Of a stretch of DNA of 64,000 nt, positions 1 through 64,000 are shown piece by piece. The DNA is from Nocardia sputorum. Lineage in GTDB: Bacteria > Actinomycetota > Actinomycetes > Mycobacteriales > Mycobacteriaceae. The position numbers were made by a program, and so were the translations under genes. The notes below the pieces were generated by a model. It was given only the letters and a program-made list of their open reading frames with translations. It did no database searches and was not told where the DNA came from. The stretch covers positions 6,820,001 to 6,884,000 of the forward strand of contig NZ_AP026978.1 of NCBI RefSeq assembly GCF_027924405.1. The letters are read 5' to 3'. How positions within the stretch are numbered: position 1 is the stretch's first letter; every line of letters starts with the position of its first letter.

Positions 1-1175
1 TCGACACCAGGGCCCAGCAGGCGGTCCTGGACGCGGTGCGCGACCGGCTCGGTGCGCAGCCACCCGAATTGCGCGCCGCGGTGGTATCGATCGATCCGCG
101 TTCCGGAGCGGTGCGCGCGTACTTCGGCGGCTATGACGGCCTCGGTTTCGACTTCGCGCAGGCGCCGTTGCAGACCGGTTCGGCGTTCAAAGTCTTCGCG
201 GCGATCGCCGCGCAGCAGCAGAGCATCCCGCTGTCCCGCGTGCTGGACAGCTCCCCGGTGACCGACCGGGGCACCCGGATCACCAACGTCGACGGCGAGT
301 CGTGCGGCAAGTGCACCATGGCCGAGGCGCTGAAACGCTCGCTGAACACCAGCTTCTACCGGTTGACCATGACGATGTCCGACGGTCCGCAGGCCATCGC
401 GGAGGCGGCGCACGCGGCGGGCATCCCGAAGGAACTGCCGGGCGTGCCGGGCAAGACCCTGACCGAGGAGGGCGGGCGACCGCTGAACGGGATCGTGCTG
501 GGGCAGTACTCGGTTCGCCCCATCGATATGGCCTCCGCCTACGCCACGATCGGCGCGTCGGGCGTCTACCACCAGCCCTATTTCGTGCAGCGAGTGGTGA
601 CCGGTGACGGGCGGGTGCTCCTGGATCGCGGCGGCGACAAGGTCGGCGAGCAACCGCCCGCGGGCGAGCAACGTATCTCCCGGACGATCGCGGAAAACAC
701 CGCCGAGGCAATGCTTCCCATCGCGGCCTACTCCAACGGGCACGCGCTGAAGAACAACCGTCCCTCGGCCGCGAAGACCGGTACCACACAGCTCGGCACC
801 AGCGACCTGAACAAGGACGCGTGGATGATCGGTTTCACCCCGTCGCTGTCCACGGCGGTATGGATCGGCACCGAGCAGTCACAGCCGATCCGCACCGCGC
901 GCGGAGCCGACATCTACGGCTCCGGCCTGCCCGCCGACATCTGGAAACAGGTCATGGACGACGCGCTGGAGGGCACCCCGATCGAACAGTTCCCCGGCAC
1001 GCAGGCCCCGGGCCGGCCCAGTCCGAGCAAGCCGCCATCGGGCGGGCCCTACGACATCCTGAATCCACCGCAGCAGTCTCCGCAGCGTGAACCCGCCGTC
1101 ATCATCCCCTCCAGCCCCCAACCGCCCAGGGAGGTGGAGATTTTCCCGGGGCTGAGCATTCCGGTTCCTGGATAG
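1..1175 (+). CDS. class A penicillin-binding protein, C-terminal part (truncated at window edge)
   Basis: This is the transpeptidase half of a bifunctional peptidoglycan synthase; the glycosyltransferase half lies left of the window. The frame is open from base 3. Visible motifs are the acylation motif GSAFK (SxxK), SLN in the run KRSLNTSFY, and KTGT. The C-terminus is proline-rich. It is closely related along its whole visible length to the transpeptidase domain of the PBP at 7229–10009, so the two are paralogues. It should cross-link peptide stems outside the membrane. The 3' end (stop 1173–1175) is intact. Which PBP paralogue it is cannot be decided from this part alone. Confidence 0.93.
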   Translation, partial: DTRAQQAVLDAVRDRLGAQPPELRAAVVSIDPRSGAVRAYFGGYDGLGFDFAQAPLQTGSAFKVFAAIAAQQQSIPLSRVLDSSPVTDRGTRITNVDGESCGKCTMAEALKRSLNTSFYRLTMTMSDGPQAIAEAAHAAGIPKELPGVPGKTLTEEGGRPLNGIVLGQYSVRPIDMASAYATIGASGVYHQPYFVQRVVTGDGRVLLDRGGDKVGEQPPAGEQRISRTIAENTAEAMLPIAAYSNGHALKNNRPSAAKTGTTQLGTSDLNKDAWMIGFTPSLSTAVWIGTEQSQPIRTARGADIYGSGLPADIWKQVMDDALEGTPIEQFPGTQAPGRPSPSKPPSGGPYDILNPPQQSPQREPAVIIPSSPQPPREVEIFPGLSIPVPG

Positions 1176-1425
1176 CGATGATGCTGTGACCTTCCGTCGC
1201 CCGGAGGAACGCATGACATGGCAGCATCGTTTGCCAGAGTGAGAGCGAACAGCGAGTGCGTCGGAACGGGCCGACGCCGAAACCGCGGAAACGATGCGGA
1301 AGGATATGCGCTCGAGCGACGACAGCGCGGCGCGAGCGACGGGCCCGGAGGCGGTAGCCTGCGCACCATGGAGGGCACCGGGAGCGACGCCGATTGAGGA
1401 CAGACGAGACATAGGGGCTACGCCG

Positions 1426-1884
1426 GTGGATTTCAATGTCGTTGACCAACCCGAGACGCTGGTGGCGGGAACAGTGCTTCGCAGCCCCGCGCTCGCGGTC
1501 GAGGGACCGCGCCGCGCGAAAGTCGAAGAGGCGTGGAAGCGCAACCTGGCCCGCAAGCTACCCGGGCCGCCGACCACGGCATATGTCGACCACGCGCCGG
1601 AGATCAATTCGTACCTGACCCACATCGTCGGCTACCGCTGCCACAGCTTGGCCGACCTGCAGCCCGGCGACGTGCTGGCCCGGGTGCCCGCCGGGCGCTT
1701 CGCCCGGTTCATCGCCAGCGGGGACAACCTCGGCGACACCATCGTGAGCATCTGGCGAGCGGTCTGGGACGCGGAGGCCGCTGGGCGGCTCGTGCGGGCC
1801 TATACCGGCGACTGGGAACACTATCCGGACGCACGGACGGTGGAAGTCTTCGTGGCATTGGCAGACGATCAGGGCAACGGGTAG
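1426..1884 (+). CDS. GyrI-like effector-binding domain protein (first of tandem pair)
   Basis: A 152-residue protein without any DNA-binding domain. It aligns along its length with the next gene; both begin VDF and share the patterns QPGDVLARVPAGRFARF / DPGDVLTIIPQGRYAKF. This layout is that of the GyrI-like/AraC effector-binding fold (YdeE type), which binds small molecules. The GTG start at 1426 is chosen because it aligns with the paralogue's start and has AGGGG 8 nt upstream; an in-frame ATG at 1294 would add a low-complexity tail. The ligand is unknown. The two genes lie 9 bp apart and are probably co-transcribed. Confidence 0.78.
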   Translation: MDFNVVDQPETLVAGTVLRSPALAVEGPRRAKVEEAWKRNLARKLPGPPTTAYVDHAPEINSYLTHIVGYRCHSLADLQPGDVLARVPAGRFARFIASGDNLGDTIVSIWRAVWDAEAAGRLVRAYTGDWEHYPDARTVEVFVALADDQGNG

Positions 1885-1893
1885 GAACAGACA

Positions 1894-2319
1894 GTGGACT
1901 TCGAGATCGTCACTCTGCCGCAGAGCATGGTCGCCGGCCTGACCGTGCCGCTGGCCGGCCGCGAGGTGACCGCGCGTGACCTCGACCTGGTGAACTTCAC
2001 GTGGGATCGGTACCTGGCGCGGGAGAAGAACGTGCCGCGGGTGGCCGCCTACATCGGCCAGAACGATCACGCCGTCGCCGTGCTCGGCTACGAGATCGGC
2101 GGGATGGACGAATTGGACCCCGGTGACGTGCTCACCATCATCCCGCAGGGCCGCTACGCCAAGTTCGTCGTCGCCGACAAGCCCTACGACCTGCTGCGCA
2201 CCGCGTGGGCGCAGGTGGCGAAGGCGGAGAACGCGGGCACCATCACCCGCTCGCACACCGCCGAGGTCGAGCGCTACACCGGCCCGGCGTCGGTGGAGGT
2301 CTACGTCTCGCTGGACTGA
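1894..2319 (+). CDS. GyrI-like effector-binding domain protein (second of tandem pair)
   Basis: A 141-residue stand-alone effector-binding domain, GTG start, 9 bp after its paralogue. It contains the family pattern VLGYEIGGMDELDPGDVL and ends in a beta strand (VEVYVSLD). Proteins of this fold bind hydrophobic or cationic small molecules, or act as soluble inhibitors such as GyrI itself; neither role can be assigned from sequence. No signal peptide or membrane segment is present. The duplication looks old, since the two copies are clearly diverged. Confidence 0.78.
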   Translation: MDFEIVTLPQSMVAGLTVPLAGREVTARDLDLVNFTWDRYLAREKNVPRVAAYIGQNDHAVAVLGYEIGGMDELDPGDVLTIIPQGRYAKFVVADKPYDLLRTAWAQVAKAENAGTITRSHTAEVERYTGPASVEVYVSLD

Positions 2320-2334
2320 CTGGACAGCCGATTG

Positions 2335-2362
2335 TGTACACGTACGCGTGTACACTTTCGGT
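2335..2362 (+). promoter_or_regulatory. operator and leaderless promoter of the toxin–antitoxin operon
   Basis: A perfect inverted repeat, TGTACACG-TACG-CGTGTACA, covers 2335–2354. It overlaps a TANNNT -10 box, TACACT (2351–2356), and the antitoxin ATG follows 6 nt later at 2363. Transcription would therefore start at or next to the ATG. Phd/YefM antitoxins usually repress their own promoter, so this is the likely autoregulatory site (inference). Confidence 0.7.
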
Positions 2363-2620
2363 ATGTCGGAGATCAGCATCCGGGAGCTGCGTGCCAACTT
2401 GGCCGCTCACATTCGCGAAGCGGAAGCCGGTGAGCAGGTGATCATCCTGCGAGACGGCGCGCCCGCCGCCGCCCTGGTGCCGCTGTCCATGGTGGAGGCA
2501 TTCGACGCGGCCGAGGACGAGATCCTGGCCCGCGAAGCAGAGGCGAGGCTGGCAACCGACGAGCCGACCTTCACCATGGCAGAGGTGCTCGCCGACCTCT
2601 TCGAAGACGACGCGAAGTGA
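2363..2620 (+). CDS. Phd/YefM-family antitoxin
   Basis: An 85-residue protein that starts SEISIRELRANLAAHIREAE, the typical Phd/YefM N-terminal DNA-binding fold, followed by GEQVIILRDGAPAAALVP. The acidic C-terminal tail would wrap the toxin. It binds the RelE-type toxin encoded next and probably represses the operon through the palindrome just upstream. Its stop overlaps the toxin start by 4 nt (GTGA), so the two are translationally coupled. Longer in-frame extensions upstream run into the preceding gene and are rejected because of the leaderless promoter. Confidence 0.9.
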   Translation: MSEISIRELRANLAAHIREAEAGEQVIILRDGAPAAALVPLSMVEAFDAAEDEILAREAEARLATDEPTFTMAEVLADLFEDDAK

Positions 2621-2886
2621 AGTACCGCTTCCGGTTCCTGGACTCGGCGCGCCGAGAACTCCGGGCCATTGAGCGGCCGGATGCGATGCGGATTCTGACG
2701 GCCCTCACGGCGCTGGGCGACGACCCTTACGCTCCGGGTTTGGATGTGAAGAAGTTGTCCGGCCACCAGGACCTGTTCCGTCTGCGCGTCGGCAGGTACC
2801 GGGTCGCGTACCGGGTGGACAACGGCGTACTGGTGATCCTCGTGGTGAAGATCGGCTGGCGCAAAGACGTCTATCGGGGCCTGTAG
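2617..2886 (+). CDS. RelE/ParE-superfamily toxin
   Basis: An 89-residue protein with GTG start inside the antitoxin stop. The order of elements is that of RelE: FLDSARRELRAI near the N-terminus, then a central LSGHQDLFRLRVGRYRVAYRV block with the basic RLRVGRYR strand, and a C-terminal KDVYRGL. RelE toxins cleave ribosome-bound mRNA; ParE relatives poison gyrase, and the sequence alone does not fully separate them, though the LRVGRYRVAY strand favours RelE. It is intact, so the module is probably active. Confidence 0.9.
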   Translation: MKYRFRFLDSARRELRAIERPDAMRILTALTALGDDPYAPGLDVKKLSGHQDLFRLRVGRYRVAYRVDNGVLVILVVKIGWRKDVYRGL

Positions 2887-2895
2887 TGGCCGAGC

Positions 2896-2930
2896 AGGTC
2901 GGCCGAGGGCGTTTCGCCGTCGGCCGACCT
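2896..2930. terminator. hairpin terminator between the TA operon and ino1
   Basis: Arms AGGTCGGCCGA (2896–2906) and TCGGCCGACCT (2920–2930) pair perfectly, and an inner GGCG/CGCC pair closes the loop. It sits between two convergent genes and has no long T tract, as is usual in actinobacteria. It probably serves both strands. Confidence 0.75.
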
Positions 2931-2946
2931 CGTGCCGGTGCGGTGC

Positions 2947-4039
<1,093 letters not shown>

Positions 4040-4047
<8 letters not shown>

Positions 4048-4597
4048 GGCCGATATTTCCCTCTTTCTGTGGTGCCGCCTTCGTCGATTGCTCCGCCGCA
4101 ATCAACTCGTTGAGCCAGCGCACTTCGCGCTCGCTTGATTCGAGTCCGAGTTGATGGAGCTGCCGGGTGTAGCGATCCAGCGACCCGCTGGCCTTCTTGA
4201 TCGCCTCCCGGAGCCCCTCTCGGCGCTCCTCGACCTGGCGCCGCCTGCCCTCCAGGATCCGCATCCGCGCTTCCGCGGGAGTGCGGCTGAAGAAAGCCAG
4301 ATGAACGCCGAAGCCGTCGTCGGTGTAGTTCTGCGGTCCGGTGTCGGCGAGCAGCTCGCTGAACCGCTCCCGCCCGGCCGGGGTCAGTTGGTAGACCCGT
4401 CGCGCACGGCGTGTCGTCGCGCCCGCGGGGATCTCCTCGGCGATCAACCCGTCCGCCTGCATGCGGCGCAGCGTCGGGTAGAGCGATCCGTAGGAGAAGG
4501 CACGAAACGCCCCGAGCAGGCCGGTCAGCCGCTTGCGCAGCTCGTACCCGTGCATGGGCGCTTCCAGGAGCAGCCCGAGGATTGCCAGCTCGAGCAC
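4040..4597 (-). CDS. PadR-family transcriptional regulator
   Basis: A 185-residue PadR protein. The winged helix comes first ([20 protein letters not shown], then [19 protein letters not shown]), followed by a helical dimerisation domain rich in Arg and Glu. The GTG start has a GGGGTGAAG site upstream. It is transcribed with ino1 and overlaps its start by 8 nt, so it is positioned to tie regulation of inositol synthesis to its own expression. An inverted repeat upstream (4651–4669) is a candidate operator. The effector is unknown. Confidence 0.92.
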
Positions 4598-4650
4598 CGG
4601 GCTTCACCCCCTGACTGTGTTCAGACCTAACCGATGGATGCGACTTCCCA

Positions 4651-4669
4651 CTATATCGGAGCGATACAT
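4651..4669 (-). promoter_or_regulatory. candidate PadR operator
   Basis: On the minus strand ATGTATCG-CTC-CGATATAG forms an inverted repeat whose inner five bases (TATCG/CGATA) match perfectly. It lies about 55 bp before the padR start codon. Similar ATGTATCG-type dyads are known for PadR regulators. Binding is inferred. Confidence 0.5.
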
Positions 4670-4709
4670 CTGTGCACAGACGTCTCCCCGCCGTGGACGA
4701 GCTACCGAC

Positions 4710-5507
4710 TCAGCGGGAGGGTGGGAAGACCGCGAGCGGCTCGCCCGCGAAAGTGACCTTCGCGTATCCGGAAGCGCCGCCTGGGCAATTCACGTGGATA
4801 TCGACCACGGGACCGGGGTCGACCGCGCCGGGCGAGTCGAACTGCAGGCTGACGTGACTGATCACGCCGTCCGGGCACTTCACCGTCTGCGGCGCACCGG
4901 CCAGCAGGCGGGCGATGGCGGGCACGTCGACAGCGGCGAGGTCGAAGGTGCGCGTCCCCGCTTTGCGCTCGGAGGCCCGCGAGGTGCCGAAGTCGCCGTC
5001 GTAGCGGTAGTCGCCGGTCTGGGCCGCGTTGCCGGGCTTTTGCCGGTCAACCAGGGCGTACTTCGGGTACAGGGTGACATCGTCGGCGATCAGGTCCCCG
5101 AACTCGGCCCGATACTCCGCGAGGAAGTAGGACAGGCCCGCACCGGTGGTCATGTCGGGAACCTTCTCCGACGAACCGGGCAGATCGACACCGCAGCGGC
5201 TGATCGCGCCCACCATCGCGCCCGCGACCAGGGCGGCCGCGATCGTCGAGACCGGCGCCAGCCAGCGCCGCGGTCGCCGCCGGTCCACGCGAACCACAGG
5301 GGCGTTCGCGAGGTCGTCCGGAACCTGCAGATCATCGATCAACGCGTCCAGCTCGCCGAAGGATTTGGCTCCCATCGCCTCGGCGGTACGCGCGGAATGC
5401 TCGCCCGCGGTCAACTGTCCGTCGGCCAGCGCGGCGTCGAGCAGGCCGCACACGTCGGCGCGGTCGGTATCGCGGGCGCGGATTCCGCTGTATCGGGTTG
5501 TCGCCAT
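4710..5507 (-). CDS. DUF1707 membrane-anchored protein (one DUF1707 domain)
   Basis: A 265-residue protein with a cytoplasmic DUF1707 (SHOCT-like) domain at about 8–61 (RARDTDRADVCGLLD... DALIDDLQ), one membrane helix at about 83–103 and a C-terminal domain outside the membrane. The outer domain is homologous to that of the neighbour 5512–6600, so the pair arose by duplication. The ATG at 5507 has GGGTAGG upstream and follows the neighbour's stop by 4 bp, so both are read from one mRNA. No enzymatic motif is visible; function is unknown. A membrane protein gene occupies a comparable place near ponA1 in mycobacteria. Confidence 0.8.
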   Translation of the reverse strand: MATTRYSGIRARDTDRADVCGLLDAALADGQLTAGEHSARTAEAMGAKSFGELDALIDDLQVPDDLANAPVVRVDRRRPRRWLAPVSTIAAALVAGAMVGAISRCGVDLPGSSEKVPDMTTGAGLSYFLAEYRAEFGDLIADDVTLYPKYALVDRQKPGNAAQTGDYRYDGDFGTSRASERKAGTRTFDLAAVDVPAIARLLAGAPQTVKCPDGVISHVSLQFDSPGAVDPGPVVDIHVNCPGGASGYAKVTFAGEPLAVFPPSR

Positions 5508-5511
5508 CGTC

Positions 5512-6600
5512 CTACCCTTTGAACGGCGAGACACGGCGGATCTCGCCCGCCGGAGTCATCGTGAAGTATCCGCTCTCCCTGACCGAGTTGCTCACGTAGA
5601 CGGTGACGAGGGGTTCGGCGTTGGTCCTGGCATCGGCCACGCTCACCGAGAAATGCGTCACGGCGCCGCCCGGCACCCGGACGATCGTGGCCGCGTCGGC
5701 GAGCGCCCGGCCGATCGCCTCCGCGTTCAACGCGCCGAGATCCACCGACGGTGTGTCGGCCTTGCGGGTCTCGATCTGCCGGGACTGCGTGAAGCCACCG
5801 CGGTAGTCGTAGGCGACCTTCCGGTTCGCCTGCCCCGGCACCGCCCGGACCAGCGAGGCGTAGTCCTCGTGCATATACAGCTCATCGACTTGGAGGTCGC
5901 CGAATTTCCGCTGGTAATTACGCAGGAACGTGGCGATTCCCTCGGTGGTGTGCGGGCTCGGCGTGGGGATGACCAACGGTTGCACCGTCGCTTGGTCCAG
6001 CACGGGCATGGCCTGCGCCTTCGGGTGCGGTTCCTCCGCTTCCCGGGTGACCGCGAGGAATCCGGCGCAGGCGGCCAGGACCGCGGCCACGGTCACCGCG
6101 GCTGTGTACCACCGGCGGCGTGAGCGCGGCGGCCGCGGCGCCGGGGCGATATCGCCGGGCCGCTGCAAGTCCGAGACCAGATCCCGCAGATCGCCCAGGG
6201 TGCGCGCCTCCGCGGCGAGTTCGGCGAGGGTGTCGTGCTCCTCTTCGGACAGCTGGCCGTCGACCCGGGCGGCGTCGAGCAGCTCGCGAGTAGTGGCGCG
6301 ATCGGCAGCGCGCGCCCGGGTGTGATCGGGATAACTTGCTCCGGATGCCGAGCGGCGCAGGCGTTTTCGCGCGCTCGCCGAGCGCTGCGGAGTGAACCCG
6401 CGCACCGTGGCCTGACTTTGCAGATCGGCGGTGAGCGCGGACAGGTCGCCGAGCGTTTTCGCCGCCGCGGCCTGCGCGATCCGGTCGTGGTACTCGTCGG
6501 CGCCGAGCTGTCCCTCGGCGTAGGCGGCGTCCAGCAAGCTGGACGCGGCGGCGCGGTCGAGGTCACGCGCTCGCGTGCGCCCGGATGCTGCGGTGGACAC
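5512..6600 (-). CDS. DUF1707 membrane-anchored protein (two DUF1707 domains)
   Basis: A 362-residue protein with two DUF1707 domains at about 8–60 and 93–146, a membrane helix at about 164–184 and an extracytoplasmic C-terminal domain. The outer domain shares the pattern FLRNYQRKFGDL with FLAEYRAEFGDL of the downstream paralogue. The GTG start at 6598–6600 follows a TACCAT box by 6 nt, so the mRNA is probably leaderless; this also excludes the longer in-frame extension. It diverges from the DUF5318 gene. Function unknown; a role in envelope sensing near ponA is speculation. Confidence 0.82.
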   Translation of the reverse strand: MSTAASGRTRARDLDRAAASSLLDAAYAEGQLGADEYHDRIAQAAAAKTLGDLSALTADLQSQATVRGFTPQRSASARKRLRRSASGASYPDHTRARAADRATTRELLDAARVDGQLSEEEHDTLAELAAEARTLGDLRDLVSDLQRPGDIAPAPRPPRSRRRWYTAAVTVAAVLAACAGFLAVTREAEEPHPKAQAMPVLDQATVQPLVIPTPSPHTTEGIATFLRNYQRKFGDLQVDELYMHEDYASLVRAVPGQANRKVAYDYRGGFTQSRQIETRKADTPSVDLGALNAEAIGRALADAATIVRVPGGAVTHFSVSVADARTNAEPLVTVYVSNSVRESGYFTMTPAGEIRRVSPFKG

Positions 6601-6712
6601 AGACGGATGGTAGCCCGGGCCACGCCGCGACGCGCTGGATCGCGGCCGGTCGGGACCGGTCAATCCGCACAGCCCGGGGCGGGGTGATTCCAACACCGCT
6701 ACTCTGGTTCTC
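6601..6712. promoter_or_regulatory. divergent pair of leaderless promoters
   Basis: Reading left, TACCAT (6612–6607) is followed by 6 nt and the GTG at 6600. Reading right, TACTCT (6700–6705) is followed by 7 nt and the GTG at 6713. Both are TANNNT -10 boxes at the distance expected when transcription begins at the start codon. Neither gene has a Shine–Dalgarno sequence. Confidence 0.7.
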
Positions 6713-7132
6713 GTGCGAATTCAGCGGCAAGTTGTCGACTACGCCCTCCGGCGCCGGTCGCTGCTGGCTGACGTCTATGCGGGCCGGGTCGATGTCGCCG
6801 AGGTGTGTGATGCGAATCCTTATCTCTTGCGTGCGGCGAAGTTCCACGGCCGGGGTAGCGAAGTCACCTGCCCCATCTGCCGGAAGGAACAACTGACCCT
6901 CGTATCCTGGGTCTTCGGCGACGGCCTCGGGCCGGTCGCCGGATCGGCTCGCACACCCGAGGAGCTTGCGCGACTCGCCGAGACGCGCGAAGAATTCTCG
7001 GTTCATGTCGTCGAGGTATGCCGGACGTGCAGCTGGAATCATCTGGTGCAGTCCTATGTGCTCGGTTCCGCGCCGGCGCCGCCGCGCCGCCGCACCGGGA
7101 CACGCGCGAACCGGCGCACTGCCGCCGAATGA
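6713..7132 (+). CDS. DUF5318 protein with zinc-ribbon cysteines
   Basis: A 139-residue cytoplasmic protein that corresponds in position and sequence type to Rv0049, the gene before ponA1 in mycobacteria. Two cysteine pairs, CPIC and CRTC, are about 50 residues apart and probably hold a zinc ion. The N-terminus is a helix-rich DYALRRRSLLADVYAGR segment and the C-terminus is basic. It starts with GTG directly behind a TACTCT box. Function is unknown; its fixed position by ponA1 suggests a link to cell-wall synthesis (inference). Confidence 0.82.
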   Translation: MRIQRQVVDYALRRRSLLADVYAGRVDVAEVCDANPYLLRAAKFHGRGSEVTCPICRKEQLTLVSWVFGDGLGPVAGSARTPEELARLAETREEFSVHVVEVCRTCSWNHLVQSYVLGSAPAPPRRRTGTRANRRTAAE

Positions 7133-7228
7133 AGTGCCTGGGTCATCCCCGTCGGCTGACTCGGGGAGCAGGCACGCGTCCGCCGCGGTGACGACTACCG
7201 CTGATAGCCACCTGGACCGCTACGAGTT

Positions 7229-10009
7229 ATGGAGATCTTGTCAGTGAATTCGCCCTACGAGCCCTACGGCGATGAGCCACATGGCGGTCGTCCTCCGCAG
7301 AGTTCACGTCCAAGTCCCAACCCGTACCAGAATCCCCGTCCCGGGCCGCCGCCCGGCGCCCGTCCGGGTCAGCCGTCGGGTGGGCGTCCCGTCCCCGGCG
7401 AGCCGCGCGGGCCGCAGCCGCCGCGCCGCCCCGGCCCCCCGCCGAACGGGCGACCGCCGCAGGGCGGCCGTCCGCCCCAGCCGGGCCGTCCGCCGCAGCC
7501 GAACCGCGGCGTGCCCACCGGCGGCGCTTCCGGCCCCCAGCAGACCCAGCGGATCCAGCGGCCCGGCTCGCTGACCGAGGCGGTGGCCGAGCGCGACCGG
7601 CGCGGTCCCAGCACCGGCCCGCGTCCGGCCACCGGTGGGCGTCCCGCGGTGGACCGTGATGGACGTCGCGTTCCCGGCAGCGGCCCGACCACGGGTGAGC
7701 GCAGGCAGGCCGCGGGCGGACCGCCGTCCGGCCCGCCGCCGCGCCGTGGCGGCGGCAACGGCTCCGACGGGCCGGGTCGGCGCCAGCCCGCGCAGAAGAA
7801 GAAGTTCCCGTGGCGGATCGTGCGCCGCACGCTCTACGTCATGATCGCGCTGGCCATCCTGGTGCCCAGCGGCATCTTCCTGGCCGCGTACACCACGGTG
7901 TCGGTGCCGCAACCGGGCGACCTGAAGACCAACCAGGTGGCGACCATTCTCGCCTCCGACGGCACGTCGGTGATCAGTAAAGTCGTCCCGCCGGAAGGCA
8001 ACCGGACCGACGTCACCATCGACCAGATCCCGCCGCACGTGCGCAACGCGGTGATGGCGGCCGAGGACCGGGACTTCTACACCAACCCCGGCTTCTCCAT
8101 CTCCGGCTTCGCGCGTGCGGCCAGGGACAACGTCCTCGGCAAGGAGAGCGCGGGCGGCGGCTCGACGATCACCCAGCAGTACGTGAAGAACGCGCTGGTC
8201 GGTGACGAACGCTCGCTGACCCGCAAGATGCACGAGCTGGTCATCTCGGCCAAGATGGCGCGGCAGTGGAGCAAGGACGAGATCCTCGCCGCGTACCTGA
8301 ACACCATCTACTTCGGTCGCGGCGCGTACGGCATCGACGCGGCGTCCAAGGCGTATTTCGGCAAGCCGGTGCAGGAGCTGACCGTCGCCGAGGGCGCCGT
8401 GCTGGCCGCCACCATCCAGTTGCCGTCCAGCCTCGACCCGGAGAAGAACCCGGAGGGCGCGAAGACCCGCTGGAACTACGTGCTCGACGGCATGGTCTCC
8501 CTCGGCAGCCTGAACACGGCCGAGCGGCAGGGCCTGCAGTACCCGCAGGTGGTCCCGCTCGCGTCGACGCGCGACAAGGAACAGGACTCCGGCCCCGAGG
8601 GCTTGATCAAGACGCAGGTGCTCAAGGAACTCGCCGCGGCGGGCATCAGCGAGCAGCAACTGAACACCTCCGGCCTGCAGATCACCACCACGATCGACCC
8701 GAAGGCCCAGCAGGCGGCCGTGGACGCCGTCAACAAGAACATGGACGGCGAGCCGGAGAACTTGCGCACCGCCGTGGTCTCCGTCGATCCGCGTACCGGC
8801 GCGGTGCGCGCTTACTACGGCGGCAACGACGGCCAGGGCTACGACTTCGCCAACGCGGGTCTGCAGACCGGTTCGTCCTTCAAGGTCATCGGCTTGGCGG
8901 CGAACTTGGAGCAAGGCATCCCGCTCTCGCAGATGTACGACAGCTCACCCATCACCGTGAACGGCATCAAGATCACCAACGTCGAGGGCGAGCAGTGCGG
9001 CATGTGCACCATCGCCGAGGCGCTGAAGCGATCGCTGAACACCAGCTTCTACCGGATGCAGCTGGACATGCAGAACGGTCCACGCAAGATCGCCGACATG
9101 GGGCACAAGCTCGGCATTCCGGAGACCATCCCGGGCGTGGGCAAGACACTCACCGAGCCGGACGGCTCCGGGCCCAACAACGGCATCGTGCTCGGTCAGT
9201 ACCAAGCCCGGCCGCTGGACATGGCGTCCGCCTACGCCACGCTGGCCGCCTCCGGCGTCTATCACGCGCCGCACTTCGTGACGAAGGTCGTGACCGCCGA
9301 TGGGCAGGTGCTGCTCGATCGGGGTGAAGTGGCCGGTGAGCAGCGCGTCTCGGCGGCGGTGGCCGACAACGTCACCGCCGCGATGAAGCCGATCGCCGCC
9401 TACTCCCGCAACCACGGGCTGGCCAACGGACGCGAATCAGCATCGAAGACCGGTACGGCGCAGCTCGGCGATACAGGGGAGAACAAAGACGCCTGGATGG
9501 TCGGCTACACACCCTCGCTGTCGACCGCGGTGTGGGTGGGAACAGAGCAGGGAGACCCCTTGCGGAATGCCAGTGGCGGCATGATCTACGGATCGGGCCT
9601 GCCGTCGGATATCTGGAAGGCCACGATGGACGGTGCGCTGAAGGGCACCACCAACGAGAACTTCCCGAAGCCCGCCCCTATCAAGGGTCAAGCCGGTGTG
9701 CCGGAGTGGTCAGCTCCCTACACACCGCCGTCCACGGTCGATACCCCGCTGCTGCCTCCGGTTGTGGTCGCACCGACGCAGGTGGAGATCCTGCCCGGCA
9801 TCACCATCCCGGTTCCAGGCGTCCAGCCCGCGCCGCAGCAGCAGCGCCCGCAGCAGCAGCGGGAGTCGGACTCGGGCCCGCTGCCCGGCCAGCCGGTGGC
9901 GCCGTCCGACGGCTCGTCGCCGACGGCCACCGGCTCACCGAGACCGGGCAACAGCGGCAACTCGAACAACGAAGGCACGACCGGAACCGCGCCGACACGG
10001 GGCCGGTAG
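7229..10009 (+). CDS. ponA1: bifunctional class A penicillin-binding protein
   Basis: It polymerises and cross-links peptidoglycan. In the 926 residues: a Pro/Gly/Arg-rich cytoplasmic tail (about 1–195), one membrane helix (about 202–224), the GT51 glycosyltransferase domain with catalytic Glu279 in AAEDRDFY and the GGSTITQQYVKN motif, then the transpeptidase with Ser549/Lys552 (SSFK), SLN at 602–604 and KTG at 740–742. A Pro/Gln-rich tail ends the protein. Position between the DUF5318 gene and a GT87-type gene matches mycobacterial ponA1 (Rv0050). An alternative GTG start lies 15 nt downstream. The long cytoplasmic tail is a likely site for phosphorylation or partner binding. Confidence 0.95.
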   Translation: MEILSVNSPYEPYGDEPHGGRPPQSSRPSPNPYQNPRPGPPPGARPGQPSGGRPVPGEPRGPQPPRRPGPPPNGRPPQGGRPPQPGRPPQPNRGVPTGGASGPQQTQRIQRPGSLTEAVAERDRRGPSTGPRPATGGRPAVDRDGRRVPGSGPTTGERRQAAGGPPSGPPPRRGGGNGSDGPGRRQPAQKKKFPWRIVRRTLYVMIALAILVPSGIFLAAYTTVSVPQPGDLKTNQVATILASDGTSVISKVVPPEGNRTDVTIDQIPPHVRNAVMAAEDRDFYTNPGFSISGFARAARDNVLGKESAGGGSTITQQYVKNALVGDERSLTRKMHELVISAKMARQWSKDEILAAYLNTIYFGRGAYGIDAASKAYFGKPVQELTVAEGAVLAATIQLPSSLDPEKNPEGAKTRWNYVLDGMVSLGSLNTAERQGLQYPQVVPLASTRDKEQDSGPEGLIKTQVLKELAAAGISEQQLNTSGLQITTTIDPKAQQAAVDAVNKNMDGEPENLRTAVVSVDPRTGAVRAYYGGNDGQGYDFANAGLQTGSSFKVIGLAANLEQGIPLSQMYDSSPITVNGIKITNVEGEQCGMCTIAEALKRSLNTSFYRMQLDMQNGPRKIADMGHKLGIPETIPGVGKTLTEPDGSGPNNGIVLGQYQARPLDMASAYATLAASGVYHAPHFVTKVVTADGQVLLDRGEVAGEQRVSAAVADNVTAAMKPIAAYSRNHGLANGRESASKTGTAQLGDTGENKDAWMVGYTPSLSTAVWVGTEQGDPLRNASGGMIYGSGLPSDIWKATMDGALKGTTNENFPKPAPIKGQAGVPEWSAPYTPPSTVDTPLLPPVVVAPTQVEILPGITIPVPGVQPAPQQQRPQQQRESDSGPLPGQPVAPSDGSSPTATGSPRPGNSGNSNNEGTTGTAPTRGR

Positions 10010-10021
10010 TTCACTGTCACG

Positions 10022-10059
10022 CAGGCCGGGGCCGACCGCATCAGGTCGGTCCCGGCCTG
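10022..10059. terminator. hairpin terminator after ponA1
   Basis: Sixteen bases (10022–10037, CAGGCCGGGGCCGACC) pair with 10044–10059 with a single G·U, around a 6-nt loop. It begins 13 bp after the stop codon. Confidence 0.8.
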
Positions 10060-10147
10060 TGTCGTATTCGAAGCTCCGCGGCTGTGCACGGAAGGCACGC
10101 GTGGAGGGTGTGGACGACTCGATCCCGACCGTCGGCCGCACTCCGGG

Positions 10148-10161
10148 TAGCCTCGGGATCC
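10148..10161 (+). promoter_or_regulatory. leaderless promoter of the GT87-type gene
   Basis: TAGCCT (10148–10153) lies 8 nt before the GTG at 10162. This decides the start: all longer in-frame versions would read through the ponA1 tail and its terminator. Confidence 0.6.
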
Positions 10162-11892
10162 GTGACCGATCAGCAGCTGGTGGAGCCACGGAGGAATGGG
10201 AGGGCACCGCTGTCGGACCAGGTGAAGCCCGGTGGGGCGTACTACGCGGCCCCGGCTCCGCTCGCATCCGATCTCCGATCCGCGGACGCCCGAGACCGGC
10301 CGAGTCGCAACGATTCCCTCGCCGCGCAACTGTCCACGGTGATCGGCGGGCCGGTCGGTGATCACGCGCTGATCGGGCGCGTGCGGTTCTGGACGCCCAT
10401 GCGGGTGCTGCTGGCGTTCACGGTGGTGTTCCTGGCACTGGGCTGGTTCGGCAAAGCAGGTTGCATCCAGCAGACCAACGGCGCGGATGGCCCGACGCTC
10501 GACTGGAACAACGGCCGGCAGTACGTGGCGATGTGCTACTCGGACACCGTCCCGCTCTATGGCGCGGAAAGACTGAACGAAGGCGCCTTCCCGTACAAGA
10601 AGCAGTGGACCGAGCAGACTCCCGACGGTGGCCGGGAGACGCGATACATGGAGTATCCGGTGCTCTCGGGCCTGTACCAGTACCTCGCGATGCGGATCGC
10701 GAAGAGCTGGGACGTCGCGCCACTGCCCGGTGCGCTGCAGGTGGTGATCTACTTCAATGTCGTCGCGTTCGGTCTGGCGATCGCCTGGCTGATCACCGTC
10801 TGGGCGTCGGCCCTGCTGTCCGGCCGCCGGATCTGGGACGCGGCGCTGATCGCCTGTTCACCGCTGGTGATCGTGCACGCGTTCACCAATTTCGACGCGC
10901 TCGCGACGGCCTTCGCCGCGACCGGCCTGCTGGCCTGGGCACGGCGCAAACCGGTGGTCGCGGGCGTGCTGCTCGGTCTGGGCGGAGCCGCGAAACTGTA
11001 TCCGCTGCTGCTGCTCGGCCCCATCGTCGTGCTGTGCCTGCGTACCGAGACGATGCAGCGCACGCCGCGCACCCACCTCGGCCTACGGATCCGCGACATC
11101 GACGGCCGGCACACCTTCCTGGCGTGGGTGCGTGAGACGCCCTACCGCATCCAGTTCCTCAGCGCCCGTCCGCTCGGCGCCGCGTCCGTCACGGTGTGCG
11201 CCACGCTGGCCACCTGGCTGGCGGTCAACCTGCCGATCGCCGCGCTGTTCCCGAACGGCTGGCGAGAATTCTTCCGGCTGAACACCACCCGGCACGCCGA
11301 CCCGGACTCCATCTACAACGTGATCTCGTCGTTCACCGGCTGGCCCGGTTTCGACGGCGTGCTGACCCACGGGGAGCAGCCCGCCATCCTGAACGCCGTC
11401 TCGCTGCTGGCGTTCGTCGCGGCATGCGCGGCGATCGCCTACATCGGCCTCACCGCACCGCGGCGGCCGCGGCTGGCACAACTGTGCTTCCTCGTGGTCG
11501 CGGCGTTCCTGCTGACGAACAAGGTGTGGAGTCCGCAGTACTCGCTGTGGCTGGTGCCGCTCGCCGTCCTGGCACTTCCGCACCGTCGCATCCTGCTGGC
11601 CTGGATGACCATCGACGCCCTGGTCTGGGTCCCGCGCATGTTCTACTACCTCGGTCTGGACCGCAAGGGCCTGCCCGAACAGTGGTTCACCGGCACCGTC
11701 GCACTGCGCGACCTGGCGGTGCTCGGACTGTGTGCCGTGATCGTGCGGCAGATCTATCGCCCGGAGGAGGACCTGGTGCGGCGCGACTTCGTCGACGACC
11801 CGGTCGGCGGGATCGTCGACCGCATGCCGGACCCGCTGCTGGCCTGGCTGCCGGAGCCGCTGCGACCGCGACCGGCGGTCGCCCGCGGCTGA
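10162..11892 (+). CDS. GT87-type polytopic membrane glycosyltransferase (Rv0051-like)
   Basis: A 576-residue membrane protein with a cytoplasmic N-terminus of about 75 residues and some 10–12 hydrophobic segments. Conserved stretches include YMEYPVLSGLYQYLAM, LLGLGGAAKLYPLLLLGPIV and NKVWSPQYSLWLVPLAVL, which are typical of the GT87/GT-C family that uses polyprenyl-phosphate mannose. The acidic motif of the first external loop is less clear. Mycobacteria carry a homologue directly after ponA1 (Rv0051). A shorter paralogue lies at 32213–33601 on the other strand. The sugar acceptor is unknown. Confidence 0.85.
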   Translation: MTDQQLVEPRRNGRAPLSDQVKPGGAYYAAPAPLASDLRSADARDRPSRNDSLAAQLSTVIGGPVGDHALIGRVRFWTPMRVLLAFTVVFLALGWFGKAGCIQQTNGADGPTLDWNNGRQYVAMCYSDTVPLYGAERLNEGAFPYKKQWTEQTPDGGRETRYMEYPVLSGLYQYLAMRIAKSWDVAPLPGALQVVIYFNVVAFGLAIAWLITVWASALLSGRRIWDAALIACSPLVIVHAFTNFDALATAFAATGLLAWARRKPVVAGVLLGLGGAAKLYPLLLLGPIVVLCLRTETMQRTPRTHLGLRIRDIDGRHTFLAWVRETPYRIQFLSARPLGAASVTVCATLATWLAVNLPIAALFPNGWREFFRLNTTRHADPDSIYNVISSFTGWPGFDGVLTHGEQPAILNAVSLLAFVAACAAIAYIGLTAPRRPRLAQLCFLVVAAFLLTNKVWSPQYSLWLVPLAVLALPHRRILLAWMTIDALVWVPRMFYYLGLDRKGLPEQWFTGTVALRDLAVLGLCAVIVRQIYRPEEDLVRRDFVDDPVGGIVDRMPDPLLAWLPEPLRPRPAVARG

Positions 11893-11913
11893 TCCGGCCG
11901 CCGGCTCAGACGC

Positions 11914-13482
11914 TCACCTGGTGCGCAAGAAACGCGCCTGCCGTTCCGGTTCCTGCGGCAGCATGTCCAGATCCAGCTGCCAGGCGCTACCGGTCCACGG
12001 ATCGAACAGTGGCGTGCCGTCGACGGTCGGCAGGTGGCGGCACGACTGCGACAGCATCGCCACGGTGGTGTCGGCCGAATCGGATTCGTTCGCGCCGACG
12101 ATCACGATGGACAGTCCGATCAGCTCGCCCCGCGTGATCAACGCGCCGATCCGCTGGGCGTCCGAACTCTGGTAGCCGTGCGGGAAATCCGCCGCCAACA
12201 GCACCCGATGCTCGGCGGGTGGCGTGAAGGCGCCACTCGTGTAGGCCAATTCGGCGAGTTCGGCCGCGTCGACCAACGCCTGCAGCCGCGCCGAGATCTC
12301 GGCGTGGTCGGTGATCGGAGGACCGTTCAGCACGGGAGCGAGCAGGCCGGTGAAGCCGCTGAACGCGTCGGTGAGATCGATGATGTCCACCAATGTCCGC
12401 CGTTGCGGCGCCGTGGCGAGCAGCCGCGCCAGCAGGGCGCCCACAACGGGCGCGACCGCGCGGGTCGATTCGGCATCGATCCACAGCGGCCGGTTCAGCG
12501 GCACCGGAACGCAATACGGGATGCGCAGCGTTCCCCGGTCGAGGGCGTACAGCTCGCCGAGCCGGATGCCGTCGCTCGGCGCGGGCGGCTTGTCCCAAGC
12601 CGGCGAGTCCCACGACGCCAAGGCGGGCGGCAGCACCCGGTCGGCCTCGGCGAGTTCGCCCCTCAGCTGTTCGGCGTCGCGCTCGTGGTTGTGCTCGGCG
12701 GTGCCGACGAGTTCGTCGTGCCGTTGCTGCGCGACGCGACGCGCCTGCTCGGCTTCGGGAGTGTTCCTGGTCGCGGGATCGGAGACGGCGAGCGACAGTT
12801 CGTTGTCCAGCCGCTTGGCCGCGTACTCCCGCGCCGAGACCAGCGCGGCGGCCGACCGCGCGGCGTCCTCGAACACCATCCACAGCCGCTCCAAGCCGTG
12901 ACCGACCTCCAGCGGCGCACCGGCGGCGGCGATCTGCGCGTCACCGGCCAGTGGGCCGGCCATGGTGTGCGTGCCGGGCTGCCCCGACTCCGTGGAGGAA
13001 CCGTCGACCTCGACGCCGTGCGCCGTGAGCAGCACGGCCAGCCCGCCCGCGTAGCCTTGGCCCACCGCGCGCAGCTTCCAGGCCGGGCCGCGCCGGTACA
13101 CCTCCAGACAGATCAGCGCCGTCTCACCGGACGACGGCGTGATCGCGAACTCCGCGGTCACGCCGCCGTTCTCGGACAACGTGGCGGTGACCGGCCCGAG
13201 GCCGTCCGCCCGCGCGGGGGCGGACGGGTCGGCGCTCACCACCAGCAGCACGGCCTTCGCGTCGGCGCGTACCTCGGTGAGCGTGATCGTGACCCCGTCG
13301 GCGGCCAGGGCCACCCCCGGCGCGGCGGGCTGGTTGTAGAAGACGAAATCGTCGCTGGAGAAAACCTTCAGGTTCTCGGCGACCACCAGCGCGGAAACAT
13401 CGAGGGCAGCCTCGGCTTTCGCGCTGAAACGAACGACCTCACCGGTCAATGGGATGTTCTGACCGGCCTGCAGTTGTATCAC
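11914..13482 (-). CDS. TerD-domain protein fused to an FtsK-like segment lacking Walker A
   Basis: The 522-residue protein opens with a divergent TerD beta-sandwich (about 1–165, ending VGQGYAGGLAVLLTAHGV). A helical, charged segment follows (about 200–280, probable coiled coil). The C-terminal part contains PLWIDAEST, LLARLLATAPQRRTLVDIIDL and LLAADFPHGY, which resemble the inactive half of FtsK/SpoIIIE-like translocases. No GxxGxGK[ST] loop is present and the protein ends where an active half would begin. TerD proteins bind calcium, but the acidic residues seen in the 28-kb TerD are not obvious here. GTG start; it lies 27 bp after the next TerD gene and is co-transcribed with it. Role inferred: scaffold in the Ter stress system. 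Confidence 0.75.
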   Translation of the reverse strand: MIQLQAGQNIPLTGEVVRFSAKAEAALDVSALVVAENLKVFSSDDFVFYNQPAAPGVALAADGVTITLTEVRADAKAVLLVVSADPSAPARADGLGPVTATLSENGGVTAEFAITPSSGETALICLEVYRRGPAWKLRAVGQGYAGGLAVLLTAHGVEVDGSSTESGQPGTHTMAGPLAGDAQIAAAGAPLEVGHGLERLWMVFEDAARSAAALVSAREYAAKRLDNELSLAVSDPATRNTPEAEQARRVAQQRHDELVGTAEHNHERDAEQLRGELAEADRVLPPALASWDSPAWDKPPAPSDGIRLGELYALDRGTLRIPYCVPVPLNRPLWIDAESTRAVAPVVGALLARLLATAPQRRTLVDIIDLTDAFSGFTGLLAPVLNGPPITDHAEISARLQALVDAAELAELAYTSGAFTPPAEHRVLLAADFPHGYQSSDAQRIGALITRGELIGLSIVIVGANESDSADTTVAMLSQSCRHLPTVDGTPLFDPWTGSAWQLDLDMLPQEPERQARFLRTR

Positions 13483-13509
13483 CGTATCCGCCCCGCTGTC
13501 CGCCGCCGG

Positions 13510-14916
13510 TCAACCGTTGACGAGGAACCGGCCGAGCTGCGGCACCGCCTCACCCGGATGCTTGGCCTGGAAGCCCTCACCGAGCGCCTGCAGTTTCCAG
13601 TCGTTGCCCACCCGGTACAGCTTCGACATCGCCATCGCGGTGAACGGCATGCCCCCGGCGAGGGTGTACCTGGCCAGTTCGCCGTTGTTCGTCCCGTCGA
13701 CCAAGCGGCAGAACGCGTTCTGCACCTGCTCGAAAGTGTGGCCCTTGTAGGAGGTGACGATGAACACCAGCGTCGTGATGTGCGCCGGGACGCGGGTCAG
13801 GTCGACCAGGATCATCTCGTCGTCGCCCTCGCCCTCGCCGGTGAGGTTGTCGCCCTGGTGGCGGATCGAGCCGTCCTTGGAGGTCAGCTGGCCGTAGTAG
13901 GCGACGTCGACCGGGTTCATGTCGGCGAACATGATGACCGACGCGTCGAGGTCGATGTCGACCGTGCGGTTGCCGAACATACCGCGGCTGCGCACCGGAT
14001 CCCAGCCGAGACCCATCTTGACGAAGGTCAGCGCGGCGCCTTCCTTACGCAACGTGACCCGCTGGCCCTTGACCAGGCTGACCGGTCGGTCCTTACTCAG
14101 GCTGACTTCCGCGGGTTGTTGCGGCTGCTGCTGCGGCGGCTGGCCGGGCTGCTGGTAACCGGGACCGGGCGGCGGCGGGTAACCAGGGCCGGGAGGCGGG
14201 TAACCAGGACCGCCCTGCGGCGGCTGGCCGGGGCCGGGCGGCGGGTAGCCGGGACCAGGGGGCGGGTAACCGGGACCGGGCGGCGCGTACTGCGGCGACT
14301 GCTGCTGGGTCGGGTACGCCGGGGTGGTCGGCGGCGGGTAGTTCGGCGGCTGCTGGACCGGCTGCTGCGGAGGCGGCGGGGCCTGGGCCGCCTGGGCCGC
14401 CTGGGCAGGAGCGTCGTCGACCGTCACACCGTGATCGGTGACCAGCGCGGCGAAACCGCCGGCGTACCCCTGTCCGACCGCGCGCACCTTCCACGCGCCC
14501 TGGCGGCGGTAGAGCTCGAGCGCGATCACGATCGACTCGGTGTTCAGTCCTTCGATCCGGTACTCGTACAACTGGTTACCGGCCGCGTCCGACACGATCG
14601 CGGTGGGGGCGGGGAACTGGCCGAAGTTGCTGTTCGCGTCGTCCAGCGTGATCACCGCGCGAATCTGATCGATGTCGGCGGGCACCGCGTGCAACGACAC
14701 CGCCAGCGACGCGGGCTGTCCCGCGGGGGCGGGCTGCAGGTTGACGCCGGGACCGCTGGGCTGGTTGAAGAAGACGAAGTCGGCGTCGGAACGGACCTTG
14801 CCCCGCTCGGTGACCAGTAGTGCCGACAGATCCGCCGGAGCCGAGAGCTGGACGGAAATCACCACGTCGTTGGTGGCCAGCGGACCGTTCTGGCCCTTGG
14901 CGAGTGTTGCGGACAA
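13510..14916 (-). CDS. double TerD-domain protein with Pro/Gly/Tyr-rich linker
   Basis: A 468-residue protein with a divergent TerD domain (about 1–170), a low-complexity linker of repeated PPGPGYP units (about 180–290) and a canonical TerD domain that keeps the calcium-site patterns IDLDASV and [13 protein letters not shown]. The start is a TTG at 14914–14916: GAAGGG lies just upstream and a TAGAGT box (14957–14952) gives a leader of about 28 nt, while longer versions would start upstream of that promoter. The first domain is related to the TerD part of the downstream fusion protein. It faces the AIM24 genes across a divergent promoter. Confidence 0.8.
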   Translation of the reverse strand: MSATLAKGQNGPLATNDVVISVQLSAPADLSALLVTERGKVRSDADFVFFNQPSGPGVNLQPAPAGQPASLAVSLHAVPADIDQIRAVITLDDANSNFGQFPAPTAIVSDAAGNQLYEYRIEGLNTESIVIALELYRRQGAWKVRAVGQGYAGGFAALVTDHGVTVDDAPAQAAQAAQAPPPPQQPVQQPPNYPPPTTPAYPTQQQSPQYAPPGPGYPPPGPGYPPPGPGQPPQGGPGYPPPGPGYPPPPGPGYQQPGQPPQQQPQQPAEVSLSKDRPVSLVKGQRVTLRKEGAALTFVKMGLGWDPVRSRGMFGNRTVDIDLDASVIMFADMNPVDVAYYGQLTSKDGSIRHQGDNLTGEGEGDDEMILVDLTRVPAHITTLVFIVTSYKGHTFEQVQNAFCRLVDGTNNGELARYTLAGGMPFTAMAMSKLYRVGNDWKLQALGEGFQAKHPGEAVPQLGRFLVNG

Positions 14917-15043
14917 GTTCGACCCTTCGCTTGTCGGTGCGTTCGCCTGACACTCTACGAGAAACGCGTTGCGCGCCGCTCGTACTGAACGGCCGCGCTG
15001 GCCCGACACCCGAGAAAGCATCGGTTAGGGTGACGGCACGCAG
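14917..15043. promoter_or_regulatory. divergent promoter between the TerD and AIM24 operons
   Basis: TAGAGT on the minus strand (14957–14952) serves the TerD pair; TAGGGT on the plus strand (15026–15031) serves the AIM24 genes, 12 nt before the ATG at 15044. Sharing one promoter region suggests the two halves of the module are switched together (inference). Confidence 0.55.
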
Positions 15044-15721
15044 ATGGAATACGGCGGTCACACCGTGTTCCCGATCCAGACGGCAGGCAAACATCGCATG
15101 GCGCAATTGTTCGAGCAATCGAAGAAGGTGATCGAAGCTCACCTGGCCGGGACCAGCCTCCGCGCGATCTCCGGTTCGATGATCGCCTACGAAGGAAACG
15201 TTCAGTTCAAAGCGGCCGGTTTCGGCGGGGGCGACGGCGTGCTCGCCGGGCTGAAGCGCCGGGCCACGGGTGAGAAACTGTCGCTGATGGAATGCGCCGG
15301 GCACGGCCGGGTGTTCTTCGCGGTCAACGGCCAGCACGTGACCGTGGTGAACCTGAACAACGAGACGCTGCAGGTGGAGTCGCAACAGTTGCTCGCCTTC
15401 GCCGGAAACCTGCGCACCGACGTACGCTTCGCCGGGTTGCGCGGTGCGTCCACCGGGCAGGGCCTGTTCACCACGACCGTCTCCGGCCAAGGTCAGGTCG
15501 CGCTGCTCTCGGCCGGCGGCCCGCTCATCCACCTGGAGGTTTCCCCGCAGTATCCGCTGGTGGTGGATCCGGACGCGTTCGTCGCGGCGCGCGGGAACCT
15601 CAACCAGTCCTTCGTCACCGACGTGTCGTGGCGCAGTTTCGTCGGCCAGGACGCGGGCGAGGCGTTTTCGCTGCGCTGGGACGGCCAGGGCGTGGTGTCG
15701 ATCCAACCGGCGGAACGGTAG
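15044..15721 (+). CDS. AIM24-family beta-helix protein, first copy
   Basis: A 225-residue AIM24 (TIM-beta/tryptophan-RNA-binding attenuator-like fold) protein. Features are AISGSMIAYEG near residue 45, a central AGHGRVFFAV and a closing WDGQGVVSIQPAER strand. AIM24 proteins have no known enzyme activity and are repeatedly found beside TerD genes in actinobacteria. An alternative start, ATG 15098 (MAQLFEQSKK), fits the family N-terminus equally well; the upstream ATG was kept because the -10 box lies just ahead. First of three adjacent copies. Confidence 0.82.
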   Translation: MEYGGHTVFPIQTAGKHRMAQLFEQSKKVIEAHLAGTSLRAISGSMIAYEGNVQFKAAGFGGGDGVLAGLKRRATGEKLSLMECAGHGRVFFAVNGQHVTVVNLNNETLQVESQQLLAFAGNLRTDVRFAGLRGASTGQGLFTTTVSGQGQVALLSAGGPLIHLEVSPQYPLVVDPDAFVAARGNLNQSFVTDVSWRSFVGQDAGEAFSLRWDGQGVVSIQPAER

Positions 15722-15728
15722 GCGAGCT

Positions 15729-16427
15729 GTGTTCGAGAAGGTCAACGGCAAGGTCGTCAAGGTCGATGTCGGCGTGGCGGGCGGGGTGGTCGCTCGCAAC
15801 GGCGCGATGCTGTTCTATACGGGCGCTGTGTCTTTCGCGCCGCATCAGATCCCGGGTGCCCAGGGCATGGGCGGCATGGGCGGGCTGATGGGTCTCGCGG
15901 GCCGCGCGATGGCGGGTGAGCACGAGCGCACGATGCTCGCGCAGGGCAACGGCGTGGTCCATTACGGATTCGCCGGCCTGGAGGTCCACGTGGTGCACCT
16001 GCAGCCGGGTGCGACGCTGCGCGTCGAGGCATCGCGGCTGCTGGCCAACACCGCCGGGTTGCAGAGTTCGGTGGTCTCCGTCATGAGTTCGGGCGGCGGG
16101 GGCGGGGGCGGCGGTCTGATGGGCGCGCTGCGCGGCGCGGCCTCGGGCGCGTTGACCGGCCAAGGCATGTTCACCACCCAGCTGTCCGGGCACGGCGCCG
16201 CGGTGCTGCTCGGCCACGGCGGATTCCTGGAACTGCAAGTGGGCGGGCCGAATCCGATCGTGGTCGACCCGCAAGCCTTCGTCGCCGCCTACGGCAACGT
16301 GCAGACCGAGCTCAAGTCGGCGTTGAGCTGGCGCGACGCCGTCGGCCGTGGCTCCGGGGAGGCGATGCAGTTGCATTGCGTCGGGCAGGGCGTCGTCTAC
16401 GTGCAGGCCTCCGAAGAGAAGTTGTGA
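15729..16427 (+). CDS. AIM24-family protein, second copy
   Basis: A 232-residue AIM24 protein with GTG start, 7 bp after the previous gene. The core is ARNGAMLFYTGAVSF, then a Gly/Met-rich loop, LAQGNGVVHYGF and an eight-glycine run near residue 125. It ends HCVGQGVVYVQASEEKL, matching the last strand of the other copies. The glycine-rich loops are insertions absent from the first copy. Same operon; likely assembles with its neighbours into a hetero-oligomer (inference). Confidence 0.82.
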   Translation: MFEKVNGKVVKVDVGVAGGVVARNGAMLFYTGAVSFAPHQIPGAQGMGGMGGLMGLAGRAMAGEHERTMLAQGNGVVHYGFAGLEVHVVHLQPGATLRVEASRLLANTAGLQSSVVSVMSSGGGGGGGGLMGALRGAASGALTGQGMFTTQLSGHGAAVLLGHGGFLELQVGGPNPIVVDPQAFVAAYGNVQTELKSALSWRDAVGRGSGEAMQLHCVGQGVVYVQASEEKL

Positions 16428-16434
16428 GCAGGGT

Positions 16435-17199
16435 ATGTCCCAGATCCTCAACCCCATGAATCTCGGTGAGAGCGACAACATCCCGGGAAACAGCTACGCG
16501 TACTGCATCGACCTGAACAAACCGTGGTTCATGCGCAAGGGCGCGATGATCGCCTACTACGGCGACATGCGGTTCCAGATGCTCACGCACGGATTGCAGG
16601 GCGGGCTGCTGCACATGGTGTCGCAGCAGTTCTCCGCACCGCTGTTCACCGGCGACTACGTCGTCGCGGAGGGGCACGGCAAGCTGATCATCGGCGACCG
16701 CGGCTACGACATCAATTCCTACGATCTCGAGGACAACGGCAACCTGACCATCCGGGCGGCGAACCTGCTGGCCTTCGAGCCGGGCCTGTCGCTGAACCAG
16801 TCGATCGTGCCCGGGTTCCTCACCCTCATCGGCACCGGCAAGTTCCTCGCCTCGTCCAACGGGCCGGTCATGTTCGCCGAGCCGCCGCTGCGCGTCGATC
16901 CGGAATCGCTGGTCGGATGGGCCGATTGCCCCTCCCCCAGCCACCACTACGACGAGGGCTGGATCTCGAACTTCCTGGCCGCCGGTGCCGCGCGCTTCGG
17001 CGTGAACTCCGGTGAGGAGCGGCAATTCGAGTTCACCGGTGCGGGGACCGTGCTGATCCAATCCAGCGAGAAGGTGCTCAGCGACTCGATGCTGGTACGG
17101 ACCATCGAGGGGCAGATCCAGAGCGGCATCACCGTCGGCGGCCTGCAAAGACTGCAAGGGCTCATCGCGCAGCAGCTGGCCGGGCAACAGCAGTACTGA
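16435..17199 (+). CDS. AIM24-family protein, third copy
   Basis: A 254-residue AIM24 protein, 7 bp behind the second copy, with AGCAGGGT before the ATG. Core patterns are FMRKGAMIAYYGDMRFQ, AEGHGKLIIGDRGYDINSY and FTGAGTVLIQSSEK. The C-terminal helix is Gln/Ile-rich (LQGLIAQQLAGQQQ). It is the most diverged of the three. The operon ends here. Confidence 0.82.
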   Translation: MSQILNPMNLGESDNIPGNSYAYCIDLNKPWFMRKGAMIAYYGDMRFQMLTHGLQGGLLHMVSQQFSAPLFTGDYVVAEGHGKLIIGDRGYDINSYDLEDNGNLTIRAANLLAFEPGLSLNQSIVPGFLTLIGTGKFLASSNGPVMFAEPPLRVDPESLVGWADCPSPSHHYDEGWISNFLAAGAARFGVNSGEERQFEFTGAGTVLIQSSEKVLSDSMLVRTIEGQIQSGITVGGLQRLQGLIAQQLAGQQQY

Positions 17200-17291
17200 G
17201 CGCGTTGGTGGCGGACTCCCACCAGTCGGACACCCGCCTCGGTGCCGCACCCGGCGACACGCAGCGTGGACGACGACGATGTCGCGGCTTC

Positions 17292-17312
17292 GGTGGGTGC
17301 ATCGCACCCACC
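17292..17312. terminator. hairpin between the AIM24 operon and the XRE gene
   Basis: GGTGGGTGC (17292–17300) pairs perfectly with GCACCCACC (17304–17312) across a 3-nt loop. It lies 93 bp after the AIM24 stop and 21 bp before the -10 box of the next gene, so it could also be an operator. Confidence 0.5.
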
Positions 17313-17344
17313 TACGAGCACGCCTTCGGAACTACGCTCGATAC

Positions 17345-18206
17345 ATGTCGTCCAATGAGCTCGGAGATTTCCTCCGGTCGCGTCGCGCGCAGGTGTCGCC
17401 CGAGGAAGTCGGGGTCCGGACATACGGCGTGCGTAAGGTCGCGGGCCTTCGACGGGAGGAAGTCGCCTTCCTCGCCGGGCTCAGTTCCGACTATTACACG
17501 CGTTTGGAGCAGGGTCGCGAACGTAACCCGTCCGCCCAGGTGCTCGACGCGCTCTCCCGTGCGCTGCGGCTCGATGCCGACCAGGAAATGCATGTGTACC
17601 GGCTGGCCCGGTTGGTTCCGGCGTCCCGCGGGTCCGGCGGCCGGGAGCCGGTGAGCCCGATGCTTCTGCAACTGATGGACACCTATGCCTCGACTCCGGC
17701 GTTCGTGCTGAATCGGACACTGGACATCCTGGCCACGAACCGTCTCGCCGAGGCGCTGTTCTCGCCCTTCGCCGACACGGACAACCTCGTGCGCATGGTG
17801 TTCACCGATCCCGCAGGCCCGGAACTTCACCGAGTGGCATCGTGCGGCGCAGTCCACAGTCGCGTCCTTGCGTTTGGCGGTGGGGCACGAACCCGACGAC
17901 GCTCGTCTGACCCGGTTGGTGGCGGAAGTCTCGGCGGCGAGCCCGGCGTTTCGCCGGTACTGGGCACAAGGCCATGTGCGGGGCAAGACGGTGGAGGCGA
18001 AAGAACTCGCGCATCCTGACGTAGGCACGCTCAGCTTGGTTTTCCAAGCGTTCGATGTGCGGGACAAGCCAGGACAGCAGCTGGTGATCTATCAAGCCGA
18101 ACCGGGGTCACCGAGTGAGCAAGCCTTGAAACTCCTGGGATCGCTGTCCGCGACGAAGTACCGCGAACGCGAGGATTCCGACGTCTCCTTCCGCGAGCAG
18201 GGTTGA
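17345..18206 (+). pseudogene. XRE/MmyB-type regulator interrupted by a one-base frameshift
   Basis: Residues 1–157 form a normal regulator: LGDFLRSRRAQVSPEEVG, then the helix-turn-helix LRREEVAFLAGLSSDYYTRLEQGR, then the start of the MmyB-like ligand domain up to NLVRMVFTDPA. At 17816 one extra base in the run AGGCCC shifts the frame. In the shifted frame translation continues RNFTEWHRAAQ and runs to the family's normal end at 18206. Without the shift the product ends at 18019 with an unrelated tail. Start ATG 17345 sits 6 nt behind TACGCT (leaderless). Either a recent inactivation or a base-calling error; the SDR downstream is the likely regulated gene. Confidence 0.85.
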
Positions 18207-18484
18207 CGAACCGAACCCGTCGATAACTGTTTATTAACTCCAGCTTCTTGCGACCGGGGCACGTTCACCCGACTTCGCTGCAAGCCCCCTGCAGAGGTGG
18301 ACGCGGGTCCATTTTTCGCCTGTTTCGGGACTGTAACTCGGGTCGAGCGATAGCCATACGGCCCGTGTTTGCCTGGGCGCGCGGCACCCAGGTGGATTGC
18401 GTCCTGTTAGCTGATGCTCTGCGAACCGAGGATGGATTGCGTACTTCCGAGAACCGGAAAAACACATTCCTGAGGAGAGAAATC
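18207..18484 (+). promoter_or_regulatory. SDR upstream region with inverted and direct repeats
   Basis: No gene is seen in these 278 bp. It contains CCTGGG/CCCAGG arms (18372–18392) and a direct repeat TGGATTGCGT(C/A)CT at 18393 and again at 18433, exactly 40 bp apart. A strong ribosome-binding site, GAGGAGAG, precedes the ATG at 18485. The repeats are candidate binding sites for the neighbouring XRE regulator. Confidence 0.45.
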
Positions 18485-19261
18485 ATGAGCCAGGTCATCA
18501 GCGGAACACCCCTCGCAGGCCGCGTCGCCGTCGTCACCGGCGCCTCCAGCGGCATCGGGGAAACCACCGCCGAACGACTCGCCCGACTCGGGGCGAAGGT
18601 CGCCCTGCTCGCGCGCCGCGGCGACCGCATCGGCGCTGCCGCCGACCGCATCACCGCCGCCGGGGGCACCGCTCTCGCCGTCACCGCCGACGTCACCGAC
18701 CGCGCTGCGATGCAGGCGGCCGCCGACCGGATCCGCGCCGAACTCGGCGACGTCGACCTGGTCTTCGCCAACGCGGGCGTCCAGCTGATCTCCGAGATCG
18801 TGGACCTGAAAGTGGAGGACTGGGACACCCAGATCGACCTGAACATCAAGGGCGTGATGAACACCATCCAGGCCTTCGTCACCTCCCTGGTCGACGCCGC
18901 CGCCGACGGCAAGCCCGCCGACCTGATCACCACCTCCTCGATCGCGGCCACCCGCGTCCTCGAGAAGTTTCAGGTCTACTCCGGCACCAAGGCCTACATC
19001 AGCCAACTCACCCGCCTGCTGCGTACCGAACTCGGCCGCAAGAACGTTCGCGTGGCCACGATCGAACCCGGCATGGTCGACACCGAGCTGCCCGACCACG
19101 TCAGCGATCCCGACGCCAGCAAGCTGATGGCCGACCTCATCGACCAGATCGACGTCCTGCAGTCCGAAGACGTCGCCGAGACCGTCGCCTTCGTCGCCGC
19201 CGTCCCCAAGCATGTCAACCTCACCGAGATCACCATCCTGCCCACCGCGCAGATCATCTGA
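18485..19261 (+). CDS. SDR-family NAD(P)-dependent oxidoreductase
   Basis: A 258-residue classical short-chain dehydrogenase. It shows the dinucleotide motif TGASSGIGE, the NAG motif (FANAGVQ), the catalytic Ser in TTSSIA and YSGTKA (YxxxK). The patterns resemble the clavulanate-dehydrogenase-like SDR group. An Arg-rich segment after strand 2 (LLARRGDRIG) favours NADPH. It stands alone between its upstream regulator and a terminator. The substrate cannot be predicted. Confidence 0.9.
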   Translation: MSQVISGTPLAGRVAVVTGASSGIGETTAERLARLGAKVALLARRGDRIGAAADRITAAGGTALAVTADVTDRAAMQAAADRIRAELGDVDLVFANAGVQLISEIVDLKVEDWDTQIDLNIKGVMNTIQAFVTSLVDAAADGKPADLITTSSIAATRVLEKFQVYSGTKAYISQLTRLLRTELGRKNVRVATIEPGMVDTELPDHVSDPDASKLMADLIDQIDVLQSEDVAETVAFVAAVPKHVNLTEITILPTAQII

Positions 19262-19271
19262 GATGCCCCGG

Positions 19272-19300
19272 GCCGCCCCTGCCTCGAGCACAGGGGCGGC
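19272..19300. terminator. terminator after the SDR gene
   Basis: GCCGCCCCTG (19272–19281) and CAGGGGCGGC (19291–19300) pair perfectly around a 9-nt loop, 10 bp behind the stop codon. Confidence 0.85.
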
Positions 19301-19458
19301 ACGCTCGTGCGCGTGCTCGCCCGGCGAGCGGACAACCGCGTCAGAATAGACTGGTCGAACCGGCGTATCACATACGGAGAGCAAAGGATTCGCGTCGGAA
19401 CGGTGAACTCGACTCGATGTTCGCCGGGGCGAGTCAACGGTCGGCGCAGAATCGGGTC

Positions 19459-20304
19459 ATGGCTGACTTGGCGCTCTCGCCACAGCGTCGCACGGCGCTG
19501 ACGAACCTGGTCCGAGACGAATCCACCTTCGCGACCGCGTATCCGCGGGTGGCCGTCTACTGGTCCGCCGCCGGACGGTTGCCCGGTACCGGTGACGACA
19601 TCGCCGACGCCACGTTCGACCTACACCTCCTGCACTACTTGACCGGCGGCGCGAGCACGAACCCCTATTGGGACATTGTCGCCGCCGCGGTCTCGCCCGG
19701 GCCGCGCGAGCGCGCCAACCGTTCTGAAGTGAACGGTGGAAACCCGAAAGGCAGTGCGCGTCTGGCGTATGCGCAGATTCTATTGCAAGGCGCCTATGCC
19801 TACGCGATCCCCTCGCCCGCGACGCTGCGCTGGGTCGCGGACGTCGCGCAGGGCAGACAGCTGCTGGAAGTCGGCTCCGGTCGCGGCTACTGGGCGCATC
19901 AGTTGACTCGAATCGGCGTGCCCACCACAGCTTTCGACTCGCACCCGCCGGATCGCGCGCCGAACCCGGCATTTCCCGTCATCGCGGGCCAACCCACGAC
20001 GTGGCATCCCACCGCGACGCCACCCGCGTCGATCGCCGCTCTGGCCGCCGCCCACGCCGACCACGCGCTGTTCCTCTGCTGGCCGCCCGGCTGGGAGAAC
20101 CCGATGGCCTCCGGCACCCTCGCCGCCTACCAGGAGGCGGGCGGCTCCTTGCTGATCTACGTCGGTGAACCGCGCGGCGGGCGCACGGCCGACAGCACGT
20201 TCTTCGACAGGCTGGAGGCCGGATGGACGCTGCTCGACCAGGACCCGGACTACGTCTCCTGGTGGAACCTCGGTGATCGGGCGCAGTGCTGGCAGCGTCG
20301 GTGA
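19459..20304 (+). CDS. class I SAM-dependent methyltransferase-like protein
   Basis: A 281-residue protein. The middle shows motif I of class I methyltransferases, RQLLEVGSGRGYWAHQL, followed by TAFDSHPPDRAP in the place of the acidic motif II. The N-terminal 120 residues are helical and the C-terminal part has LLIYVGEPRGG and a WW pair. The ATG at 19459 is the most likely start; the extension upstream lacks a ribosome-binding site. Its 3' end is 1 bp from the convergent MBL gene. The methyl acceptor is unknown, and some proteins of this shape have lost catalysis. Confidence 0.7.
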   Translation: MADLALSPQRRTALTNLVRDESTFATAYPRVAVYWSAAGRLPGTGDDIADATFDLHLLHYLTGGASTNPYWDIVAAAVSPGPRERANRSEVNGGNPKGSARLAYAQILLQGAYAYAIPSPATLRWVADVAQGRQLLEVGSGRGYWAHQLTRIGVPTTAFDSHPPDRAPNPAFPVIAGQPTTWHPTATPPASIAALAAAHADHALFLCWPPGWENPMASGTLAAYQEAGGSLLIYVGEPRGGRTADSTFFDRLEAGWTLLDQDPDYVSWWNLGDRAQCWQRR

Positions 20305-20305
20305 G

Positions 20306-21103
20306 TCAGCTCGCGCGCTGGAACTCCCACGGGTCGTGCGCGCTGATCAGCGTGACCTCGTGACCGTGATCGCGGTGTAGTTCGCGCAGCCGCGCCTGAG
20401 TGCCCAGCCGCAGGTCGTGGTGGACCTCGGAGCTGGTCTGCACGATGTCCAGCACCGGGTGCGGCTGCGGGGCCGGGTCGAGTTCGCGATGGTAGTAGTA
20501 CGCGTCGCCGCAGTGCAGCAGCCAAGTGTCCCCATCGCGGACGGCGACACCGGTGTGGCCCGCCGTGTGCCCGCCCAGCGGGATCAGCTGGAAGTCGTCG
20601 GGCAGGTCCTTCGGCTGGAGCGCGTCGAAGCCGAACCAGTTGCCGGTCGGGCCCGACGGATAGGTCACCCAGTGCGGGTCGTGCGCCCAGTGCGCGGGGC
20701 GGTAGCGGTAACTCGGGGCTTCGGCCAGTGCCGCTGCCAGCTCGGCGGCGAGCACGTGGACCCGCGCGTGCGGGAAGTCGGGCAGTCCGCCGCAGTGGTC
20801 CACGTCGAGGTGGGTGAGGATGATGTGCCGGACGTCGGCGGGGTCGTAGCCGAGCCGCTCGACCTGGCGGATCGCGGTCTCGTCTTCGGCGAGCACGGGC
20901 TGGGCCATCGTGACCCAGTCCGCCCCGAGGGTGCCCGCCGGGTCGCGCACGTCATCGAGTCCGATGCCCGTCTCGATCAGGACCAGTCCGTCGGACGCCG
21001 TCTCGACCAGCAGGCAGTGGTTCACGGCATGAGCGGGGGCGGGGCCGTCGTAGGTGGCTTCGATCTGCCGGACGGAGCCGCAATTGAGGTGGTGGATTGT
21101 CAT
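20306..21103 (-). CDS. MBL-fold hydrolase, lactonase-like
   Basis: A 265-residue metallo-beta-lactamase-fold protein of the AHL-lactonase-like group. The metal motif reads H98-L-D-V-D-H103, so the second histidine of HxHxDH is Asp; this variant occurs in a recognised subgroup. Other ligands follow in GGHTAGHTGVAV and LLHCGDAYY, and SAHDPWEF supplies the last His. Start ATG 21101–21103. It is divergent from a merR gene and shares its operator region, so it is probably the regulated target. The substrate may be a lactone or ester. Confidence 0.85.
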   Translation of the reverse strand: MTIHHLNCGSVRQIEATYDGPAPAHAVNHCLLVETASDGLVLIETGIGLDDVRDPAGTLGADWVTMAQPVLAEDETAIRQVERLGYDPADVRHIILTHLDVDHCGGLPDFPHARVHVLAAELAAALAEAPSYRYRPAHWAHDPHWVTYPSGPTGNWFGFDALQPKDLPDDFQLIPLGGHTAGHTGVAVRDGDTWLLHCGDAYYYHRELDPAPQPHPVLDIVQTSSEVHHDLRLGTQARLRELHRDHGHEVTLISAHDPWEFQRAS

Positions 21104-21118
21104 GCGAGCTAGTCTGTG

Positions 21119-21138
21119 ACTTGAAGCGCGGTTCAAGT
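21119..21138. promoter_or_regulatory. MerR-type operator
   Basis: ACTTGAA (21119–21125) and TTCAAGT (21132–21138) form a perfect dyad with a 6-bp spacer, 15 bp before the MBL start and 12 bp before the merR start. Dyads of this size lying inside a divergent promoter are the usual MerR/SoxR binding sites. Confidence 0.75.
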
Positions 21139-21150
21139 CAAGGAGACGAG

Positions 21151-21549
21151 ATGACCGACCTGCTCGATATCGCCGAGGTCGGCGCGCAAACCGGCCTCGC
21201 CCCCTCCGCCCTGCGCTTCTACGAGAAGCGCGGTCTCATCGCAGCGACCGGCCGCAACGGCCTACGCCGCACCTACCACCCCGACATCCTGAACCGCCTC
21301 GCCCTCATCTCCTGCGCCCGAGGCGCCGGTTTCACCCTCGCCGAAATCGCCCGCTTCCTACGCGCCTCCCCCTCCGACGCCGAACTCCGCACCCGCATGG
21401 CGGAAAAAGCACGACAACTCGACGACGACATAGCCCGCCTCATCCGCATGCGCGACAGCCTCCGCCACGCCGCCACCTGCAACCACGACCCCCTGGTCGA
21501 ATGCCCGGACTTCAAGTCGAACTTCGAGAGTGCCGCCGAATCGGTGTGA
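21151..21549 (+). CDS. MerR-family transcriptional regulator
   Basis: A 132-residue regulator. The winged helix (DIAEVGAQTGLAPSALRFYEKRGLI, then GRNGLRRTYHPDILNRL) is followed by a coiled-coil dimerisation helix, and a C-terminal CNHDPLVECPDF with two cysteines and a histidine that could bind metal or sense redox. AAGGAGACGAG gives a strong ribosome-binding site. It lies divergent to the MBL gene and 24 bp ahead of the CYTH gene, with which it may be co-transcribed. Confidence 0.92.
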   Translation: MTDLLDIAEVGAQTGLAPSALRFYEKRGLIAATGRNGLRRTYHPDILNRLALISCARGAGFTLAEIARFLRASPSDAELRTRMAEKARQLDDDIARLIRMRDSLRHAATCNHDPLVECPDFKSNFESAAESV

Positions 21550-21573
21550 GGCTGCGAAGAGAGGATCGGTCAC

Positions 21574-22143
21574 ATGATCGAGGCCGAAATCAAGGCTCGA
21601 GTCCGTGACGTCGAGTCAGTGCAGGCTACGCTGGCGGCGCGGAGCATGGGTCAGCGCGCGAAGTATGAGGACACTTACTACGACCTGCCGGACGAGCGAT
21701 TGTCTTCGGAGGGCCGTGAGCTGCGGTTGCGGACGATCACTACGGGCAATGGGCGGCGATCCCTGCTGACCTACAAGGAACCCGCGGTCGACACGAGCAG
21801 TGGATCGAAGCCGGAATACGAAACCGAGGTGGCCGACCCTACGGTGCTCGACTCCGTGCTACGCGGTATCGGCCTGAAAGAGCTGGTCGTCCTTGAAAAG
21901 CGTTGCATCAACTATCGATTCGAGTCCGAAGGACGCGACCTGCTGGCCACACTGGTGACGGTCCCCGAGTTGGACGGCACGTTCATCGAGCTGGAAACCA
22001 TCGTGCCCGAAGCGGAACTGTCGGAAGCGCTGGAGCTCGTTCGGTCCACACTTCGTCAACTCGGAATCGCCGACGGCGATCTCACCACCGAGCAGTACAC
22101 GGATGCCGTACTTACTACGCGGCGGAAGCCGGAGCTCCCTTGA
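21574..22143 (+). CDS. CYTH-domain protein (class IV adenylate cyclase-like)
   Basis: A 189-residue single CYTH domain with the signature ExExK (IEAEIKAR), the paired basic strands RELRLRTI and LLTYKEP, and a late acidic strand (FIELETIV). CYTH enzymes form a beta tunnel that binds triphosphates and two metals, acting as CyaB-type adenylate cyclases or as triphosphatases. The two cannot be told apart here. It follows merR by 24 bp. Its 3' end overlaps the convergent HAD gene by 29 bp. Confidence 0.88.
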   Translation: MIEAEIKARVRDVESVQATLAARSMGQRAKYEDTYYDLPDERLSSEGRELRLRTITTGNGRRSLLTYKEPAVDTSSGSKPEYETEVADPTVLDSVLRGIGLKELVVLEKRCINYRFESEGRDLLATLVTVPELDGTFIELETIVPEAELSEALELVRSTLRQLGIADGDLTTEQYTDAVLTTRRKPELP

Positions 22144-22966
22144 TGAACCAGTTGATGATCTCCTCGCCCGCGAGGATGCCGGTGGCGCGGGTGATGGTGA
22201 GGTTGGGGTGGGTCCAGTTGAGGTGTTCGAGTTCGCCGTGGCGGGGGCGGATGGCGGAGTCGGCGGCGCGCAGCATTTCGGCGTCGAGGGCGCCGTCGCC
22301 CGCGGCGAGTGTCCGGGCCTCGTCGGCGAGTTCTCCACTTTCCCAGAGGCGCTTGCGCACCTCGGCGACCGCGCGGCTCTTGCAGACGACCTGCGGCATG
22401 GTGTAGATCTTGCGACCCTGCTGAGACGCGGACCAACCGCGTGAACGACACCAGTCGTCCCACTCCGCCAAGAACCCCTCGGGCACCTCCTTCGGCTTCA
22501 CCACGAGGTAGCAGAACAAATGGTCGGCCACGCGGAACTTCGTGACCCAGGAGTCATCGATGCGGGTGTGCAGTTCCTTGCTCACTTCGGACAGCGTGGC
22601 GCCCCCCGCGCGAACCTTGGCGTCGATGGCGATGCGCCAGCTCAGGTCGGGCACGCCGTCGACCAGGATGTTCCCGCCGTTGCTGGTGATCGCGTAGCGC
22701 CACGGCGCTCCGGGCAGCCGGATGCGGTCGAACTGCTTGATCGTGCGGGTGGTGGTGGGAACGATGGCGGCGGGTTCGGTCAGGGTCTGCATCCGCAGCG
22801 CCGCGGTGGTGGTCATGAACGACAGCGGCGCCCCTTCCAGATGCTCCACGCAGACCGTCGGCACGTCGGCGGTGGTGCTGAAGGCGTTACGCGAGTAGAT
22901 CATCGTCCGGTCCAAATCGGTCGCGATCAGCGCACGTCTTCGGTGGGCTCTCGGAGATAGGTTCAC
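22115..22966 (-). CDS. HAD-family hydrolase of the Ter biosynthetic operon
   Basis: A 283-residue haloacid-dehalogenase-fold phosphatase. The nucleophile motif is LIATDLDRTMIYS, motif III includes the Lys in VVCKSRAVAEV, and motif IV is AAGDGALDAEML. A cap of about 110 residues lies between. In the described Ter modules a HAD phosphatase removes phosphate from the phosphoribosylated product (inference). GTG start 22964–22966 overlaps the stop of the upstream phosphoribosyltransferase gene (GTGA). It is the last gene of the operon. Confidence 0.85.
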   Translation of the reverse strand: MNLSPRAHRRRALIATDLDRTMIYSRNAFSTTADVPTVCVEHLEGAPLSFMTTTAALRMQTLTEPAAIVPTTTRTIKQFDRIRLPGAPWRYAITSNGGNILVDGVPDLSWRIAIDAKVRAGGATLSEVSKELHTRIDDSWVTKFRVADHLFCYLVVKPKEVPEGFLAEWDDWCRSRGWSASQQGRKIYTMPQVVCKSRAVAEVRKRLWESGELADEARTLAAGDGALDAEMLRAADSAIRPRHGELEHLNWTHPNLTITRATGILAGEEIINWFIKGAPASAA

Positions 22967-24102
22967 TGCTGCACGTCCTTGATCAATCCCATGCACGAAT
23001 ATGCCAGGTCGGGGACGACGTCGACCGGGACGCCCCGGGCCGCGGCGAGCAGGCGGATGTGCGCGTGCTCCGGTGCGTCCGCCTCGCGCACCAGCACCCG
23101 CCACGGCACCCGCCGCAGCAGCACCCGGGTGGTCTCGCCGACGCCGGGTTTCACGAAGTTCACGCTGGCGATGCCGTACTGCTCGCGCACCTGCTGCACG
23201 GACGCCCAGCCGGTCCAGGTGGGCGTCCGGTCGCTCGCGCGAACTCCGGCCACCTCCGCGGGCACCCGGTCGCGGATCGCGTCGAAGGCGCCGCTCACGG
23301 TGTCCAGCAGACGCCCGGACACGTCGTCACCGGCCAGTTCGCGGTAGAACTTGGCGCCGTGGAAATCGCCGGGGCCGATCAGCGTGTCGTTCAGGACGGT
23401 GCGCGAGACCAATCCGGACACCGTCGAATTGAGGCACGCGGAGGCGATCAAGAAGTCGTCGCGCGTGCCGTAGGTGCGCACGCAGTGCCCGGGATCGGCC
23501 AGCACCGCCAATTCGTCGTCGAACCGGGGGCCACCGGCGGCGTGATAGGCGTCCAGCGCCTCGGTGAGCTCGCGGGTGATCGCCCCTTTGCCGGTCCACC
23601 CGTCGACGAACACGACCGAGGACGGATCGTGATGCTCGGCCAGATAGTCCAGCGCCACCGCGTCGATGCCGCGATCCCGCACGATCGACACCGCGTAGTG
23701 CGGCACCTCGAGGCTCGGACGCCGCGCCCGCAGCCAGCGGCGCATCAGAATGCCGACCGGTGTGCCCGCACGGGCCAGCGACACCAGCACGATGTCGTCG
23801 CCGCGTTCGGCGACGACCAGTTCCGACACGGTCGCCACGGCCAGCGCGAGCCGCTCGGCGCTGGCCGCGAGCACCTCGTCGAACAGCGATCGGTACGCCG
23901 CGTCGGGCTGATACTCGATCGGCAGCGACTCCGCGTAGTGCGCCTTCCCGGCCTGTATCCGCCGTTCCCGCTCGACGATGTCGGCTTCCAGGTCGACGTC
24001 CGACAGATCCTTCAGCAGCCAGGAGACTTCCTCGGCCGCGTAGGAGCCGAACTGCGGTCCGTGCAGGGGGGTGGGTAGCGCACCCACCTCGGTACTCGTC
24101 AT
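22963..24102 (-). CDS. StiP-like phosphoribosyltransferase with C-terminal PELOTA-like domain
   Basis: A 379-residue protein of the family annotated PRTase_1 or 'cysteine protease StiP'. The N-terminal part carries DIVLVSLARAGTPVGILM and VVFVDGWTGKGAITREL, the latter resembling a PRPP loop. It also has conserved Cys residues (GHCVRTYG, ASACLNSTVSGLVSR). The last 100 residues match the PELOTA-type RNA-binding fold (SVNFVKPGVGETTRVLLRR). The protease name in databases is doubtful; a phosphoribosyltransferase role fits the operon. ATG start overlaps the upstream stop by 4 nt. Confidence 0.82.
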   Translation of the reverse strand: MTSTEVGALPTPLHGPQFGSYAAEEVSWLLKDLSDVDLEADIVERERRIQAGKAHYAESLPIEYQPDAAYRSLFDEVLAASAERLALAVATVSELVVAERGDDIVLVSLARAGTPVGILMRRWLRARRPSLEVPHYAVSIVRDRGIDAVALDYLAEHHDPSSVVFVDGWTGKGAITRELTEALDAYHAAGGPRFDDELAVLADPGHCVRTYGTRDDFLIASACLNSTVSGLVSRTVLNDTLIGPGDFHGAKFYRELAGDDVSGRLLDTVSGAFDAIRDRVPAEVAGVRASDRTPTWTGWASVQQVREQYGIASVNFVKPGVGETTRVLLRRVPWRVLVREADAPEHAHIRLLAAARGVPVDVVPDLAYSCMGLIKDVQQ

Positions 24103-25559
24103 ACCCGGCTCCCGTCCGACTCCGTGCGTTCGGCGTGCAGCCGCCGCGGGTCCGCCTCCGGCAGCACCGCCAGCAGGACGTCGGCCCCGGAAGCGGTCAG
24201 CACATCGATCAACCCGTGCTCGGCCGTCAGCTCCGCGGTGTCGGCGGGGGAGTCGACCACGACGACGAGCACCGGGTCGGCGGCCGGGCCGTCGCCCTCG
24301 GCGCCGCTGTCGACACCGTCGTCCGAGATCGCGACGGCATCGCCGTGCGGCGAACCAGCGAGCAGCGCGCCCAGCCCCGCGAGGTCGGCCTCGAACAGGT
24401 CGAGCGAGGTCGCGGGCCACTGCGCGTTGTACAGATAGCGCGGCTCGGCGTCGCCCGGCTCGGGCGCGACGAACCGGAACCCCCGCCGCAACGGATACCC
24501 CGGCTCGTCCAGCACGTACGCGGGCGACCGCGTGGTGGTCTGGAAACGCGTGGGCGTCCCCGACTCGGCGAGCAGCGCCGCCAGCCGCAGGGGCAGGTAC
24601 ATGAGCTCCTCGTGCCCGAGCACGATGACGGCCCGGCCGGGGAAGTCGGCATCGAGCCGGGCGGTCAGCGCACCTCCCGCGTCCAGCAGCGCGGCCTCGA
24701 ACGCGCCGGTGTCGGAGGCCAGGATGCCGTGCCTGCCGCCCTCCGGCACAGCGGTCGGCCACGGGAGTTCGACGCGCCCGAACGAACCGGTGTGCCCGGC
24801 GGTCGGGTTCAGCCGAGGCTCGGGGAGTGCGCCGACCGCGTCCACCAGTCCGTCGGGCAGTGACGCGCGGCCGGTGGCGAGGCACACGGTGTCGATGCGC
24901 GCCCCGAGTTCGGCAGCCACGGAGTCGAATTCGGCCCGCTGGGCATCGGTGCGCAGATCCACCAGCGACGCGAGCACATAGTGCGTGCGGGGCGCGAAGG
25001 CGTGCAGTGCCCGCACCGCGTCGATCGCGGTGTCACCGGTGGAGATCTCGTCGTCCACCAGCACCAGCGGCAGATCGTTGACGAAGATGCCGGCCGGCGC
25101 CGGTTGCAGCAGGTGGGAAGTGGCGTGTGAGTGCCCCTCCTCGAAACCGGCGAGCGTCGTCGCGTGCGGCACCGCGCGCCGGGTCGAATGCAGGTAGCAG
25201 CTCGCGCCGATCCGCGCGGCCACGCAATGGCCGAGCCCCGTCGCGGTCTCCGCGAATCCGAGCACTACGGCTTCGCGCGCACCGAGCACCGCTCGAACCA
25301 GGTCGCCCAGCTGATCGCCCGCGCCGAGCACCACGCGCGGATCGGTGGGCAGGTGCTTGCCGAGCACGGTGGAGACCAGCAGATGCGCCCGGCGCCGATT
25401 GTTGTGGCGAACGCCCGGTTGCACCAGCGCGGTGATCGGCAGCCGCGCGGAACGCAGCCGCTCCGCGCCGCCTTCCGGATCGTGATGCAGCCCGATGCCG
25501 AGATTTCTTGTCGCCCAGAATATTTCGTTGTGACCGAATTCGGTCGAGGTCCGGCTCAT
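24099..25559 (-). CDS. phosphoribosyltransferase with TRSP domain
   Basis: A 486-residue protein. The N-terminal phosphoribosyltransferase domain has the PRPP-binding loop LVLVDDEISTGDTAIDAV and FAETATGLGHCVA. The C-terminal TRSP region contains GHEELMYLPLRLAALL, FQTTTRSPAY and RFVAPEP; the name comes from the Thr-Arg-Ser-Pro run visible here. It probably transfers a ribose phosphate to a base-like acceptor. ATG start overlaps the lyase stop (ATGA), and its own stop overlaps the next gene, so the four enzymes are translationally coupled. Confidence 0.86.
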   Translation of the reverse strand: MSRTSTEFGHNEIFWATRNLGIGLHHDPEGGAERLRSARLPITALVQPGVRHNNRRRAHLLVSTVLGKHLPTDPRVVLGAGDQLGDLVRAVLGAREAVVLGFAETATGLGHCVAARIGASCYLHSTRRAVPHATTLAGFEEGHSHATSHLLQPAPAGIFVNDLPLVLVDDEISTGDTAIDAVRALHAFAPRTHYVLASLVDLRTDAQRAEFDSVAAELGARIDTVCLATGRASLPDGLVDAVGALPEPRLNPTAGHTGSFGRVELPWPTAVPEGGRHGILASDTGAFEAALLDAGGALTARLDADFPGRAVIVLGHEELMYLPLRLAALLAESGTPTRFQTTTRSPAYVLDEPGYPLRRGFRFVAPEPGDAEPRYLYNAQWPATSLDLFEADLAGLGALLAGSPHGDAVAISDDGVDSGAEGDGPAADPVLVVVVDSPADTAELTAEHGLIDVLTASGADVLLAVLPEADPRRLHAERTESDGSRV

Positions 25560-26770
25560 ACGGTGACCAACGCCGTCAGCAGATCCACGAAGGACACTCC
25601 CTTGTTCGCCACGCCGAACACCCGTGCACGCAACAGCGTCTGCCGCGCCCAGCTGCGATGCGGCCGCATCTCGTTCATCTTGTTCCGGTAGCCGGAGGCC
25701 GCCACGCCGCCGACGTCCTCGCGCAGGATGTCCAGCGCGTCCGAGTACTCCTCGTGCGTCACCACCGACAGCGCGTGCACGGCGGCCACGTGCGACGGGT
25801 GGATCACCGTCTTGCCCTGGATGCCGTTGGCCCGGTCCAGCGTGATCTCCCGCAGCAAGCCGTCCAGATCCCGGCTCACCAGGTACTGCCGGAACGGCAC
25901 CGCGTCGGACTCCTCGAACGGCGCGGTCCGCAGCAACGGCCGGAACATCCGTTCGTGGTCGGCGAAGTACTCCCACACCGGTCCCGTGATGACGAAACCG
26001 GTGCCGTCCGCGCGCCCCAGGTAGTTCACGATGTCGGCGATCACGTCGGCGACCACGCGTACGTCGTAGATGGTCAGGTCGCGATCGCGCCGGATGCCGA
26101 ACGTCGAACACATGTCCGTCGCGCCGACCCGCACCGCGAGCACCCGGTCCCGGTGCGCGGCCAGCAGCGCCGCGATCTGGGTGAGCTCGTAATCGCGGGT
26201 CTCCCGGTGCACCAGCCCCGGCGACTCCAGCACCGGCATTCCGTACAGTGGCCGGTCCACCCGCTGGGCCGCCACGTTCAGCGCGTTGAGGTACTTCGGC
26301 CCGGTGACGCTGTCGAACTTCGGGAACACGAAACCGGTCAGCACCCTGGCACCCGGTCCGAGTTGCTCGATGAGCTCGGTGATCGTGTCCGCGTCGCGCA
26401 CCCGCACGAACAACAGCGGGTTGGCGTCATGGCTGCCCGCGAGCAGATCGAGCGCGGCGACGGTCTGCCGCTTGGCGTACTCGACCTCGTGATCGGCGAC
26501 CGCGTCTTCGAGGTCGATCACCATCGAACACACCCCGTGCTCGGCGCGCCTGCCGATCGTCAGCGCGAGATCGGGCCTGGTCGCCGGTGCGTACAGCGTT
26601 GCGCCGAGCCCGACCGCGAGCAGCTCACGATCGGTGTGGTCGTCGCCGAACGGTTCGGGCTGCCGGTGGAACAGTCGCCTCGCCTCCGGCCCGTGCAACT
26701 GCCGGAAGTGGCGCAGCGGCATTCGCTTCCGCAGGCAAACCTCCTGCTGGACGGCGATGCCTGCGGTCAT
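25556..26770 (-). CDS. HpcH/HpaI aldolase/citrate-lyase (CitE-like) enzyme
   Basis: A 404-residue TIM-barrel C–C lyase. The metal and substrate patterns are SMVIDLEDAVADHEVE (Asp/Glu pair), LFVRVRD, GFVFPKFDS, GMPVLESPGLV and VRVGATDMCSTFGI, ending KTVIHPSHVAAVHAL. CitE relatives cleave or form acyl-CoA or hydroxy-acid bonds with Mg2+. In Ter modules it is thought to supply or modify a precursor. The first 40 residues have an unusual basic composition. It lies 13 bp behind the helical protein gene and overlaps the next by 4 nt. Confidence 0.86.
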   Translation of the reverse strand: MTAGIAVQQEVCLRKRMPLRHFRQLHGPEARRLFHRQPEPFGDDHTDRELLAVGLGATLYAPATRPDLALTIGRRAEHGVCSMVIDLEDAVADHEVEYAKRQTVAALDLLAGSHDANPLLFVRVRDADTITELIEQLGPGARVLTGFVFPKFDSVTGPKYLNALNVAAQRVDRPLYGMPVLESPGLVHRETRDYELTQIAALLAAHRDRVLAVRVGATDMCSTFGIRRDRDLTIYDVRVVADVIADIVNYLGRADGTGFVITGPVWEYFADHERMFRPLLRTAPFEESDAVPFRQYLVSRDLDGLLREITLDRANGIQGKTVIHPSHVAAVHALSVVTHEEYSDALDILREDVGGVAASGYRNKMNEMRPHRSWARQTLLRARVFGVANKGVSFVDLLTALVTV

Positions 26771-26783
26771 CGTTGCCCCATCC

Positions 26784-28001
26784 TCATTCTCGTCGTGGTC
26801 CTGCTTGTCTTCTCATTCGATCCACTACCCCGGCTATGAATTCGGTGACGGCATCCAGTTCCGCCACATAGGCCCAGTAGTCGGGGTGACGCCCCGACAG
26901 TGTTTCGCTGATTCGGTCGATCCGCGCCGCTTGCGCGTCGAGCACCGAACCCCATTCGGCGACCAGCCCACGGCTCACCGCGAGCATTTGCGCGTCCCGC
27001 AACCGGAATCGTACGGCCTTGGCCTGTTCTTGCGGGTCGGACCGAATCGCACGCAGCAGGGTCAGCCGCTTGGTGACGGCGTCGACTCGCTGCTCGGCCT
27101 CGGCGAGGTACCCGCGCGCGGATGTGGTCAGATCAAGTGCTAACTCCGGATTGTTCTCTGCCGCCGCCGCACGCGCCCTGCCGAGGGCCGCGTCCGCGGC
27201 CTCGATGGCTCGCTGGCTTTCCCGCTCATTGTTAGCCAGATCGGCCGAACTCGCAGCATTGAACTCGCGCAGCAGCGCCGAGAACGCCTGCGGAACCCCT
27301 TCCGCCCTGGTCCGGACGGCGGCAAGGCGGGTTGTCACGGACGATATCGCGGTGTTCGCCGCCCCGGCCCGAGATGGGGCTTGCGCCAAGGCATCCGCCA
27401 GCTCACCGGTGGCCGTCTGTAGTCGGTTCGCGGCCTCCCGCACCGTGCTCGCGGGTGCGCCCGCACCCGCCGCCTCCAGTGTGACCAGCGCCTCATCGAC
27501 CGCGGCGGCGCGCTCGCGCACCGACGGATAGTGCTCGAACTCCGATTCGGCGGCCCGGCCGCGCACACCGGCCGCGGCAGCCTTCACCTGCTGCACCAGC
27601 TGCGGCACCGCGCCGAGCACGGCCACCGCCTCTTCGAACTTGCCCTGGTCGCCGCGGTAGAACTCGTCGACCGCGCGCGCCGCGTCGGTCAGCTGCCGTA
27701 CCGCGGCGTCGACGCGCTCCCGGCCCCGCGCGACCGGCGGGCCGCCCTGCTGCGCGGCCTCCAGCTCCGCGCTCAGCGTCAGGTAGACCTCCGCCGCCCC
27801 ATAACATCTGTGGCGCACCGCTTCCCAGCGCGCGCCGATCCGCCGCTCCGGGAAGATCTGCTCGGCGGCGTGCACTGCCGCGTCGGCCGCGCTCTGCCGC
27901 CGGTCCATGTCGAGGAACGCCGTCGCCAGGGTGGCGCGGGCGTGTTCGATCCACTCGTCGTTTCCCGACGAACGGAACCAACCGCGCCTGCGCCCTGCCA
28001 C
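26784..28001 (-). CDS. helical coiled-coil protein of the Ter operon, unknown function
   Basis: A 405-residue soluble protein, almost wholly Ala/Arg/Glu-rich and helical, with no membrane segment or enzyme motif. The N-terminal part (GNDEWIEHARATLATAFLDMD) is the least repetitive. The rest resembles coiled-coil proteins found in Ter gene clusters. GTG start lies 6 nt behind a TACCAT box, so this is the first, leaderless gene of the biosynthetic operon. A structural or scaffolding role is only a guess. Confidence 0.65.
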   Translation of the reverse strand: MAGRRRGWFRSSGNDEWIEHARATLATAFLDMDRRQSAADAAVHAAEQIFPERRIGARWEAVRHRCYGAAEVYLTLSAELEAAQQGGPPVARGRERVDAAVRQLTDAARAVDEFYRGDQGKFEEAVAVLGAVPQLVQQVKAAAAGVRGRAAESEFEHYPSVRERAAAVDEALVTLEAAGAGAPASTVREAANRLQTATGELADALAQAPSRAGAANTAISSVTTRLAAVRTRAEGVPQAFSALLREFNAASSADLANNERESQRAIEAADAALGRARAAAAENNPELALDLTTSARGYLAEAEQRVDAVTKRLTLLRAIRSDPQEQAKAVRFRLRDAQMLAVSRGLVAEWGSVLDAQAARIDRISETLSGRHPDYWAYVAELDAVTEFIAGVVDRMRRQAGPRRE

Positions 28002-28146
28002 GCCCCGATGGTAGGAGATGTTCCAGTTCGCCGGGGGTTGCGCCGGTTCCTACGCAAGTTCGCGGAAACCTACTACTGTCGTATGGCGTACCCGGCGATT
28101 CGGACATGCTGGGAACCAATGACGGACTATTGAAAGGGAATCCCGC
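28002..28146. promoter_or_regulatory. divergent promoter between the Ter biosynthetic operon and terD
   Basis: On the minus strand TACCAT (28013–28008) lies 6 nt before the GTG at 28001. On the plus strand TACTGT (28074–28079) is a candidate -10 for terD, giving a leader of about 60 nt that ends in GAAAGGGAA before the ATG. Co-control of both operons is inferred. Confidence 0.55.
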
Positions 28147-28722
28147 ATGGGTGTCAGTTTGTCCAAGGGCGGCAATGTCTCGCTGACCAAGGCGGCGCCT
28201 AACCTCACTGCTGTTGCGGTCGGCCTCGGGTGGGATGTGCGGACCACCACCGGTACCGACTTCGACCTCGACGCGAGCGCCATCGCGACCGGCGCGGACA
28301 AGAAGGTCCTGTCCGACCAGCACTTCGTCTTCTTCAACAACCTGCGGTCGCCCGATGGCGCGATCGAGCACGCGGGCGACAACCGGACCGGTGAGGGCGA
28401 GGGCGACGACGAGGTCATCAACGTCGACCTGGCGAACACCCCGCCCACGATCGAGAGCATCTTCTTCCCGGTCTCGATCTACGACGCCGACTCCCGGTCG
28501 CAGTCCTTCGGCCAGGTCCGCAACGCCTACATCCGCGTGGTGGACCGCAGCAACGGCGAGGAGCTCGCCCGCTACGACCTCACCGAGGACGCCTCGACCG
28601 AGACCGCCATGGTCTTCGGCGAGCTGTACCGCAACGGCGCGGAGTGGAAGTTCCGCGCGATCGGCCAGGGTTACGCCTCCGGTCTGGCGGGCATCGCCCG
28701 CGACTACGGCGTGAACGTCTAA
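28147..28722 (+). CDS. terD: TerD-family protein
   Basis: A canonical 191-residue TerD protein. It opens [15 protein letters not shown] and keeps the calcium-binding acidic clusters [10 protein letters not shown] and [19 protein letters not shown], closing with [18 protein letters not shown]. TerD proteins bind Ca2+ at the inner membrane and contribute to resistance to tellurite, phage and oxidative stress; the mechanism is unsettled. It is monocistronic, with a strong terminator behind it. Confidence 0.95.
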
Positions 28723-28741
28723 GGAACACTTCGCTGTTCGC

Positions 28742-28765
28742 AGGGGGCCCGGTGACGGGCCCCCT
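28742..28765. terminator. terminator after terD
   Basis: AGGGGGCCCG (28742–28751) and CGGGCCCCCT (28756–28765) form a perfect 10-bp stem with a GTGA tetraloop. Confidence 0.88.
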
Positions 28766-28881
28766 CGTCGTGCGACCCCAGGCATGCCGGCGCCCTGGGA
28801 GCGCGTTGGACAACCGGCGATCCAGCAGCCACGCTGGTAGCAACCGTCGCCGCCTCGTTATAACTCACGAAAGGTCCCAGC

Positions 28882-29982
28882 GTGGTCCTGCGCATATTCG
28901 GCATGTCCCTGGTCGTCACGGTGGTATCGCTCGTCGTCGCCCTGGTGTACGGCGGACCGACCGCCCTCGCGCTCGCCGCGATCCTCGGCATCCTCGAGGT
29001 GTCGCTTTCGTTCGACAACGCCGTGATCAACGCCACCGTCCTGGAGCGGATGAGCGCGTTCTGGCAGCGGATCTTCCTCACCATCGGCGTGCTGATCGCC
29101 GTCTTCGGTATGCGGTTGGTCTTCCCGCTGGCCATCGTGTGGATCACCGCCGGGCTGGATCCGGTCCGGGCCTTCGACCTGGCCCTCAACCCGCCCCCCG
29201 GCGACGCCCTGACCTTCCCGGACGGCAGCCCGAGCTACGAGAAGCTGCTCACCGACGCGCACCCGCAGATCGCGGCGTTCGGCGGCATGTTCCTGGCGCT
29301 GCTGTTCCTCAACTTCATCTTCGAGGAACGCGACATCACCTGGCTGAGCTGGCTGGAGCGGCCGCTGGCCAAGGCGGGCAAGCTGGACATGCTCTCCGTG
29401 GTGGTCGCGGGCACCGGCCTGATCCTCACGGCCGAGTACATCGCCGACGAAGCGCACCGCTCGACCGTCCTGGTGGCCGGCCTGCTCGGCATGATCACCT
29501 ACATCGCGGTGGACGGCCTCGGCTCCATGTTCCACACCGAGGAGCACACCGAAGGCGGCCCATCCGAGCTGGCCAAGGCCACCGGTAAGGCGGGCTTCTT
29601 CCTGTTCCTCTATCTGGAGGTGCTCGACGCGTCGTTCTCCTTCGACGGCGTGATCGGCGCGTTCGCCATCACCTCCGACCCGATCATCATCGCGCTCGGC
29701 CTCGGCCTGATCGGCGCCATGTTCGTCCGGTCGATCACGGTGTACCTGGTCCGCAAGGGCACCCTGTCGGAGTACGTCTACCTGGAGCACGGCGCGCACT
29801 GGGCGATCGGCGCGCTCGCGGCCATCCTGCTGGTCTCGATCGGCGTGCACATCAACGAGCTCATCACCGGCATGGTCGGCGTCGCGTTCATCGGCGCGGC
29901 GTTCATCACGAGCATCGTCCGCAACGGCCGAGCGGACGAGGAGGAACTGGACAGCGAACGAGAACCGACGCCGGTAGGCTGA
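28882..29982 (+). CDS. TerC/DUF475-family integral membrane protein
   Basis: A 366-residue protein with about 8 membrane segments. Two internally related signatures, LEVSLSFDNAVINA (about 38–51) and LEVLDASFSFDGVIGA, carry the acidic residues that TerC-like proteins use for metal handling. The length and a loop rich in Pro and Asp between segments place it nearer DUF475 than short TerC. TerC-family proteins are linked to Mn2+ efflux and to metalation of exported enzymes. GTG start with GAAAGG upstream. Confidence 0.88.
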   Translation: MVLRIFGMSLVVTVVSLVVALVYGGPTALALAAILGILEVSLSFDNAVINATVLERMSAFWQRIFLTIGVLIAVFGMRLVFPLAIVWITAGLDPVRAFDLALNPPPGDALTFPDGSPSYEKLLTDAHPQIAAFGGMFLALLFLNFIFEERDITWLSWLERPLAKAGKLDMLSVVVAGTGLILTAEYIADEAHRSTVLVAGLLGMITYIAVDGLGSMFHTEEHTEGGPSELAKATGKAGFFLFLYLEVLDASFSFDGVIGAFAITSDPIIIALGLGLIGAMFVRSITVYLVRKGTLSEYVYLEHGAHWAIGALAAILLVSIGVHINELITGMVGVAFIGAAFITSIVRNGRADEEELDSEREPTPVG

Positions 29983-30009
29983 TCTCCGGCAAGCAGCCGA
30001 AGACCTGTT

Positions 30010-30060
30010 GCGGCAGCGGCCCCATCCGACGGATGGCCGCTGCCGCTCTCGTTTCGAGAG
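30010..30060 (+). promoter_or_regulatory. two consecutive hairpins before the terA-like gene
   Basis: The first pairs GCGGCAGCGGCC (30010–30021) with GGCCGCTGCCGC (30035–30046). The second pairs CTCTCG (30046–30051) with CGAGAG (30055–30060) and abuts the ribosome-binding site GAGGGGGGA. The first looks like a terminator of the TerC-like gene; the second could mask the ribosome-binding site. Confidence 0.6.
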
Positions 30061-30073
30061 GGGGGATCGCGCC

Positions 30074-30697
30074 ATGGCGATCGACGACAACCCCGGCGGC
30101 GTCAACCTGTCCAAGGTGACCCTGTCGAAGGCGACACCGAGTATCAACCTGACCAAGCCCGGTGAGCAGCAGGGCACCATGCGGGTCAACCTGAACTGGT
30201 CGAGCGGATCCAAAGGCTTCTTCCGCCGGTCCAAGCCCGTGGATCTGGACCTCGGCTGCCTCTACGAACTGTCCAACGGCGCCAAAGGCGTGGTCCAGGC
30301 GATCGGGAACAATTTCGGCACGCTGGAGGCCGAGCCCTACATCCGGCTCGACGGCGACGATCGCAGCGGTTCGGCCGCTACCGGCGAGAACCTGCACATC
30401 GACCTGGCCAGGCCCGAATTGTTCCGGCGCATCTTGATCTTCGCCTTCATCTACGAGGGCGTGCCCAATTGGGCCGCCGCCGACGGTGTGGTGACGCTGT
30501 ATCCCACAGCCGGTCCGCAGGTCGAAATGCGGCTCGACTCTCCGGTGGACGGCGCCCGCTCGTGCGCCATCGCTCTGCTGCAGAACCAGGGGGCCGGGAT
30601 CACCGTGCATCGCGAAGTGCACTACGTCAACGGCGCCCAGCGCGAACTCGACCAGGCCTATCAGTGGGGCATGCAGTGGCAGAGCGGGCGCAAGTAG
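30074..30697 (+). CDS. TerA/TerD-like tellurium-resistance protein
   Basis: A 207-residue protein with a beta-rich fold related to TerA/TerD: VDLDLGCLYELSNGAKGV, YIRLDGDDRSG and LHIDLARPELFRRILIFAFIYEG. The acidic clusters resemble the calcium sites of TerD. It lacks a membrane segment. It lies 91 bp after the TerC-like gene, separated by two hairpins, and ends 1 bp short of the convergent transporter gene. Confidence 0.82.
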   Translation: MAIDDNPGGVNLSKVTLSKATPSINLTKPGEQQGTMRVNLNWSSGSKGFFRRSKPVDLDLGCLYELSNGAKGVVQAIGNNFGTLEAEPYIRLDGDDRSGSAATGENLHIDLARPELFRRILIFAFIYEGVPNWAAADGVVTLYPTAGPQVEMRLDSPVDGARSCAIALLQNQGAGITVHREVHYVNGAQRELDQAYQWGMQWQSGRK

Positions 30698-30698
30698 G

Positions 30699-31598
30699 TC
30701 ACCGCGCCGCAGGCACCGGCCTGCTCGCCCCGGCCGCCGAGCCGGTCGGCGGGCGCGCGGCGAACACCAGACCGACCAGGCCGATGCCGAGCCCGGCGAC
30801 CGTCAGCAGCCGCAACGGCTGATCGATCAGCAGCCAGGCCAGGATCGCGGTCACGGCGGGCGTCGCGAAGAACAGTTTGCCCACCCTCGTCGCATCCCAC
30901 CGCCGCAGCATGGCGTTGAGCAGCAGGAACGCGGCCATGGAGTTCACCAGCACCATCCAGACGAGCGACCCGGCGAACCGGCCCGCGTCCCACACCTGCG
31001 CCTGATCCGACACCCAAGCCAGCGCCCCCGCGATCGGCGCGCTCACCGCCACGTGCAGCGCCGTGGAGGCCTTCGGATCGACGGCGGGCGCGAACCGCTT
31101 CTGATACACGGTGCCGATGCTCAGGCCGAGCAGTCCCACCACGCACAACAGCAGTCCGGTCGCGGAGAAGTGGGACTGGTCGAACACCGCCAGGGCGACC
31201 CCGACTCCGCCGATGCCGAAGCCGAACCACTGCCGCAGCGTGACCACTTCGCCGATCAGTCCGGCGCACAGCGCGATGACCACCGGATTCAGGCCCTGCA
31301 CCAGCGCGATCACCGCCGCCGAGACATGCTCGGCCATCGCCGTGTAGAAGGCCCCGAACTGGACCATCTGCATCAGCAACCCGGCGACGAGCACGTGCCG
31401 CAACGTGCGGCCACGCGGCCACGCGGCGCGCGCGAAGACCGCATACGCCATGAGCAGGACCCCTGCGACGGCGAAGCGCACGAACAACACCATCAGCGGT
31501 GGCGCGGCGCCCACCCCGATCACACCGGCGATGAACGCGCTGCTCCACAGCACGACGAACACCGGCTGCGCGGCCGCCATCGCGAATCGACTCTGCAC
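30699..31598 (-). CDS. EamA-family transporter (DMT superfamily)
   Basis: A 299-residue protein with 10 predicted membrane segments arranged as two EamA repeats (first repeat VLWSSAFIAGV, second about residue 150 onward). Such proteins export amino acids, metabolites or toxic compounds. GTG start with AGGAGGGTCC upstream. The divergent neighbour is a CGNR zinc-finger regulator, and two operators lie between them, so this transporter is its probable target. Confidence 0.87.
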   Translation of the reverse strand: MQSRFAMAAAQPVFVVLWSSAFIAGVIGVGAAPPLMVLFVRFAVAGVLLMAYAVFARAAWPRGRTLRHVLVAGLLMQMVQFGAFYTAMAEHVSAAVIALVQGLNPVVIALCAGLIGEVVTLRQWFGFGIGGVGVALAVFDQSHFSATGLLLCVVGLLGLSIGTVYQKRFAPAVDPKASTALHVAVSAPIAGALAWVSDQAQVWDAGRFAGSLVWMVLVNSMAAFLLLNAMLRRWDATRVGKLFFATPAVTAILAWLLIDQPLRLLTVAGLGIGLVGLVFAARPPTGSAAGASRPVPAAR

Positions 31599-31613
31599 GG
31601 ACCCTCCTGTAAC

Positions 31614-31672
31614 TAACCACCTAGGGTGGTTATCACGGTCGCATTCGCCGAACTAACCTGTCAAGGCGGTTA
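31614..31672. promoter_or_regulatory. paired 19-bp operators and leaderless promoter
   Basis: TAACCACC-TAG-GGTGGTTA (31614–31632) is a perfect palindrome. A second element of the same length, TAACC-N9-GGTTA (31654–31672), lies 40 bp away centre to centre. The second ends in TATCAT (31671–31676), a -10 box 6 nt before the regulator GTG. Binding there would block the regulator's promoter. Confidence 0.72.
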
Positions 31673-31682
31673 TCATGCGAGA

Positions 31683-32216
31683 GTGTTCACCTTCGTGAGC
31701 GGCGACCTCGCCCTGGATTTCGCCGGCACCGTCAAGGCGCGATCGACCACGTTCGAGGACATCCTCACCACCCCCGCCGCGCTCGCCGACTGGATCGTCG
31801 CCGCAGGACTGCTCGACCACCCCCCGCACAGCGACGCCGACACTCTCGCCCGAGCGGTCCGCCTGCGTGAGGCGGCCTACCGCATGGCGCACGCCGCCGC
31901 CGAGGGACGCACCTTCGACGACGCCGACCGCCGGACTGTCAACGCGTTCGCCGACGCCGCACCGCCCTCGATCAGCCTGCGCGCCGACGGCACGGTCGTC
32001 CGCTCCGGCGACGCGGACGCGGCGCTGGCCGCCATCGCGCGTTCAGCGATCGAGCTCTCGGGCAGCGGGGCACTCGTCAAAGAGTGCGGCCGACCCGCCT
32101 GCACCCGGCTCTACGTGGACACTTCCCGCGGCGGCTCCCGCCGCTGGTGCGACATGACGCTGTGCGGCAATCGCGCCAAGAGCGCCGCCTTCCGCGCCAG
32201 GCACGGCGGGCCTTAG
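31683..32216 (+). CDS. CGNR zinc-finger (ABATE domain) regulator
   Basis: A 177-residue protein. The N-terminal ABATE domain (FVSGDLALDFAGTVKAR, ILTTPAALADWIVAAGLL) probably senses a small molecule. The C-terminal CGNR zinc finger has CGRPAC, RRWCDMTLCGNRAKSAAF, with two CX4C pairs and a basic helix for DNA binding. GTG start directly behind a TATCAT box (leaderless). It probably represses itself and the divergent eamA gene. Its last 4 bases overlap the convergent GT87-type gene. Confidence 0.88.
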   Translation: MFTFVSGDLALDFAGTVKARSTTFEDILTTPAALADWIVAAGLLDHPPHSDADTLARAVRLREAAYRMAHAAAEGRTFDDADRRTVNAFADAAPPSISLRADGTVVRSGDADAALAAIARSAIELSGSGALVKECGRPACTRLYVDTSRGGSRRWCDMTLCGNRAKSAAFRARHGGP

Positions 32217-33601
32217 ACGACCGGGACCAGATTGCGGGGGTCCGAGCGCGGCACCGGGGACGCCGCCGACCGGCTCCCGCGCGGCAGCGCCCACAGGAAC
32301 ACGAAGAACAACACGACGAGCAGGCCGGCGCGCCCCCACACACCGAACTCGACGACGTTCTCCATCTGCTCGACCGCGGTGCCCGAGCCCATCGAGTAGA
32401 AGTACCGGAACACCCCGATGCCGATCGCCGCGTCGGCGACGAGATAGCTGCCGATCAACCACCACGGCACCTCGAGCAATACCAGGAACGGCACGAGCCA
32501 CAACGTGTACTGCGGTGAATGCACCTTGTGGAACAACAGGAATCCACACAGCATCGCGCCGCTCACCCCGACCCACGGGAACACGCCGGTCGTCCGGTAG
32601 CGCTTCCCGCCGAGCCACATGGCCAGCGCGAACGCCGCGAGCACGAGCAGCGGCGAAGCGACCGAGACCACTTGCTGAAACGCCGCCTCGCTGCGCGCGT
32701 CCGGACCGAACATCGGCCGCAGTCCCCAATACCAGATCGAATTCGTGGTGATGTCGGCCTGCCGCAATTGCTGGAAGGTGATCGACGCGCGCCAGCCCTC
32801 GTACCCCGCCAGCGCGAACGGCAGGTTCACCGCGACGACGGTGCCGACCGCCGCGGCCGCGGTGAGCAGAGCGCCCCGGACGTCCAGCCTGCGCCGCGGC
32901 CCTTCTCCCGCGCGCTCGCCCCCGGTCAGCACGTACGCCAGCAGGGGCAGCACGAAGATCCCCGGGTACAGCTTGAGACAGAATCCGAGCCCGAGCAGCA
33001 CAGCGGCCACGATTCCCCTGGTCCGCACGGAGTAGCGGGTCGGCGCCGCCATCACGTAGACGGCCGCCACCGCGGTGCACACCACCGGGAGCTCCCAATT
33101 GTGAAAGGCATACAGCACGAGCGGCGGTCCAGCCGCCCACAACAGGGCGGCCCAACCGGCCAGGCGAGCCAGCATCCACGCGGTCAGCAGCGCGAACGGC
33201 GCCAGCAGCAGCGCCGAGTACCGCAGGAAATCGGCGTCGTTGTGCGCGCCGGTCGCGCCGAGCCACATCAGCACACCGCTGAGTACCGGATACTCCACCG
33301 CGCCGCCCACCAACGCGCCGTCGTCGGTGATGCCGCCGGTCACGTAGGGGAAGACGTGTTCGTTGATGTCTCTGCCGAGCCAGAGGAACTGGATATCCGA
33401 ATAGCAGACGTCGGAGTCCTTGATGACATCGAAAACCGTACTGCGCCCGTCCCGGTCGAACGGCGCCCCCGCACAGCGCGCCTTGTTCGCGTACGCCAGG
33501 GCGAGGACGAGACCGCAGAGCAGTACCACCACCATGGCCAGCGCCGCACGGCGTCGCACGCGACCCGCGGGCAAGTCGCTGGCGGCGAGTCCGGTCGGCA
33601 T
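32213..33601 (-). CDS. GT87-type polytopic membrane glycosyltransferase, second copy
   Basis: A 462-residue membrane protein related to the one at 10162–11892. Shared blocks are AVEYPVLSGVLMWLGA versus YMEYPVLSGLYQYLAM, GLGFCLKLYPGIF, and HKVHSPQYTLWLVPFLVL. It lacks the long cytoplasmic N-terminus. About 10 membrane segments. ATG start 6 nt behind TAGGGT (leaderless). Likely a polyprenyl-phosphate-sugar-dependent transferase of the envelope; acceptor unknown. Confidence 0.85.
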   Translation of the reverse strand: MPTGLAASDLPAGRVRRRAALAMVVVLLCGLVLALAYANKARCAGAPFDRDGRSTVFDVIKDSDVCYSDIQFLWLGRDINEHVFPYVTGGITDDGALVGGAVEYPVLSGVLMWLGATGAHNDADFLRYSALLLAPFALLTAWMLARLAGWAALLWAAGPPLVLYAFHNWELPVVCTAVAAVYVMAAPTRYSVRTRGIVAAVLLGLGFCLKLYPGIFVLPLLAYVLTGGERAGEGPRRRLDVRGALLTAAAAVGTVVAVNLPFALAGYEGWRASITFQQLRQADITTNSIWYWGLRPMFGPDARSEAAFQQVVSVASPLLVLAAFALAMWLGGKRYRTTGVFPWVGVSGAMLCGFLLFHKVHSPQYTLWLVPFLVLLEVPWWLIGSYLVADAAIGIGVFRYFYSMGSGTAVEQMENVVEFGVWGRAGLLVVLFFVFLWALPRGSRSAASPVPRSDPRNLVPVV

Positions 33602-33732
33602 GGATCCACCCTAAGCGGACGGTCCGGGCGGTGCCGCCGTTCCCCCTTCCTACGGACGCGAACGCGCGGCGCGGTCGCCTGCCCGCCCGGACCGCGCGCC
33701 GGGGCAATTTCACTGCTCAGCCGCCGCTCATG

Positions 33733-33817
33733 TAGCCTGTTCGGGTTGCTGACGCAACGACCCTCCTGCCACGGACCGTCCGTGGCCGTTTCCTAGTCCA
33801 CAGGAGGTGATTGGTCC
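33733..33817 (+). promoter_or_regulatory. rpsF promoter and candidate S6:S18-binding leader
   Basis: TAGCCT (33733–33738) is a -10 box giving a leader of about 70 nt. In it GCCACGGA (33768–33775) pairs perfectly with TCCGTGGC (33779–33786) and exposes a CCG loop. Leaders bound by the S6:S18 complex expose a conserved CCG in a similar hairpin. AGGAGGTGA precedes the GTG start. Confidence 0.5.
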
Positions 33818-34105
33818 GTGCGTCATTACGAAGTGATGGTCATCCTCGATCCGAGCCTGGACGAGCGCACTGTTGGTCCGTCGCTGGACAACCTGCTCAG
33901 TGTCGTTCGCACCGAGGGCGGCAAGATCGACAAGGTCGACATCTGGGGCCGCCGCCGGCTCGCCTACGAGATCGCCAAGCACGCCGAGGGCATCTACGCC
34001 GTGGTCGATCTGACCGCCGAGCCCGCCACCGTGAGCGAGCTCGACCGCCAGCTGGGTCTCAACGAGACGGTGCTGCGCACCAAGGTTCTGCGCCACGACA
34101 AGTAG
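33818..34105 (+). CDS. rpsF: 30S ribosomal protein bS6
   Basis: A 95-residue bS6 that binds 16S rRNA with bS18 in the platform of the small subunit. The usual [12 protein letters not shown] start and [20 protein letters not shown] core are present. GTG start with AGGAGGTGA upstream. First gene of the rpsF–ssb–rpsR–rplI operon, in the same order as Rv0053–Rv0056. Confidence 0.98.
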
Positions 34106-34193
34106 TCCGGCAACCCTCGTTTGCGTCGGAGCCTGTGCCTAGGCTCTAGCGCAACAGCGAGACGCGGACTGCACACCGAGCAGGAGGAACCAC

Positions 34194-34724
34194 ATGGCAG
34201 GCGACACGGTCATCACCGTCATCGGAAATCTGACGGCCGACCCGGAGCTTCGATTCACACCGGCGGGACAGGCGGTGGCGAATTTCACCGTCGCGTCGAC
34301 TCCCCGTGTGTTCGACCGTAATTCGAACGAATGGAAAGACGGCGAAGCGCTGTTCCTGCGCTGCAATATCTGGCGGGAGGCCGCGGAGAACGTCGCCGAA
34401 AGCCTGACCAGAGGTTCCCGTGTCATCGTGAGCGGACGGCTCAAGCAGCGCTCCTACGAAACCCGCGAGGGTGAGAAGCGCACGGTCGTCGAGCTCGAGG
34501 TCGACGAGGTCGGTCCCTCACTGCGCTACGCCACCGCGAAGGTCAACAAGACCAGCCGTGGCAGCGGTGGCGGCGGCTTCGGGTCCGGCGGCGGTGGCAA
34601 CTACGCCTCCTCCGGTGGTGGCGGTGGGCGTTCCGGCGGTGCCGAGGACGACCCTTGGGGCAGTGCGCCCGCGGCCGGCTCCTTCGGGGGCGGCGGCCGC
34701 ATGGATGACGAACCGCCGTTCTGA
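34194..34724 (+). CDS. ssb: single-stranded DNA-binding protein
   Basis: A 176-residue SSB. The OB fold covers about 1–110 ([52 protein letters not shown]). A glycine-rich linker with repeated GGGG runs follows, and the acidic tip MDDEPPF recruits replication partners. AGGAGG lies ahead of the ATG. Mycobacterial-type SSBs have the same layout. Confidence 0.97.
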
Positions 34725-34781
34725 GAACGGCCACAGCGGCCCGCTCGCGTCGGGCCATCAGTGATTACGGAGTACAAGACC

Positions 34782-35033
34782 ATGCCTAAAGCGCCCGCGC
34801 GCGAAAAGGTGCTCAAGAAGAAGGCTTGCTCGTTCTGCAAGGAGAGCAAGACCGGAACCGTCACGATCGACTACAAGGACACGGCGTTGCTGCGCAAGTA
34901 CGTCAGCGACCGCGGCAAGATCCGCGCCCGCCGCGTCACCGGCAACTGCGTCCAGCATCAGCGCGACGTCGCGGTTGCGGTCAAGAACTCGCGTGAGGTG
35001 GCTCTGCTGCCTTACGTGTCGACGGCTCGCTGA
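34782..35033 (+). CDS. rpsR: 30S ribosomal protein bS18, zinc-binding form
   Basis: An 83-residue bS18. The CSFC pair near the N-terminus and GNCVQHQR at the C-terminus form the zinc site of the C+ form; mycobacteria replace such proteins by C- paralogues when zinc is scarce. The ATG at 34782 is chosen over an upstream in-frame ATG because MPKAPAREK is the family N-terminus. Confidence 0.97.
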
Positions 35034-35050
35034 GAAAGGGAGGCACGCAA

Positions 35051-35503
35051 ATGAAGTTGATTCTGACTGCTGATGTGGACAACCTCGGTGCCCCCGGCGA
35101 CACCGTGGAGGTGAAGGACGGCTACGGCCGCAACTACCTGCTGCCGCGCGGTCTGGCGATCCTGGCCAGCCGTGGCGCGCAGAAGCAGGTCGAGGGCATC
35201 CGCCGGGCGCAGGAAGCCCGCCGGGTCCGCGACCTCGACCACGCCAACGAGCTGAAGCAGGCCCTCGAGGGTCTGGAGTCGGTCTCGCTGGCGGTCAAGA
35301 CCGCGGGCACCGGCAAGCTCTTCGGCTCGGTGACCCAGTCGGACGTCGCGGCGGCCGTCAAGGCGGCGGGTGGCCCCGTCGTCGACAAGCGCAGCATCGA
35401 GCTGCCGAAGGCGCACATCAAGACGACCGGCAAGCACGTCATCGTGGTGCACCTGCACCCGGACGTGGTGGCGAAGTTCGACCTCACGGTCACTGCCGCC
35501 TGA
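35051..35503 (+). CDS. rplI: 50S ribosomal protein bL9
   Basis: A 150-residue bL9 with the classical N-terminal domain ([33 protein letters not shown]), a long connecting helix and the C-terminal domain ([26 protein letters not shown]). It bridges ribosomes and helps keep the reading frame. 17 bp behind rpsR; the operon ends at the hairpin that follows. Confidence 0.98.
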
Positions 35504-35518
35504 TCGAGTCAGAGCGTC

Positions 35519-35555
35519 GAGGACCACTCCCGTCTCAGCGATGGGAGTGGTCCTC
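35519..35555. terminator. terminator of the rpsF–rplI operon
   Basis: GAGGACCACTCCC (35519–35531) pairs perfectly over 13 bp with GGGAGTGGTCCTC (35543–35555) around an 11-nt loop, 15 bp after the rplI stop. Confidence 0.92.
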
Positions 35556-36132
35556 AGCTGTGCCTTGTCATTCGAGGCCCATTCATAGCTGAGTGTTTGC
35601 CGGATACTCGAGAGCGTTATTCGGGACAATCGGGGCGTCGCATGACCTCGCGGCTGCGCCTTATTCGTCCAGCCTGTGGATTACCGGTCAAACCGACCGT
35701 CCGCAATGTGATTCAAGTCATATGCGGCTCACGTTCTGTTAACCCAACACGCCCGGCTGTTCAACTCGGCCGACACGCCGGTACTTCATTAATCCACACC
35801 TGGAAAACCGCGGAAGCGCATATCTATCTGCGTATTTGACCTGGCCGACCTGCGTTTTCCCCAAGTTGTACACAGGGGCTGCACACGGTTTGGTGAACTT
35901 TCCCCAAGTTATCCACAGCTGTGTGCACAGCGCGGTTTGGTCCACACCCATCGGGTCGCCTAGGTTCGTCGCATCGCTGCGCGCGGATCGCCTCCCATCG
36001 CGTGCGCGGGCGGGTGCCGTGGCGGTAGCTGGAGCCCTGGTCAACGGCTTTCCCAAACGTGTCGGTGCCCGGGAGTAAAACGAGTCGACAGGGTGGAACC
36101 CGGTCGTGGGGTAGAGAGGACGGTCGAGTCTG
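35556..36132. other. 577-bp region before dnaB with DnaA-box-like sites
   Basis: No gene is seen. The stretch is visibly more AT-rich than its surroundings. Two parallel blocks, TTTTCCCCAAGTTGTACACA and a CTTTCCCCAAGTTATCCACA counterpart, lie 43 bp apart. They contain TTGTACACA (35866–35874) and the perfect DnaA box TTATCCACA (35909–35917). Weaker TAATCCACA-like sequences occur near 35672 (minus strand) and 35790 (plus strand). Confidence 0.65.
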
Positions 36133-37515
36133 GTGACAACCACCGATGACCGCGGGCACACGGACTTCCCGCCCGAACCTCCCGGCGAAGACTTCGGCCG
36201 CCAGCCGCCGCACGACATGGCGGCCGAGCAGTCGGTGCTCGGCGGCATGCTGTTGAGCAAGGACGCCATCGCCGACGTCGTCGAGGTCCTTCGTCCCGGC
36301 GATTTCTACCGTCCCGCGCATCAGGCCGTCTACGACACCATCCTCGATCTCTACGGGCGCGGCGAACCCGCCGACCCGGTGACCGTCGCTGCGGGGCTCG
36401 ACCGCCGCGGCGAACTCAAGCGCATCGGTGGCGCGCCCTATCTGGTCACGCTCACCCAGACCGTGCCGACCGCGGCCAACGCCGGCTTTTACGCCGAAAT
36501 CGTCGCCGAGAAGGCCATTCTGCGCCGCCTGGTCGAGGCGGGCACCCGCATCGTCCAGTACGGCTACGCGGGCGCCGACGGGCAGGACGTCGCCGAGGTG
36601 GTAGACCGCGCCCAAGCCGAGGTCTACGAGGTCACCGAACGCCGCACCAGCGAAGACTTCCTCCCCTTGGAGGAATTGCTCCAGCCGACGATGGACGAGA
36701 TCGACTCCATCGCCAGCCGCGGCGGCATCTCGCTCGGCGTCCCCACCGGTTTCACCGAACTCGACGAGATCACCAACGGCCTGCACCCGGGCCAGATGAT
36801 CATCGTCGCGGCCAGGCCTGGAGTTGGAAAATCGACCCTGGGAATGGATTTCATGCGTAGTTGCTCGATCAAGCACGGCTTGGCGAGCGTTATCTTCTCC
36901 CTGGAGATGAGCCGGACCGAGATCGTCATGCGGTTGTTGTCGGCGGAAGCGAAGATCAAGCTCGGGGACATGCGGTCCGGGCGGATGAGCGACGACGACT
37001 GGACCAAGCTGGCGCGGCGGATGAGTGAGATCAGCGAGGCGCCGCTGTTCGTGGACGATTCACCGAACCTGACCATGATGGAGATTCGCGCCAAGGCGCG
37101 GCGGCTGAAGCAACGCCACGACCTGAAACTTGTTGTGGTGGACTATCTGCAGCTGATGACCTCCGGCAAGAAGGTCGAATCCCGGCAGCAGGAGGTCTCG
37201 GACTTCTCCCGCAACCTGAAACTGCTGGCCAAGGAACTCGAAGTGCCGGTGGTGGCGATCAGCCAGCTCAACCGTGGTCCCGAACAGCGAACCGACAAGC
37301 GCCCAATGGTGTCCGATCTCCGCGAGTCGGGATCCCTGGAACAAGACGCGGACATGGTCATCCTGCTGCATCGTCCCGACGCTTTCGAGCGCGACGACCC
37401 GCGCGGCGGCGAGGCGGACCTGATTCTGGGCAAGCACCGTAACGGCCCGACCGCGACGATCACCGTGGCCCATCAGCTGCATCTGTCCCGCTTCGTGGAC
37501 ATGGCGCGCGGGTGA
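36133..37515 (+). CDS. dnaB: replicative DNA helicase DnaB
   Basis: A 460-residue replicative helicase that unwinds DNA at the fork as a hexamer. The N-terminal domain begins at AAEQSVLGGMLL (about 30–41). The RecA-like domain has Walker A ARPGVGKST (227–235), Walker B LVVVDYLQLM and the DRRES-type RESGSLEQDAD motif. The mycobacterial dnaB intein is absent: the conserved insertion sites are uninterrupted. GTG start. It stands alone behind the DnaA-box region. Confidence 0.98.
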   Translation: MTTTDDRGHTDFPPEPPGEDFGRQPPHDMAAEQSVLGGMLLSKDAIADVVEVLRPGDFYRPAHQAVYDTILDLYGRGEPADPVTVAAGLDRRGELKRIGGAPYLVTLTQTVPTAANAGFYAEIVAEKAILRRLVEAGTRIVQYGYAGADGQDVAEVVDRAQAEVYEVTERRTSEDFLPLEELLQPTMDEIDSIASRGGISLGVPTGFTELDEITNGLHPGQMIIVAARPGVGKSTLGMDFMRSCSIKHGLASVIFSLEMSRTEIVMRLLSAEAKIKLGDMRSGRMSDDDWTKLARRMSEISEAPLFVDDSPNLTMMEIRAKARRLKQRHDLKLVVVDYLQLMTSGKKVESRQQEVSDFSRNLKLLAKELEVPVVAISQLNRGPEQRTDKRPMVSDLRESGSLEQDADMVILLHRPDAFERDDPRGGEADLILGKHRNGPTATITVAHQLHLSRFVDMARG

Positions 37516-37640
37516 CGTACTTCTCCTGAGCACCCACCCGAGTAACGCTCGGGTTCCCTACCACGACGTTCTCGGTGACGTATGGCCCGTCGGGGGGCTT
37601 GTCCGTCCACTTTGTCGGTGTATGGAATGGGAAACAGGAC

Positions 37641-39305
37641 ATGGCTCTTCGCGAGTTCTTCGCGCGGCATCGGATCGCTTCGGCCGTTGCCGCCCCGGCG
37701 GCATTGGGGGTGGCGGCGGTCGTCGCCGCCTCGCTGGCACTGACGTCGTCGCCGCAAACCAGGGATACGCAGCTCACGACGTCCGTCACGGAATGCCGCG
37801 ACATGGTCACCATCTCGGTGGCCGGTCGTAACGACACCCCGGTCGAGGGCACCACCAAGATGCTGGTGGACGCCAATGGCAACCCGCTGCCCGCCGCGCT
37901 GTCCGGTGACCACAGCAGTGAGTGGGTCGATCCGGTCGTCAACGCGCCGGCCGATGACGTCGATCCGGACGCGTACGCCGCGGTCTACATCGCCTATCCG
38001 GCGAACATGGCCACCTACGAGGACGCCGTCAACGCCGGTGTCGCGAACACCGAGCGGGTGATGCGGGAGATCGCGCGGGCCTGCCCCGACACCAAGTTCT
38101 CGATCGTCGGGTACAGCGAGGGCGCCGACGTCGTGCGCCGCGTCGCGATGAAGATCGGCCATCAGGAGCCCGGCCAGGACGGGGCCTATGAAGTCGTCGA
38201 TCCGGACGATGTCGTCGGTGTCGTCATCCTGGCGGACTCGGGCCGCTCGGCGGGAGACGGGCCGTTCCCGGGGTCGAAGGACCCGTTCGGCAACCCGGAC
38301 GGCTTCGACCAGCAATATCAGAACGGCACCAACCCGGTCCCCGGCCAAGGTGCGGTGCAGGGCACCAGCGGTGACTTCGGTGCGTTGAACGGCAAGATCG
38401 CGTCGTTCTGCTCGGACGGCGATCTGACCTGTTCGGCGCCGCAGAACATCTCGCTGCTGCAGTTGGTGGTCAACGTCGGCAGGCAGCTGAACGTCGACGC
38501 CCTGGAACGCGACGGGCTGACGCCGGCGACCGGGCAGGACGTGGCGGTGGTGCTGGGCCGGATCGCGCTGGCGGCGTTCGCCGACATCCAGTCGCAGCCG
38601 AACTGGATGCAGAGCGACGAGACCTTCCTGGAAGTGCTGCTGCGGGTCTCCGATCCGGCGTACAAGCCGGGAGAGAAGAAGGCCCCGGCGAAGGCGGATT
38701 CGATTTCGACCAACGAGATGTCGCCGCTGGCATACCTGCCGCAGAAGGTGCTCAACGAGATCGTCGGCCTCATCGTGACGAATCAGAACACGATTCCCGT
38801 GATCTTGAGCGACCCGTACAACCTCACGCTCGGCCCGAACCACACCGGTCACCACTTCGACTACTGGGACGATGCCGACCCCGCCGCGGGCAAGCCGCTG
38901 ACCTCGGCCGAGTACGCGGCGGCCTGGCTCACCCATCTGGCGAAGCAGGCGCAGGCCGGTAAGCAGGTCGACCCGACGTCCAAGCCGCAAGAAGCCGATC
39001 TGGCCGCCGTGTACAAGGCGGTGGAGACCACCTCGGCGACGCCGACCACCGAACCCGCCAAGACTTCGACCACGTCGGCGACGCCCACCGGCGCCGCTCC
39101 CACGACGACCGGCAGCACGAGCAGTCCGACCACCACGGTCGCGCCGACCACGACCACGACCACGGCACCGGCGGCCACCACTCCGGCCCCGTCACCGGTC
39201 GCGGCGCCGGTCGAGACGACGAAGCCCACCACCACTGAACCGACCACGACCACAACGCAATCCGCGGCCCCGGCTACCAGCACGACCGCGAAAGCATCGA
39301 ATTGA
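37641..39305 (+). CDS. cutinase-family secreted lipase/esterase
   Basis: A 554-residue exported protein. It has a signal/anchor segment (about 10–35, AVAAPAALGVAAVVAASLAL) and a cutinase-like alpha/beta-hydrolase with nucleophile Ser159 in GYSEG (157–161) and a late HHFDYW that can supply the His. The last 100 residues are a Thr/Pro-rich, probably flexible or glycosylated tail. It resembles the mycolata envelope lipases of the Rv3802 type. The ATG at 37641 precedes the basic start of the signal; an upstream in-frame start is less likely. Confidence 0.85.
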   Translation: MALREFFARHRIASAVAAPAALGVAAVVAASLALTSSPQTRDTQLTTSVTECRDMVTISVAGRNDTPVEGTTKMLVDANGNPLPAALSGDHSSEWVDPVVNAPADDVDPDAYAAVYIAYPANMATYEDAVNAGVANTERVMREIARACPDTKFSIVGYSEGADVVRRVAMKIGHQEPGQDGAYEVVDPDDVVGVVILADSGRSAGDGPFPGSKDPFGNPDGFDQQYQNGTNPVPGQGAVQGTSGDFGALNGKIASFCSDGDLTCSAPQNISLLQLVVNVGRQLNVDALERDGLTPATGQDVAVVLGRIALAAFADIQSQPNWMQSDETFLEVLLRVSDPAYKPGEKKAPAKADSISTNEMSPLAYLPQKVLNEIVGLIVTNQNTIPVILSDPYNLTLGPNHTGHHFDYWDDADPAAGKPLTSAEYAAAWLTHLAKQAQAGKQVDPTSKPQEADLAAVYKAVETTSATPTTEPAKTSTTSATPTGAAPTTTGSTSSPTTTVAPTTTTTTAPAATTPAPSPVAAPVETTKPTTTEPTTTTTQSAAPATSTTAKASN

Positions 39306-39310
39306 CCGAC

Positions 39311-39357
39311 CCGTCGGCTCGCGATCGCGCTCGAGAGTTGCGATCGCGAGCCGACGG
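39311..39357. terminator. bidirectional terminator between convergent genes
   Basis: Eighteen bases (39311–39328, CCGTCGGCTCGCGATCGC) pair perfectly with 39340–39357 around an 11-nt loop. It lies between the lipase stop and the SDR stop. Confidence 0.92.
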
Positions 39358-39366
39358 TGATTTCGG

Positions 39367-40116
39367 TCACACGAGTCCACCGTTGGCGCGAATGACCTGA
39401 CCGTTGACCCAATGTCCCTGCGGGGCGGCCAGGAATGCCACCACGGCGGCGATGTCGGCTGGTGTGCCGAGTCGCTGCAGCGGCACGGCGTCGGCGAGTC
39501 GCTGGATGGTGGCATCGTCTTTTCCGTCGAGGAACAGATCCGTGGCGGTCGGCCCGGGCGCCACCGCGTTGACCGTCACGTCCCGGCCCCGCAGTTCGCG
39601 GGCCAGGATCATGGTCAGCGCCTCGACGGCTCCTTTGCTGGCGGCGTAGGCCCCGTAGGTCGGGAACGCGGTGCCGACCACCGACGTGGAGAAGTTGATG
39701 ATCGCGCCACCGGATCGCAGCCGCCGCGCCGCTTGTTGATCTACGACGAATGTGCCGCGGATATTGGTCCGGTAGGTGCTGTCGAGCACCGCCAGATCCA
39801 GATCGACCAGCGGCGCGAGCTGCATCCGGCCCGCGGCGTGCACCACGACGTCGACTCCGCCGAATTCGCTTTCCGCCCGGTCGAATACCTCCGCCATCGC
39901 GGACTCGTCGGCGACGTCCCCCTGGGCCGTCACCGCTACGCCCCCGGCGCCGCGAATGGCTTCGGCGGTGTCGTCGGCCTCGGCGGCATTCGACGCGAAA
40001 TTCAGGACAACCGCGAACCCGTCAGCGGCAAGACGTTCGGCGCACGCGCGGCCGATGCCGCGAGAACCGCCCGTTATCACCGCGACCCGCGCGGACCCGC
40101 CGTTTGTGGTTGCCAC
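39367..40116 (-). CDS. SDR-family oxidoreductase
   Basis: A 249-residue classical short-chain dehydrogenase of the 3-ketoacyl-ACP reductase-like type. Motifs: TGGSRGIGRA, AAGRMQ in the place of NNAG, the Ser in NFSTSVVG and YAASKGAVEA (YxxxK). VTVNAVAPGPTATDLF and the terminal GQVIRANGGLV are standard. GTG start. It is monocistronic and its substrate is unknown. Confidence 0.9.
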   Translation of the reverse strand: MATTNGGSARVAVITGGSRGIGRACAERLAADGFAVVLNFASNAAEADDTAEAIRGAGGVAVTAQGDVADESAMAEVFDRAESEFGGVDVVVHAAGRMQLAPLVDLDLAVLDSTYRTNIRGTFVVDQQAARRLRSGGAIINFSTSVVGTAFPTYGAYAASKGAVEALTMILARELRGRDVTVNAVAPGPTATDLFLDGKDDATIQRLADAVPLQRLGTPADIAAVVAFLAAPQGHWVNGQVIRANGGLV

Positions 40117-40330
40117 AGGATGCTGTTCCTTCCGTTCGTCGGCGTGATTCCGGAACTATCCTGACGACGCCCGGTCACCGGGCGAACGACTGTGGGCAGG
40201 CGATACGCCGTGGCCCGGCGGCGTCGGAAGGGGCCAACCATAACAGCGCGGCCGCCGGAACTCGCCGGTCACCGCACCGGCGAGCGGTTACGCGGAGCGG
40301 GCGGTCCACTCGCGCGAGCGGATCGCGCCG

Positions 40331-41563
40331 TCAGGCGAGGACGGCGCGAAGATTGCGCGCCAGCACTTCGACGCGGTGGCGCTGGAGCTCGGTGAACTCT
40401 TCCGGATGGTGTATCTCGACGCTCAGCCGACCGTCGAAGGTACTGATGACGCAGGTGCCGCCACCTGGTTGTTGCGGTCGACGGCCGGTCAGGTCCGGCT
40501 TCGCGAGCATCGTGGAGTGGAAGTCGTCGATGCGCAGGTCGTCGTGTTCGGGTAGCGGCGGGATGGTGCCCCAGTTGGTCGCGATGACCACGCCGGGCAG
40601 CGCGGGCCTGGGTGCGGCCGCCATGTCGGGGATGCTCAGGGGCGTGCGTTGCACGATGCCCGCGGCCAGGCCGGCATGCAACGCCTCGCTGATGCCGCGG
40701 GCCGACTCCACCAGCGTCACGTCGGAGTCGGGGGAGAGGTAATTGGCGAATCCGAGGACGTTCGTCCCCTCGGTCGCGCCGATCTCCGGGGTCACCCTCG
40801 TGCGCAGGTCCACGGAGTACAGGTAGAGCAGTCCGGTGAGCGGTAGTTCGCGAATCTCCGCTTCGGTGCGCAACAGCGCCGCCGACACCAGACCGTGCAC
40901 GGTGACGTTCTCCCGATGCCCGAGCGCCACCAGCGCGGTGGTCTCCTCCCGGGTGAACCTGCACCGGGTGGTGCACAGCATCGGGTATTCGTCGTCGCGC
41001 TCCGGAACGCCGGGCGTCGCCGCGGCGGGAGTGGCGTCGGCGGGCACGGAGCCGGGCAACGCCATCTTCTCGATGCCGCGCGCCGCAAGCAGCTGCTCGA
41101 CCGGATCGGGGAACGCGCGCACCGGCGGCTGCGGCGTACCGCCGCCGATCGCGTCTCGATACCCCGCCCAGAACTCGGTGACGACGACGAACGCGTGGAA
41201 GGCGTCCGCGATGCTGTGATGGATCATGAGCGTGACGCTCGCGGTGTCGCCGTCGCGCACCACGCACAGGGCGCAGACGCCCGCTCGCTGATCGAATTTC
41301 GCACCGATGAGGGGGAATTCGGGGTCGGCATCGGCGACGAAGATCTCCGGCACGGCATCCGTCACGGCGAAGACATGACCGCCCGCTTCGGTCGGCTCGA
41401 TGCGGGCACGCAGGATCGGATGCGCTCGCGCGACGGCCTCGAAGGCAGCGGTCAGCGCCCGCACGTTCAACCGGCCGGATACCCGCGCCGTATAGCCGAT
41501 GAAGACCTCGCCCGCGGCGAACATCTCCTCGCTCGGGGCGAGCCGGCGGATCACGTCGACCAC
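40331..41563 (-). CDS. PapA5-like acyltransferase (condensation-domain fold)
   Basis: A 410-residue protein of the chloramphenicol-acetyltransferase/condensation superfamily. The catalytic motif HHxxxDA is HHSIADA (115–121). The N-terminal RRLAPSEEMFA matches PapA/WES relatives, and the C-terminal FDGRLSVEIHHPEEF is typical. PapA5 esterifies phthiocerol with mycocerosates; here the alcohol and acyl donor are unknown. GTG start with GAAGGGAAGG upstream and TAGTCT (41596–41591) as -10 box. Confidence 0.83.
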   Translation of the reverse strand: MVDVIRRLAPSEEMFAAGEVFIGYTARVSGRLNVRALTAAFEAVARAHPILRARIEPTEAGGHVFAVTDAVPEIFVADADPEFPLIGAKFDQRAGVCALCVVRDGDTASVTLMIHHSIADAFHAFVVVTEFWAGYRDAIGGGTPQPPVRAFPDPVEQLLAARGIEKMALPGSVPADATPAAATPGVPERDDEYPMLCTTRCRFTREETTALVALGHRENVTVHGLVSAALLRTEAEIRELPLTGLLYLYSVDLRTRVTPEIGATEGTNVLGFANYLSPDSDVTLVESARGISEALHAGLAAGIVQRTPLSIPDMAAAPRPALPGVVIATNWGTIPPLPEHDDLRIDDFHSTMLAKPDLTGRRPQQPGGGTCVISTFDGRLSVEIHHPEEFTELQRHRVEVLARNLRAVLA

Positions 41564-41822
41564 GATAATGCCTTCCCTTCGCTCCCGGCGAGACTAGCCC
41601 GACACCGTTGCGCAGGGGCATCATTCGCCCCAATCGGACGAAAAGGACATGGAATCGGCGGCAATCGGCCTTGCCGGAGCCGGGAACTGGATCTGTCGGA
41701 TGATCGGATCACTTGGCTAAGCTCCCGGTCGTCGAAAGCGAGCGGAGCATGTTCCCCACCGAGCAGAGGTCATTCGGCGCCGCGCCGATCGCCGTCCCAG
41801 GGCGCCGAACGGCGGGCGCGCG

Positions 41823-42740
41823 ATGACCCGCCGCGGGTGGTCGCTGTTCTTGGCGATGGGCGTGATCTGGGGCGTGCCATACGCGATGATCCGCGTCGCG
41901 GTGGAGGATCTGGACCCGATCGTGGTCGCGTTCGGCCGCACACTGATCGGCGGCTTGCTGCTGTTGCCGGTGGCGCTGTTCTCCCGTGCGCTGACGCCGG
42001 TGTTCCGGCGGTGGCGGCCACTGCTGCTCTACACCTTGGTGGAGATCACCGGACCGTGGTTCCTGATCGGGTACGCCGAGACCACGCTGCACAGCTCGAC
42101 CGTCGGCCTGCTGATCGCGGCGGTGCCGCTGATCGCCGTGGTGATCGTGACCGCGCTCGGTCACGATCGGTTCGACGCACGGCGGCTGGTCGGCCTGTTG
42201 ATCGGGTTCGCCGGCGTCGCCGCCCTGGTCGGTTTGGACGTCGACCTGGGGAACCCCGCGGCGATCGCGGCGATCGGCCTGACCACGATCGGCTACGCCG
42301 TGGGCCCGATCGTGATCAATCGCGCGCTGGCCGATCTGCCTCCGCTCGGCGTGGTGACCGGATCGCTGCTGCTCGCGGCGGCGATCTACGCGCCGTTCGC
42401 CGGTTACCGGTGGCCGGCGCGGGTTACCGCCGACGCGGCCTGGTCGGTACTCGGCCTCGCGGTGGTCTGCACGGCCGCGGCGTTCCTGTTCTTCTTCGCG
42501 CTGATCGCCGAGGTCGGTCCCGCCCGTGCGACGGTGATCACCTACATCAATCCCGCGGTGGCGATCCTGCTCGGCGTCACGGCGCTCGACGAGCCGCTGA
42601 CGGCGGGCATGGTGATCGGGTTTCCACTGGTCGTCCTGGGTTCGGTGCTCGGCACCGCGAGCGGTCGCGACAAGGCGGCGCGTACGGAGTCGGCGACGCC
42701 CGCCGCGCCGGAGGCCGCCGCTCAATTACCCGAGAGGTAA
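41823..42740 (+). CDS. EamA-family transporter
   Basis: A 305-residue protein with 10 membrane segments in two EamA repeats (GVIWGVPYAMIRVAV at the first; a late YINPAVAILLGVTALDEPL, the family hallmark). It should export small metabolites. The C-terminal tail is Ala/Glu-rich and cytoplasmic. It is the first of three same-strand genes, but the spacing of 78 bp to the next leaves co-transcription open. Confidence 0.88.
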   Translation: MTRRGWSLFLAMGVIWGVPYAMIRVAVEDLDPIVVAFGRTLIGGLLLLPVALFSRALTPVFRRWRPLLLYTLVEITGPWFLIGYAETTLHSSTVGLLIAAVPLIAVVIVTALGHDRFDARRLVGLLIGFAGVAALVGLDVDLGNPAAIAAIGLTTIGYAVGPIVINRALADLPPLGVVTGSLLLAAAIYAPFAGYRWPARVTADAAWSVLGLAVVCTAAAFLFFFALIAEVGPARATVITYINPAVAILLGVTALDEPLTAGMVIGFPLVVLGSVLGTASGRDKAARTESATPAAPEAAAQLPER

Positions 42741-42818
42741 TCGCCACGGGTGCGGGGACACCCGAGAATCGGGTACGCGCCGTTGCGATCGCGCGGTGCC
42801 GCTTCGAAAGGACCTCTC

Positions 42819-43256
42819 GTGTCAGTCACCGCGCCCGCCACTCGAACGGTGGTCGAAGAGTTGTTGCGGCGGATCGGTTCCGGGGACCCGGAAGCCGTCG
42901 CCGAGTTGTACGCCGAGGACACCGATTGGCGGCTCGATTGGCCGGAGGCGGAGCACGGACGCGCGGCGACGCCCTGGATCCGGCACCGTCGCACCCGCGC
43001 CGATGCCGCCGATCATTATCGCTCGATCGCCGAACACCATGTGCCGGAGGAGGTGGCCACGCGTGTCGAACGGGTGCTTGTCGACGGCGCGGACGCCGTG
43101 GTGCTCGGCGAAATCCGGCAGACCGCGCGCCGCACCGGTCGCGCCTATCGCGCGCGCTTCGCTCTGCATCTGACGGTGCGGAACGGCCTGATCACCCGGC
43201 ACCACGTCTACGAGGACAGTCTCGCCGTCGCCCAGGCCTTCGAACCGGGGGAGTGA
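42819..43256 (+). CDS. SnoaL-like (NTF2-fold) protein
   Basis: A 145-residue protein of the SnoaL/NTF2-like fold: helical start VVEELLRRIGSGDPEAVAEL, then YAEDTDWRLDWPE, and the closing strands FALHLTVRNGLITRHHVYED. This cone fold forms a small-ligand pocket; members are cyclases, isomerases or plain binders. GTG start with GAAAGGA upstream; a longer in-frame version begins in non-conserved sequence. Function not assignable. Confidence 0.75.
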   Translation: MSVTAPATRTVVEELLRRIGSGDPEAVAELYAEDTDWRLDWPEAEHGRAATPWIRHRRTRADAADHYRSIAEHHVPEEVATRVERVLVDGADAVVLGEIRQTARRTGRAYRARFALHLTVRNGLITRHHVYEDSLAVAQAFEPGE

Positions 43257-43277
43257 GTAGGTAATACGCTGCTCGGG

Positions 43278-43943
43278 ATGCTCGATTCGACGGAAGACTT
43301 CGCAGACGAACGCCCCGATGTCGCGGCCACCCGCGCCGCCTACGACGATATCGCCGAGCTCTATACCGAGCTCTTCCGCAATCACCTCGCCGGTGCGGTG
43401 CTCGACCGGGCGGTACTCGGCGCGTTCGTGGAATCGGTGGCGGGCAACGGTTCCGGGCCGATCGCCGATCTCGGCTGCGGCCCGGGACGGATCACCGGCC
43501 ATCTGGCGTCGTTGGGGGCGCGGGTATTCGGCATCGATCTCTCGCCGCGAATGGTGGAGCTGGCCCGCGCGGAGCATCCACAGCTGTTCTTCGCGCAGGG
43601 TTCGGTGGAGGAGCTACCGATCGGCGATTCGACGCTCGGGGGCATTGTGGCGTGGTATTCGCTGATCCATACGCCACCGGAGCGCGTGCCGCACGTGTTG
43701 AACGAGTTTCACCGGGTACTCGCGAGCAAAGGGCACGTGTTGCTGGCTTTCCAGACGGCCGACCTGCCCGATGCGGTGGAAGCCTTCGACCACAAGGTGA
43801 CCCGGGCCTACCGGTGGGCACCGAAACGCCTTGCGCGTCTGCTCGGCGGCGCCGGGTTCGCGATGATCGCCCGTATGGTGCGCGAACCGGGCCCCGACGA
43901 GCGGTTCGGGCAGGCCTACCTGCTGGCTTCGAAGGTTCGGTGA
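43278..43943 (+). CDS. class I SAM-dependent methyltransferase
   Basis: A 221-residue methyltransferase with motif I IADLGCGPGRITGHL, acidic motif II VFGIDLSPRMV and motif IV-like LGGIVAWYSLIHTP. It is close to small-molecule methyltransferases of the UbiE/ArsM type. ATG start 7 nt behind TACGCT (leaderless). The substrate is unknown. Confidence 0.88.
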   Translation: MLDSTEDFADERPDVAATRAAYDDIAELYTELFRNHLAGAVLDRAVLGAFVESVAGNGSGPIADLGCGPGRITGHLASLGARVFGIDLSPRMVELARAEHPQLFFAQGSVEELPIGDSTLGGIVAWYSLIHTPPERVPHVLNEFHRVLASKGHVLLAFQTADLPDAVEAFDHKVTRAYRWAPKRLARLLGGAGFAMIARMVREPGPDERFGQAYLLASKVR

Positions 43944-44076
43944 TTCACCGAACGCGGTCCACCCCGTCCGGGTAGGTTTGTCGTGTCGCGGCGGCTTCAT
44001 GGCTGCGCGGGCCCGCCGACAACGTGGTCGATCCGAAACTCGAACGTTCCACCATGTCGTCAGGGGGCGACTCATC

Positions 44077-45420
44077 ATGGAATTCATTGCGCCGGTCGAT
44101 GCCGTCTTCTTGCTCGCCGAATCCCGGGAACAGCCGATGCATGTCGGTTCGCTGCAACTGTTCGAGCCACCGGAGGGCGCGGGAGACGACTTCGCCGCGC
44201 AGGTGCACGACGAACTCCTCCGGAACACCGACATCGATCCGACCTTCCGCAAACATCCCGCGACGATATTCGGCACCCCGCAGATGGCGTGGACGCGGGC
44301 CGAGAACGTGGACCTGGACTATCACGTGCGGCGGCTGGCCGTACCCGGTCCTGGACGCATGGACCAGCTCGTCGAGCTGGCCTCCGGGCTGCACAGCAGC
44401 CTGCTGGACCGGCATCGGCCGCTGTGGGAGTTCCATCTGATCGAGGGTCTCGCGGACGGCAGGTTCGCGCTGTATTCGAAGATGCACCACGCGTTGATCG
44501 ACGGCGTTTCCGCTCAACGCCTGCTGCGGCGCACACTGACCAGCGATCCGTCTTCCGGCGCCGCGCGGGTGCCGTGGCACCTGCCTCGGGGCAGGCGCAG
44601 GACGGCGTCCGGTGCGGGTGGTACCGCGCGCAGCCTGGTCTCGGCGGCGACGTCCGGCGCATCGATGCTGCGCGCGGCCCGCACCGCCTTGACGCGGCAG
44701 CAGCTGACCTTGCCGTTCGCGGCCCCGCGCACCATGTTCAACGTCCCGATCGGCGGCGCGCGCCGCGCGGTGGTCCGGTCCTGGCCGCTGGAGCGGTTGC
44801 AGCAAGTCAAGAAGGCCACCGGTTCGACGCTCAACGACGTGGTGCTCGCCATGTCGGCGGGCGCGCTGCGGCGGTATCTCCTCGAACGCTCGGCCCTGCC
44901 GGACAAGCCGTTGGTCGCGATGGTGCCGATGTCGCTGCGCGCCGAGGACGACGACGGGACCGACGGGGTGAAGGTCGGCGCGGTGCTGTGCAATCTCGGC
45001 ACCGACCTCGCCGATCCGGTGGAGCGGCTGCGGGTGGTCGCGGCGTCGATGCGCGACGGCAAGGACGTCTACCGCACGCTGTCGTGCAACCAGACGATGG
45101 CGCTGTCGGCGCTGATGCTCAGCCCGCTGGCCCTCAATCTGGTGCCCGCGCTGATCCCGTACACCAACCCGACCTTCAACATCGTCATCTCGAACGTCCC
45201 CGGACCGCGTGAGCCCATGTATTGGAACGGAGCGCGTCTGGACGCGAGTTACCCGTTGTCGATCCCGTTCGACGGCCAGGCGGTGAACATCACGCTCACC
45301 TCCAACGCAGGCAATCTCGATTTCGGCGTGGTCGGCTGCCGCCGCAGTGTGCCGCAACTGCCCCACCTGCTCGACCACCTGGAGGAGTCGCTCGCCGAAC
45401 TGGAGCGGGCCACCGCCTGA
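44077..45420 (+). CDS. wax ester synthase/diacylglycerol acyltransferase (WS/DGAT)
   Basis: A 447-residue member of the bifunctional WS/DGAT family that makes triacylglycerol storage lipid. The catalytic motif is HHALIDG (137–143). Further family marks are NVPIGGARR, PLVAMVPMSL and NIVISNVPGP. The ATG at 44077 gives the conserved start MEFIAPVDAVFLL; the in-frame upstream extension has no ribosome-binding site of its own. Oleaginous actinobacteria carry many such genes. Confidence 0.94.
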   Translation: MEFIAPVDAVFLLAESREQPMHVGSLQLFEPPEGAGDDFAAQVHDELLRNTDIDPTFRKHPATIFGTPQMAWTRAENVDLDYHVRRLAVPGPGRMDQLVELASGLHSSLLDRHRPLWEFHLIEGLADGRFALYSKMHHALIDGVSAQRLLRRTLTSDPSSGAARVPWHLPRGRRRTASGAGGTARSLVSAATSGASMLRAARTALTRQQLTLPFAAPRTMFNVPIGGARRAVVRSWPLERLQQVKKATGSTLNDVVLAMSAGALRRYLLERSALPDKPLVAMVPMSLRAEDDDGTDGVKVGAVLCNLGTDLADPVERLRVVAASMRDGKDVYRTLSCNQTMALSALMLSPLALNLVPALIPYTNPTFNIVISNVPGPREPMYWNGARLDASYPLSIPFDGQAVNITLTSNAGNLDFGVVGCRRSVPQLPHLLDHLEESLAELERATA

Positions 45421-45445
45421 CGCGGAAGCGCATTCCCCAGAAAAC

Positions 45446-45585
45446 TAGAACGTGTTACTGTCGAGGCATGGTGCACCGGCCAGTCGAGGAAGCCGCGGCC
45501 GCTTCATGGCGATATCAGCGGCTCGCGGCGGACTCGACGCGCGGCGACCAGGCCGAGCCGGGCGCCTCTTATGCAACTCGTTCTA
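45446..45585 (+). promoter_or_regulatory. two KstR-like sites and a leaderless promoter
   Basis: The KstR consensus is TNNAACNNGTTNNA. TAGAACGTGTTACT (45446–45459) matches it except for the last base. TGCAACTCGTTCTA (45572–45585) matches fully. The first overlaps a TACTGT -10 box (45456–45461). KstR represses sterol-catabolism genes in mycolata; its role here is inferred. Confidence 0.5.
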
Positions 45586-45623
45586 GTACATCTGCGACGC
45601 GCCGTTCGCGGCGGAGCAGTTAG
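45468..45623 (+). CDS. candidate 51-residue small protein ahead of the flavoprotein gene
   Basis: An ATG lies 6 nt behind the TACTGT box and opens a 51-codon frame (starts MVHRPVEEAAAASWRYQRL, ends in an Arg/Ser-rich tail) that stops 15 bp before the flavoprotein ATG. No family is recognised, and the Arg/Ser-rich end looks like random high-GC coding. It may simply be the leader of the downstream gene or a translated upstream peptide. Confidence 0.3.
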   Translation: MVHRPVEEAAAASWRYQRLAADSTRGDQAEPGASYATRSSTSATRRSRRSS

Positions 45624-45638
45624 GGAGACCAGCACGCC

Positions 45639-46763
45639 ATGCGTACCGAAATCTGCGAACGGCTCGGGATCGAATTCCCCATCTTCGCCTTCACCCACTG
45701 CCGCGACGTGGCGGCCGCGGTCAGCAACGCGGGTGGACTCGGCGTGCTCGGCGCCGTGGGCTTCACCGCCGAGCAGCTCGAGGTCGAGCTGGCCTGGCTG
45801 GACGAGCACGTGCAGGGCGTATACGGCGTCGACCTGGTGATTCCGTCCAAGTACGAAGGCAAGGGCATCGACGGCCTGAGCCCCGAGGAACTGGAAGCCA
45901 AGCTGGCCGAGCTGGTCCCGCAGGGGCACCGCGACTTCGCCGAGAAGATCCTCGCCGACCACGGCGTGCCCAAGCTGCCGGAGGACGAGCACCACAACCA
46001 GCTGCTCGGCTGGACCGCCACCACCGCAGGGCCGCAGGTGGAGGTGATTCTGCGGCATCCGAAGGCCAAGCTGGTGGCCAATGCCCTCGGCACCCCGCCC
46101 GAGGACGTGATCAAGCAGGTGCAGGACTCCGGCAGGCTGATCGGCGCGCTGTGCGGTTCGGTCAAGCACGCGCTCAACCACAAGCGGGCGGGTCTGGACT
46201 TCGTGGTCTGCCAGGGCACCGAGGGCGGCGGCCACTGCGGCGAGGTGTCCTCGATGGTGCTGTGGCCGCAGGTCATCGACGCCGTGGGCGACCTGCCGGT
46301 GCTGGCCGCCGGCGGCATCGGCAACGGCCGCCAGGTGGCCGCGGCGATGGCGATGGGCGCCGCGGGCGCGTGGACCGGCTCGGTGTGGCTGACCGTCGAG
46401 GAGGCCAATGTGCCGCCCGCCCAGATGCAGACCTACATCGACGCCACCAGCCACGACACCGTGCGGTCGCGCGCCTGGACCGGCAAGCCCGCCCGCATGC
46501 TGCGCAACGAATGGACCGAGGCGTGGGAGCGGGCCGACACCCCCGATCCGCTGCCGATGCCGCTGCAGATGATGGTCGCGCTGGACGGCGTGAAGCGTGG
46601 CCACCGCTATCCGGAGGCCGCCAAGGACGTCAACTTCAACCCGGTCGGCCAGATCGTCGGCATGATGAACCGCGTCGAGCGTTCCGCCGACGTGGTCAAC
46701 CGGCTGATCCAAGAGTACGTAGAGGCGTGCGAGCGCCTCAACAAGCTCAACGGCGGAGCCTGA
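45639..46763 (+). CDS. nitronate monooxygenase-like FMN flavoprotein
   Basis: A 374-residue TIM-barrel flavoprotein of the 2-nitropropane dioxygenase family. The FMN-phosphate motif is GTEGGGHCGE, followed by LPVLAAGGIGNGRQVAAAMAMGAAGAWTGS seen in shorter form as AAGGIGNGR. The N-terminal segment FPIFAFTHCRDVAAAVSNAGG matches a mycobacterial subgroup. One family member, IpdC, acts in sterol-ring breakdown, so the KstR-like sites upstream are suggestive but not proof. AGGGAGACC precedes the ATG. Confidence 0.85.
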   Translation: MRTEICERLGIEFPIFAFTHCRDVAAAVSNAGGLGVLGAVGFTAEQLEVELAWLDEHVQGVYGVDLVIPSKYEGKGIDGLSPEELEAKLAELVPQGHRDFAEKILADHGVPKLPEDEHHNQLLGWTATTAGPQVEVILRHPKAKLVANALGTPPEDVIKQVQDSGRLIGALCGSVKHALNHKRAGLDFVVCQGTEGGGHCGEVSSMVLWPQVIDAVGDLPVLAAGGIGNGRQVAAAMAMGAAGAWTGSVWLTVEEANVPPAQMQTYIDATSHDTVRSRAWTGKPARMLRNEWTEAWERADTPDPLPMPLQMMVALDGVKRGHRYPEAAKDVNFNPVGQIVGMMNRVERSADVVNRLIQEYVEACERLNKLNGGA

Positions 46764-47145
46764 GTCCGGGCAACGACACGGGGAGGGCGATGCCGGGCGG
46801 TAGGGCCGCGCGGCATCCATCCGGTCGAGTCCGGGCCGATCGCACCGGCGTAGCCGCGGCTTCCCTTACACCGGTGCGACCCGCCGGACCGATTCCGCCG
46901 CACCGAAGGAATCGGCCACGGCGCTGATGTTCTGTCGCGGAGTCGATCTCGCCGGTCGGCGTCGTTCCCGGTGGTCCGAACACCCTTGCCGAGTCGGAAC
47001 CGATTCGTCCCATTCGCATCCAGATCGTCTGGGACAGAGTGGCCTAGGGAACTTCGCGGCACGGCCGCTTTCCCCGCGATGAGCGGACTCGGTTCGCGAG
47101 GTGCCCGAAAAACGTCTGAGACGGACTGTGCGGTGTACGAAACGG
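46764..47145. other. 382-bp intergenic region with one hairpin
   Basis: Between two convergent genes. The only structure seen is CCGATTCC (46889–46896) pairing with GGAATCGG (46908–46915), a possible terminator. No convincing coding sequence, RNA gene or repeat was found. Confidence 0.5.
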
Positions 47146-47922
47146 CTAGGCGGTGGCCGCTCGGTTCTCGTCGGCGCTCTCCTCGACGCCCGCCACCAAT
47201 TCCTCGAAGCGCGCGATGACCTTCTCGTGGTACATGCCGAACAGATCCTCGAACAGCGCCAGCTGAGCCTCACTCGGCCCGGAGCCGGAATCCCACACCG
47301 CGGCCAGCGCCCGCCACACCAGGACATGGAGATCCGGCGCACCGGCGAAGTACGCCTCGACCGCCTCCGGCACCTCGAGCACCATCTCGCCGATCGAGTT
47401 CAAGATCGCGCGCTGCATGGGGAGCCCGAGCGCGGTCAGCAGCCTGCGCACCAGCGCCACTTCGAGCGCCAAGAGCCGAGACAAGTCCGGATCATGCTCA
47501 CGGGCTATCGATTCGAGCTCATCGATCGTAGATTTCATTTCCGCGGAATCGATCCGCTGTGCGCAACCGGTGTAGGCGAGCAGCGTCTCGAGTACGAGAT
47601 TGCGCTCGACGTCGACGATATCGCGGAACATCTCTATCGCGATGTCGGGCATGGGAATCGAGAAGCGGAACAGCTGACGGTACACGTCCACCCCGCCGGC
47701 CTCCCGGACGTCGCGGATCGTGAATCCCTTGCCGCGCCGGGCTTCGACGAAGCCGTACGACTCCAGCCGACCCAGGGTCAGCTGCGCGGTCGCGCGGTTC
47801 ATATCGAATTCCTCGGCGACCTGACGCACCGACGGCATGAGATCCCCCGGCTGATATTCCCCCGCGGCAACCCGGCGCGCCAGCTCGTCGGCAACGTCGG
47901 CGACCACCGTCTGGGATCCCAT
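47146..47922 (-). CDS. GntR-family transcriptional regulator
   Basis: A 258-residue regulator. The winged helix is N-terminal (LARRVAAGEYQPGDLMPSVRQVAEEF, MNRATAQLTLGRLESYGFV) and the all-helical C-terminal domain is of the FadR/FCD type, probably binding a carboxylate or acyl ligand. ATG 47922 has AAAGGTGA upstream. Its -10 TAGACT lies at 47967–47962, and the palindrome at 47987–48007 overlaps the -35 position, so autoregulation is likely. Confidence 0.9.
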   Translation of the reverse strand: MGSQTVVADVADELARRVAAGEYQPGDLMPSVRQVAEEFDMNRATAQLTLGRLESYGFVEARRGKGFTIRDVREAGGVDVYRQLFRFSIPMPDIAIEMFRDIVDVERNLVLETLLAYTGCAQRIDSAEMKSTIDELESIAREHDPDLSRLLALEVALVRRLLTALGLPMQRAILNSIGEMVLEVPEAVEAYFAGAPDLHVLVWRALAAVWDSGSGPSEAQLALFEDLFGMYHEKVIARFEELVAGVEESADENRAATA

Positions 47923-47986
47923 CGAAGTCACCTTTCGACTGGTTTCGTACACGTCCCAGACAGTCTAAGCCCTACTGATCGGTACT

Positions 47987-48007
47987 GCACATGTGTCACA
48001 CTTGTGC
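47987..48007. promoter_or_regulatory. 21-bp near-palindromic operator
   Basis: GCACA-t-GTGT-c-ACAC-t-TGTGC reads the same on both strands except for the centre and two flanking positions. It lies 64 bp from the GntR start and 20 bp from the ABC1 kinase start, within both promoters. Confidence 0.65.
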
Positions 48008-48027
48008 GCGCGACTGTGAGGTGAGTC

Positions 48028-49518
48028 ATGACCATCCGGCCCATCGGCGAGCGCCCCGAGGAGGGGACCGCGGGCAAACGATCCCGGCTTTTCGCTTCCA
48101 GGCCCCATGGCAAACCGCCTGTTCACGGCGCTGTTCGTGGTGCGAAGCTGGCCGCGCTGCCGGTGGCGTTCGCCGGGCGGCAGGCCGCGGGGCTCGGTAA
48201 GCGGGCACTCGGCAGATCGGCCGAAGAAGTCAATCGCGACATCCAGCTGCGCACCGCGCAGCACATCTTCGAGGTGCTCGGCGAGCTCAAAGGTTGCGCC
48301 GCGAAATTAGGGCAGCTTCTGGCCATCTACGAGCTGGCGCTGCCGCGGGACGTGGCCGAGCCGTACCGGATCGCGCTCGCCAGGCTCCAGGACGCCGCGC
48401 CCGCGATGCTGCCGCACGCGGTGCATGCCGCCATGGCCGAAAGCATGGGCGCGCAATGGCGTTCGAGCTTCCGCGAATTCGACGACCGGCGCGCCGCGGC
48501 GGCCTCGCTCGGGCAGGTGCACCGCGCGGTCTGGCACGACGGCAGGACGGTCGCGGTCAAGGTGATGTACCCCGGCGGTAGGCAGGCGGTGGCTCGCGAT
48601 CTGGACCACTTGCGCCGGATCTCCTATCTCGCAACGGTATTCCTGCCCGGCGCGGACGTGAATGCGCTGACCGAAGCGATCTGCGCGTCGGTCACCGGTG
48701 AACTCGACTATGCGGCGGAGGCGAATTACCAGAGGGCGTTCGCCGCGGCCTATGCCGACGATCCGGACTTCCACGTGCCGAATGTCGTTGCGCAGCAGGG
48801 CGACGTGTTGATCAGCGAATGGATCGACGGCACGCCGGTCCCGCGCATCGTCGCCTCCGGCACGCAGGCCGAGCGCGACCGCGTAGGCATGCTCATGGTC
48901 CGCTTCGTGACTCGCGGCTGGGGCCGGCACGGACTGCTGTACGCCGATCCGCATCCCGGCAACTTCCGGCTGCTACCCGACGGACGGCTCGGCGTCATGG
49001 ATTTCGGCGCGTGCTGCGCGTGGCCGCCCGCGGGTTTCGGCGATCTGACGCTCGACTGCTGCAAGGCGATCTTCCGGGGCGGGCCGGGTGATCTGGCCGC
49101 GGCCACGCGCAGACACGGCTTCGTCGCGAACGGACGGGCCATCGACAGCGAGGCGCTCTACGCGGCGATCACCCCGTGTGGTGAGCCGTTGCGGCACGCG
49201 ACCTATCGCTTGACCACACGCTGGTTACGTCGACAAGTATTGCGCACCACGAATCCTCGGCTGACCAACGTGGTGCGCCAGATGACCATGCCCGCCTACT
49301 TCACGCCGTTCGCCCGCTCGTTCCTCACGCTGGTGGGCGTGCTCGGGCAGCTGGAGACCGAAGGGCCTTACCGCGACGAGATCATTCATTGGGTACCGGA
49401 ATTGAGCGAGGCGTTCAGTCCCGATGTTGCGCCGGAAGCGGTTTCGGCGACGGCAGACCTGGACACCGTTCGGAGACGGCGCGACGGGACGCGCAAGCGG
49501 GGCCTGCCGATCGGATGA
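48028..49518 (+). CDS. ABC1/UbiB-family atypical kinase
   Basis: A 496-residue ABC1 (ADCK/UbiB) protein. The family's KxGQ motif is KLGQ (93–96), the Ala-rich loop AAASLGQVH (157–165) replaces the glycine loop, the ATP lysine is Lys178 (VAVKVM), ADPHPGN spans 306–312 and DFG 325–327. UbiB proteins support isoprenoid-quinone or lipid metabolism through ATPase activity. It is divergent from the GntR gene and shares its operator. Confidence 0.9.
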   Translation: MTIRPIGERPEEGTAGKRSRLFASRPHGKPPVHGAVRGAKLAALPVAFAGRQAAGLGKRALGRSAEEVNRDIQLRTAQHIFEVLGELKGCAAKLGQLLAIYELALPRDVAEPYRIALARLQDAAPAMLPHAVHAAMAESMGAQWRSSFREFDDRRAAAASLGQVHRAVWHDGRTVAVKVMYPGGRQAVARDLDHLRRISYLATVFLPGADVNALTEAICASVTGELDYAAEANYQRAFAAAYADDPDFHVPNVVAQQGDVLISEWIDGTPVPRIVASGTQAERDRVGMLMVRFVTRGWGRHGLLYADPHPGNFRLLPDGRLGVMDFGACCAWPPAGFGDLTLDCCKAIFRGGPGDLAAATRRHGFVANGRAIDSEALYAAITPCGEPLRHATYRLTTRWLRRQVLRTTNPRLTNVVRQMTMPAYFTPFARSFLTLVGVLGQLETEGPYRDEIIHWVPELSEAFSPDVAPEAVSATADLDTVRRRRDGTRKRGLPIG

Positions 49519-49650
49519 GCACCAGTACGTTGCAGCACAAGCGGATTCGGTGACCCGCCTAGCCGCGAACAGCTATTGCCGGCTATTCTGCCATTTCCGT
49601 CTGAGACAGTACGACGAATCCTCGGTACCCTGTGTTCGGAAAACGACATT

Positions 49651-50250
49651 TCACCCCGCCAACCACGCCCGCCACCGCGGAGCGATGAGCGCGGCGATCT
49701 CCGCGTAACCCGCGGCGCCGGGATGGGCCCCGTCGCCCGCCCGAACCTCGGCGCCCCACACCGCGTTGTCGCGCAACGGCTGATGCACGCGCACGTACGG
49801 CACCCCGGACGCGGCGCAGACCCGCGCGAACCGCTCGTCCAGTGCCGCGGTGCGGGCATTGTGCTCCTCGTCCGCGATCGGCGGCGGGGCGACCATCAGC
49901 ACCGGCCAACCCCGCGCCGCGGCCTGGGCCAGCAGTGCGCTCAGATTCGCGACCGACTCGTCCGGGGTCACTCTCGGACCGCCGTTCTCGTGCAAGGTGT
50001 CGTTCACGCCGAACGACAGAACGACCCTGGCGTCCACGCCCTCCGGCAGGCGGGGTGCGCATTCGGCCGCGAAGCGCCGGACGACGTCCGTCGAGGTCTG
50101 TCTGCGCACCCCGAGGTTGTAGGCGGTCAGCGGGACGCCCTCCGCGTGCGCCGCGGACGCGAGCCTGCCCGCCCAGCCCAGGCAACCCGGGTCGCCGACA
50201 CCGGCGACGAACGAGTCTCCGACGAAACACACACGCAGATCACGGCTCAC
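49651..50250 (-). CDS. SGNH/GDSL-family hydrolase
   Basis: A 199-residue cytoplasmic SGNH hydrolase. Block I is VGDSFVAG with Ser13, block III GVND with Asn84, block V DGAHPG with Asp173/His176; the oxyanion Gly is in NLGVRRQTS. It probably removes acyl or acetyl groups from a small metabolite or glycan. GTG start 50248–50250. It faces the ABC1 kinase gene tail to tail. Confidence 0.87.
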   Translation of the reverse strand: MSRDLRVCFVGDSFVAGVGDPGCLGWAGRLASAAHAEGVPLTAYNLGVRRQTSTDVVRRFAAECAPRLPEGVDARVVLSFGVNDTLHENGGPRVTPDESVANLSALLAQAAARGWPVLMVAPPPIADEEHNARTAALDERFARVCAASGVPYVRVHQPLRDNAVWGAEVRAGDGAHPGAAGYAEIAALIAPRWRAWLAG

Positions 50251-50334
50251 CGGATGATCCTCGCAGCGCGGAGACCGGCCCATCTGCGCCGGGTGCGGGC
50301 AATATGATCACGGAGGTTCGACCGGGAGGGACTA

Positions 50335-51129
50335 ATGGTGACAACCGAGCCGGAACTCACGACACCGCCGGTTCCGCAGTGGTTCGCGCAGTTGTTCGCC
50401 CATCGGCGCTGGGTCCGGCGCAGCAGGCCGTTTCCGCACGTGTACGCCCGCGACGTCTTCGTCCCCGAGTTCTACCAGCGCCTGGCCGACCAACTGGAAC
50501 GCGTTCGCCGAGAACGCCCCGACCGGTTCGTCACCGTCGCCGACGGCTACAGCGCCGATGGAATCCGATTCGCCGACCTGCGCGACGGTCCGCTCGCGGT
50601 GTTCGCCACGCGCGAGTGGCACGACTTGGTCGCCCGGCTCGGCGGCGTCGAAGCGACCGGCGACGTCGAGGGGTCGGTGCACCATCACGGGCCGGGCAGC
50701 CCGTTCGGCTGGCCGCACAACGACCTCAACCCGGCCTGGTTCCCCGGGCCCCCGCCCGGTCTCGGGGAAGTGCGGCTGCCCGACGGCACCGTCCACACCA
50801 AGACCGGAGCGCGCGCGCCGGGCGTCGTCGCGCGTGAGACCGTCCGCGCCGTCGCGGTGCTGTTCTATCTGGGCAATCCGGGATGGGAGCCCGGCGACGG
50901 CGGCGAGACCGCGCTGTACGACCACGTCGCCGACGGAACCGCGCTGCCGTCGGTGGCTCTCGTCCCGCCGCTGGACAATTCGCTCGTGCTGTTCGAGGTC
51001 ACACCGCGCAGCTGGCACACGTTCGCGGGCAACAACGCCAAAGACCGCAACAGCGTGGTGATGTGGGTGCATCGCACCAAAGCGGACGCCGAACGACGCT
51101 GGGGAGGAGACCGGATTGTCCAGTGGTGA
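50335..51129 (+). CDS. 2-oxoglutarate/Fe(II) oxygenase (prolyl-4-hydroxylase-like)
   Basis: A 264-residue Fe(II)/2OG dioxygenase. The iron ligands are H128xD130 (PHND) and His228 (RSWHTF); Arg238-N-Ser240 is the 2OG-binding RxS. GDGGETALYD is the conserved strand between. Substrates of this P4H-like group range from peptides to natural-product intermediates. ATG start; the 3' end overlaps the next gene by 14 nt, so the two products probably act in sequence. Confidence 0.86.
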   Translation: MVTTEPELTTPPVPQWFAQLFAHRRWVRRSRPFPHVYARDVFVPEFYQRLADQLERVRRERPDRFVTVADGYSADGIRFADLRDGPLAVFATREWHDLVARLGGVEATGDVEGSVHHHGPGSPFGWPHNDLNPAWFPGPPPGLGEVRLPDGTVHTKTGARAPGVVARETVRAVAVLFYLGNPGWEPGDGGETALYDHVADGTALPSVALVPPLDNSLVLFEVTPRSWHTFAGNNAKDRNSVVMWVHRTKADAERRWGGDRIVQW

Positions 51130-51886
51130 CCGCCGCGTCTGCCTGCTCACCGGCGCCGGCGGCACGCTCGGCGACGCCTTCTGCCAGGCCTACTATCGCG
51201 ACTACGACATCGTCGCCGTATGCCGCACGCGCACGCCGGCCGTGCCCTCGCAGCTGGAGTGCTACGTCGATCCGCTGGCGCCGGACGCGGCGGTGCCGGA
51301 GAACGACTCCCGGGTGTTCGTGGTCCGATCCGATCTCACCCAGCCGGGCGAGGTGGAACGCGTGGTGGACCTCGCGCTGGCCCGGTTCGGCCGGGTCGAC
51401 CTGCTGGTGAACAACGCGGCGCACGTCCGGCTGCACCCGCGCGGCATCGTCGACGGCGACGCGGCGCTGGACGACTTCGATGCCCATTTCACGCTGAACG
51501 TGGCGGTACCGCTGCGTCTTTCGGCACGGCTGGCACAGCGGTCCTGGCTGCACGCCGGCTCCGAGAATCTCGCGCGCAACCGCAACGTCGTCAATGTCTC
51601 GAGCATCTCCGGCTCGGAGGTCTATCCGGGACAGACTCTGTACTCCGCGTCGAAGGCCGCGCTCGATCAGCTGACCCGCAATCTCGCGGCCGAATTCACC
51701 GAGTTCGGTGTGCGCGTGAACGCCATCGCGCCCACCACGTTTCCCGTGCTGGTCCCCACCGAGCACGTCGCGCGGGCGATCGTCGAGTTGGACGCGAGCG
51801 AGGTGTCCGGCGGAGTGTACGGGGTCGGCGTCGAACCGAACCGGACGGACGGCAACTCCCTCCGGCTCGCCGACGCCCAACCCTGA
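51116..51886 (+). CDS. SDR-family oxidoreductase coupled to the 2OG oxygenase
   Basis: A 256-residue short-chain dehydrogenase with the variant cofactor loop TGAGGTLGDAF, NNAAHV, the catalytic Ser in NVSSISG and YSASKAALDQ. Start is TTG 51116, supported by GGGGAGGAGA 8 nt upstream. An insert of about 15 residues after strand 2 is unusual. It likely oxidises the alcohol produced by the neighbouring oxygenase (inference). Confidence 0.87.
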   Translation: MSSGDRRVCLLTGAGGTLGDAFCQAYYRDYDIVAVCRTRTPAVPSQLECYVDPLAPDAAVPENDSRVFVVRSDLTQPGEVERVVDLALARFGRVDLLVNNAAHVRLHPRGIVDGDAALDDFDAHFTLNVAVPLRLSARLAQRSWLHAGSENLARNRNVVNVSSISGSEVYPGQTLYSASKAALDQLTRNLAAEFTEFGVRVNAIAPTTFPVLVPTEHVARAIVELDASEVSGGVYGVGVEPNRTDGNSLRLADAQP

Positions 51887-51895
51887 ACCACCGGA

Positions 51896-52762
51896 CTATC
51901 CGGTCGCGAGCCCGGTGGCGCGCTCGGAGAGCGTCCAGAGCCGACGCGCGAGTTCGGCGTCGACCGCCTGCTTGTTGCGCGGTCGCTCCAGCTTCAGCCG
52001 GTGGAAGTACTGCCCGTTGATCGCCGCGCCGTCGGCGGTGGTAGCCAGGTGGATCAGCGGCTCGGCGCCTTTGTCCGGTTGGATGAAGAACAGGCGACCC
52101 AGCGGCGACCGGATGACCCGGCCGAGACCGAACGGAGCGTTGTCGTAGACGTGGGTGGCGACCGCGCCGGGATGGAAGGCCGCGGTGGTGATCCCGGTGC
52201 CCTCGGTGCGGCGCGCCAGTTCCCGGGTGAACAGGATGTTCGCCAGCTTCGACGCGCCGTACGCGCCGAGCTGGTTGAACGAACCCGTCACCGCGTTGGC
52301 CGTGTCCAGGTCCAGTTTCGCCATCCGGTAGGTCGTGCTCGCGGTGTTCACCACCCGGGCCCGGGCGTGGGTCAAGCGCTCCAGCAGCAAGTTCGTCAGC
52401 AGGAACGGCGACAGGTGATTGACCTGGAAGGTGAGCTCGTTGCCGTCGGCGGTGACGGTTCGCTCGCGCCACGCGCCGCCCGCGTTGTTGGCCAGCACGT
52501 CGATCGTGGGATACCGGTCGAGCAGTTGGTCGGCCAGCTTGCGCACGTCGTCGAAGCGGGCGAAGTCGGCGACGAACGGCTCCGCGCCTGCCTTCGCCGC
52601 CACCTCGGCGGTCCGCTCGGGTGACCGGCCGACCACCGCGACGGTGGCGCCGCGCGCGGCGAGCCGCTGCGCCGCGGCGGCGCCGATGCCCGAGCTCGCG
52701 CCGGTCACCACCACCGTCTTTCCGGTGAGGTCCTTGTCCTGTCCCTGGTCCTGCGCTGCCAT
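51896..52762 (-). CDS. SDR-family oxidoreductase (retinol dehydrogenase-like)
   Basis: A 288-residue SDR with TGASSGIGAAAA, NNAGGAWRE, the active Ser in TASTTYR and YGASKLANILF. The longer C-terminal part (KGAEPLIHLATT, FHRLKLERP) is that of the WWOX/retinol-dehydrogenase-like group acting on lipophilic alcohols. ATG with GGGAGG upstream. Confidence 0.9.
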   Translation of the reverse strand: MAAQDQGQDKDLTGKTVVVTGASSGIGAAAAQRLAARGATVAVVGRSPERTAEVAAKAGAEPFVADFARFDDVRKLADQLLDRYPTIDVLANNAGGAWRERTVTADGNELTFQVNHLSPFLLTNLLLERLTHARARVVNTASTTYRMAKLDLDTANAVTGSFNQLGAYGASKLANILFTRELARRTEGTGITTAAFHPGAVATHVYDNAPFGLGRVIRSPLGRLFFIQPDKGAEPLIHLATTADGAAINGQYFHRLKLERPRNKQAVDAELARRLWTLSERATGLATG

Positions 52763-52782
52763 CGCCGCCTCCCGAGCATCGG

Positions 52783-53682
52783 TTATCCGACCCGATCGTC
52801 TTCGGCTCGCCCGGATTCGGCAAGCCCTGACGCACCGGAGTAGTGCTCGGCGATCTCGTCGCTGGTGGTCAGCCACACTCCCGGATGGGTGGCCACGTAC
52901 TCGAGCGCCTGATCGAGGTACTTGATCCGGAACGCCTGCCCGATCACGAACGGGTGCAGGGCCAGCGCCATGACGCGCCCGCTGCCGGCCGATTCGGCGT
53001 AGAGCTGGTCGAGCTGATCGCGGACGATCCGCACGAAGTCCGGTCCGCTGGTGGCTTTGCCCAGGAAAAGCGTGTTGTCGTTGAGCTCCACCGAGTAGGG
53101 GACGCTGAGCAGGCCGGGAACCGACAGCGGATAGGGCTGGTCGTCGTTGGTCCAGTCGAGTACGTAGCCGAGGCCGAGCTCGGCCAGCAGCGAGGGGGTT
53201 CGGAACGACTCGGTCAGAGCGGGCCCCATCCAGCCGCGCGGCTTGCGGCCGGTGGCTCGTTCGATCGTCGCGACCACGTCGGCGAGGTACGCGCGCTCCG
53301 CATCCGCCGGAAGGTCCGCCTGGAAGATCGAGTTGTTCTTCCCGTGCGCGAGCCACGCCCAATTCCGTCGCACACCCGCCGTCACGATCTGCGGATAGTG
53401 TTCGACGACATCCGAATTGAGCAGTGCGCTGGCGCGGATACCGTGCCGGTCGAGCACATCGATCACCCGCCAGATGCCCACCCGCGGTCCGTAGTCGCGC
53501 CAGCCGTAGTTCAACGGGTCGGGCGCGAGCCCGGACGTGCCGGGAAAGATGCTCGTGGACGGCCGGTCCACCTGATAGTGCTCGATATTGAGCCCGACGT
53601 AGAACGCGACCCGGGCGTCACCGGGCCAGCGCAGCGGCGGGCGGTCGACGATCGGGCTGTACTCGAAGAGTTCGTTGTCCAT
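52783..53682 (-). CDS. polysaccharide deacetylase-family (NodB/PuuE-like) protein
   Basis: A 299-residue protein of the NodB-homology superfamily in its PuuE/allantoinase-like branch: RVAFYVGLNIEHYQVDRP, YGPRVGIWRVIDVLDRHGIRA, GWMGPALTESFRTPSLLAELG and LALHPFVIGQAFR. The metal-binding His/Asp set is less obvious than in peptidoglycan deacetylases. It may act on a ureide or amide rather than a glycan. Start ATG 53682 is likely; an in-frame GTG lies a little upstream. Confidence 0.78.
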   Translation of the reverse strand: MDNELFEYSPIVDRPPLRWPGDARVAFYVGLNIEHYQVDRPSTSIFPGTSGLAPDPLNYGWRDYGPRVGIWRVIDVLDRHGIRASALLNSDVVEHYPQIVTAGVRRNWAWLAHGKNNSIFQADLPADAERAYLADVVATIERATGRKPRGWMGPALTESFRTPSLLAELGLGYVLDWTNDDQPYPLSVPGLLSVPYSVELNDNTLFLGKATSGPDFVRIVRDQLDQLYAESAGSGRVMALALHPFVIGQAFRIKYLDQALEYVATHPGVWLTTSDEIAEHYSGASGLAESGRAEDDRVG

Positions 53683-53950
53683 GCCCTCATGCTGGAACTT
53701 GACACTAATGTGAGGATCAACGCCGAGAATGGTGATATAGGACACAACAGACAGCCGATGCCCGGCACCACCGCCGAATCCCCGAGCGTGCCGAACGGTA
53801 TCGTGCAGCGAACGAAACAACCGATCTCGTACGCACATGGGTAACTCAACGGGTACGCCCAAAAGAGGAGTGGCGCTCAACGCAAGACCTGAAGGCGGGT
53901 CTCGCGCCTCCCAACCAGTACGGCCTGAGTACCCGGAGAGGCGGGCGCGC

Positions 53951-56323
53951 ATGCGAGTGGACGGGCGAGAGATCCCGGTCACGGGCAGCATGCTACAGCC
54001 GCTGATCCGCCGCACGAGCGACATCGTCCGGGTCGTCCTCGCGGCCCTCTGGGTGGCGGTCGTCATCGCGGCCTCCCTGATCACCCGCCCGGAATGGCTG
54101 GCGCTGGAACAGTCGGTCTCCGAGATCGTCGGCTTCCTCAATCCGGACCAGTCGAACCTGGTGTACCTGGTCTACGGCATGGCGATCCTCGCGCTGCCCT
54201 TCGCGATCCTGATCGAGCTGATCATCGGCAGGCAATGGAAGCTGCTCGCCGGTTACGCCGCGGCCGGGGCCGTCGCCGCGCTGCTGTTGTCCATCACCGG
54301 CACCGGACTGTCCGCGCCGAAATGGCATATGCAAGTGCCGGACCGGTTGGACACCTTCCTGTCCCAGTTCCTCGACGACCCGCGCTGGATCGCGATGATC
54401 GCCGCGATGCTCACCGTCGCCAGCCCGTGGCTGCCCGTCCGGCCGCGGCGCTGGCTGTGGTTCCTGCTGCTCGCGTTCGCGCCGATCCACCTCGCGGTCA
54501 GCACCGTGGTGCCCGCCCGGGCGATGTTCGGGCTGGCGGTCGGCTGGCTGGTCGGGGCGGTGATCGTGCTCGTGGTCGGCACGCCCGCACTCGAGGTCCC
54601 GCTCGACGCGGCCGTCCGGCTGCTCGCCCGACGCGGGCACACGGTCACCGGATTCACCGTGGTGCATCCGGCGGGCCGCGGGCCGCTGGTGCTCGCCGCG
54701 GCCGTCGAGGGGCCGGAACGCGAGCTCGTCGTCGAGATGTTCGGCAAGAATCAGCGCAGTTTCGGCGCCCTGCGGCAGCTGTGGCGGTGGCTGACGTTCC
54801 GCTCCAGTGAGACGGCGGCCATCCACGGTTCCATGCATCGCGCGGTCGAGCACCGGGCGCTCATGGCGATCGCCGTCGCCGATCTCGGACTCGGCAGCTG
54901 CACGCCGGTCGCGGTCGCCGCGCTGTCGCGCGGCTGGATGTTGTACGCGCGCACCCAGCCCTGCGGGACGGCCCTCACCGAACAATCCGCCGAAGTGCTG
55001 CCCGGCGTGTGGCGGGCGCTCGACACCTTGCAGCGGAAACAGATCTCGCACGGCGACCTACGGCCGGTCGACATCCGCGTCGCCGACGGCGTCACGTTGT
55101 TCGGCGGCTTCGGCAACGCCGAGTACGGAGCGTCGGACGCGCAACTGCAATCCGACATCGCCCAATTGCTGGTAACGACCACCGCGACGTTCGGCAAGGA
55201 GCCCACGGTGCGGGCGGCGATCGAAACGCTGGGGGAGGCTCGGGTGCTCGCTGCCGCGAGCAGGTTGACCAAGTCCGCCATACCGACCGGGATCCGCAAA
55301 GCGGTTCCGGAATGGAAGGCCGCGCTCTCCGACGCCCGCGAGGAGGTACGCAGACAGACCGGCCAGGACCGGATCGAGGCCGAGCAGATCACCCGGTTCT
55401 CCCGCAACCAGATCATCCAGCTGGTGCTGCTGATCGGCCTGGTGTACGTCGCCTACCCGTTCATCAGCGCCGTGCCGACCTTCTTCACCCAGCTGCGCAC
55501 GGCCAACTGGTGGTGGGCGCTGGCCGGGCTGCTGGTCTCGGCGCTGACCTACGTCGGCGCGGCGGCGGCGCTGTGGGCCTGCGCGTCCGGTGCGGTGAGC
55601 TTCCGCAACCTGGTGATCATGCAGGTCGCCAACACTTTCGCCGCGACGACCACGCCCGCACGGGTCGGTGGACTCGCGCTCAGCGTGCGATTCCTGCAGA
55701 AGGGCGGCGTCGGCGCGGTGCGCGCCACGGCGGCGGTGGCGCTGCAACAGGCGGTGCAGGTGATCACCCATCTCAGCCTGCTGCTCGCGTTCAGCATCTT
55801 GGCCGGCACCTCGACCGATCTGTCCCACTTCGTCCCGGACGCCACGGTGCTGTACCTGCTCGCCGGTGTCGGCGTCGGCATCGTCGGCACGTTCATGTTC
55901 GTGCCGAAACTGCGCCGCTGGCTGAACAACGCGGTCCGCCCGCAACTGCAGGAGGTCCTCGGCGAGCTCGCCGACCTCGCCCGCGACCCCAAGCGTTCGG
56001 CGGTGATCGTCCTCGGCTGCGCGGCGATCACCCTCGGCCTCGCCGGCGCGCTCTGGGCCAGCGTCGAGGCGTTCGGTGGCGGCACCACCTTCATCACCGT
56101 CACCATCGTCACCATGATCGGCGGCACCCTGGCCTCGGCCGCGCCGACCCCGGGTGGCGTCGGCGCGGTCGAGGCCGCGCTGATCGGCGGCCTGGCCGCC
56201 TTCGGGCTGCCCGCGAACATCGCGGTGCCCTCGGTGCTGCTCTACCGCGTGCTCACCTGCTGGCTTCCGGTGTTCTGCGGTTGGGCGACCATGCGCTGGC
56301 TGGCGAAGAAGGACCTGATCTAG
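53951..56323 (+). CDS. LPG-synthase-type flippase protein with degenerate kinase-like domain
   Basis: A 790-residue membrane protein. About six N-terminal membrane segments are followed by a cytoplasmic kinase-like region with HGDLRP (367–372), then eight segments of the lysylphosphatidylglycerol-synthase/UPF0104 type (TTTPARVGGLALSVRFLQKGG; AAPTPGGVGAVEAALIGGL). In the kinase-like region the ATP lysine position reads VVEMF and the DFG position reads GFG, so ATP use is doubtful. The ATG at 53951 has GAGAGG upstream; an in-frame ATG at 53837 is possible. Probably a lipid or glycolipid flippase. Confidence 0.8.
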   Translation: MRVDGREIPVTGSMLQPLIRRTSDIVRVVLAALWVAVVIAASLITRPEWLALEQSVSEIVGFLNPDQSNLVYLVYGMAILALPFAILIELIIGRQWKLLAGYAAAGAVAALLLSITGTGLSAPKWHMQVPDRLDTFLSQFLDDPRWIAMIAAMLTVASPWLPVRPRRWLWFLLLAFAPIHLAVSTVVPARAMFGLAVGWLVGAVIVLVVGTPALEVPLDAAVRLLARRGHTVTGFTVVHPAGRGPLVLAAAVEGPERELVVEMFGKNQRSFGALRQLWRWLTFRSSETAAIHGSMHRAVEHRALMAIAVADLGLGSCTPVAVAALSRGWMLYARTQPCGTALTEQSAEVLPGVWRALDTLQRKQISHGDLRPVDIRVADGVTLFGGFGNAEYGASDAQLQSDIAQLLVTTTATFGKEPTVRAAIETLGEARVLAAASRLTKSAIPTGIRKAVPEWKAALSDAREEVRRQTGQDRIEAEQITRFSRNQIIQLVLLIGLVYVAYPFISAVPTFFTQLRTANWWWALAGLLVSALTYVGAAAALWACASGAVSFRNLVIMQVANTFAATTTPARVGGLALSVRFLQKGGVGAVRATAAVALQQAVQVITHLSLLLAFSILAGTSTDLSHFVPDATVLYLLAGVGVGIVGTFMFVPKLRRWLNNAVRPQLQEVLGELADLARDPKRSAVIVLGCAAITLGLAGALWASVEAFGGGTTFITVTIVTMIGGTLASAAPTPGGVGAVEAALIGGLAAFGLPANIAVPSVLLYRVLTCWLPVFCGWATMRWLAKKDLI

Positions 56324-57030
56324 GTTCGGTCCGGCACGGCTCGCGGCTTGGTGGCCGACAGGACGCCGGTCGCGGGACGCACGACGACGAACTCGACGTC
56401 CTCGAAACCGGTGGCCTCCAGCATGTCTCGATACCGGCGAATGTCGATGCCCGCCATGGGATCACCGTGGTCGTCGCCGTGGCCGGTGTCGTGGGTGCGG
56501 TGGGCCGCGAACCGGGCCATCACGCGCACGGCGGTGGAGCGGAGCGGGTCGGTCGGATAGGTGTCGGCGAGCAGCAACCGGCCGCCGGGCCGCAGTACCC
56601 GAAACATCTGCGCGACGGCATCGGCACGGTGCGCCGCGGGGATGTGGTGCATGGCGAAGGTGCAGGTCACCAGATCGGCCGATACGTCGGGCAGCGGAAG
56701 CGACTGCGCGGTACCGCGTTCGAATCGGCAATTCGCCAGGTCGCGGCAACGCGCGGTCGCGTAGTCGACCATCTGCGGCGCCGGGTCGACACCGATGACC
56801 CGGCCGGCTCGGCGCGCCAGCACCCGAGCGAGGTCGCCCGGGCCGCAACCGACGTCGACGACATCGGCGTCGGGCGCCGGACGAGCCAGTCCGGCGAGGC
56901 GGGCGTTCAGACGGTCTCCTCCGCCGAGCAGGAAAGCGGCTTTGAACGCGCGGTAACGGCGCGGCTGGGTGAGCAGGACTCCGACGTCGTCGTGCGAAGT
57001 GATGGCAGACTGTGGTTCGTTTCGGGACAT
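56320..57030 (-). CDS. class I SAM-dependent methyltransferase
   Basis: A 236-residue methyltransferase: VVDVGCGPGDLARVLA (motif I), VIGVDPAPQMV (motif II), LVTCTFAMHHIP and VLRPGGRLLLADTYP. The pattern is that of UbiE-like small-molecule methyltransferases. ATG 57030 chosen because the extension upstream runs across the divergent regulator's leader. It overlaps the convergent flippase gene by 4 nt. Confidence 0.87.
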   Translation of the reverse strand: MSRNEPQSAITSHDDVGVLLTQPRRYRAFKAAFLLGGGDRLNARLAGLARPAPDADVVDVGCGPGDLARVLARRAGRVIGVDPAPQMVDYATARCRDLANCRFERGTAQSLPLPDVSADLVTCTFAMHHIPAAHRADAVAQMFRVLRPGGRLLLADTYPTDPLRSTAVRVMARFAAHRTHDTGHGDDHGDPMAGIDIRRYRDMLEATGFEDVEFVVVRPATGVLSATKPRAVPDRT

Positions 57031-57085
57031 GAGTTCAGGATCTGCCGCCGTCGCGCTGCCGACCAGGGGCAATGCCCCGGGATCC

Positions 57086-57099
57086 GTCCGGAACCGGAC
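57086..57099. promoter_or_regulatory. candidate TetR operator
   Basis: GTCCGG-AA-CCGGAC is a perfect inverted repeat in the divergent promoter between the methyltransferase and the tetR gene, 30 bp before the tetR start. A further GTCCGG half-site follows at the ribosome-binding region. Confidence 0.5.
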
Positions 57100-57128
57100 G
57101 CATAGGAAACATCTGTCCGGGAGGCACC

Positions 57129-57704
57129 GTGCCGGAAGAACAAGACACCGCGGATCGCCGGGTGCGCCGCACCAGAGCCATGCTGCACCGGGCGCTGATC
57201 GAGCTGATGATCGAGCGCTCGTACGACCGGATCACCGTCCGCGACATCCTGGATCGCGCGGACGTCGGGCGGTCGACGTTCTACGCGCACTACCGCGACA
57301 AGGACGATCTCCTGCTGCGCAGCAGCACCGACTACCTACGCGCCGCCATGGCCGCGGCCGAGCCGGACGCCGACGCTCCCGAGCTGCTCGCCCCCGTGCG
57401 CACGCTATTCGGCCTGGCCGCAACTCATCCGGAGATCTACCGTGCGCTGCTCGGCCGCAAGAGCGGCACCGTGCTGCTGCGCACCACGCGGGTAATGGTC
57501 GCGCAGATCCTCGCCGAGCGGCTGGGCGAGCGGCTGGCGATGCCGGAGGACGAGTTCGCGACCACCGTGACGTTCCTGTCCTGGGGTGTGGTCGGCCTGC
57601 TCGGCGCCATCGCCGAACCGCATCCACCGCTCTCGGCCGAGGAGGCGTACCACCGGTTGGTGCGCCTGGTCGGCCCCGGCTTGGCCGATCGGGCGCGAGA
57701 CTGA
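57129..57704 (+). CDS. TetR-family transcriptional regulator
   Basis: A 191-residue TetR regulator with the N-terminal helix-turn-helix RITVRDILDRADVGRSTFYAHYRDKDDLL (seen here as ADVGRSTFYAHYRDKDDLL) and a variable helical ligand domain. GTG start with GGGAGG upstream. It is divergent from the methyltransferase gene, its likely target. Confidence 0.91.
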   Translation: MPEEQDTADRRVRRTRAMLHRALIELMIERSYDRITVRDILDRADVGRSTFYAHYRDKDDLLLRSSTDYLRAAMAAAEPDADAPELLAPVRTLFGLAATHPEIYRALLGRKSGTVLLRTTRVMVAQILAERLGERLAMPEDEFATTVTFLSWGVVGLLGAIAEPHPPLSAEEAYHRLVRLVGPGLADRARD

Positions 57705-57855
57705 GCCGCGCTCTCCGGTGTCCTGTCTGCGGGTTTCCATCGCTTTCGCGCAGACGCTTCTTGCTTCGCCACCGGCCGACCCGCTCGAGTGGAGCTCGTC
57801 TGTTCTGCCAAGGAGTTGGGCGCGGCGGCAGGCCGGTTGTCAGCCCGCGCGTCGC

Positions 57856-58458
57856 TCAGCGGCCGAGGAGCTCCAGCGCGTCCGCGGCGCGGACGCTGCC
57901 CGCGGTGACGAGTTCGAGGTTGGCCAACGCGGCTTCGTGCGCCTCCGGGCCCGCGGCGGCCACGCAGTCGGCCACCACGTGCACGGTGAAGCCGAGATCG
58001 GTGCCGTGCCGGGCGGTCTGCTCGACGGTGAGATTGGTCGCGACGCCGGTGAGCAGGAGCGTCTCGATACCCTGATCCGCCAACCACTCCGGCAATTTGC
58101 TGCCCGCCAAGCCGGACAGTTTCTGATTGTCGAACACTTCCGTCGGCTGCGCCGCCATCTCCGGAATGATCGCGGCGCCGGGCGAATCCGGCCGGAACTC
58201 GGTTTGCGCCGCGCCGACCGAGCGCATGAATCCGGTGTTGCGCACCAGCTCACCCTCGCCGACCGGAATGGTGAACCTGGTGAAGATCACCGGCACCCCT
58301 GCCGCCGACGCCGCCGCGTGGAAGTCCGTCGCCCGCGACACCACACCGGATGCCGCCACGGGCGCGGCCAGCATGGGTCCGAAAAACCCTTCCGGCCGAA
58401 TGACATTCACCTGCCAGTGCAGCGCCAGCACGGCGGCGCGGATGCGTCGGATCGCCAT
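57856..58458 (-). CDS. isochorismatase-fold protein lacking the catalytic Asp and Cys
   Basis: A 200-residue protein with the isochorismatase/cysteine-hydrolase fold. The conserved catalytic Lys is Lys113 (NQKLSG), and TGVATNLTVEQTAR marks the nucleophile loop. The residue normally Asp is His14 (ALHWQ) and the nucleophile Cys is Thr144 (TNLTVE). It is therefore probably not a hydrolase of the normal mechanism. ATG start 6 nt behind TAAGGT (leaderless). Confidence 0.82.
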   Translation of the reverse strand: MAIRRIRAAVLALHWQVNVIRPEGFFGPMLAAPVAASGVVSRATDFHAAASAAGVPVIFTRFTIPVGEGELVRNTGFMRSVGAAQTEFRPDSPGAAIIPEMAAQPTEVFDNQKLSGLAGSKLPEWLADQGIETLLLTGVATNLTVEQTARHGTDLGFTVHVVADCVAAAGPEAHEAALANLELVTAGSVRAADALELLGR

Positions 58459-58525
58459 GTGACGACCTTACGCATCCGCGCCCGCGCCCAGTGTCCGATT
58501 CACGTGAAACGAACGCGTCGGCCGA

Positions 58526-60097
58526 TCAGGACGAGTAGTCCTTGCGCAACTGGACTTTCACCACCTTGCCGCTCGCGTTGCGGGGCAGCTCGGGGAGCAG
58601 CACCAGGTCCTTGGGGTGCTTGTAGCGCGCCAGGTTCTCGTTGAGGAACGGCTCCAGCTCGGCGAGGGTCAGCTCGTCGTCCGGGTTGTGCAGCGCGACC
58701 ACCGCGACCGGCACCTCGCCCCACTTCTCGTGCGCCCGGCCGACCACAGCCGCCTCGCGAATCTTCGGGTGCGCGAACAGCACGTTCTCCACCTCGGCGC
58801 AGTAGATGTTCTCACCGCCGGAGATGATCATGTCCTTCTTGCGGTCGACCACGTAGACGAAACCCTCTTCGTCCTGTCGGACCAGGTCACCGGAGTGGAA
58901 CCAGCCGCCCGCGAACGCCTCGGCGGTGGCCTCGGGCTTGTTCCAGTAGCCCTGCATGAGCGTCGGGCCACGGTATACGATCTCGCCCACCTCGCCGGGC
59001 GCGACGTCGTTCATCTCGTCGTCGACGATGCGGGCCTGAATCGTGGGGATCACCTTGCCGACCGAGCCGAGCTTGCGGATGGCGTCCTTGCCCTCCAGCA
59101 CGCAGGTGATCGGCGACATCTCCGTCTGACCGAATACCGCGACGTTGAACGCGTTCGGGAAGCATTCGGCCATCGCGCGCAGCACGGTGTCCGAGGCGGG
59201 CGCCGCGCCCCAGCTGAGCACTTCCAGCGCGAGTTTGCGGTCTTTCACCGTCGGATGATCGCAGACCAGCTGCCACTGCGCGGGCACACAGAAGGCGGAG
59301 GTGGCCTGCTCGCGCTCCAGCGCGTCCAAGAACTCACCGGCGTCGAAGGCGCCGAGCGGATGCAGCACCGTCTTCGAGCCGAGCAGGAAAGCCGGTGCGA
59401 GACTGCCGAGGCCGGCGATGTGGAACAGCGGCGAGGTGCACAGCCCGATCGAATCCGGTTCCAGCGCCAGCGCCCGGATGCAGGTCAGCGCCTGGGCGTT
59501 CATGTTGGCGTAGGTCAGCACCGCGCCCTTCGGGCTTCCGGTGGTGCCGGAGGTGTACATGATGAGGCTGGGGGTGTCCTCGGGGATGTCCAAGGGGGTA
59601 TGCGGCTCACCCGGTTCGGCGAGCAGGTCGTCGAAGCCGATCGCGCCGTCGGCGGACGCGCCGCCGATCACCACGAGGGTCTCCAGCGCGGGCGCCTGTG
59701 CCTGTACGGCGGCGGCCAGCGGCTGCAAGACGGTGTCGGTGACGACCGCTTTGGCTCCGCTGTCGCTGACGATGTAGGCGACCTCCGGCGGGGTGAGGCG
59801 GAAGTTGACCGGGACCGCGATCGCGCCCAGCGCGTTGATGCCGAACACGGCTTCCAGGTATTCCGGGTAGTTCAGCGCCAGGATCAGCACCCGGTCGCCG
59901 AATCCGACGCCTCGGCGCGCCAATCCGTCGGCGAACTTCAGCGACCGCTCGTGCAGCTGCCGCCAGGTGGTGTCCACGCCGCGGAATCGCACGGCGACCG
60001 CGTCCGGGCGCATCTGCGCGTGCACGGCGATCTGGTTGTTCCAGTGGTTGCGCCGCGACCTGATCGGCTCGTCGAGCGCTGCTGCCCCGGTGGTCAT
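58526..60097 (-). CDS. acyl-CoA synthetase / AMP-binding enzyme (FadD-type)
   Basis: A 523-residue adenylate-forming enzyme that activates a carboxylic acid as acyl-AMP and then acyl-CoA. Motifs: the P-loop YTSGTTGSPKG, FGQTEMSP, GGWFHSGDLVRQDEEGF, VDRKKDMIISGGENI and the C-terminal Lys in PRNASGKVVK. Chain-length choice cannot be read. It may supply the starter unit for the polyketide genes to the right, but the strand differs. Confidence 0.93.
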   Translation of the reverse strand: MTTGAAALDEPIRSRRNHWNNQIAVHAQMRPDAVAVRFRGVDTTWRQLHERSLKFADGLARRGVGFGDRVLILALNYPEYLEAVFGINALGAIAVPVNFRLTPPEVAYIVSDSGAKAVVTDTVLQPLAAAVQAQAPALETLVVIGGASADGAIGFDDLLAEPGEPHTPLDIPEDTPSLIMYTSGTTGSPKGAVLTYANMNAQALTCIRALALEPDSIGLCTSPLFHIAGLGSLAPAFLLGSKTVLHPLGAFDAGEFLDALEREQATSAFCVPAQWQLVCDHPTVKDRKLALEVLSWGAAPASDTVLRAMAECFPNAFNVAVFGQTEMSPITCVLEGKDAIRKLGSVGKVIPTIQARIVDDEMNDVAPGEVGEIVYRGPTLMQGYWNKPEATAEAFAGGWFHSGDLVRQDEEGFVYVVDRKKDMIISGGENIYCAEVENVLFAHPKIREAAVVGRAHEKWGEVPVAVVALHNPDDELTLAELEPFLNENLARYKHPKDLVLLPELPRNASGKVVKVQLRKDYSS

Positions 60098-60170
60098 TGC
60101 CACGAACTCCTCTCGGACCGCCATCGGCCCGCCGGGTGGTCCGACGGCGGCGACGGGCTGAATCGGGTGC

Positions 60171-60200
60171 AGAATAGCAACTAACTTAAACGCCCGGCAA
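60171..60200 (-). promoter_or_regulatory. promoter of the acyl-CoA synthetase gene
   Basis: On the minus strand TTGCCG (60200–60195) and TATTCT (60176–60171) are separated by 18 bp. The AT-rich block TTTAAGTTAGTT lies in the spacer and could bind a regulator. Confidence 0.45.
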
Positions 60201-60371
60201 GGGATTGCGGAATGAATCCGGGTTAATCAGCCTGACTACGCACCCCGCCCGGCGATACGCCTTCTAGCAGGCCATTTGATCTCTTTAGTCCGCTCACGGT
60301 GCGGAAACCATACCGACGAAGATCATCGAATATGCGAACCTCGGCTCACTTATGAGTTGAAGGCGGGGTGA

Positions 60372-61415
<1,044 letters not shown>

Positions 61416-61421
61416 CCGGAA

Positions 61422-62393
61422 TCACTTGGCCGCGCGGGCGGTGACGGCGGCGTAGTCGTGGCTCGCGATGAGTTCGATGCCGTCGGGCAGCGCGTGCAGA
61501 CGGTGGATCGTGGCGAAGGCGGCGTCGCGGTCGGCGTCGAACAACTTGCCCGGCATCGGCGCTTTCTCCCGCAGGAGGTCGACCTGCAACTTGCTCCAGA
61601 CGGCGTCGCCCGCGAACAGCACACGGCTGCCGTCGTCCACCGCGAGCAGCACGCCGATGCTGCCCGGCGTGTGGCCCGCGAGATCGACCAGCAGCACCGA
61701 CCCGTCGCCGAACAGGTCCTTGCTGCGCGGGAAGGTCAGCACCGGCGGTCCGTCCAGCTCGAAGCGGTCGAAGTCGCGCCCTCGCAGCGGGCCACGCGCC
61801 ACGCCGGCCGGAGCGTGCGGACCGCCGAGCGCCCAGTCGTATTCCGCGGCGGGCAGGCGGATCTCGACCGAGGCGGGCAACTCCAGCAGGCCGGATACAT
61901 GGTCCCAGTGCAGGTGGGTCGGCACCACGAAATCGATGTCCTCGCCCGCGACATCGTGCGCGGCGAGCGCGTCGGACAGGCCGAGCACCGGCTTGTCCGG
62001 CGCGACGAGCAGCGGAACGGGGAACGGCAGTTCGGGCAGCACGCGATCGTGCACGCCCGCGCACAGGGCGGGATCGATCAGGAAGCGCGCCTTCGGATGC
62101 TCGACCAGGAACGCCGCCATCGACAGCCGCATCTCCCGCAGGCTGCGCACACCCTCGGCCACGATGGTGGTCGGCGCGGACATGGTGGCCTGGGTCAGCA
62201 CGGTCAGCCGGACGGTCGCGCTCGCGGCCGGCGGCGGCAGCACCTCGAGATTCGCCAGGAGCTCCTTGTCGGGGCGGCGCGGCCGCAACAAGCGGCCCGG
62301 CGTGGCCGCCAAGGCGGCGCAGCAGCGCAGCAGGACGGGCAGAGTGGGCGTGCGCTCGGCACGGGTGGCGGCACCGCTGTCCGGTTCGGTCAC
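61422..62393 (-). CDS. MBL-fold metallohydrolase
   Basis: A 323-residue metallo-beta-lactamase-fold hydrolase with canonical motif THLHWDH, DLAGHTPGSIGVL, LFAGDAVWS and the closing SHDY. The first 70 residues are a basic, helix-rich extension. GTG 62393 lies 6 nt behind TACCGT (leaderless), which excludes longer versions. Ends 6 bp from the convergent flavoprotein gene. Confidence 0.87.
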   Translation of the reverse strand: MTEPDSGAATRAERTPTLPVLLRCCAALAATPGRLLRPRRPDKELLANLEVLPPPAASATVRLTVLTQATMSAPTTIVAEGVRSLREMRLSMAAFLVEHPKARFLIDPALCAGVHDRVLPELPFPVPLLVAPDKPVLGLSDALAAHDVAGEDIDFVVPTHLHWDHVSGLLELPASVEIRLPAAEYDWALGGPHAPAGVARGPLRGRDFDRFELDGPPVLTFPRSKDLFGDGSVLLVDLAGHTPGSIGVLLAVDDGSRVLFAGDAVWSKLQVDLLREKAPMPGKLFDADRDAAFATIHRLHALPDGIELIASHDYAAVTARAAK

Positions 62394-62544
62394 GGTGCCA
62401 CGGTATGCGATCACCGCCGTTCGCGAAAGAGCCGGGCTGGCAGCGGATATGCGACCTTGCTCCGGGCGATTTCTCCGGCATAATCGCGGGGGTACCGTTC
62501 TCGAGTGAGTGACAGCAGCCGGGGAGACGGGGAGGGAGAACGCG

Positions 62545-62841
62545 ATGCGGCCCAGTCTTCCGGACGGGCACCGCGGTGCACCGGAGAACGATGGTTCGCT
62601 GGGTCGTAGCCGGCGCGCCGTGCTCACCTGCGCCGCCGTCCTTGCTGTCGCCGACCTATTGGGCGTCGACGCCGCCGCGGTGTCGACCAGCTCGCCCTTC
62701 ACCGATCTCGGCCTCGGTTCCACACAGCTCGCGAGGCTGACCGCCCATCTCGAAGACGCCATGGGAGTCGAGGTTCCGCTGACCGCGATCTACGACCATC
62801 CGGACATCGAACAGCTTGTCGAGTACCTCGCGATGCGATGA
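62545..62841 (+). CDS. free-standing acyl carrier protein
   Basis: A 98-residue protein. After a 35-residue basic lead comes a carrier domain with the phosphopantetheine motif LGLGST and IYDHPDIEQLVEYL. It would carry the growing chain for the polyketide synthase that begins next: stop and start overlap in ATGA. ATG 62545 is preferred because GGGAGGGAG precedes it; an in-frame GTG lies at 62509. A TACCGT box (62493–62498) is the likely -10. Confidence 0.85.
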   Translation: MRPSLPDGHRGAPENDGSLGRSRRAVLTCAAVLAVADLLGVDAAAVSTSSPFTDLGLGSTQLARLTAHLEDAMGVEVPLTAIYDHPDIEQLVEYLAMR

Positions 62842-64000
62842 GCGGCGCGCCCACGGATTCCGCCGGCTCGCATCCTCCCGTCGCCATCATCGGCATCGGC
62901 TGCCGACTGCCCGGGGCGGCGAGCGCCGCCGAGTTCTGGCGGCTGCTGGTCGAGGGCCGCGACGCCACGTCCACCCCGCCCGCCGGGCGGCTGGGTTCCC
63001 GGCGCGGCGGGTACCTCGACGACGTCGAGTCCTTCGACAACGACTGGTTCGCCATCTCCGACCGCGAGGCGGCGGTCATGGACCCGCAGCAGCGGCTCGC
63101 GCTGGAAGTCGCGGTCGAGGCGCTGGACGACGCCGGGATCGGCTATCGCGCCAGGGGTTCCGGCGCCGCCGTCGTCTTCGGCGCTTCCGGGTACGACCAC
63201 GGCATCGCGGTGCTCGGCCGCGCCGGCCACGACGCCCCCTACGCGGTGACCGGCTCCGCGCTCAGCATCATCGCCAACCGGTTGTCGTACGTGCTCGATC
63301 TGCACGGGCCGAGCCTGGTGCTCGACAGCGCCTGCTCGTCCTCGCTCGCCGCGGTGGACCTCGCGGTCCGGCTGCTGGCCGACGGCACGGTGCCGTTCGC
63401 CATCGTGGGCGGCGTCAATCTGGTGCTTTTGGAGCACACCTCGAACTACCTTGCCGAGGGCGGTTTCCTGTCACCGGGCGGACGGTCGGCGCCGTTCGAC
63501 GCCACCGCCGACGGTTACGCCCGGGGCGACGGCTGCGCCGTCGTGGTGCTGCAACGCAGCGCGGACGCGGTGCGCGAGGGCAACCGGGTGTACGCGGAGA
63601 TCGTCGGCACCGCGGTCGGGTCGGACGGGCGCTCGAACGGCCTGTACGCCCCCAACGGCCGCGCGCAGCAGGAGACACTGCGCACCGCGTGGTCGCGGGC
63701 CGGGCGCGCGCCGAGCAGCGCCGGGTACATCGAATGCCACGGCACCGGAACGCCGCTGGGGGACGCGGTGGAAGTCGGCGCGCTCGCGGCCGCGCTCGGC
63801 GACGGCGCGAGCGACCCGATCTGGATCGGTTCGGTGAAGTCGAACATCGGACATCTGGAAGCCGCCGCCGGCGTCGCCGGGATGGTGAAGACCGCGCTGT
63901 CCATCCACCACGGGGTGATCCCCCCGACCATCCACCTGGACACCGAGCACCCTCTGCTGCACTTGGCCGAACGGGGGCTGCGTGTGCCGACCGAGCCGGT
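62838..64000 (+). CDS. type I polyketide synthase, ketosynthase domain (truncated at window edge)
   Basis: The first 387 residues of a modular or iterative polyketide synthase. It begins directly with a ketosynthase domain (VAIIGIGCRLPGAAS). The catalytic triad is complete: Cys166 in DSACSSSL, His301 in ECHGTGTPLGD and His339 in SNIGHLEAAAG. No N-terminal docking or carrier domain precedes it; the carrier is the separate ACP upstream. Start ATG 62838 overlaps the ACP stop. It is open to the window end; later domains are outside. Confidence 0.95.
   Translation, partial: MSGAPTDSAGSHPPVAIIGIGCRLPGAASAAEFWRLLVEGRDATSTPPAGRLGSRRGGYLDDVESFDNDWFAISDREAAVMDPQQRLALEVAVEALDDAGIGYRARGSGAAVVFGASGYDHGIAVLGRAGHDAPYAVTGSALSIIANRLSYVLDLHGPSLVLDSACSSSLAAVDLAVRLLADGTVPFAIVGGVNLVLLEHTSNYLAEGGFLSPGGRSAPFDATADGYARGDGCAVVVLQRSADAVREGNRVYAEIVGTAVGSDGRSNGLYAPNGRAQQETLRTAWSRAGRAPSSAGYIECHGTGTPLGDAVEVGALAAALGDGASDPIWIGSVKSNIGHLEAAAGVAGMVKTALSIHHGVIPPTIHLDTEHPLLHLAERGLRVPTEP

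Follow-up and report, generated by a model that had tools for sequence, protein, structure and literature searches.

What does the metabolite module that accompanies Ter genes make, and which enzymes does it need to make it? In 2012 Anantharaman, Iyer and Aravind reportedly predicted a Ter-linked module for a nucleoside-like metabolite on enterobacterial and Pseudomonas plasmids, and to our knowledge the product of that module has still not been established. The question is raised again by a five-gene operon in a 64,000-nucleotide stretch of the Nocardia sputorum genome (the window), where all five genes were found on the minus strand as an earlier note had placed them. The first gene encodes a helical protein of 405 amino acids (26784..28001). 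It is followed by genes for a CitE-like C-C bond lyase of 404 amino acids (25556..26770; PF15617, C-C_Bond_Lyase, 7.5e-122), a predicted phosphoribosyltransferase of 486 amino acids (24099..25559; PRTase_2, 1.6e-61, and TRSP, 1.1e-29), a StiP protein of 379 amino acids (22963..24102; StiP, 2.4e-105, and PELOTA_1, 1.6e-35), and a predicted HAD phosphatase of 283 amino acids (22115..22966). Divergent from the operon, on the plus strand, lie genes for TerD (28147..28722; PF02342, 8.8e-84) and for a TerC-family membrane protein of the DUF475 branch, assigned by Pfam (28882..29982). The proposal that this gene set matches the Ter-linked module is therefore borne out, with PRTase_2-TRSP, StiP-PELOTA_1, C-C_Bond_Lyase, HAD and TerD/TerC all present.

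The comparison with the plasmid module was based upon Klebsiella proteins checked by Pfam and upon gene lists. The plasmid and Nocardia forms share PRTase_2-TRSP, StiP-PELOTA, C-C_Bond_Lyase and HAD beside TerD/TerC. The Nocardia form differs in gene order, in having the helical gene at the front, in the fusion of the two transferases in most relatives, and in having no linked ATP-grasp gene. C-C_Bond_Lyase was not detected in a Rhizobium locus and is thus not universal to the Ter module. A TerD homologue was present in 80 of 80 Nocardia loci and the TerC-family gene in 79 of 80; the DUF4236 and TerB proteins of Klebsiella had no homologue in the 80 loci, and no TelA was found in the N. sputorum genome. 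The reading we favor, with moderate confidence, is that the operon represents the Ter-linked metabolite module in an actinobacterial version without ATP-grasp, and that it works as a ribosylation unit.

The earlier note saw no ATP-grasp gene in the window and suggested that the pathway may be shortened. The absence extends from the window to the whole genome for the Ter type, and to all 80 Nocardia loci, in which no ATP-grasp gene was linked to the operon over a range of approximately 10 kb where the contig allowed. Supply of a Ter-type enzyme from elsewhere in the same genome was considered and rejected; the two weak PF15632 matches there are housekeeping enzymes, a carbamoyl-phosphate synthase and a biotin-carboxylase type protein. 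The lack of a linked gene across the 80 loci indicates that the shortening is characteristic of the lineage. ATPgrasp_Ter matches at E 1e-8 or better were found in 20 of 98 Nocardia genomes, 12 of them strong (E <1e-31) and unlinked, and in such genomes the enzyme could act in trans. A second genus (g7) has a strong ATP-grasp match in 7 of 11 genomes, and in all seven the surrounding 18 kb contained no Ter module, TerD, TerC or TerB protein at E 1e-3. ATPgrasp_Ter is typical of the plasmid forms examined. We treat it as non-defining because it was undetected in the Rhizobium locus and is unlisted in the relevant passage of PMC7824862.

The operon had also been described as fully coupled, with overlaps that imply fixed stoichiometry. 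The coordinates confirm all three 4-nucleotide overlaps on the minus strand: ATGA between the CitE stop and the TRSP start (25556..25559), ATGA between TRSP and StiP (24099..24102), and GTGA between StiP and HAD (22963..22966). Between the end of the helical gene at 26784 and the start of the CitE gene at 26770 there is a 13-nucleotide gap, so that full coupling applies to three junctions out of four and does not include the helical gene. A consensus scan of positions 21500-29000 found no promoter-like sites (0.4 expected) and no terminator-like sites (2.8 expected), results of little weight at 68% GC; the lack of an internal promoter-like site agrees with coupling but is a weak test of it. 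No Rfam family reached its gathering score in the 15-36 kb section of the window.

When bacterial genes overlap, they do so most often by 4 nucleotides, so the three overlaps found here are weak evidence by count alone, and their conservation across relatives is a better test. This was assessed junction by junction. The CitE-TRSP overlap is kept in 77 of 79 Nocardia loci and the corresponding helical-CitE overlap occurs in 5 of 80. At the StiP-HAD junction the overlap is 4 nucleotides in 40 of 77 loci and 1 nucleotide in 10 more. Of 78 Nocardia loci, 60 encode TRSP and StiP in a single fused frame, the fusion point corresponding to the ATGA at 24099..24102, and 18 have them split, in all of which a 4-nucleotide NTGA overlap start is possible; in 5 of these 18 the StiP match starts 36–51 nucleotides past the NTGA, and the NTGA start is thus a putative one there. 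In g7 the two are fused in all 11 loci, the StiP-HAD overlap is 4 nucleotides in 3 and 1 nucleotide in 8, and the CitE-TRSP overlap, at 4 of 11, is less kept than in Nocardia. On a tree the fused and split states require four changes, two of which are forced by well-supported branches alone. Ordinary operon compaction, with nothing special about stoichiometry, would fit the general frequency of such overlaps, the partial retention at the StiP-HAD junction and the low retention of the CitE-TRSP overlap in g7. We regard it as a somewhat unlikely account, given the near-constant CitE-TRSP overlap in Nocardia and the finding that TRSP and StiP are fused, or have a 4-nucleotide overlap available, in 78 of 78 scored loci. 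Fixed stoichiometry does not follow from the overlaps themselves. It is retained for TRSP and StiP only, where fusion in most relatives suggests that the two transferases act as a single unit.

Loss of PRPP-loop residues would have counted against the reading in the earlier note; alignments demonstrated that the loops are kept in both proteins. The PRTase_2 loop (25029..25067, minus strand; LVLVDDEISTGDT) has the canonical DD acids, found in 10 of 10 loop variants and so in all 97 aligned rows. The StiP loop (23578..23613, minus strand; VFVDGWTGKGAI) lacks two adjacent acids and has a single acid in the motif DGWTGKG; 96 of 98 aligned rows are identical and the remaining 2 retain DGWTGKGAI. 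The confident predicted model of StiP matches PRPP transferases and thus places the protein in the phosphoribosyltransferase fold. The top match among solved structures is the O-ribofuranosyltransferase CriT, with 8a0m level in Z with the PyrR rows of the same list. A Foldseek search with the model gave a weak ranking, in which the sole match at E < 0.001 was IscS, an unrelated enzyme, and phosphoribosyltransferases followed at E 0.004–0.02. The C-terminal domain of StiP (PELOTA_1, 22978..23217, minus strand; motif GxxExTR) is of the L7Ae/Pelota type and predicted to bind RNA. StiP and PELOTA_1 occur together in all of at least 240 homologues among the matches listed.

The NCBI and Pfam name for StiP is cysteine protease, which would make the operon one of a single phosphoribosyltransferase and a protease. 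Apart from the name, this is supported by a cysteine column (window residue 207) occupied in 60 of 71 aligned StiP proteins, of which 40 are among the 41 actinobacterial sequences and 20 among the 30 proteobacterial ones. No cysteine is invariant among the 71, each remaining cysteine column is confined to one group, the best 50 fold rows contain no protease, and the DGWTGKGAI loop is invariant. We consider a protease very improbable, and StiP is probably a PRPP transferase by its predicted structure despite the database name.

The chemistry of transfer was evaluated against the same evidence. The CriT/CrpP proteins of Bcs3 and Cj1432 combine a PRPP-dependent O-ribofuranosyltransferase with a HAD phosphatase, and CriT is described with D680 and E818 replacing the vicinal acid pair. 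The two systems differ from the Nocardia operon in that CriT/CrpP is a single polypeptide, whereas the Nocardia HAD is a separate protein, and in that no sugar-polymer gene is found among the Nocardia five. StiP also differs from CriT in bearing the putative RNA-binding domain, and a profile search of solved chains with StiP did not find CriT by sequence; all 21 matched chains were L7Ae-type and covered the PELOTA part only. A literature search found no published link of Ter to ribofuranosyltransferases. From the fold match of the model, an O-riboside would also be a serious candidate for the product. The transferases may instead, as in the classical published prediction, make an N-linked nucleoside or nucleotide signal, from which HAD cuts the 5'-phosphate and which TerD/TerB-type proteins sense. 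A passage of PMC7824862 gives nucleobase phosphoribosyltransferases and HAD as signal biosynthesis, and the term nucleoside-like metabolite is repeated in PMC12054061 and PMC8115787. The canonical DD loop of PRTase_2 and the PyrR/HGPRT rows close behind in the StiP fold list are consistent with this chemistry; the single-acid StiP loop and the O-transferase as top row argue against it, as does the lack of any resemblance of the five genes to a nucleobase-making enzyme. On balance an N-linked product is a real possibility, although one to which we give distinctly less than even weight.

The HAD protein bears upon the final step. Its catalytic motif residues are intact in the alignment, and it retrieves the Klebsiella Ter HAD (3e-8), indicating that it is homologous to the HAD of the module. 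It resembles trehalose- and mannosylglycerate-phosphate phosphatases and matches PDB 6cj0 weakly (E 3e-5). The HAD of the Pseudomonas Ter module, encoded between TRSP and StiP, is also homologous and matches a solved and assayed 'trehalose phosphatase'; judging from sequence and cysteine positions, entries 6cj0, 6d3v and 6d3w would be this P. aeruginosa extra-chromosomal trehalose-6-phosphate phosphatase. Such a match could mean that the Nocardia HAD is a plain trehalose-6-phosphate phosphatase, with the module serving trehalose stress metabolism and the transferases a separate function. The window protein is merely 24% identical to the Pseudomonas HAD, so the activity may not transfer, and it matches no Pfam family at E 0.01, including that of trehalose phosphatases. 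No trehalose-synthesis gene is among the five, HAD adjoins the phosphoribosyltransferases in all 15 loci examined across the phylum and in 77 of the 80 from Nocardia, and a literature search found no published link of Ter (tellurite resistance) to trehalose-6-phosphate phosphatase. A trehalose function is accordingly improbable in our estimation.

The helical protein, which also has no Pfam family, is encoded in 80 of 80 Nocardia loci; in g7, full-length relatives were found in 7 of 11 loci, one more is cut by the locus edge, and 3 lack it. Its model (pLDDT 92.2, pTM 0.71) is predicted to have EzrA/spectrin-like helical repeats, an architecture shared with the EzrA cytoplasmic domain (4uy3, 4uxv). 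The best match, 4uy3, is at noise level and the Pfam EzrA matches of the two relatives tested were sub-threshold (2.1e-6 and 0.0018); we do not claim that the protein is EzrA. The idea that it is the counterpart of the DUF4236 protein of enterobacteria, which has about the same length, was rejected (hhalign probability 0.2%). Upstream of the helical gene, 73 spacers (the window and 72 of the 80 loci) were compared between the operon and terD. A block at 28046..28117 has 63 of 72 columns more than 75% identical, compared to 11 of the 44 columns that precede it, and by its conservation is a possible shared control region of the operon and terD.

Taken as a ribosylation unit, the operon would work as follows. 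PRTase_2-TRSP and StiP-PELOTA, which are a single protein in most relatives and whose genes here share a 4-nucleotide start/stop overlap, would form a 1:1 complex in which both transfer ribosyl-5-phosphate from PRPP to an acceptor. HAD would then strip the terminal phosphate from the ribosylated acceptor, a transfer-then-dephosphorylate logic like that of CriT/CrpP in ribofuranosyl polymers or of trehalose-6-phosphate synthase/phosphatase. The CitE-like lyase may supply or trim the acceptor, the helical protein may serve as a scaffold, perhaps close to the TerC membrane complex, and expression would be coupled to TerD/TerC through the single conserved divergent control region. A more specific version, which we consider a long shot, is that StiP-PELOTA/PRTase_2 acts as an O-ribosyltransferase directed by RNA or a nucleotide. 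In this version RNA or an RNA-bound nucleotide would be presented by the L7Ae/Pelota domain, a hydroxyl would receive ribose-5-phosphate from PRPP, HAD would trim the phosphate, and TerD would read the ribosylated RNA or riboside as a stress-linked signal. If so, the Ter 'nucleoside-like metabolite' would be an O-riboside and the ATP-grasp step unnecessary.

The analysis adds a natural form of the Ter module that does without ATP-grasp, offers a corrected fold, by model, for a protein named as a cysteine protease, and connects the module with a phosphatase already solved and assayed. Thousands of plasmid records carry relatives of the TRSP-phosphoribosyltransferase (2,554 of 72,556 match), and the naturally fused TRSP-StiP enzymes are perhaps simpler to purify and assay. 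Together, the ATP-grasp-less form, the fused enzymes, the predicted StiP fold and the known phosphatase would make the product of the Ter module a directly testable question.

The operon is read on the minus strand, from a gene for a 405-amino-acid helical protein through those for the CitE-like lyase, PRTase_2-TRSP (TRSP) and StiP-PELOTA (StiP) to that for the HAD phosphatase, and a terD and a TerC-family gene diverge from it across a 145-base spacer. The three 4-nt overlaps described in the earlier note are present exactly as claimed; the full coupling proposed there holds for these three junctions, and a gap of 13 nt lies between the helical gene and the lyase. A CYTH/class IV adenylate cyclase-like gene (21574-22143, plus strand) converges with the operon and overlaps the 3' end of the HAD gene by 29 nt. 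Three more TerD domains, two of them within one 503-aa protein, are encoded at 13021-15021 (minus strand) next to an AIM24 gene; the whole N. sputorum genome, a single contig of 7.43 Mb of which the window covers 64 kb, gives 12 TerD domain matches.

Conservation was examined in the best 80 of 213 Nocardia loci found. The lyase, the helical gene and a terD were each present at all 80 loci, along with the TerC-family gene (79), TRSP (79), StiP (78) and HAD (77); contig ends can account for the absences. Homologues of the CYTH gene were found at only 7 of the 80. The lyase was detected at E < 1e-50 in 78 of 98 sampled Nocardia genomes, and the window lyase shares 95-99% identity with its counterparts in the nearest Nocardia species among the matches listed. 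Some match at E 0.001 was found in 175 of 396 genomes of the phylum, with only 16 below 1e-100 (the next being 1.3e-14): 3 from Nocardia, 2 from its family and 11 from a second genus of the phylum, here called g7. In one Nocardia genome (G425) the Ter lyase occurs twice, on separate contigs (C361 and C277). A lyase relative, 30.8% identical across 84% of the query, is also encoded in MT836648.1, an unannotated 15-kb entry named Bacteriophage sp. that could be a mislabelled bacterial contig. The operon is real and conserved, and is a variant of the already known Ter module. When the spacer was aligned between the window and 72 of the 80 loci, 63 of the 72 columns at 28046-28117 were more than 75% identical, compared with 11 of 44 in the preceding part; this conserved block is consistent with a putative joint control of the operon and terD-terC.

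The CitE-TRSP junction retained its 4-nt overlap at 77 of 79 Nocardia loci and 4 of 11 g7 loci, the StiP-HAD junction at 40 of 77 (with a 1-nt overlap at 10 more) and 3 of 11 (1-nt at the other 8), and the helical-CitE junction had one at 5 of 80 Nocardia loci. Of the 78 Nocardia loci that could be scored, 60 carried TRSP and StiP as a single uninterrupted frame, as did all 11 g7 loci; the two were split in the window, at the other 18 Nocardia loci and at both family loci from outside Nocardia. At each of these 18 Nocardia loci an in-frame start codon shares an NTGA with the TRSP stop (9 GTGA, 7 ATGA, 2 TTGA). The StiP match starts within 6 nt of this start in 13 of them and 36-51 nt after it in 5, so for these five we infer that StiP starts at the NTGA. 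A tree built from 93 lyase rows requires 4 changes between the fused and split states, 2 of them forced by well-supported branches, and places the window among 14 rows that form a split clade (SH-aLRT 99). Overlap alone is insufficient for the fixed stoichiometry claimed previously; for the TRSP-StiP pair, the replacement of fused by NTGA-coupled forms and the reverse gives the strongest indication in this analysis of the two transferases working at 1:1.

In the Ter modules examined on Klebsiella, E. coli and Pseudomonas plasmids an ATP-grasp gene precedes the PRTase (in Klebsiella, Pfam ATPgrasp_Ter), whereas the Klebsiella protein as query found no match at the 80 Nocardia loci, nor at 15 loci from the phylum sample (2 of these Nocardia). 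The reported lack of an ATP-grasp gene in the window was borne out for the Ter type, and the same query gave no match across the N. sputorum genome. This query is sensitive enough to recover the unlinked ATP-grasps of g7, which it matched at 1.1e-13 to 8.6e-21. Simple absence is countered by strong ATPgrasp_Ter matches away from the operon in 7 of 11 g7 genomes, and by matches at E 1e-8 or better in 20 of 98 Nocardia genomes. Twelve of the latter lie below 1e-31; of these, 3 are separated from the lyase by 0.7-1.0 Mb and the other 9 are on a different contig. The lyase is present in all 12 genomes, but also in 66 that lack a strong match. The ATP-grasp step is dispensable, or in a minority supplied in trans. 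The unlinked g7 genes (L134-L140) have conserved neighbours of their own, with no Ter module genes detected nearby, and possibly belong to a separate pathway. On a Rhizobium phaseoli plasmid (L085) the set is small, consisting of TRSP-PRTase, StiP and HAD; neither a lyase nor an ATP-grasp or TerD gene was detected there within 18.5 kb. On the Pseudomonas plasmid pPUV-15 (L133), the ATP-grasp and PRTase genes flank a gene annotated as a trypsin-like peptidase (6672-7811), and the lyase is followed by a second HAD.

The helical protein was modelled confidently as all-helical (pLDDT 92.2, pTM 0.71). Its nearest structural match, EzrA, was at noise level for helical proteins, and EzrA Pfam matches were below threshold in both relatives tested. 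In g7 its gene is close to the operon and on the other strand; it was full length at 7 of 11 loci, cut by an edge at 1 and not found at 3. That it serves as a scaffold is a guess.

The HAD encoded between TRSP and StiP in the Pseudomonas plasmid module matches PDB 6d3v at E 5e-161 and has exactly two cysteines, 85 and 231. These are the cysteines named, in passages of PMC6838324 (which cites Cross 2018 FASEB J), for the P. aeruginosa extra-chromosomal trehalose-6-phosphate phosphatase, described there as an active enzyme. From the match and the cysteines, it is very probable that a structure and an activity are already available for one member of the Ter-module HAD family. This Pseudomonas relative is only 24% identical to the window HAD, whose top NCBIfam matches were to mannosyl-3-phosphoglycerate phosphatase models, far under the cut-off. 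For the operon as a whole, the most likely mechanism would be a PRPP-driven ribosyl transfer followed by dephosphorylation.
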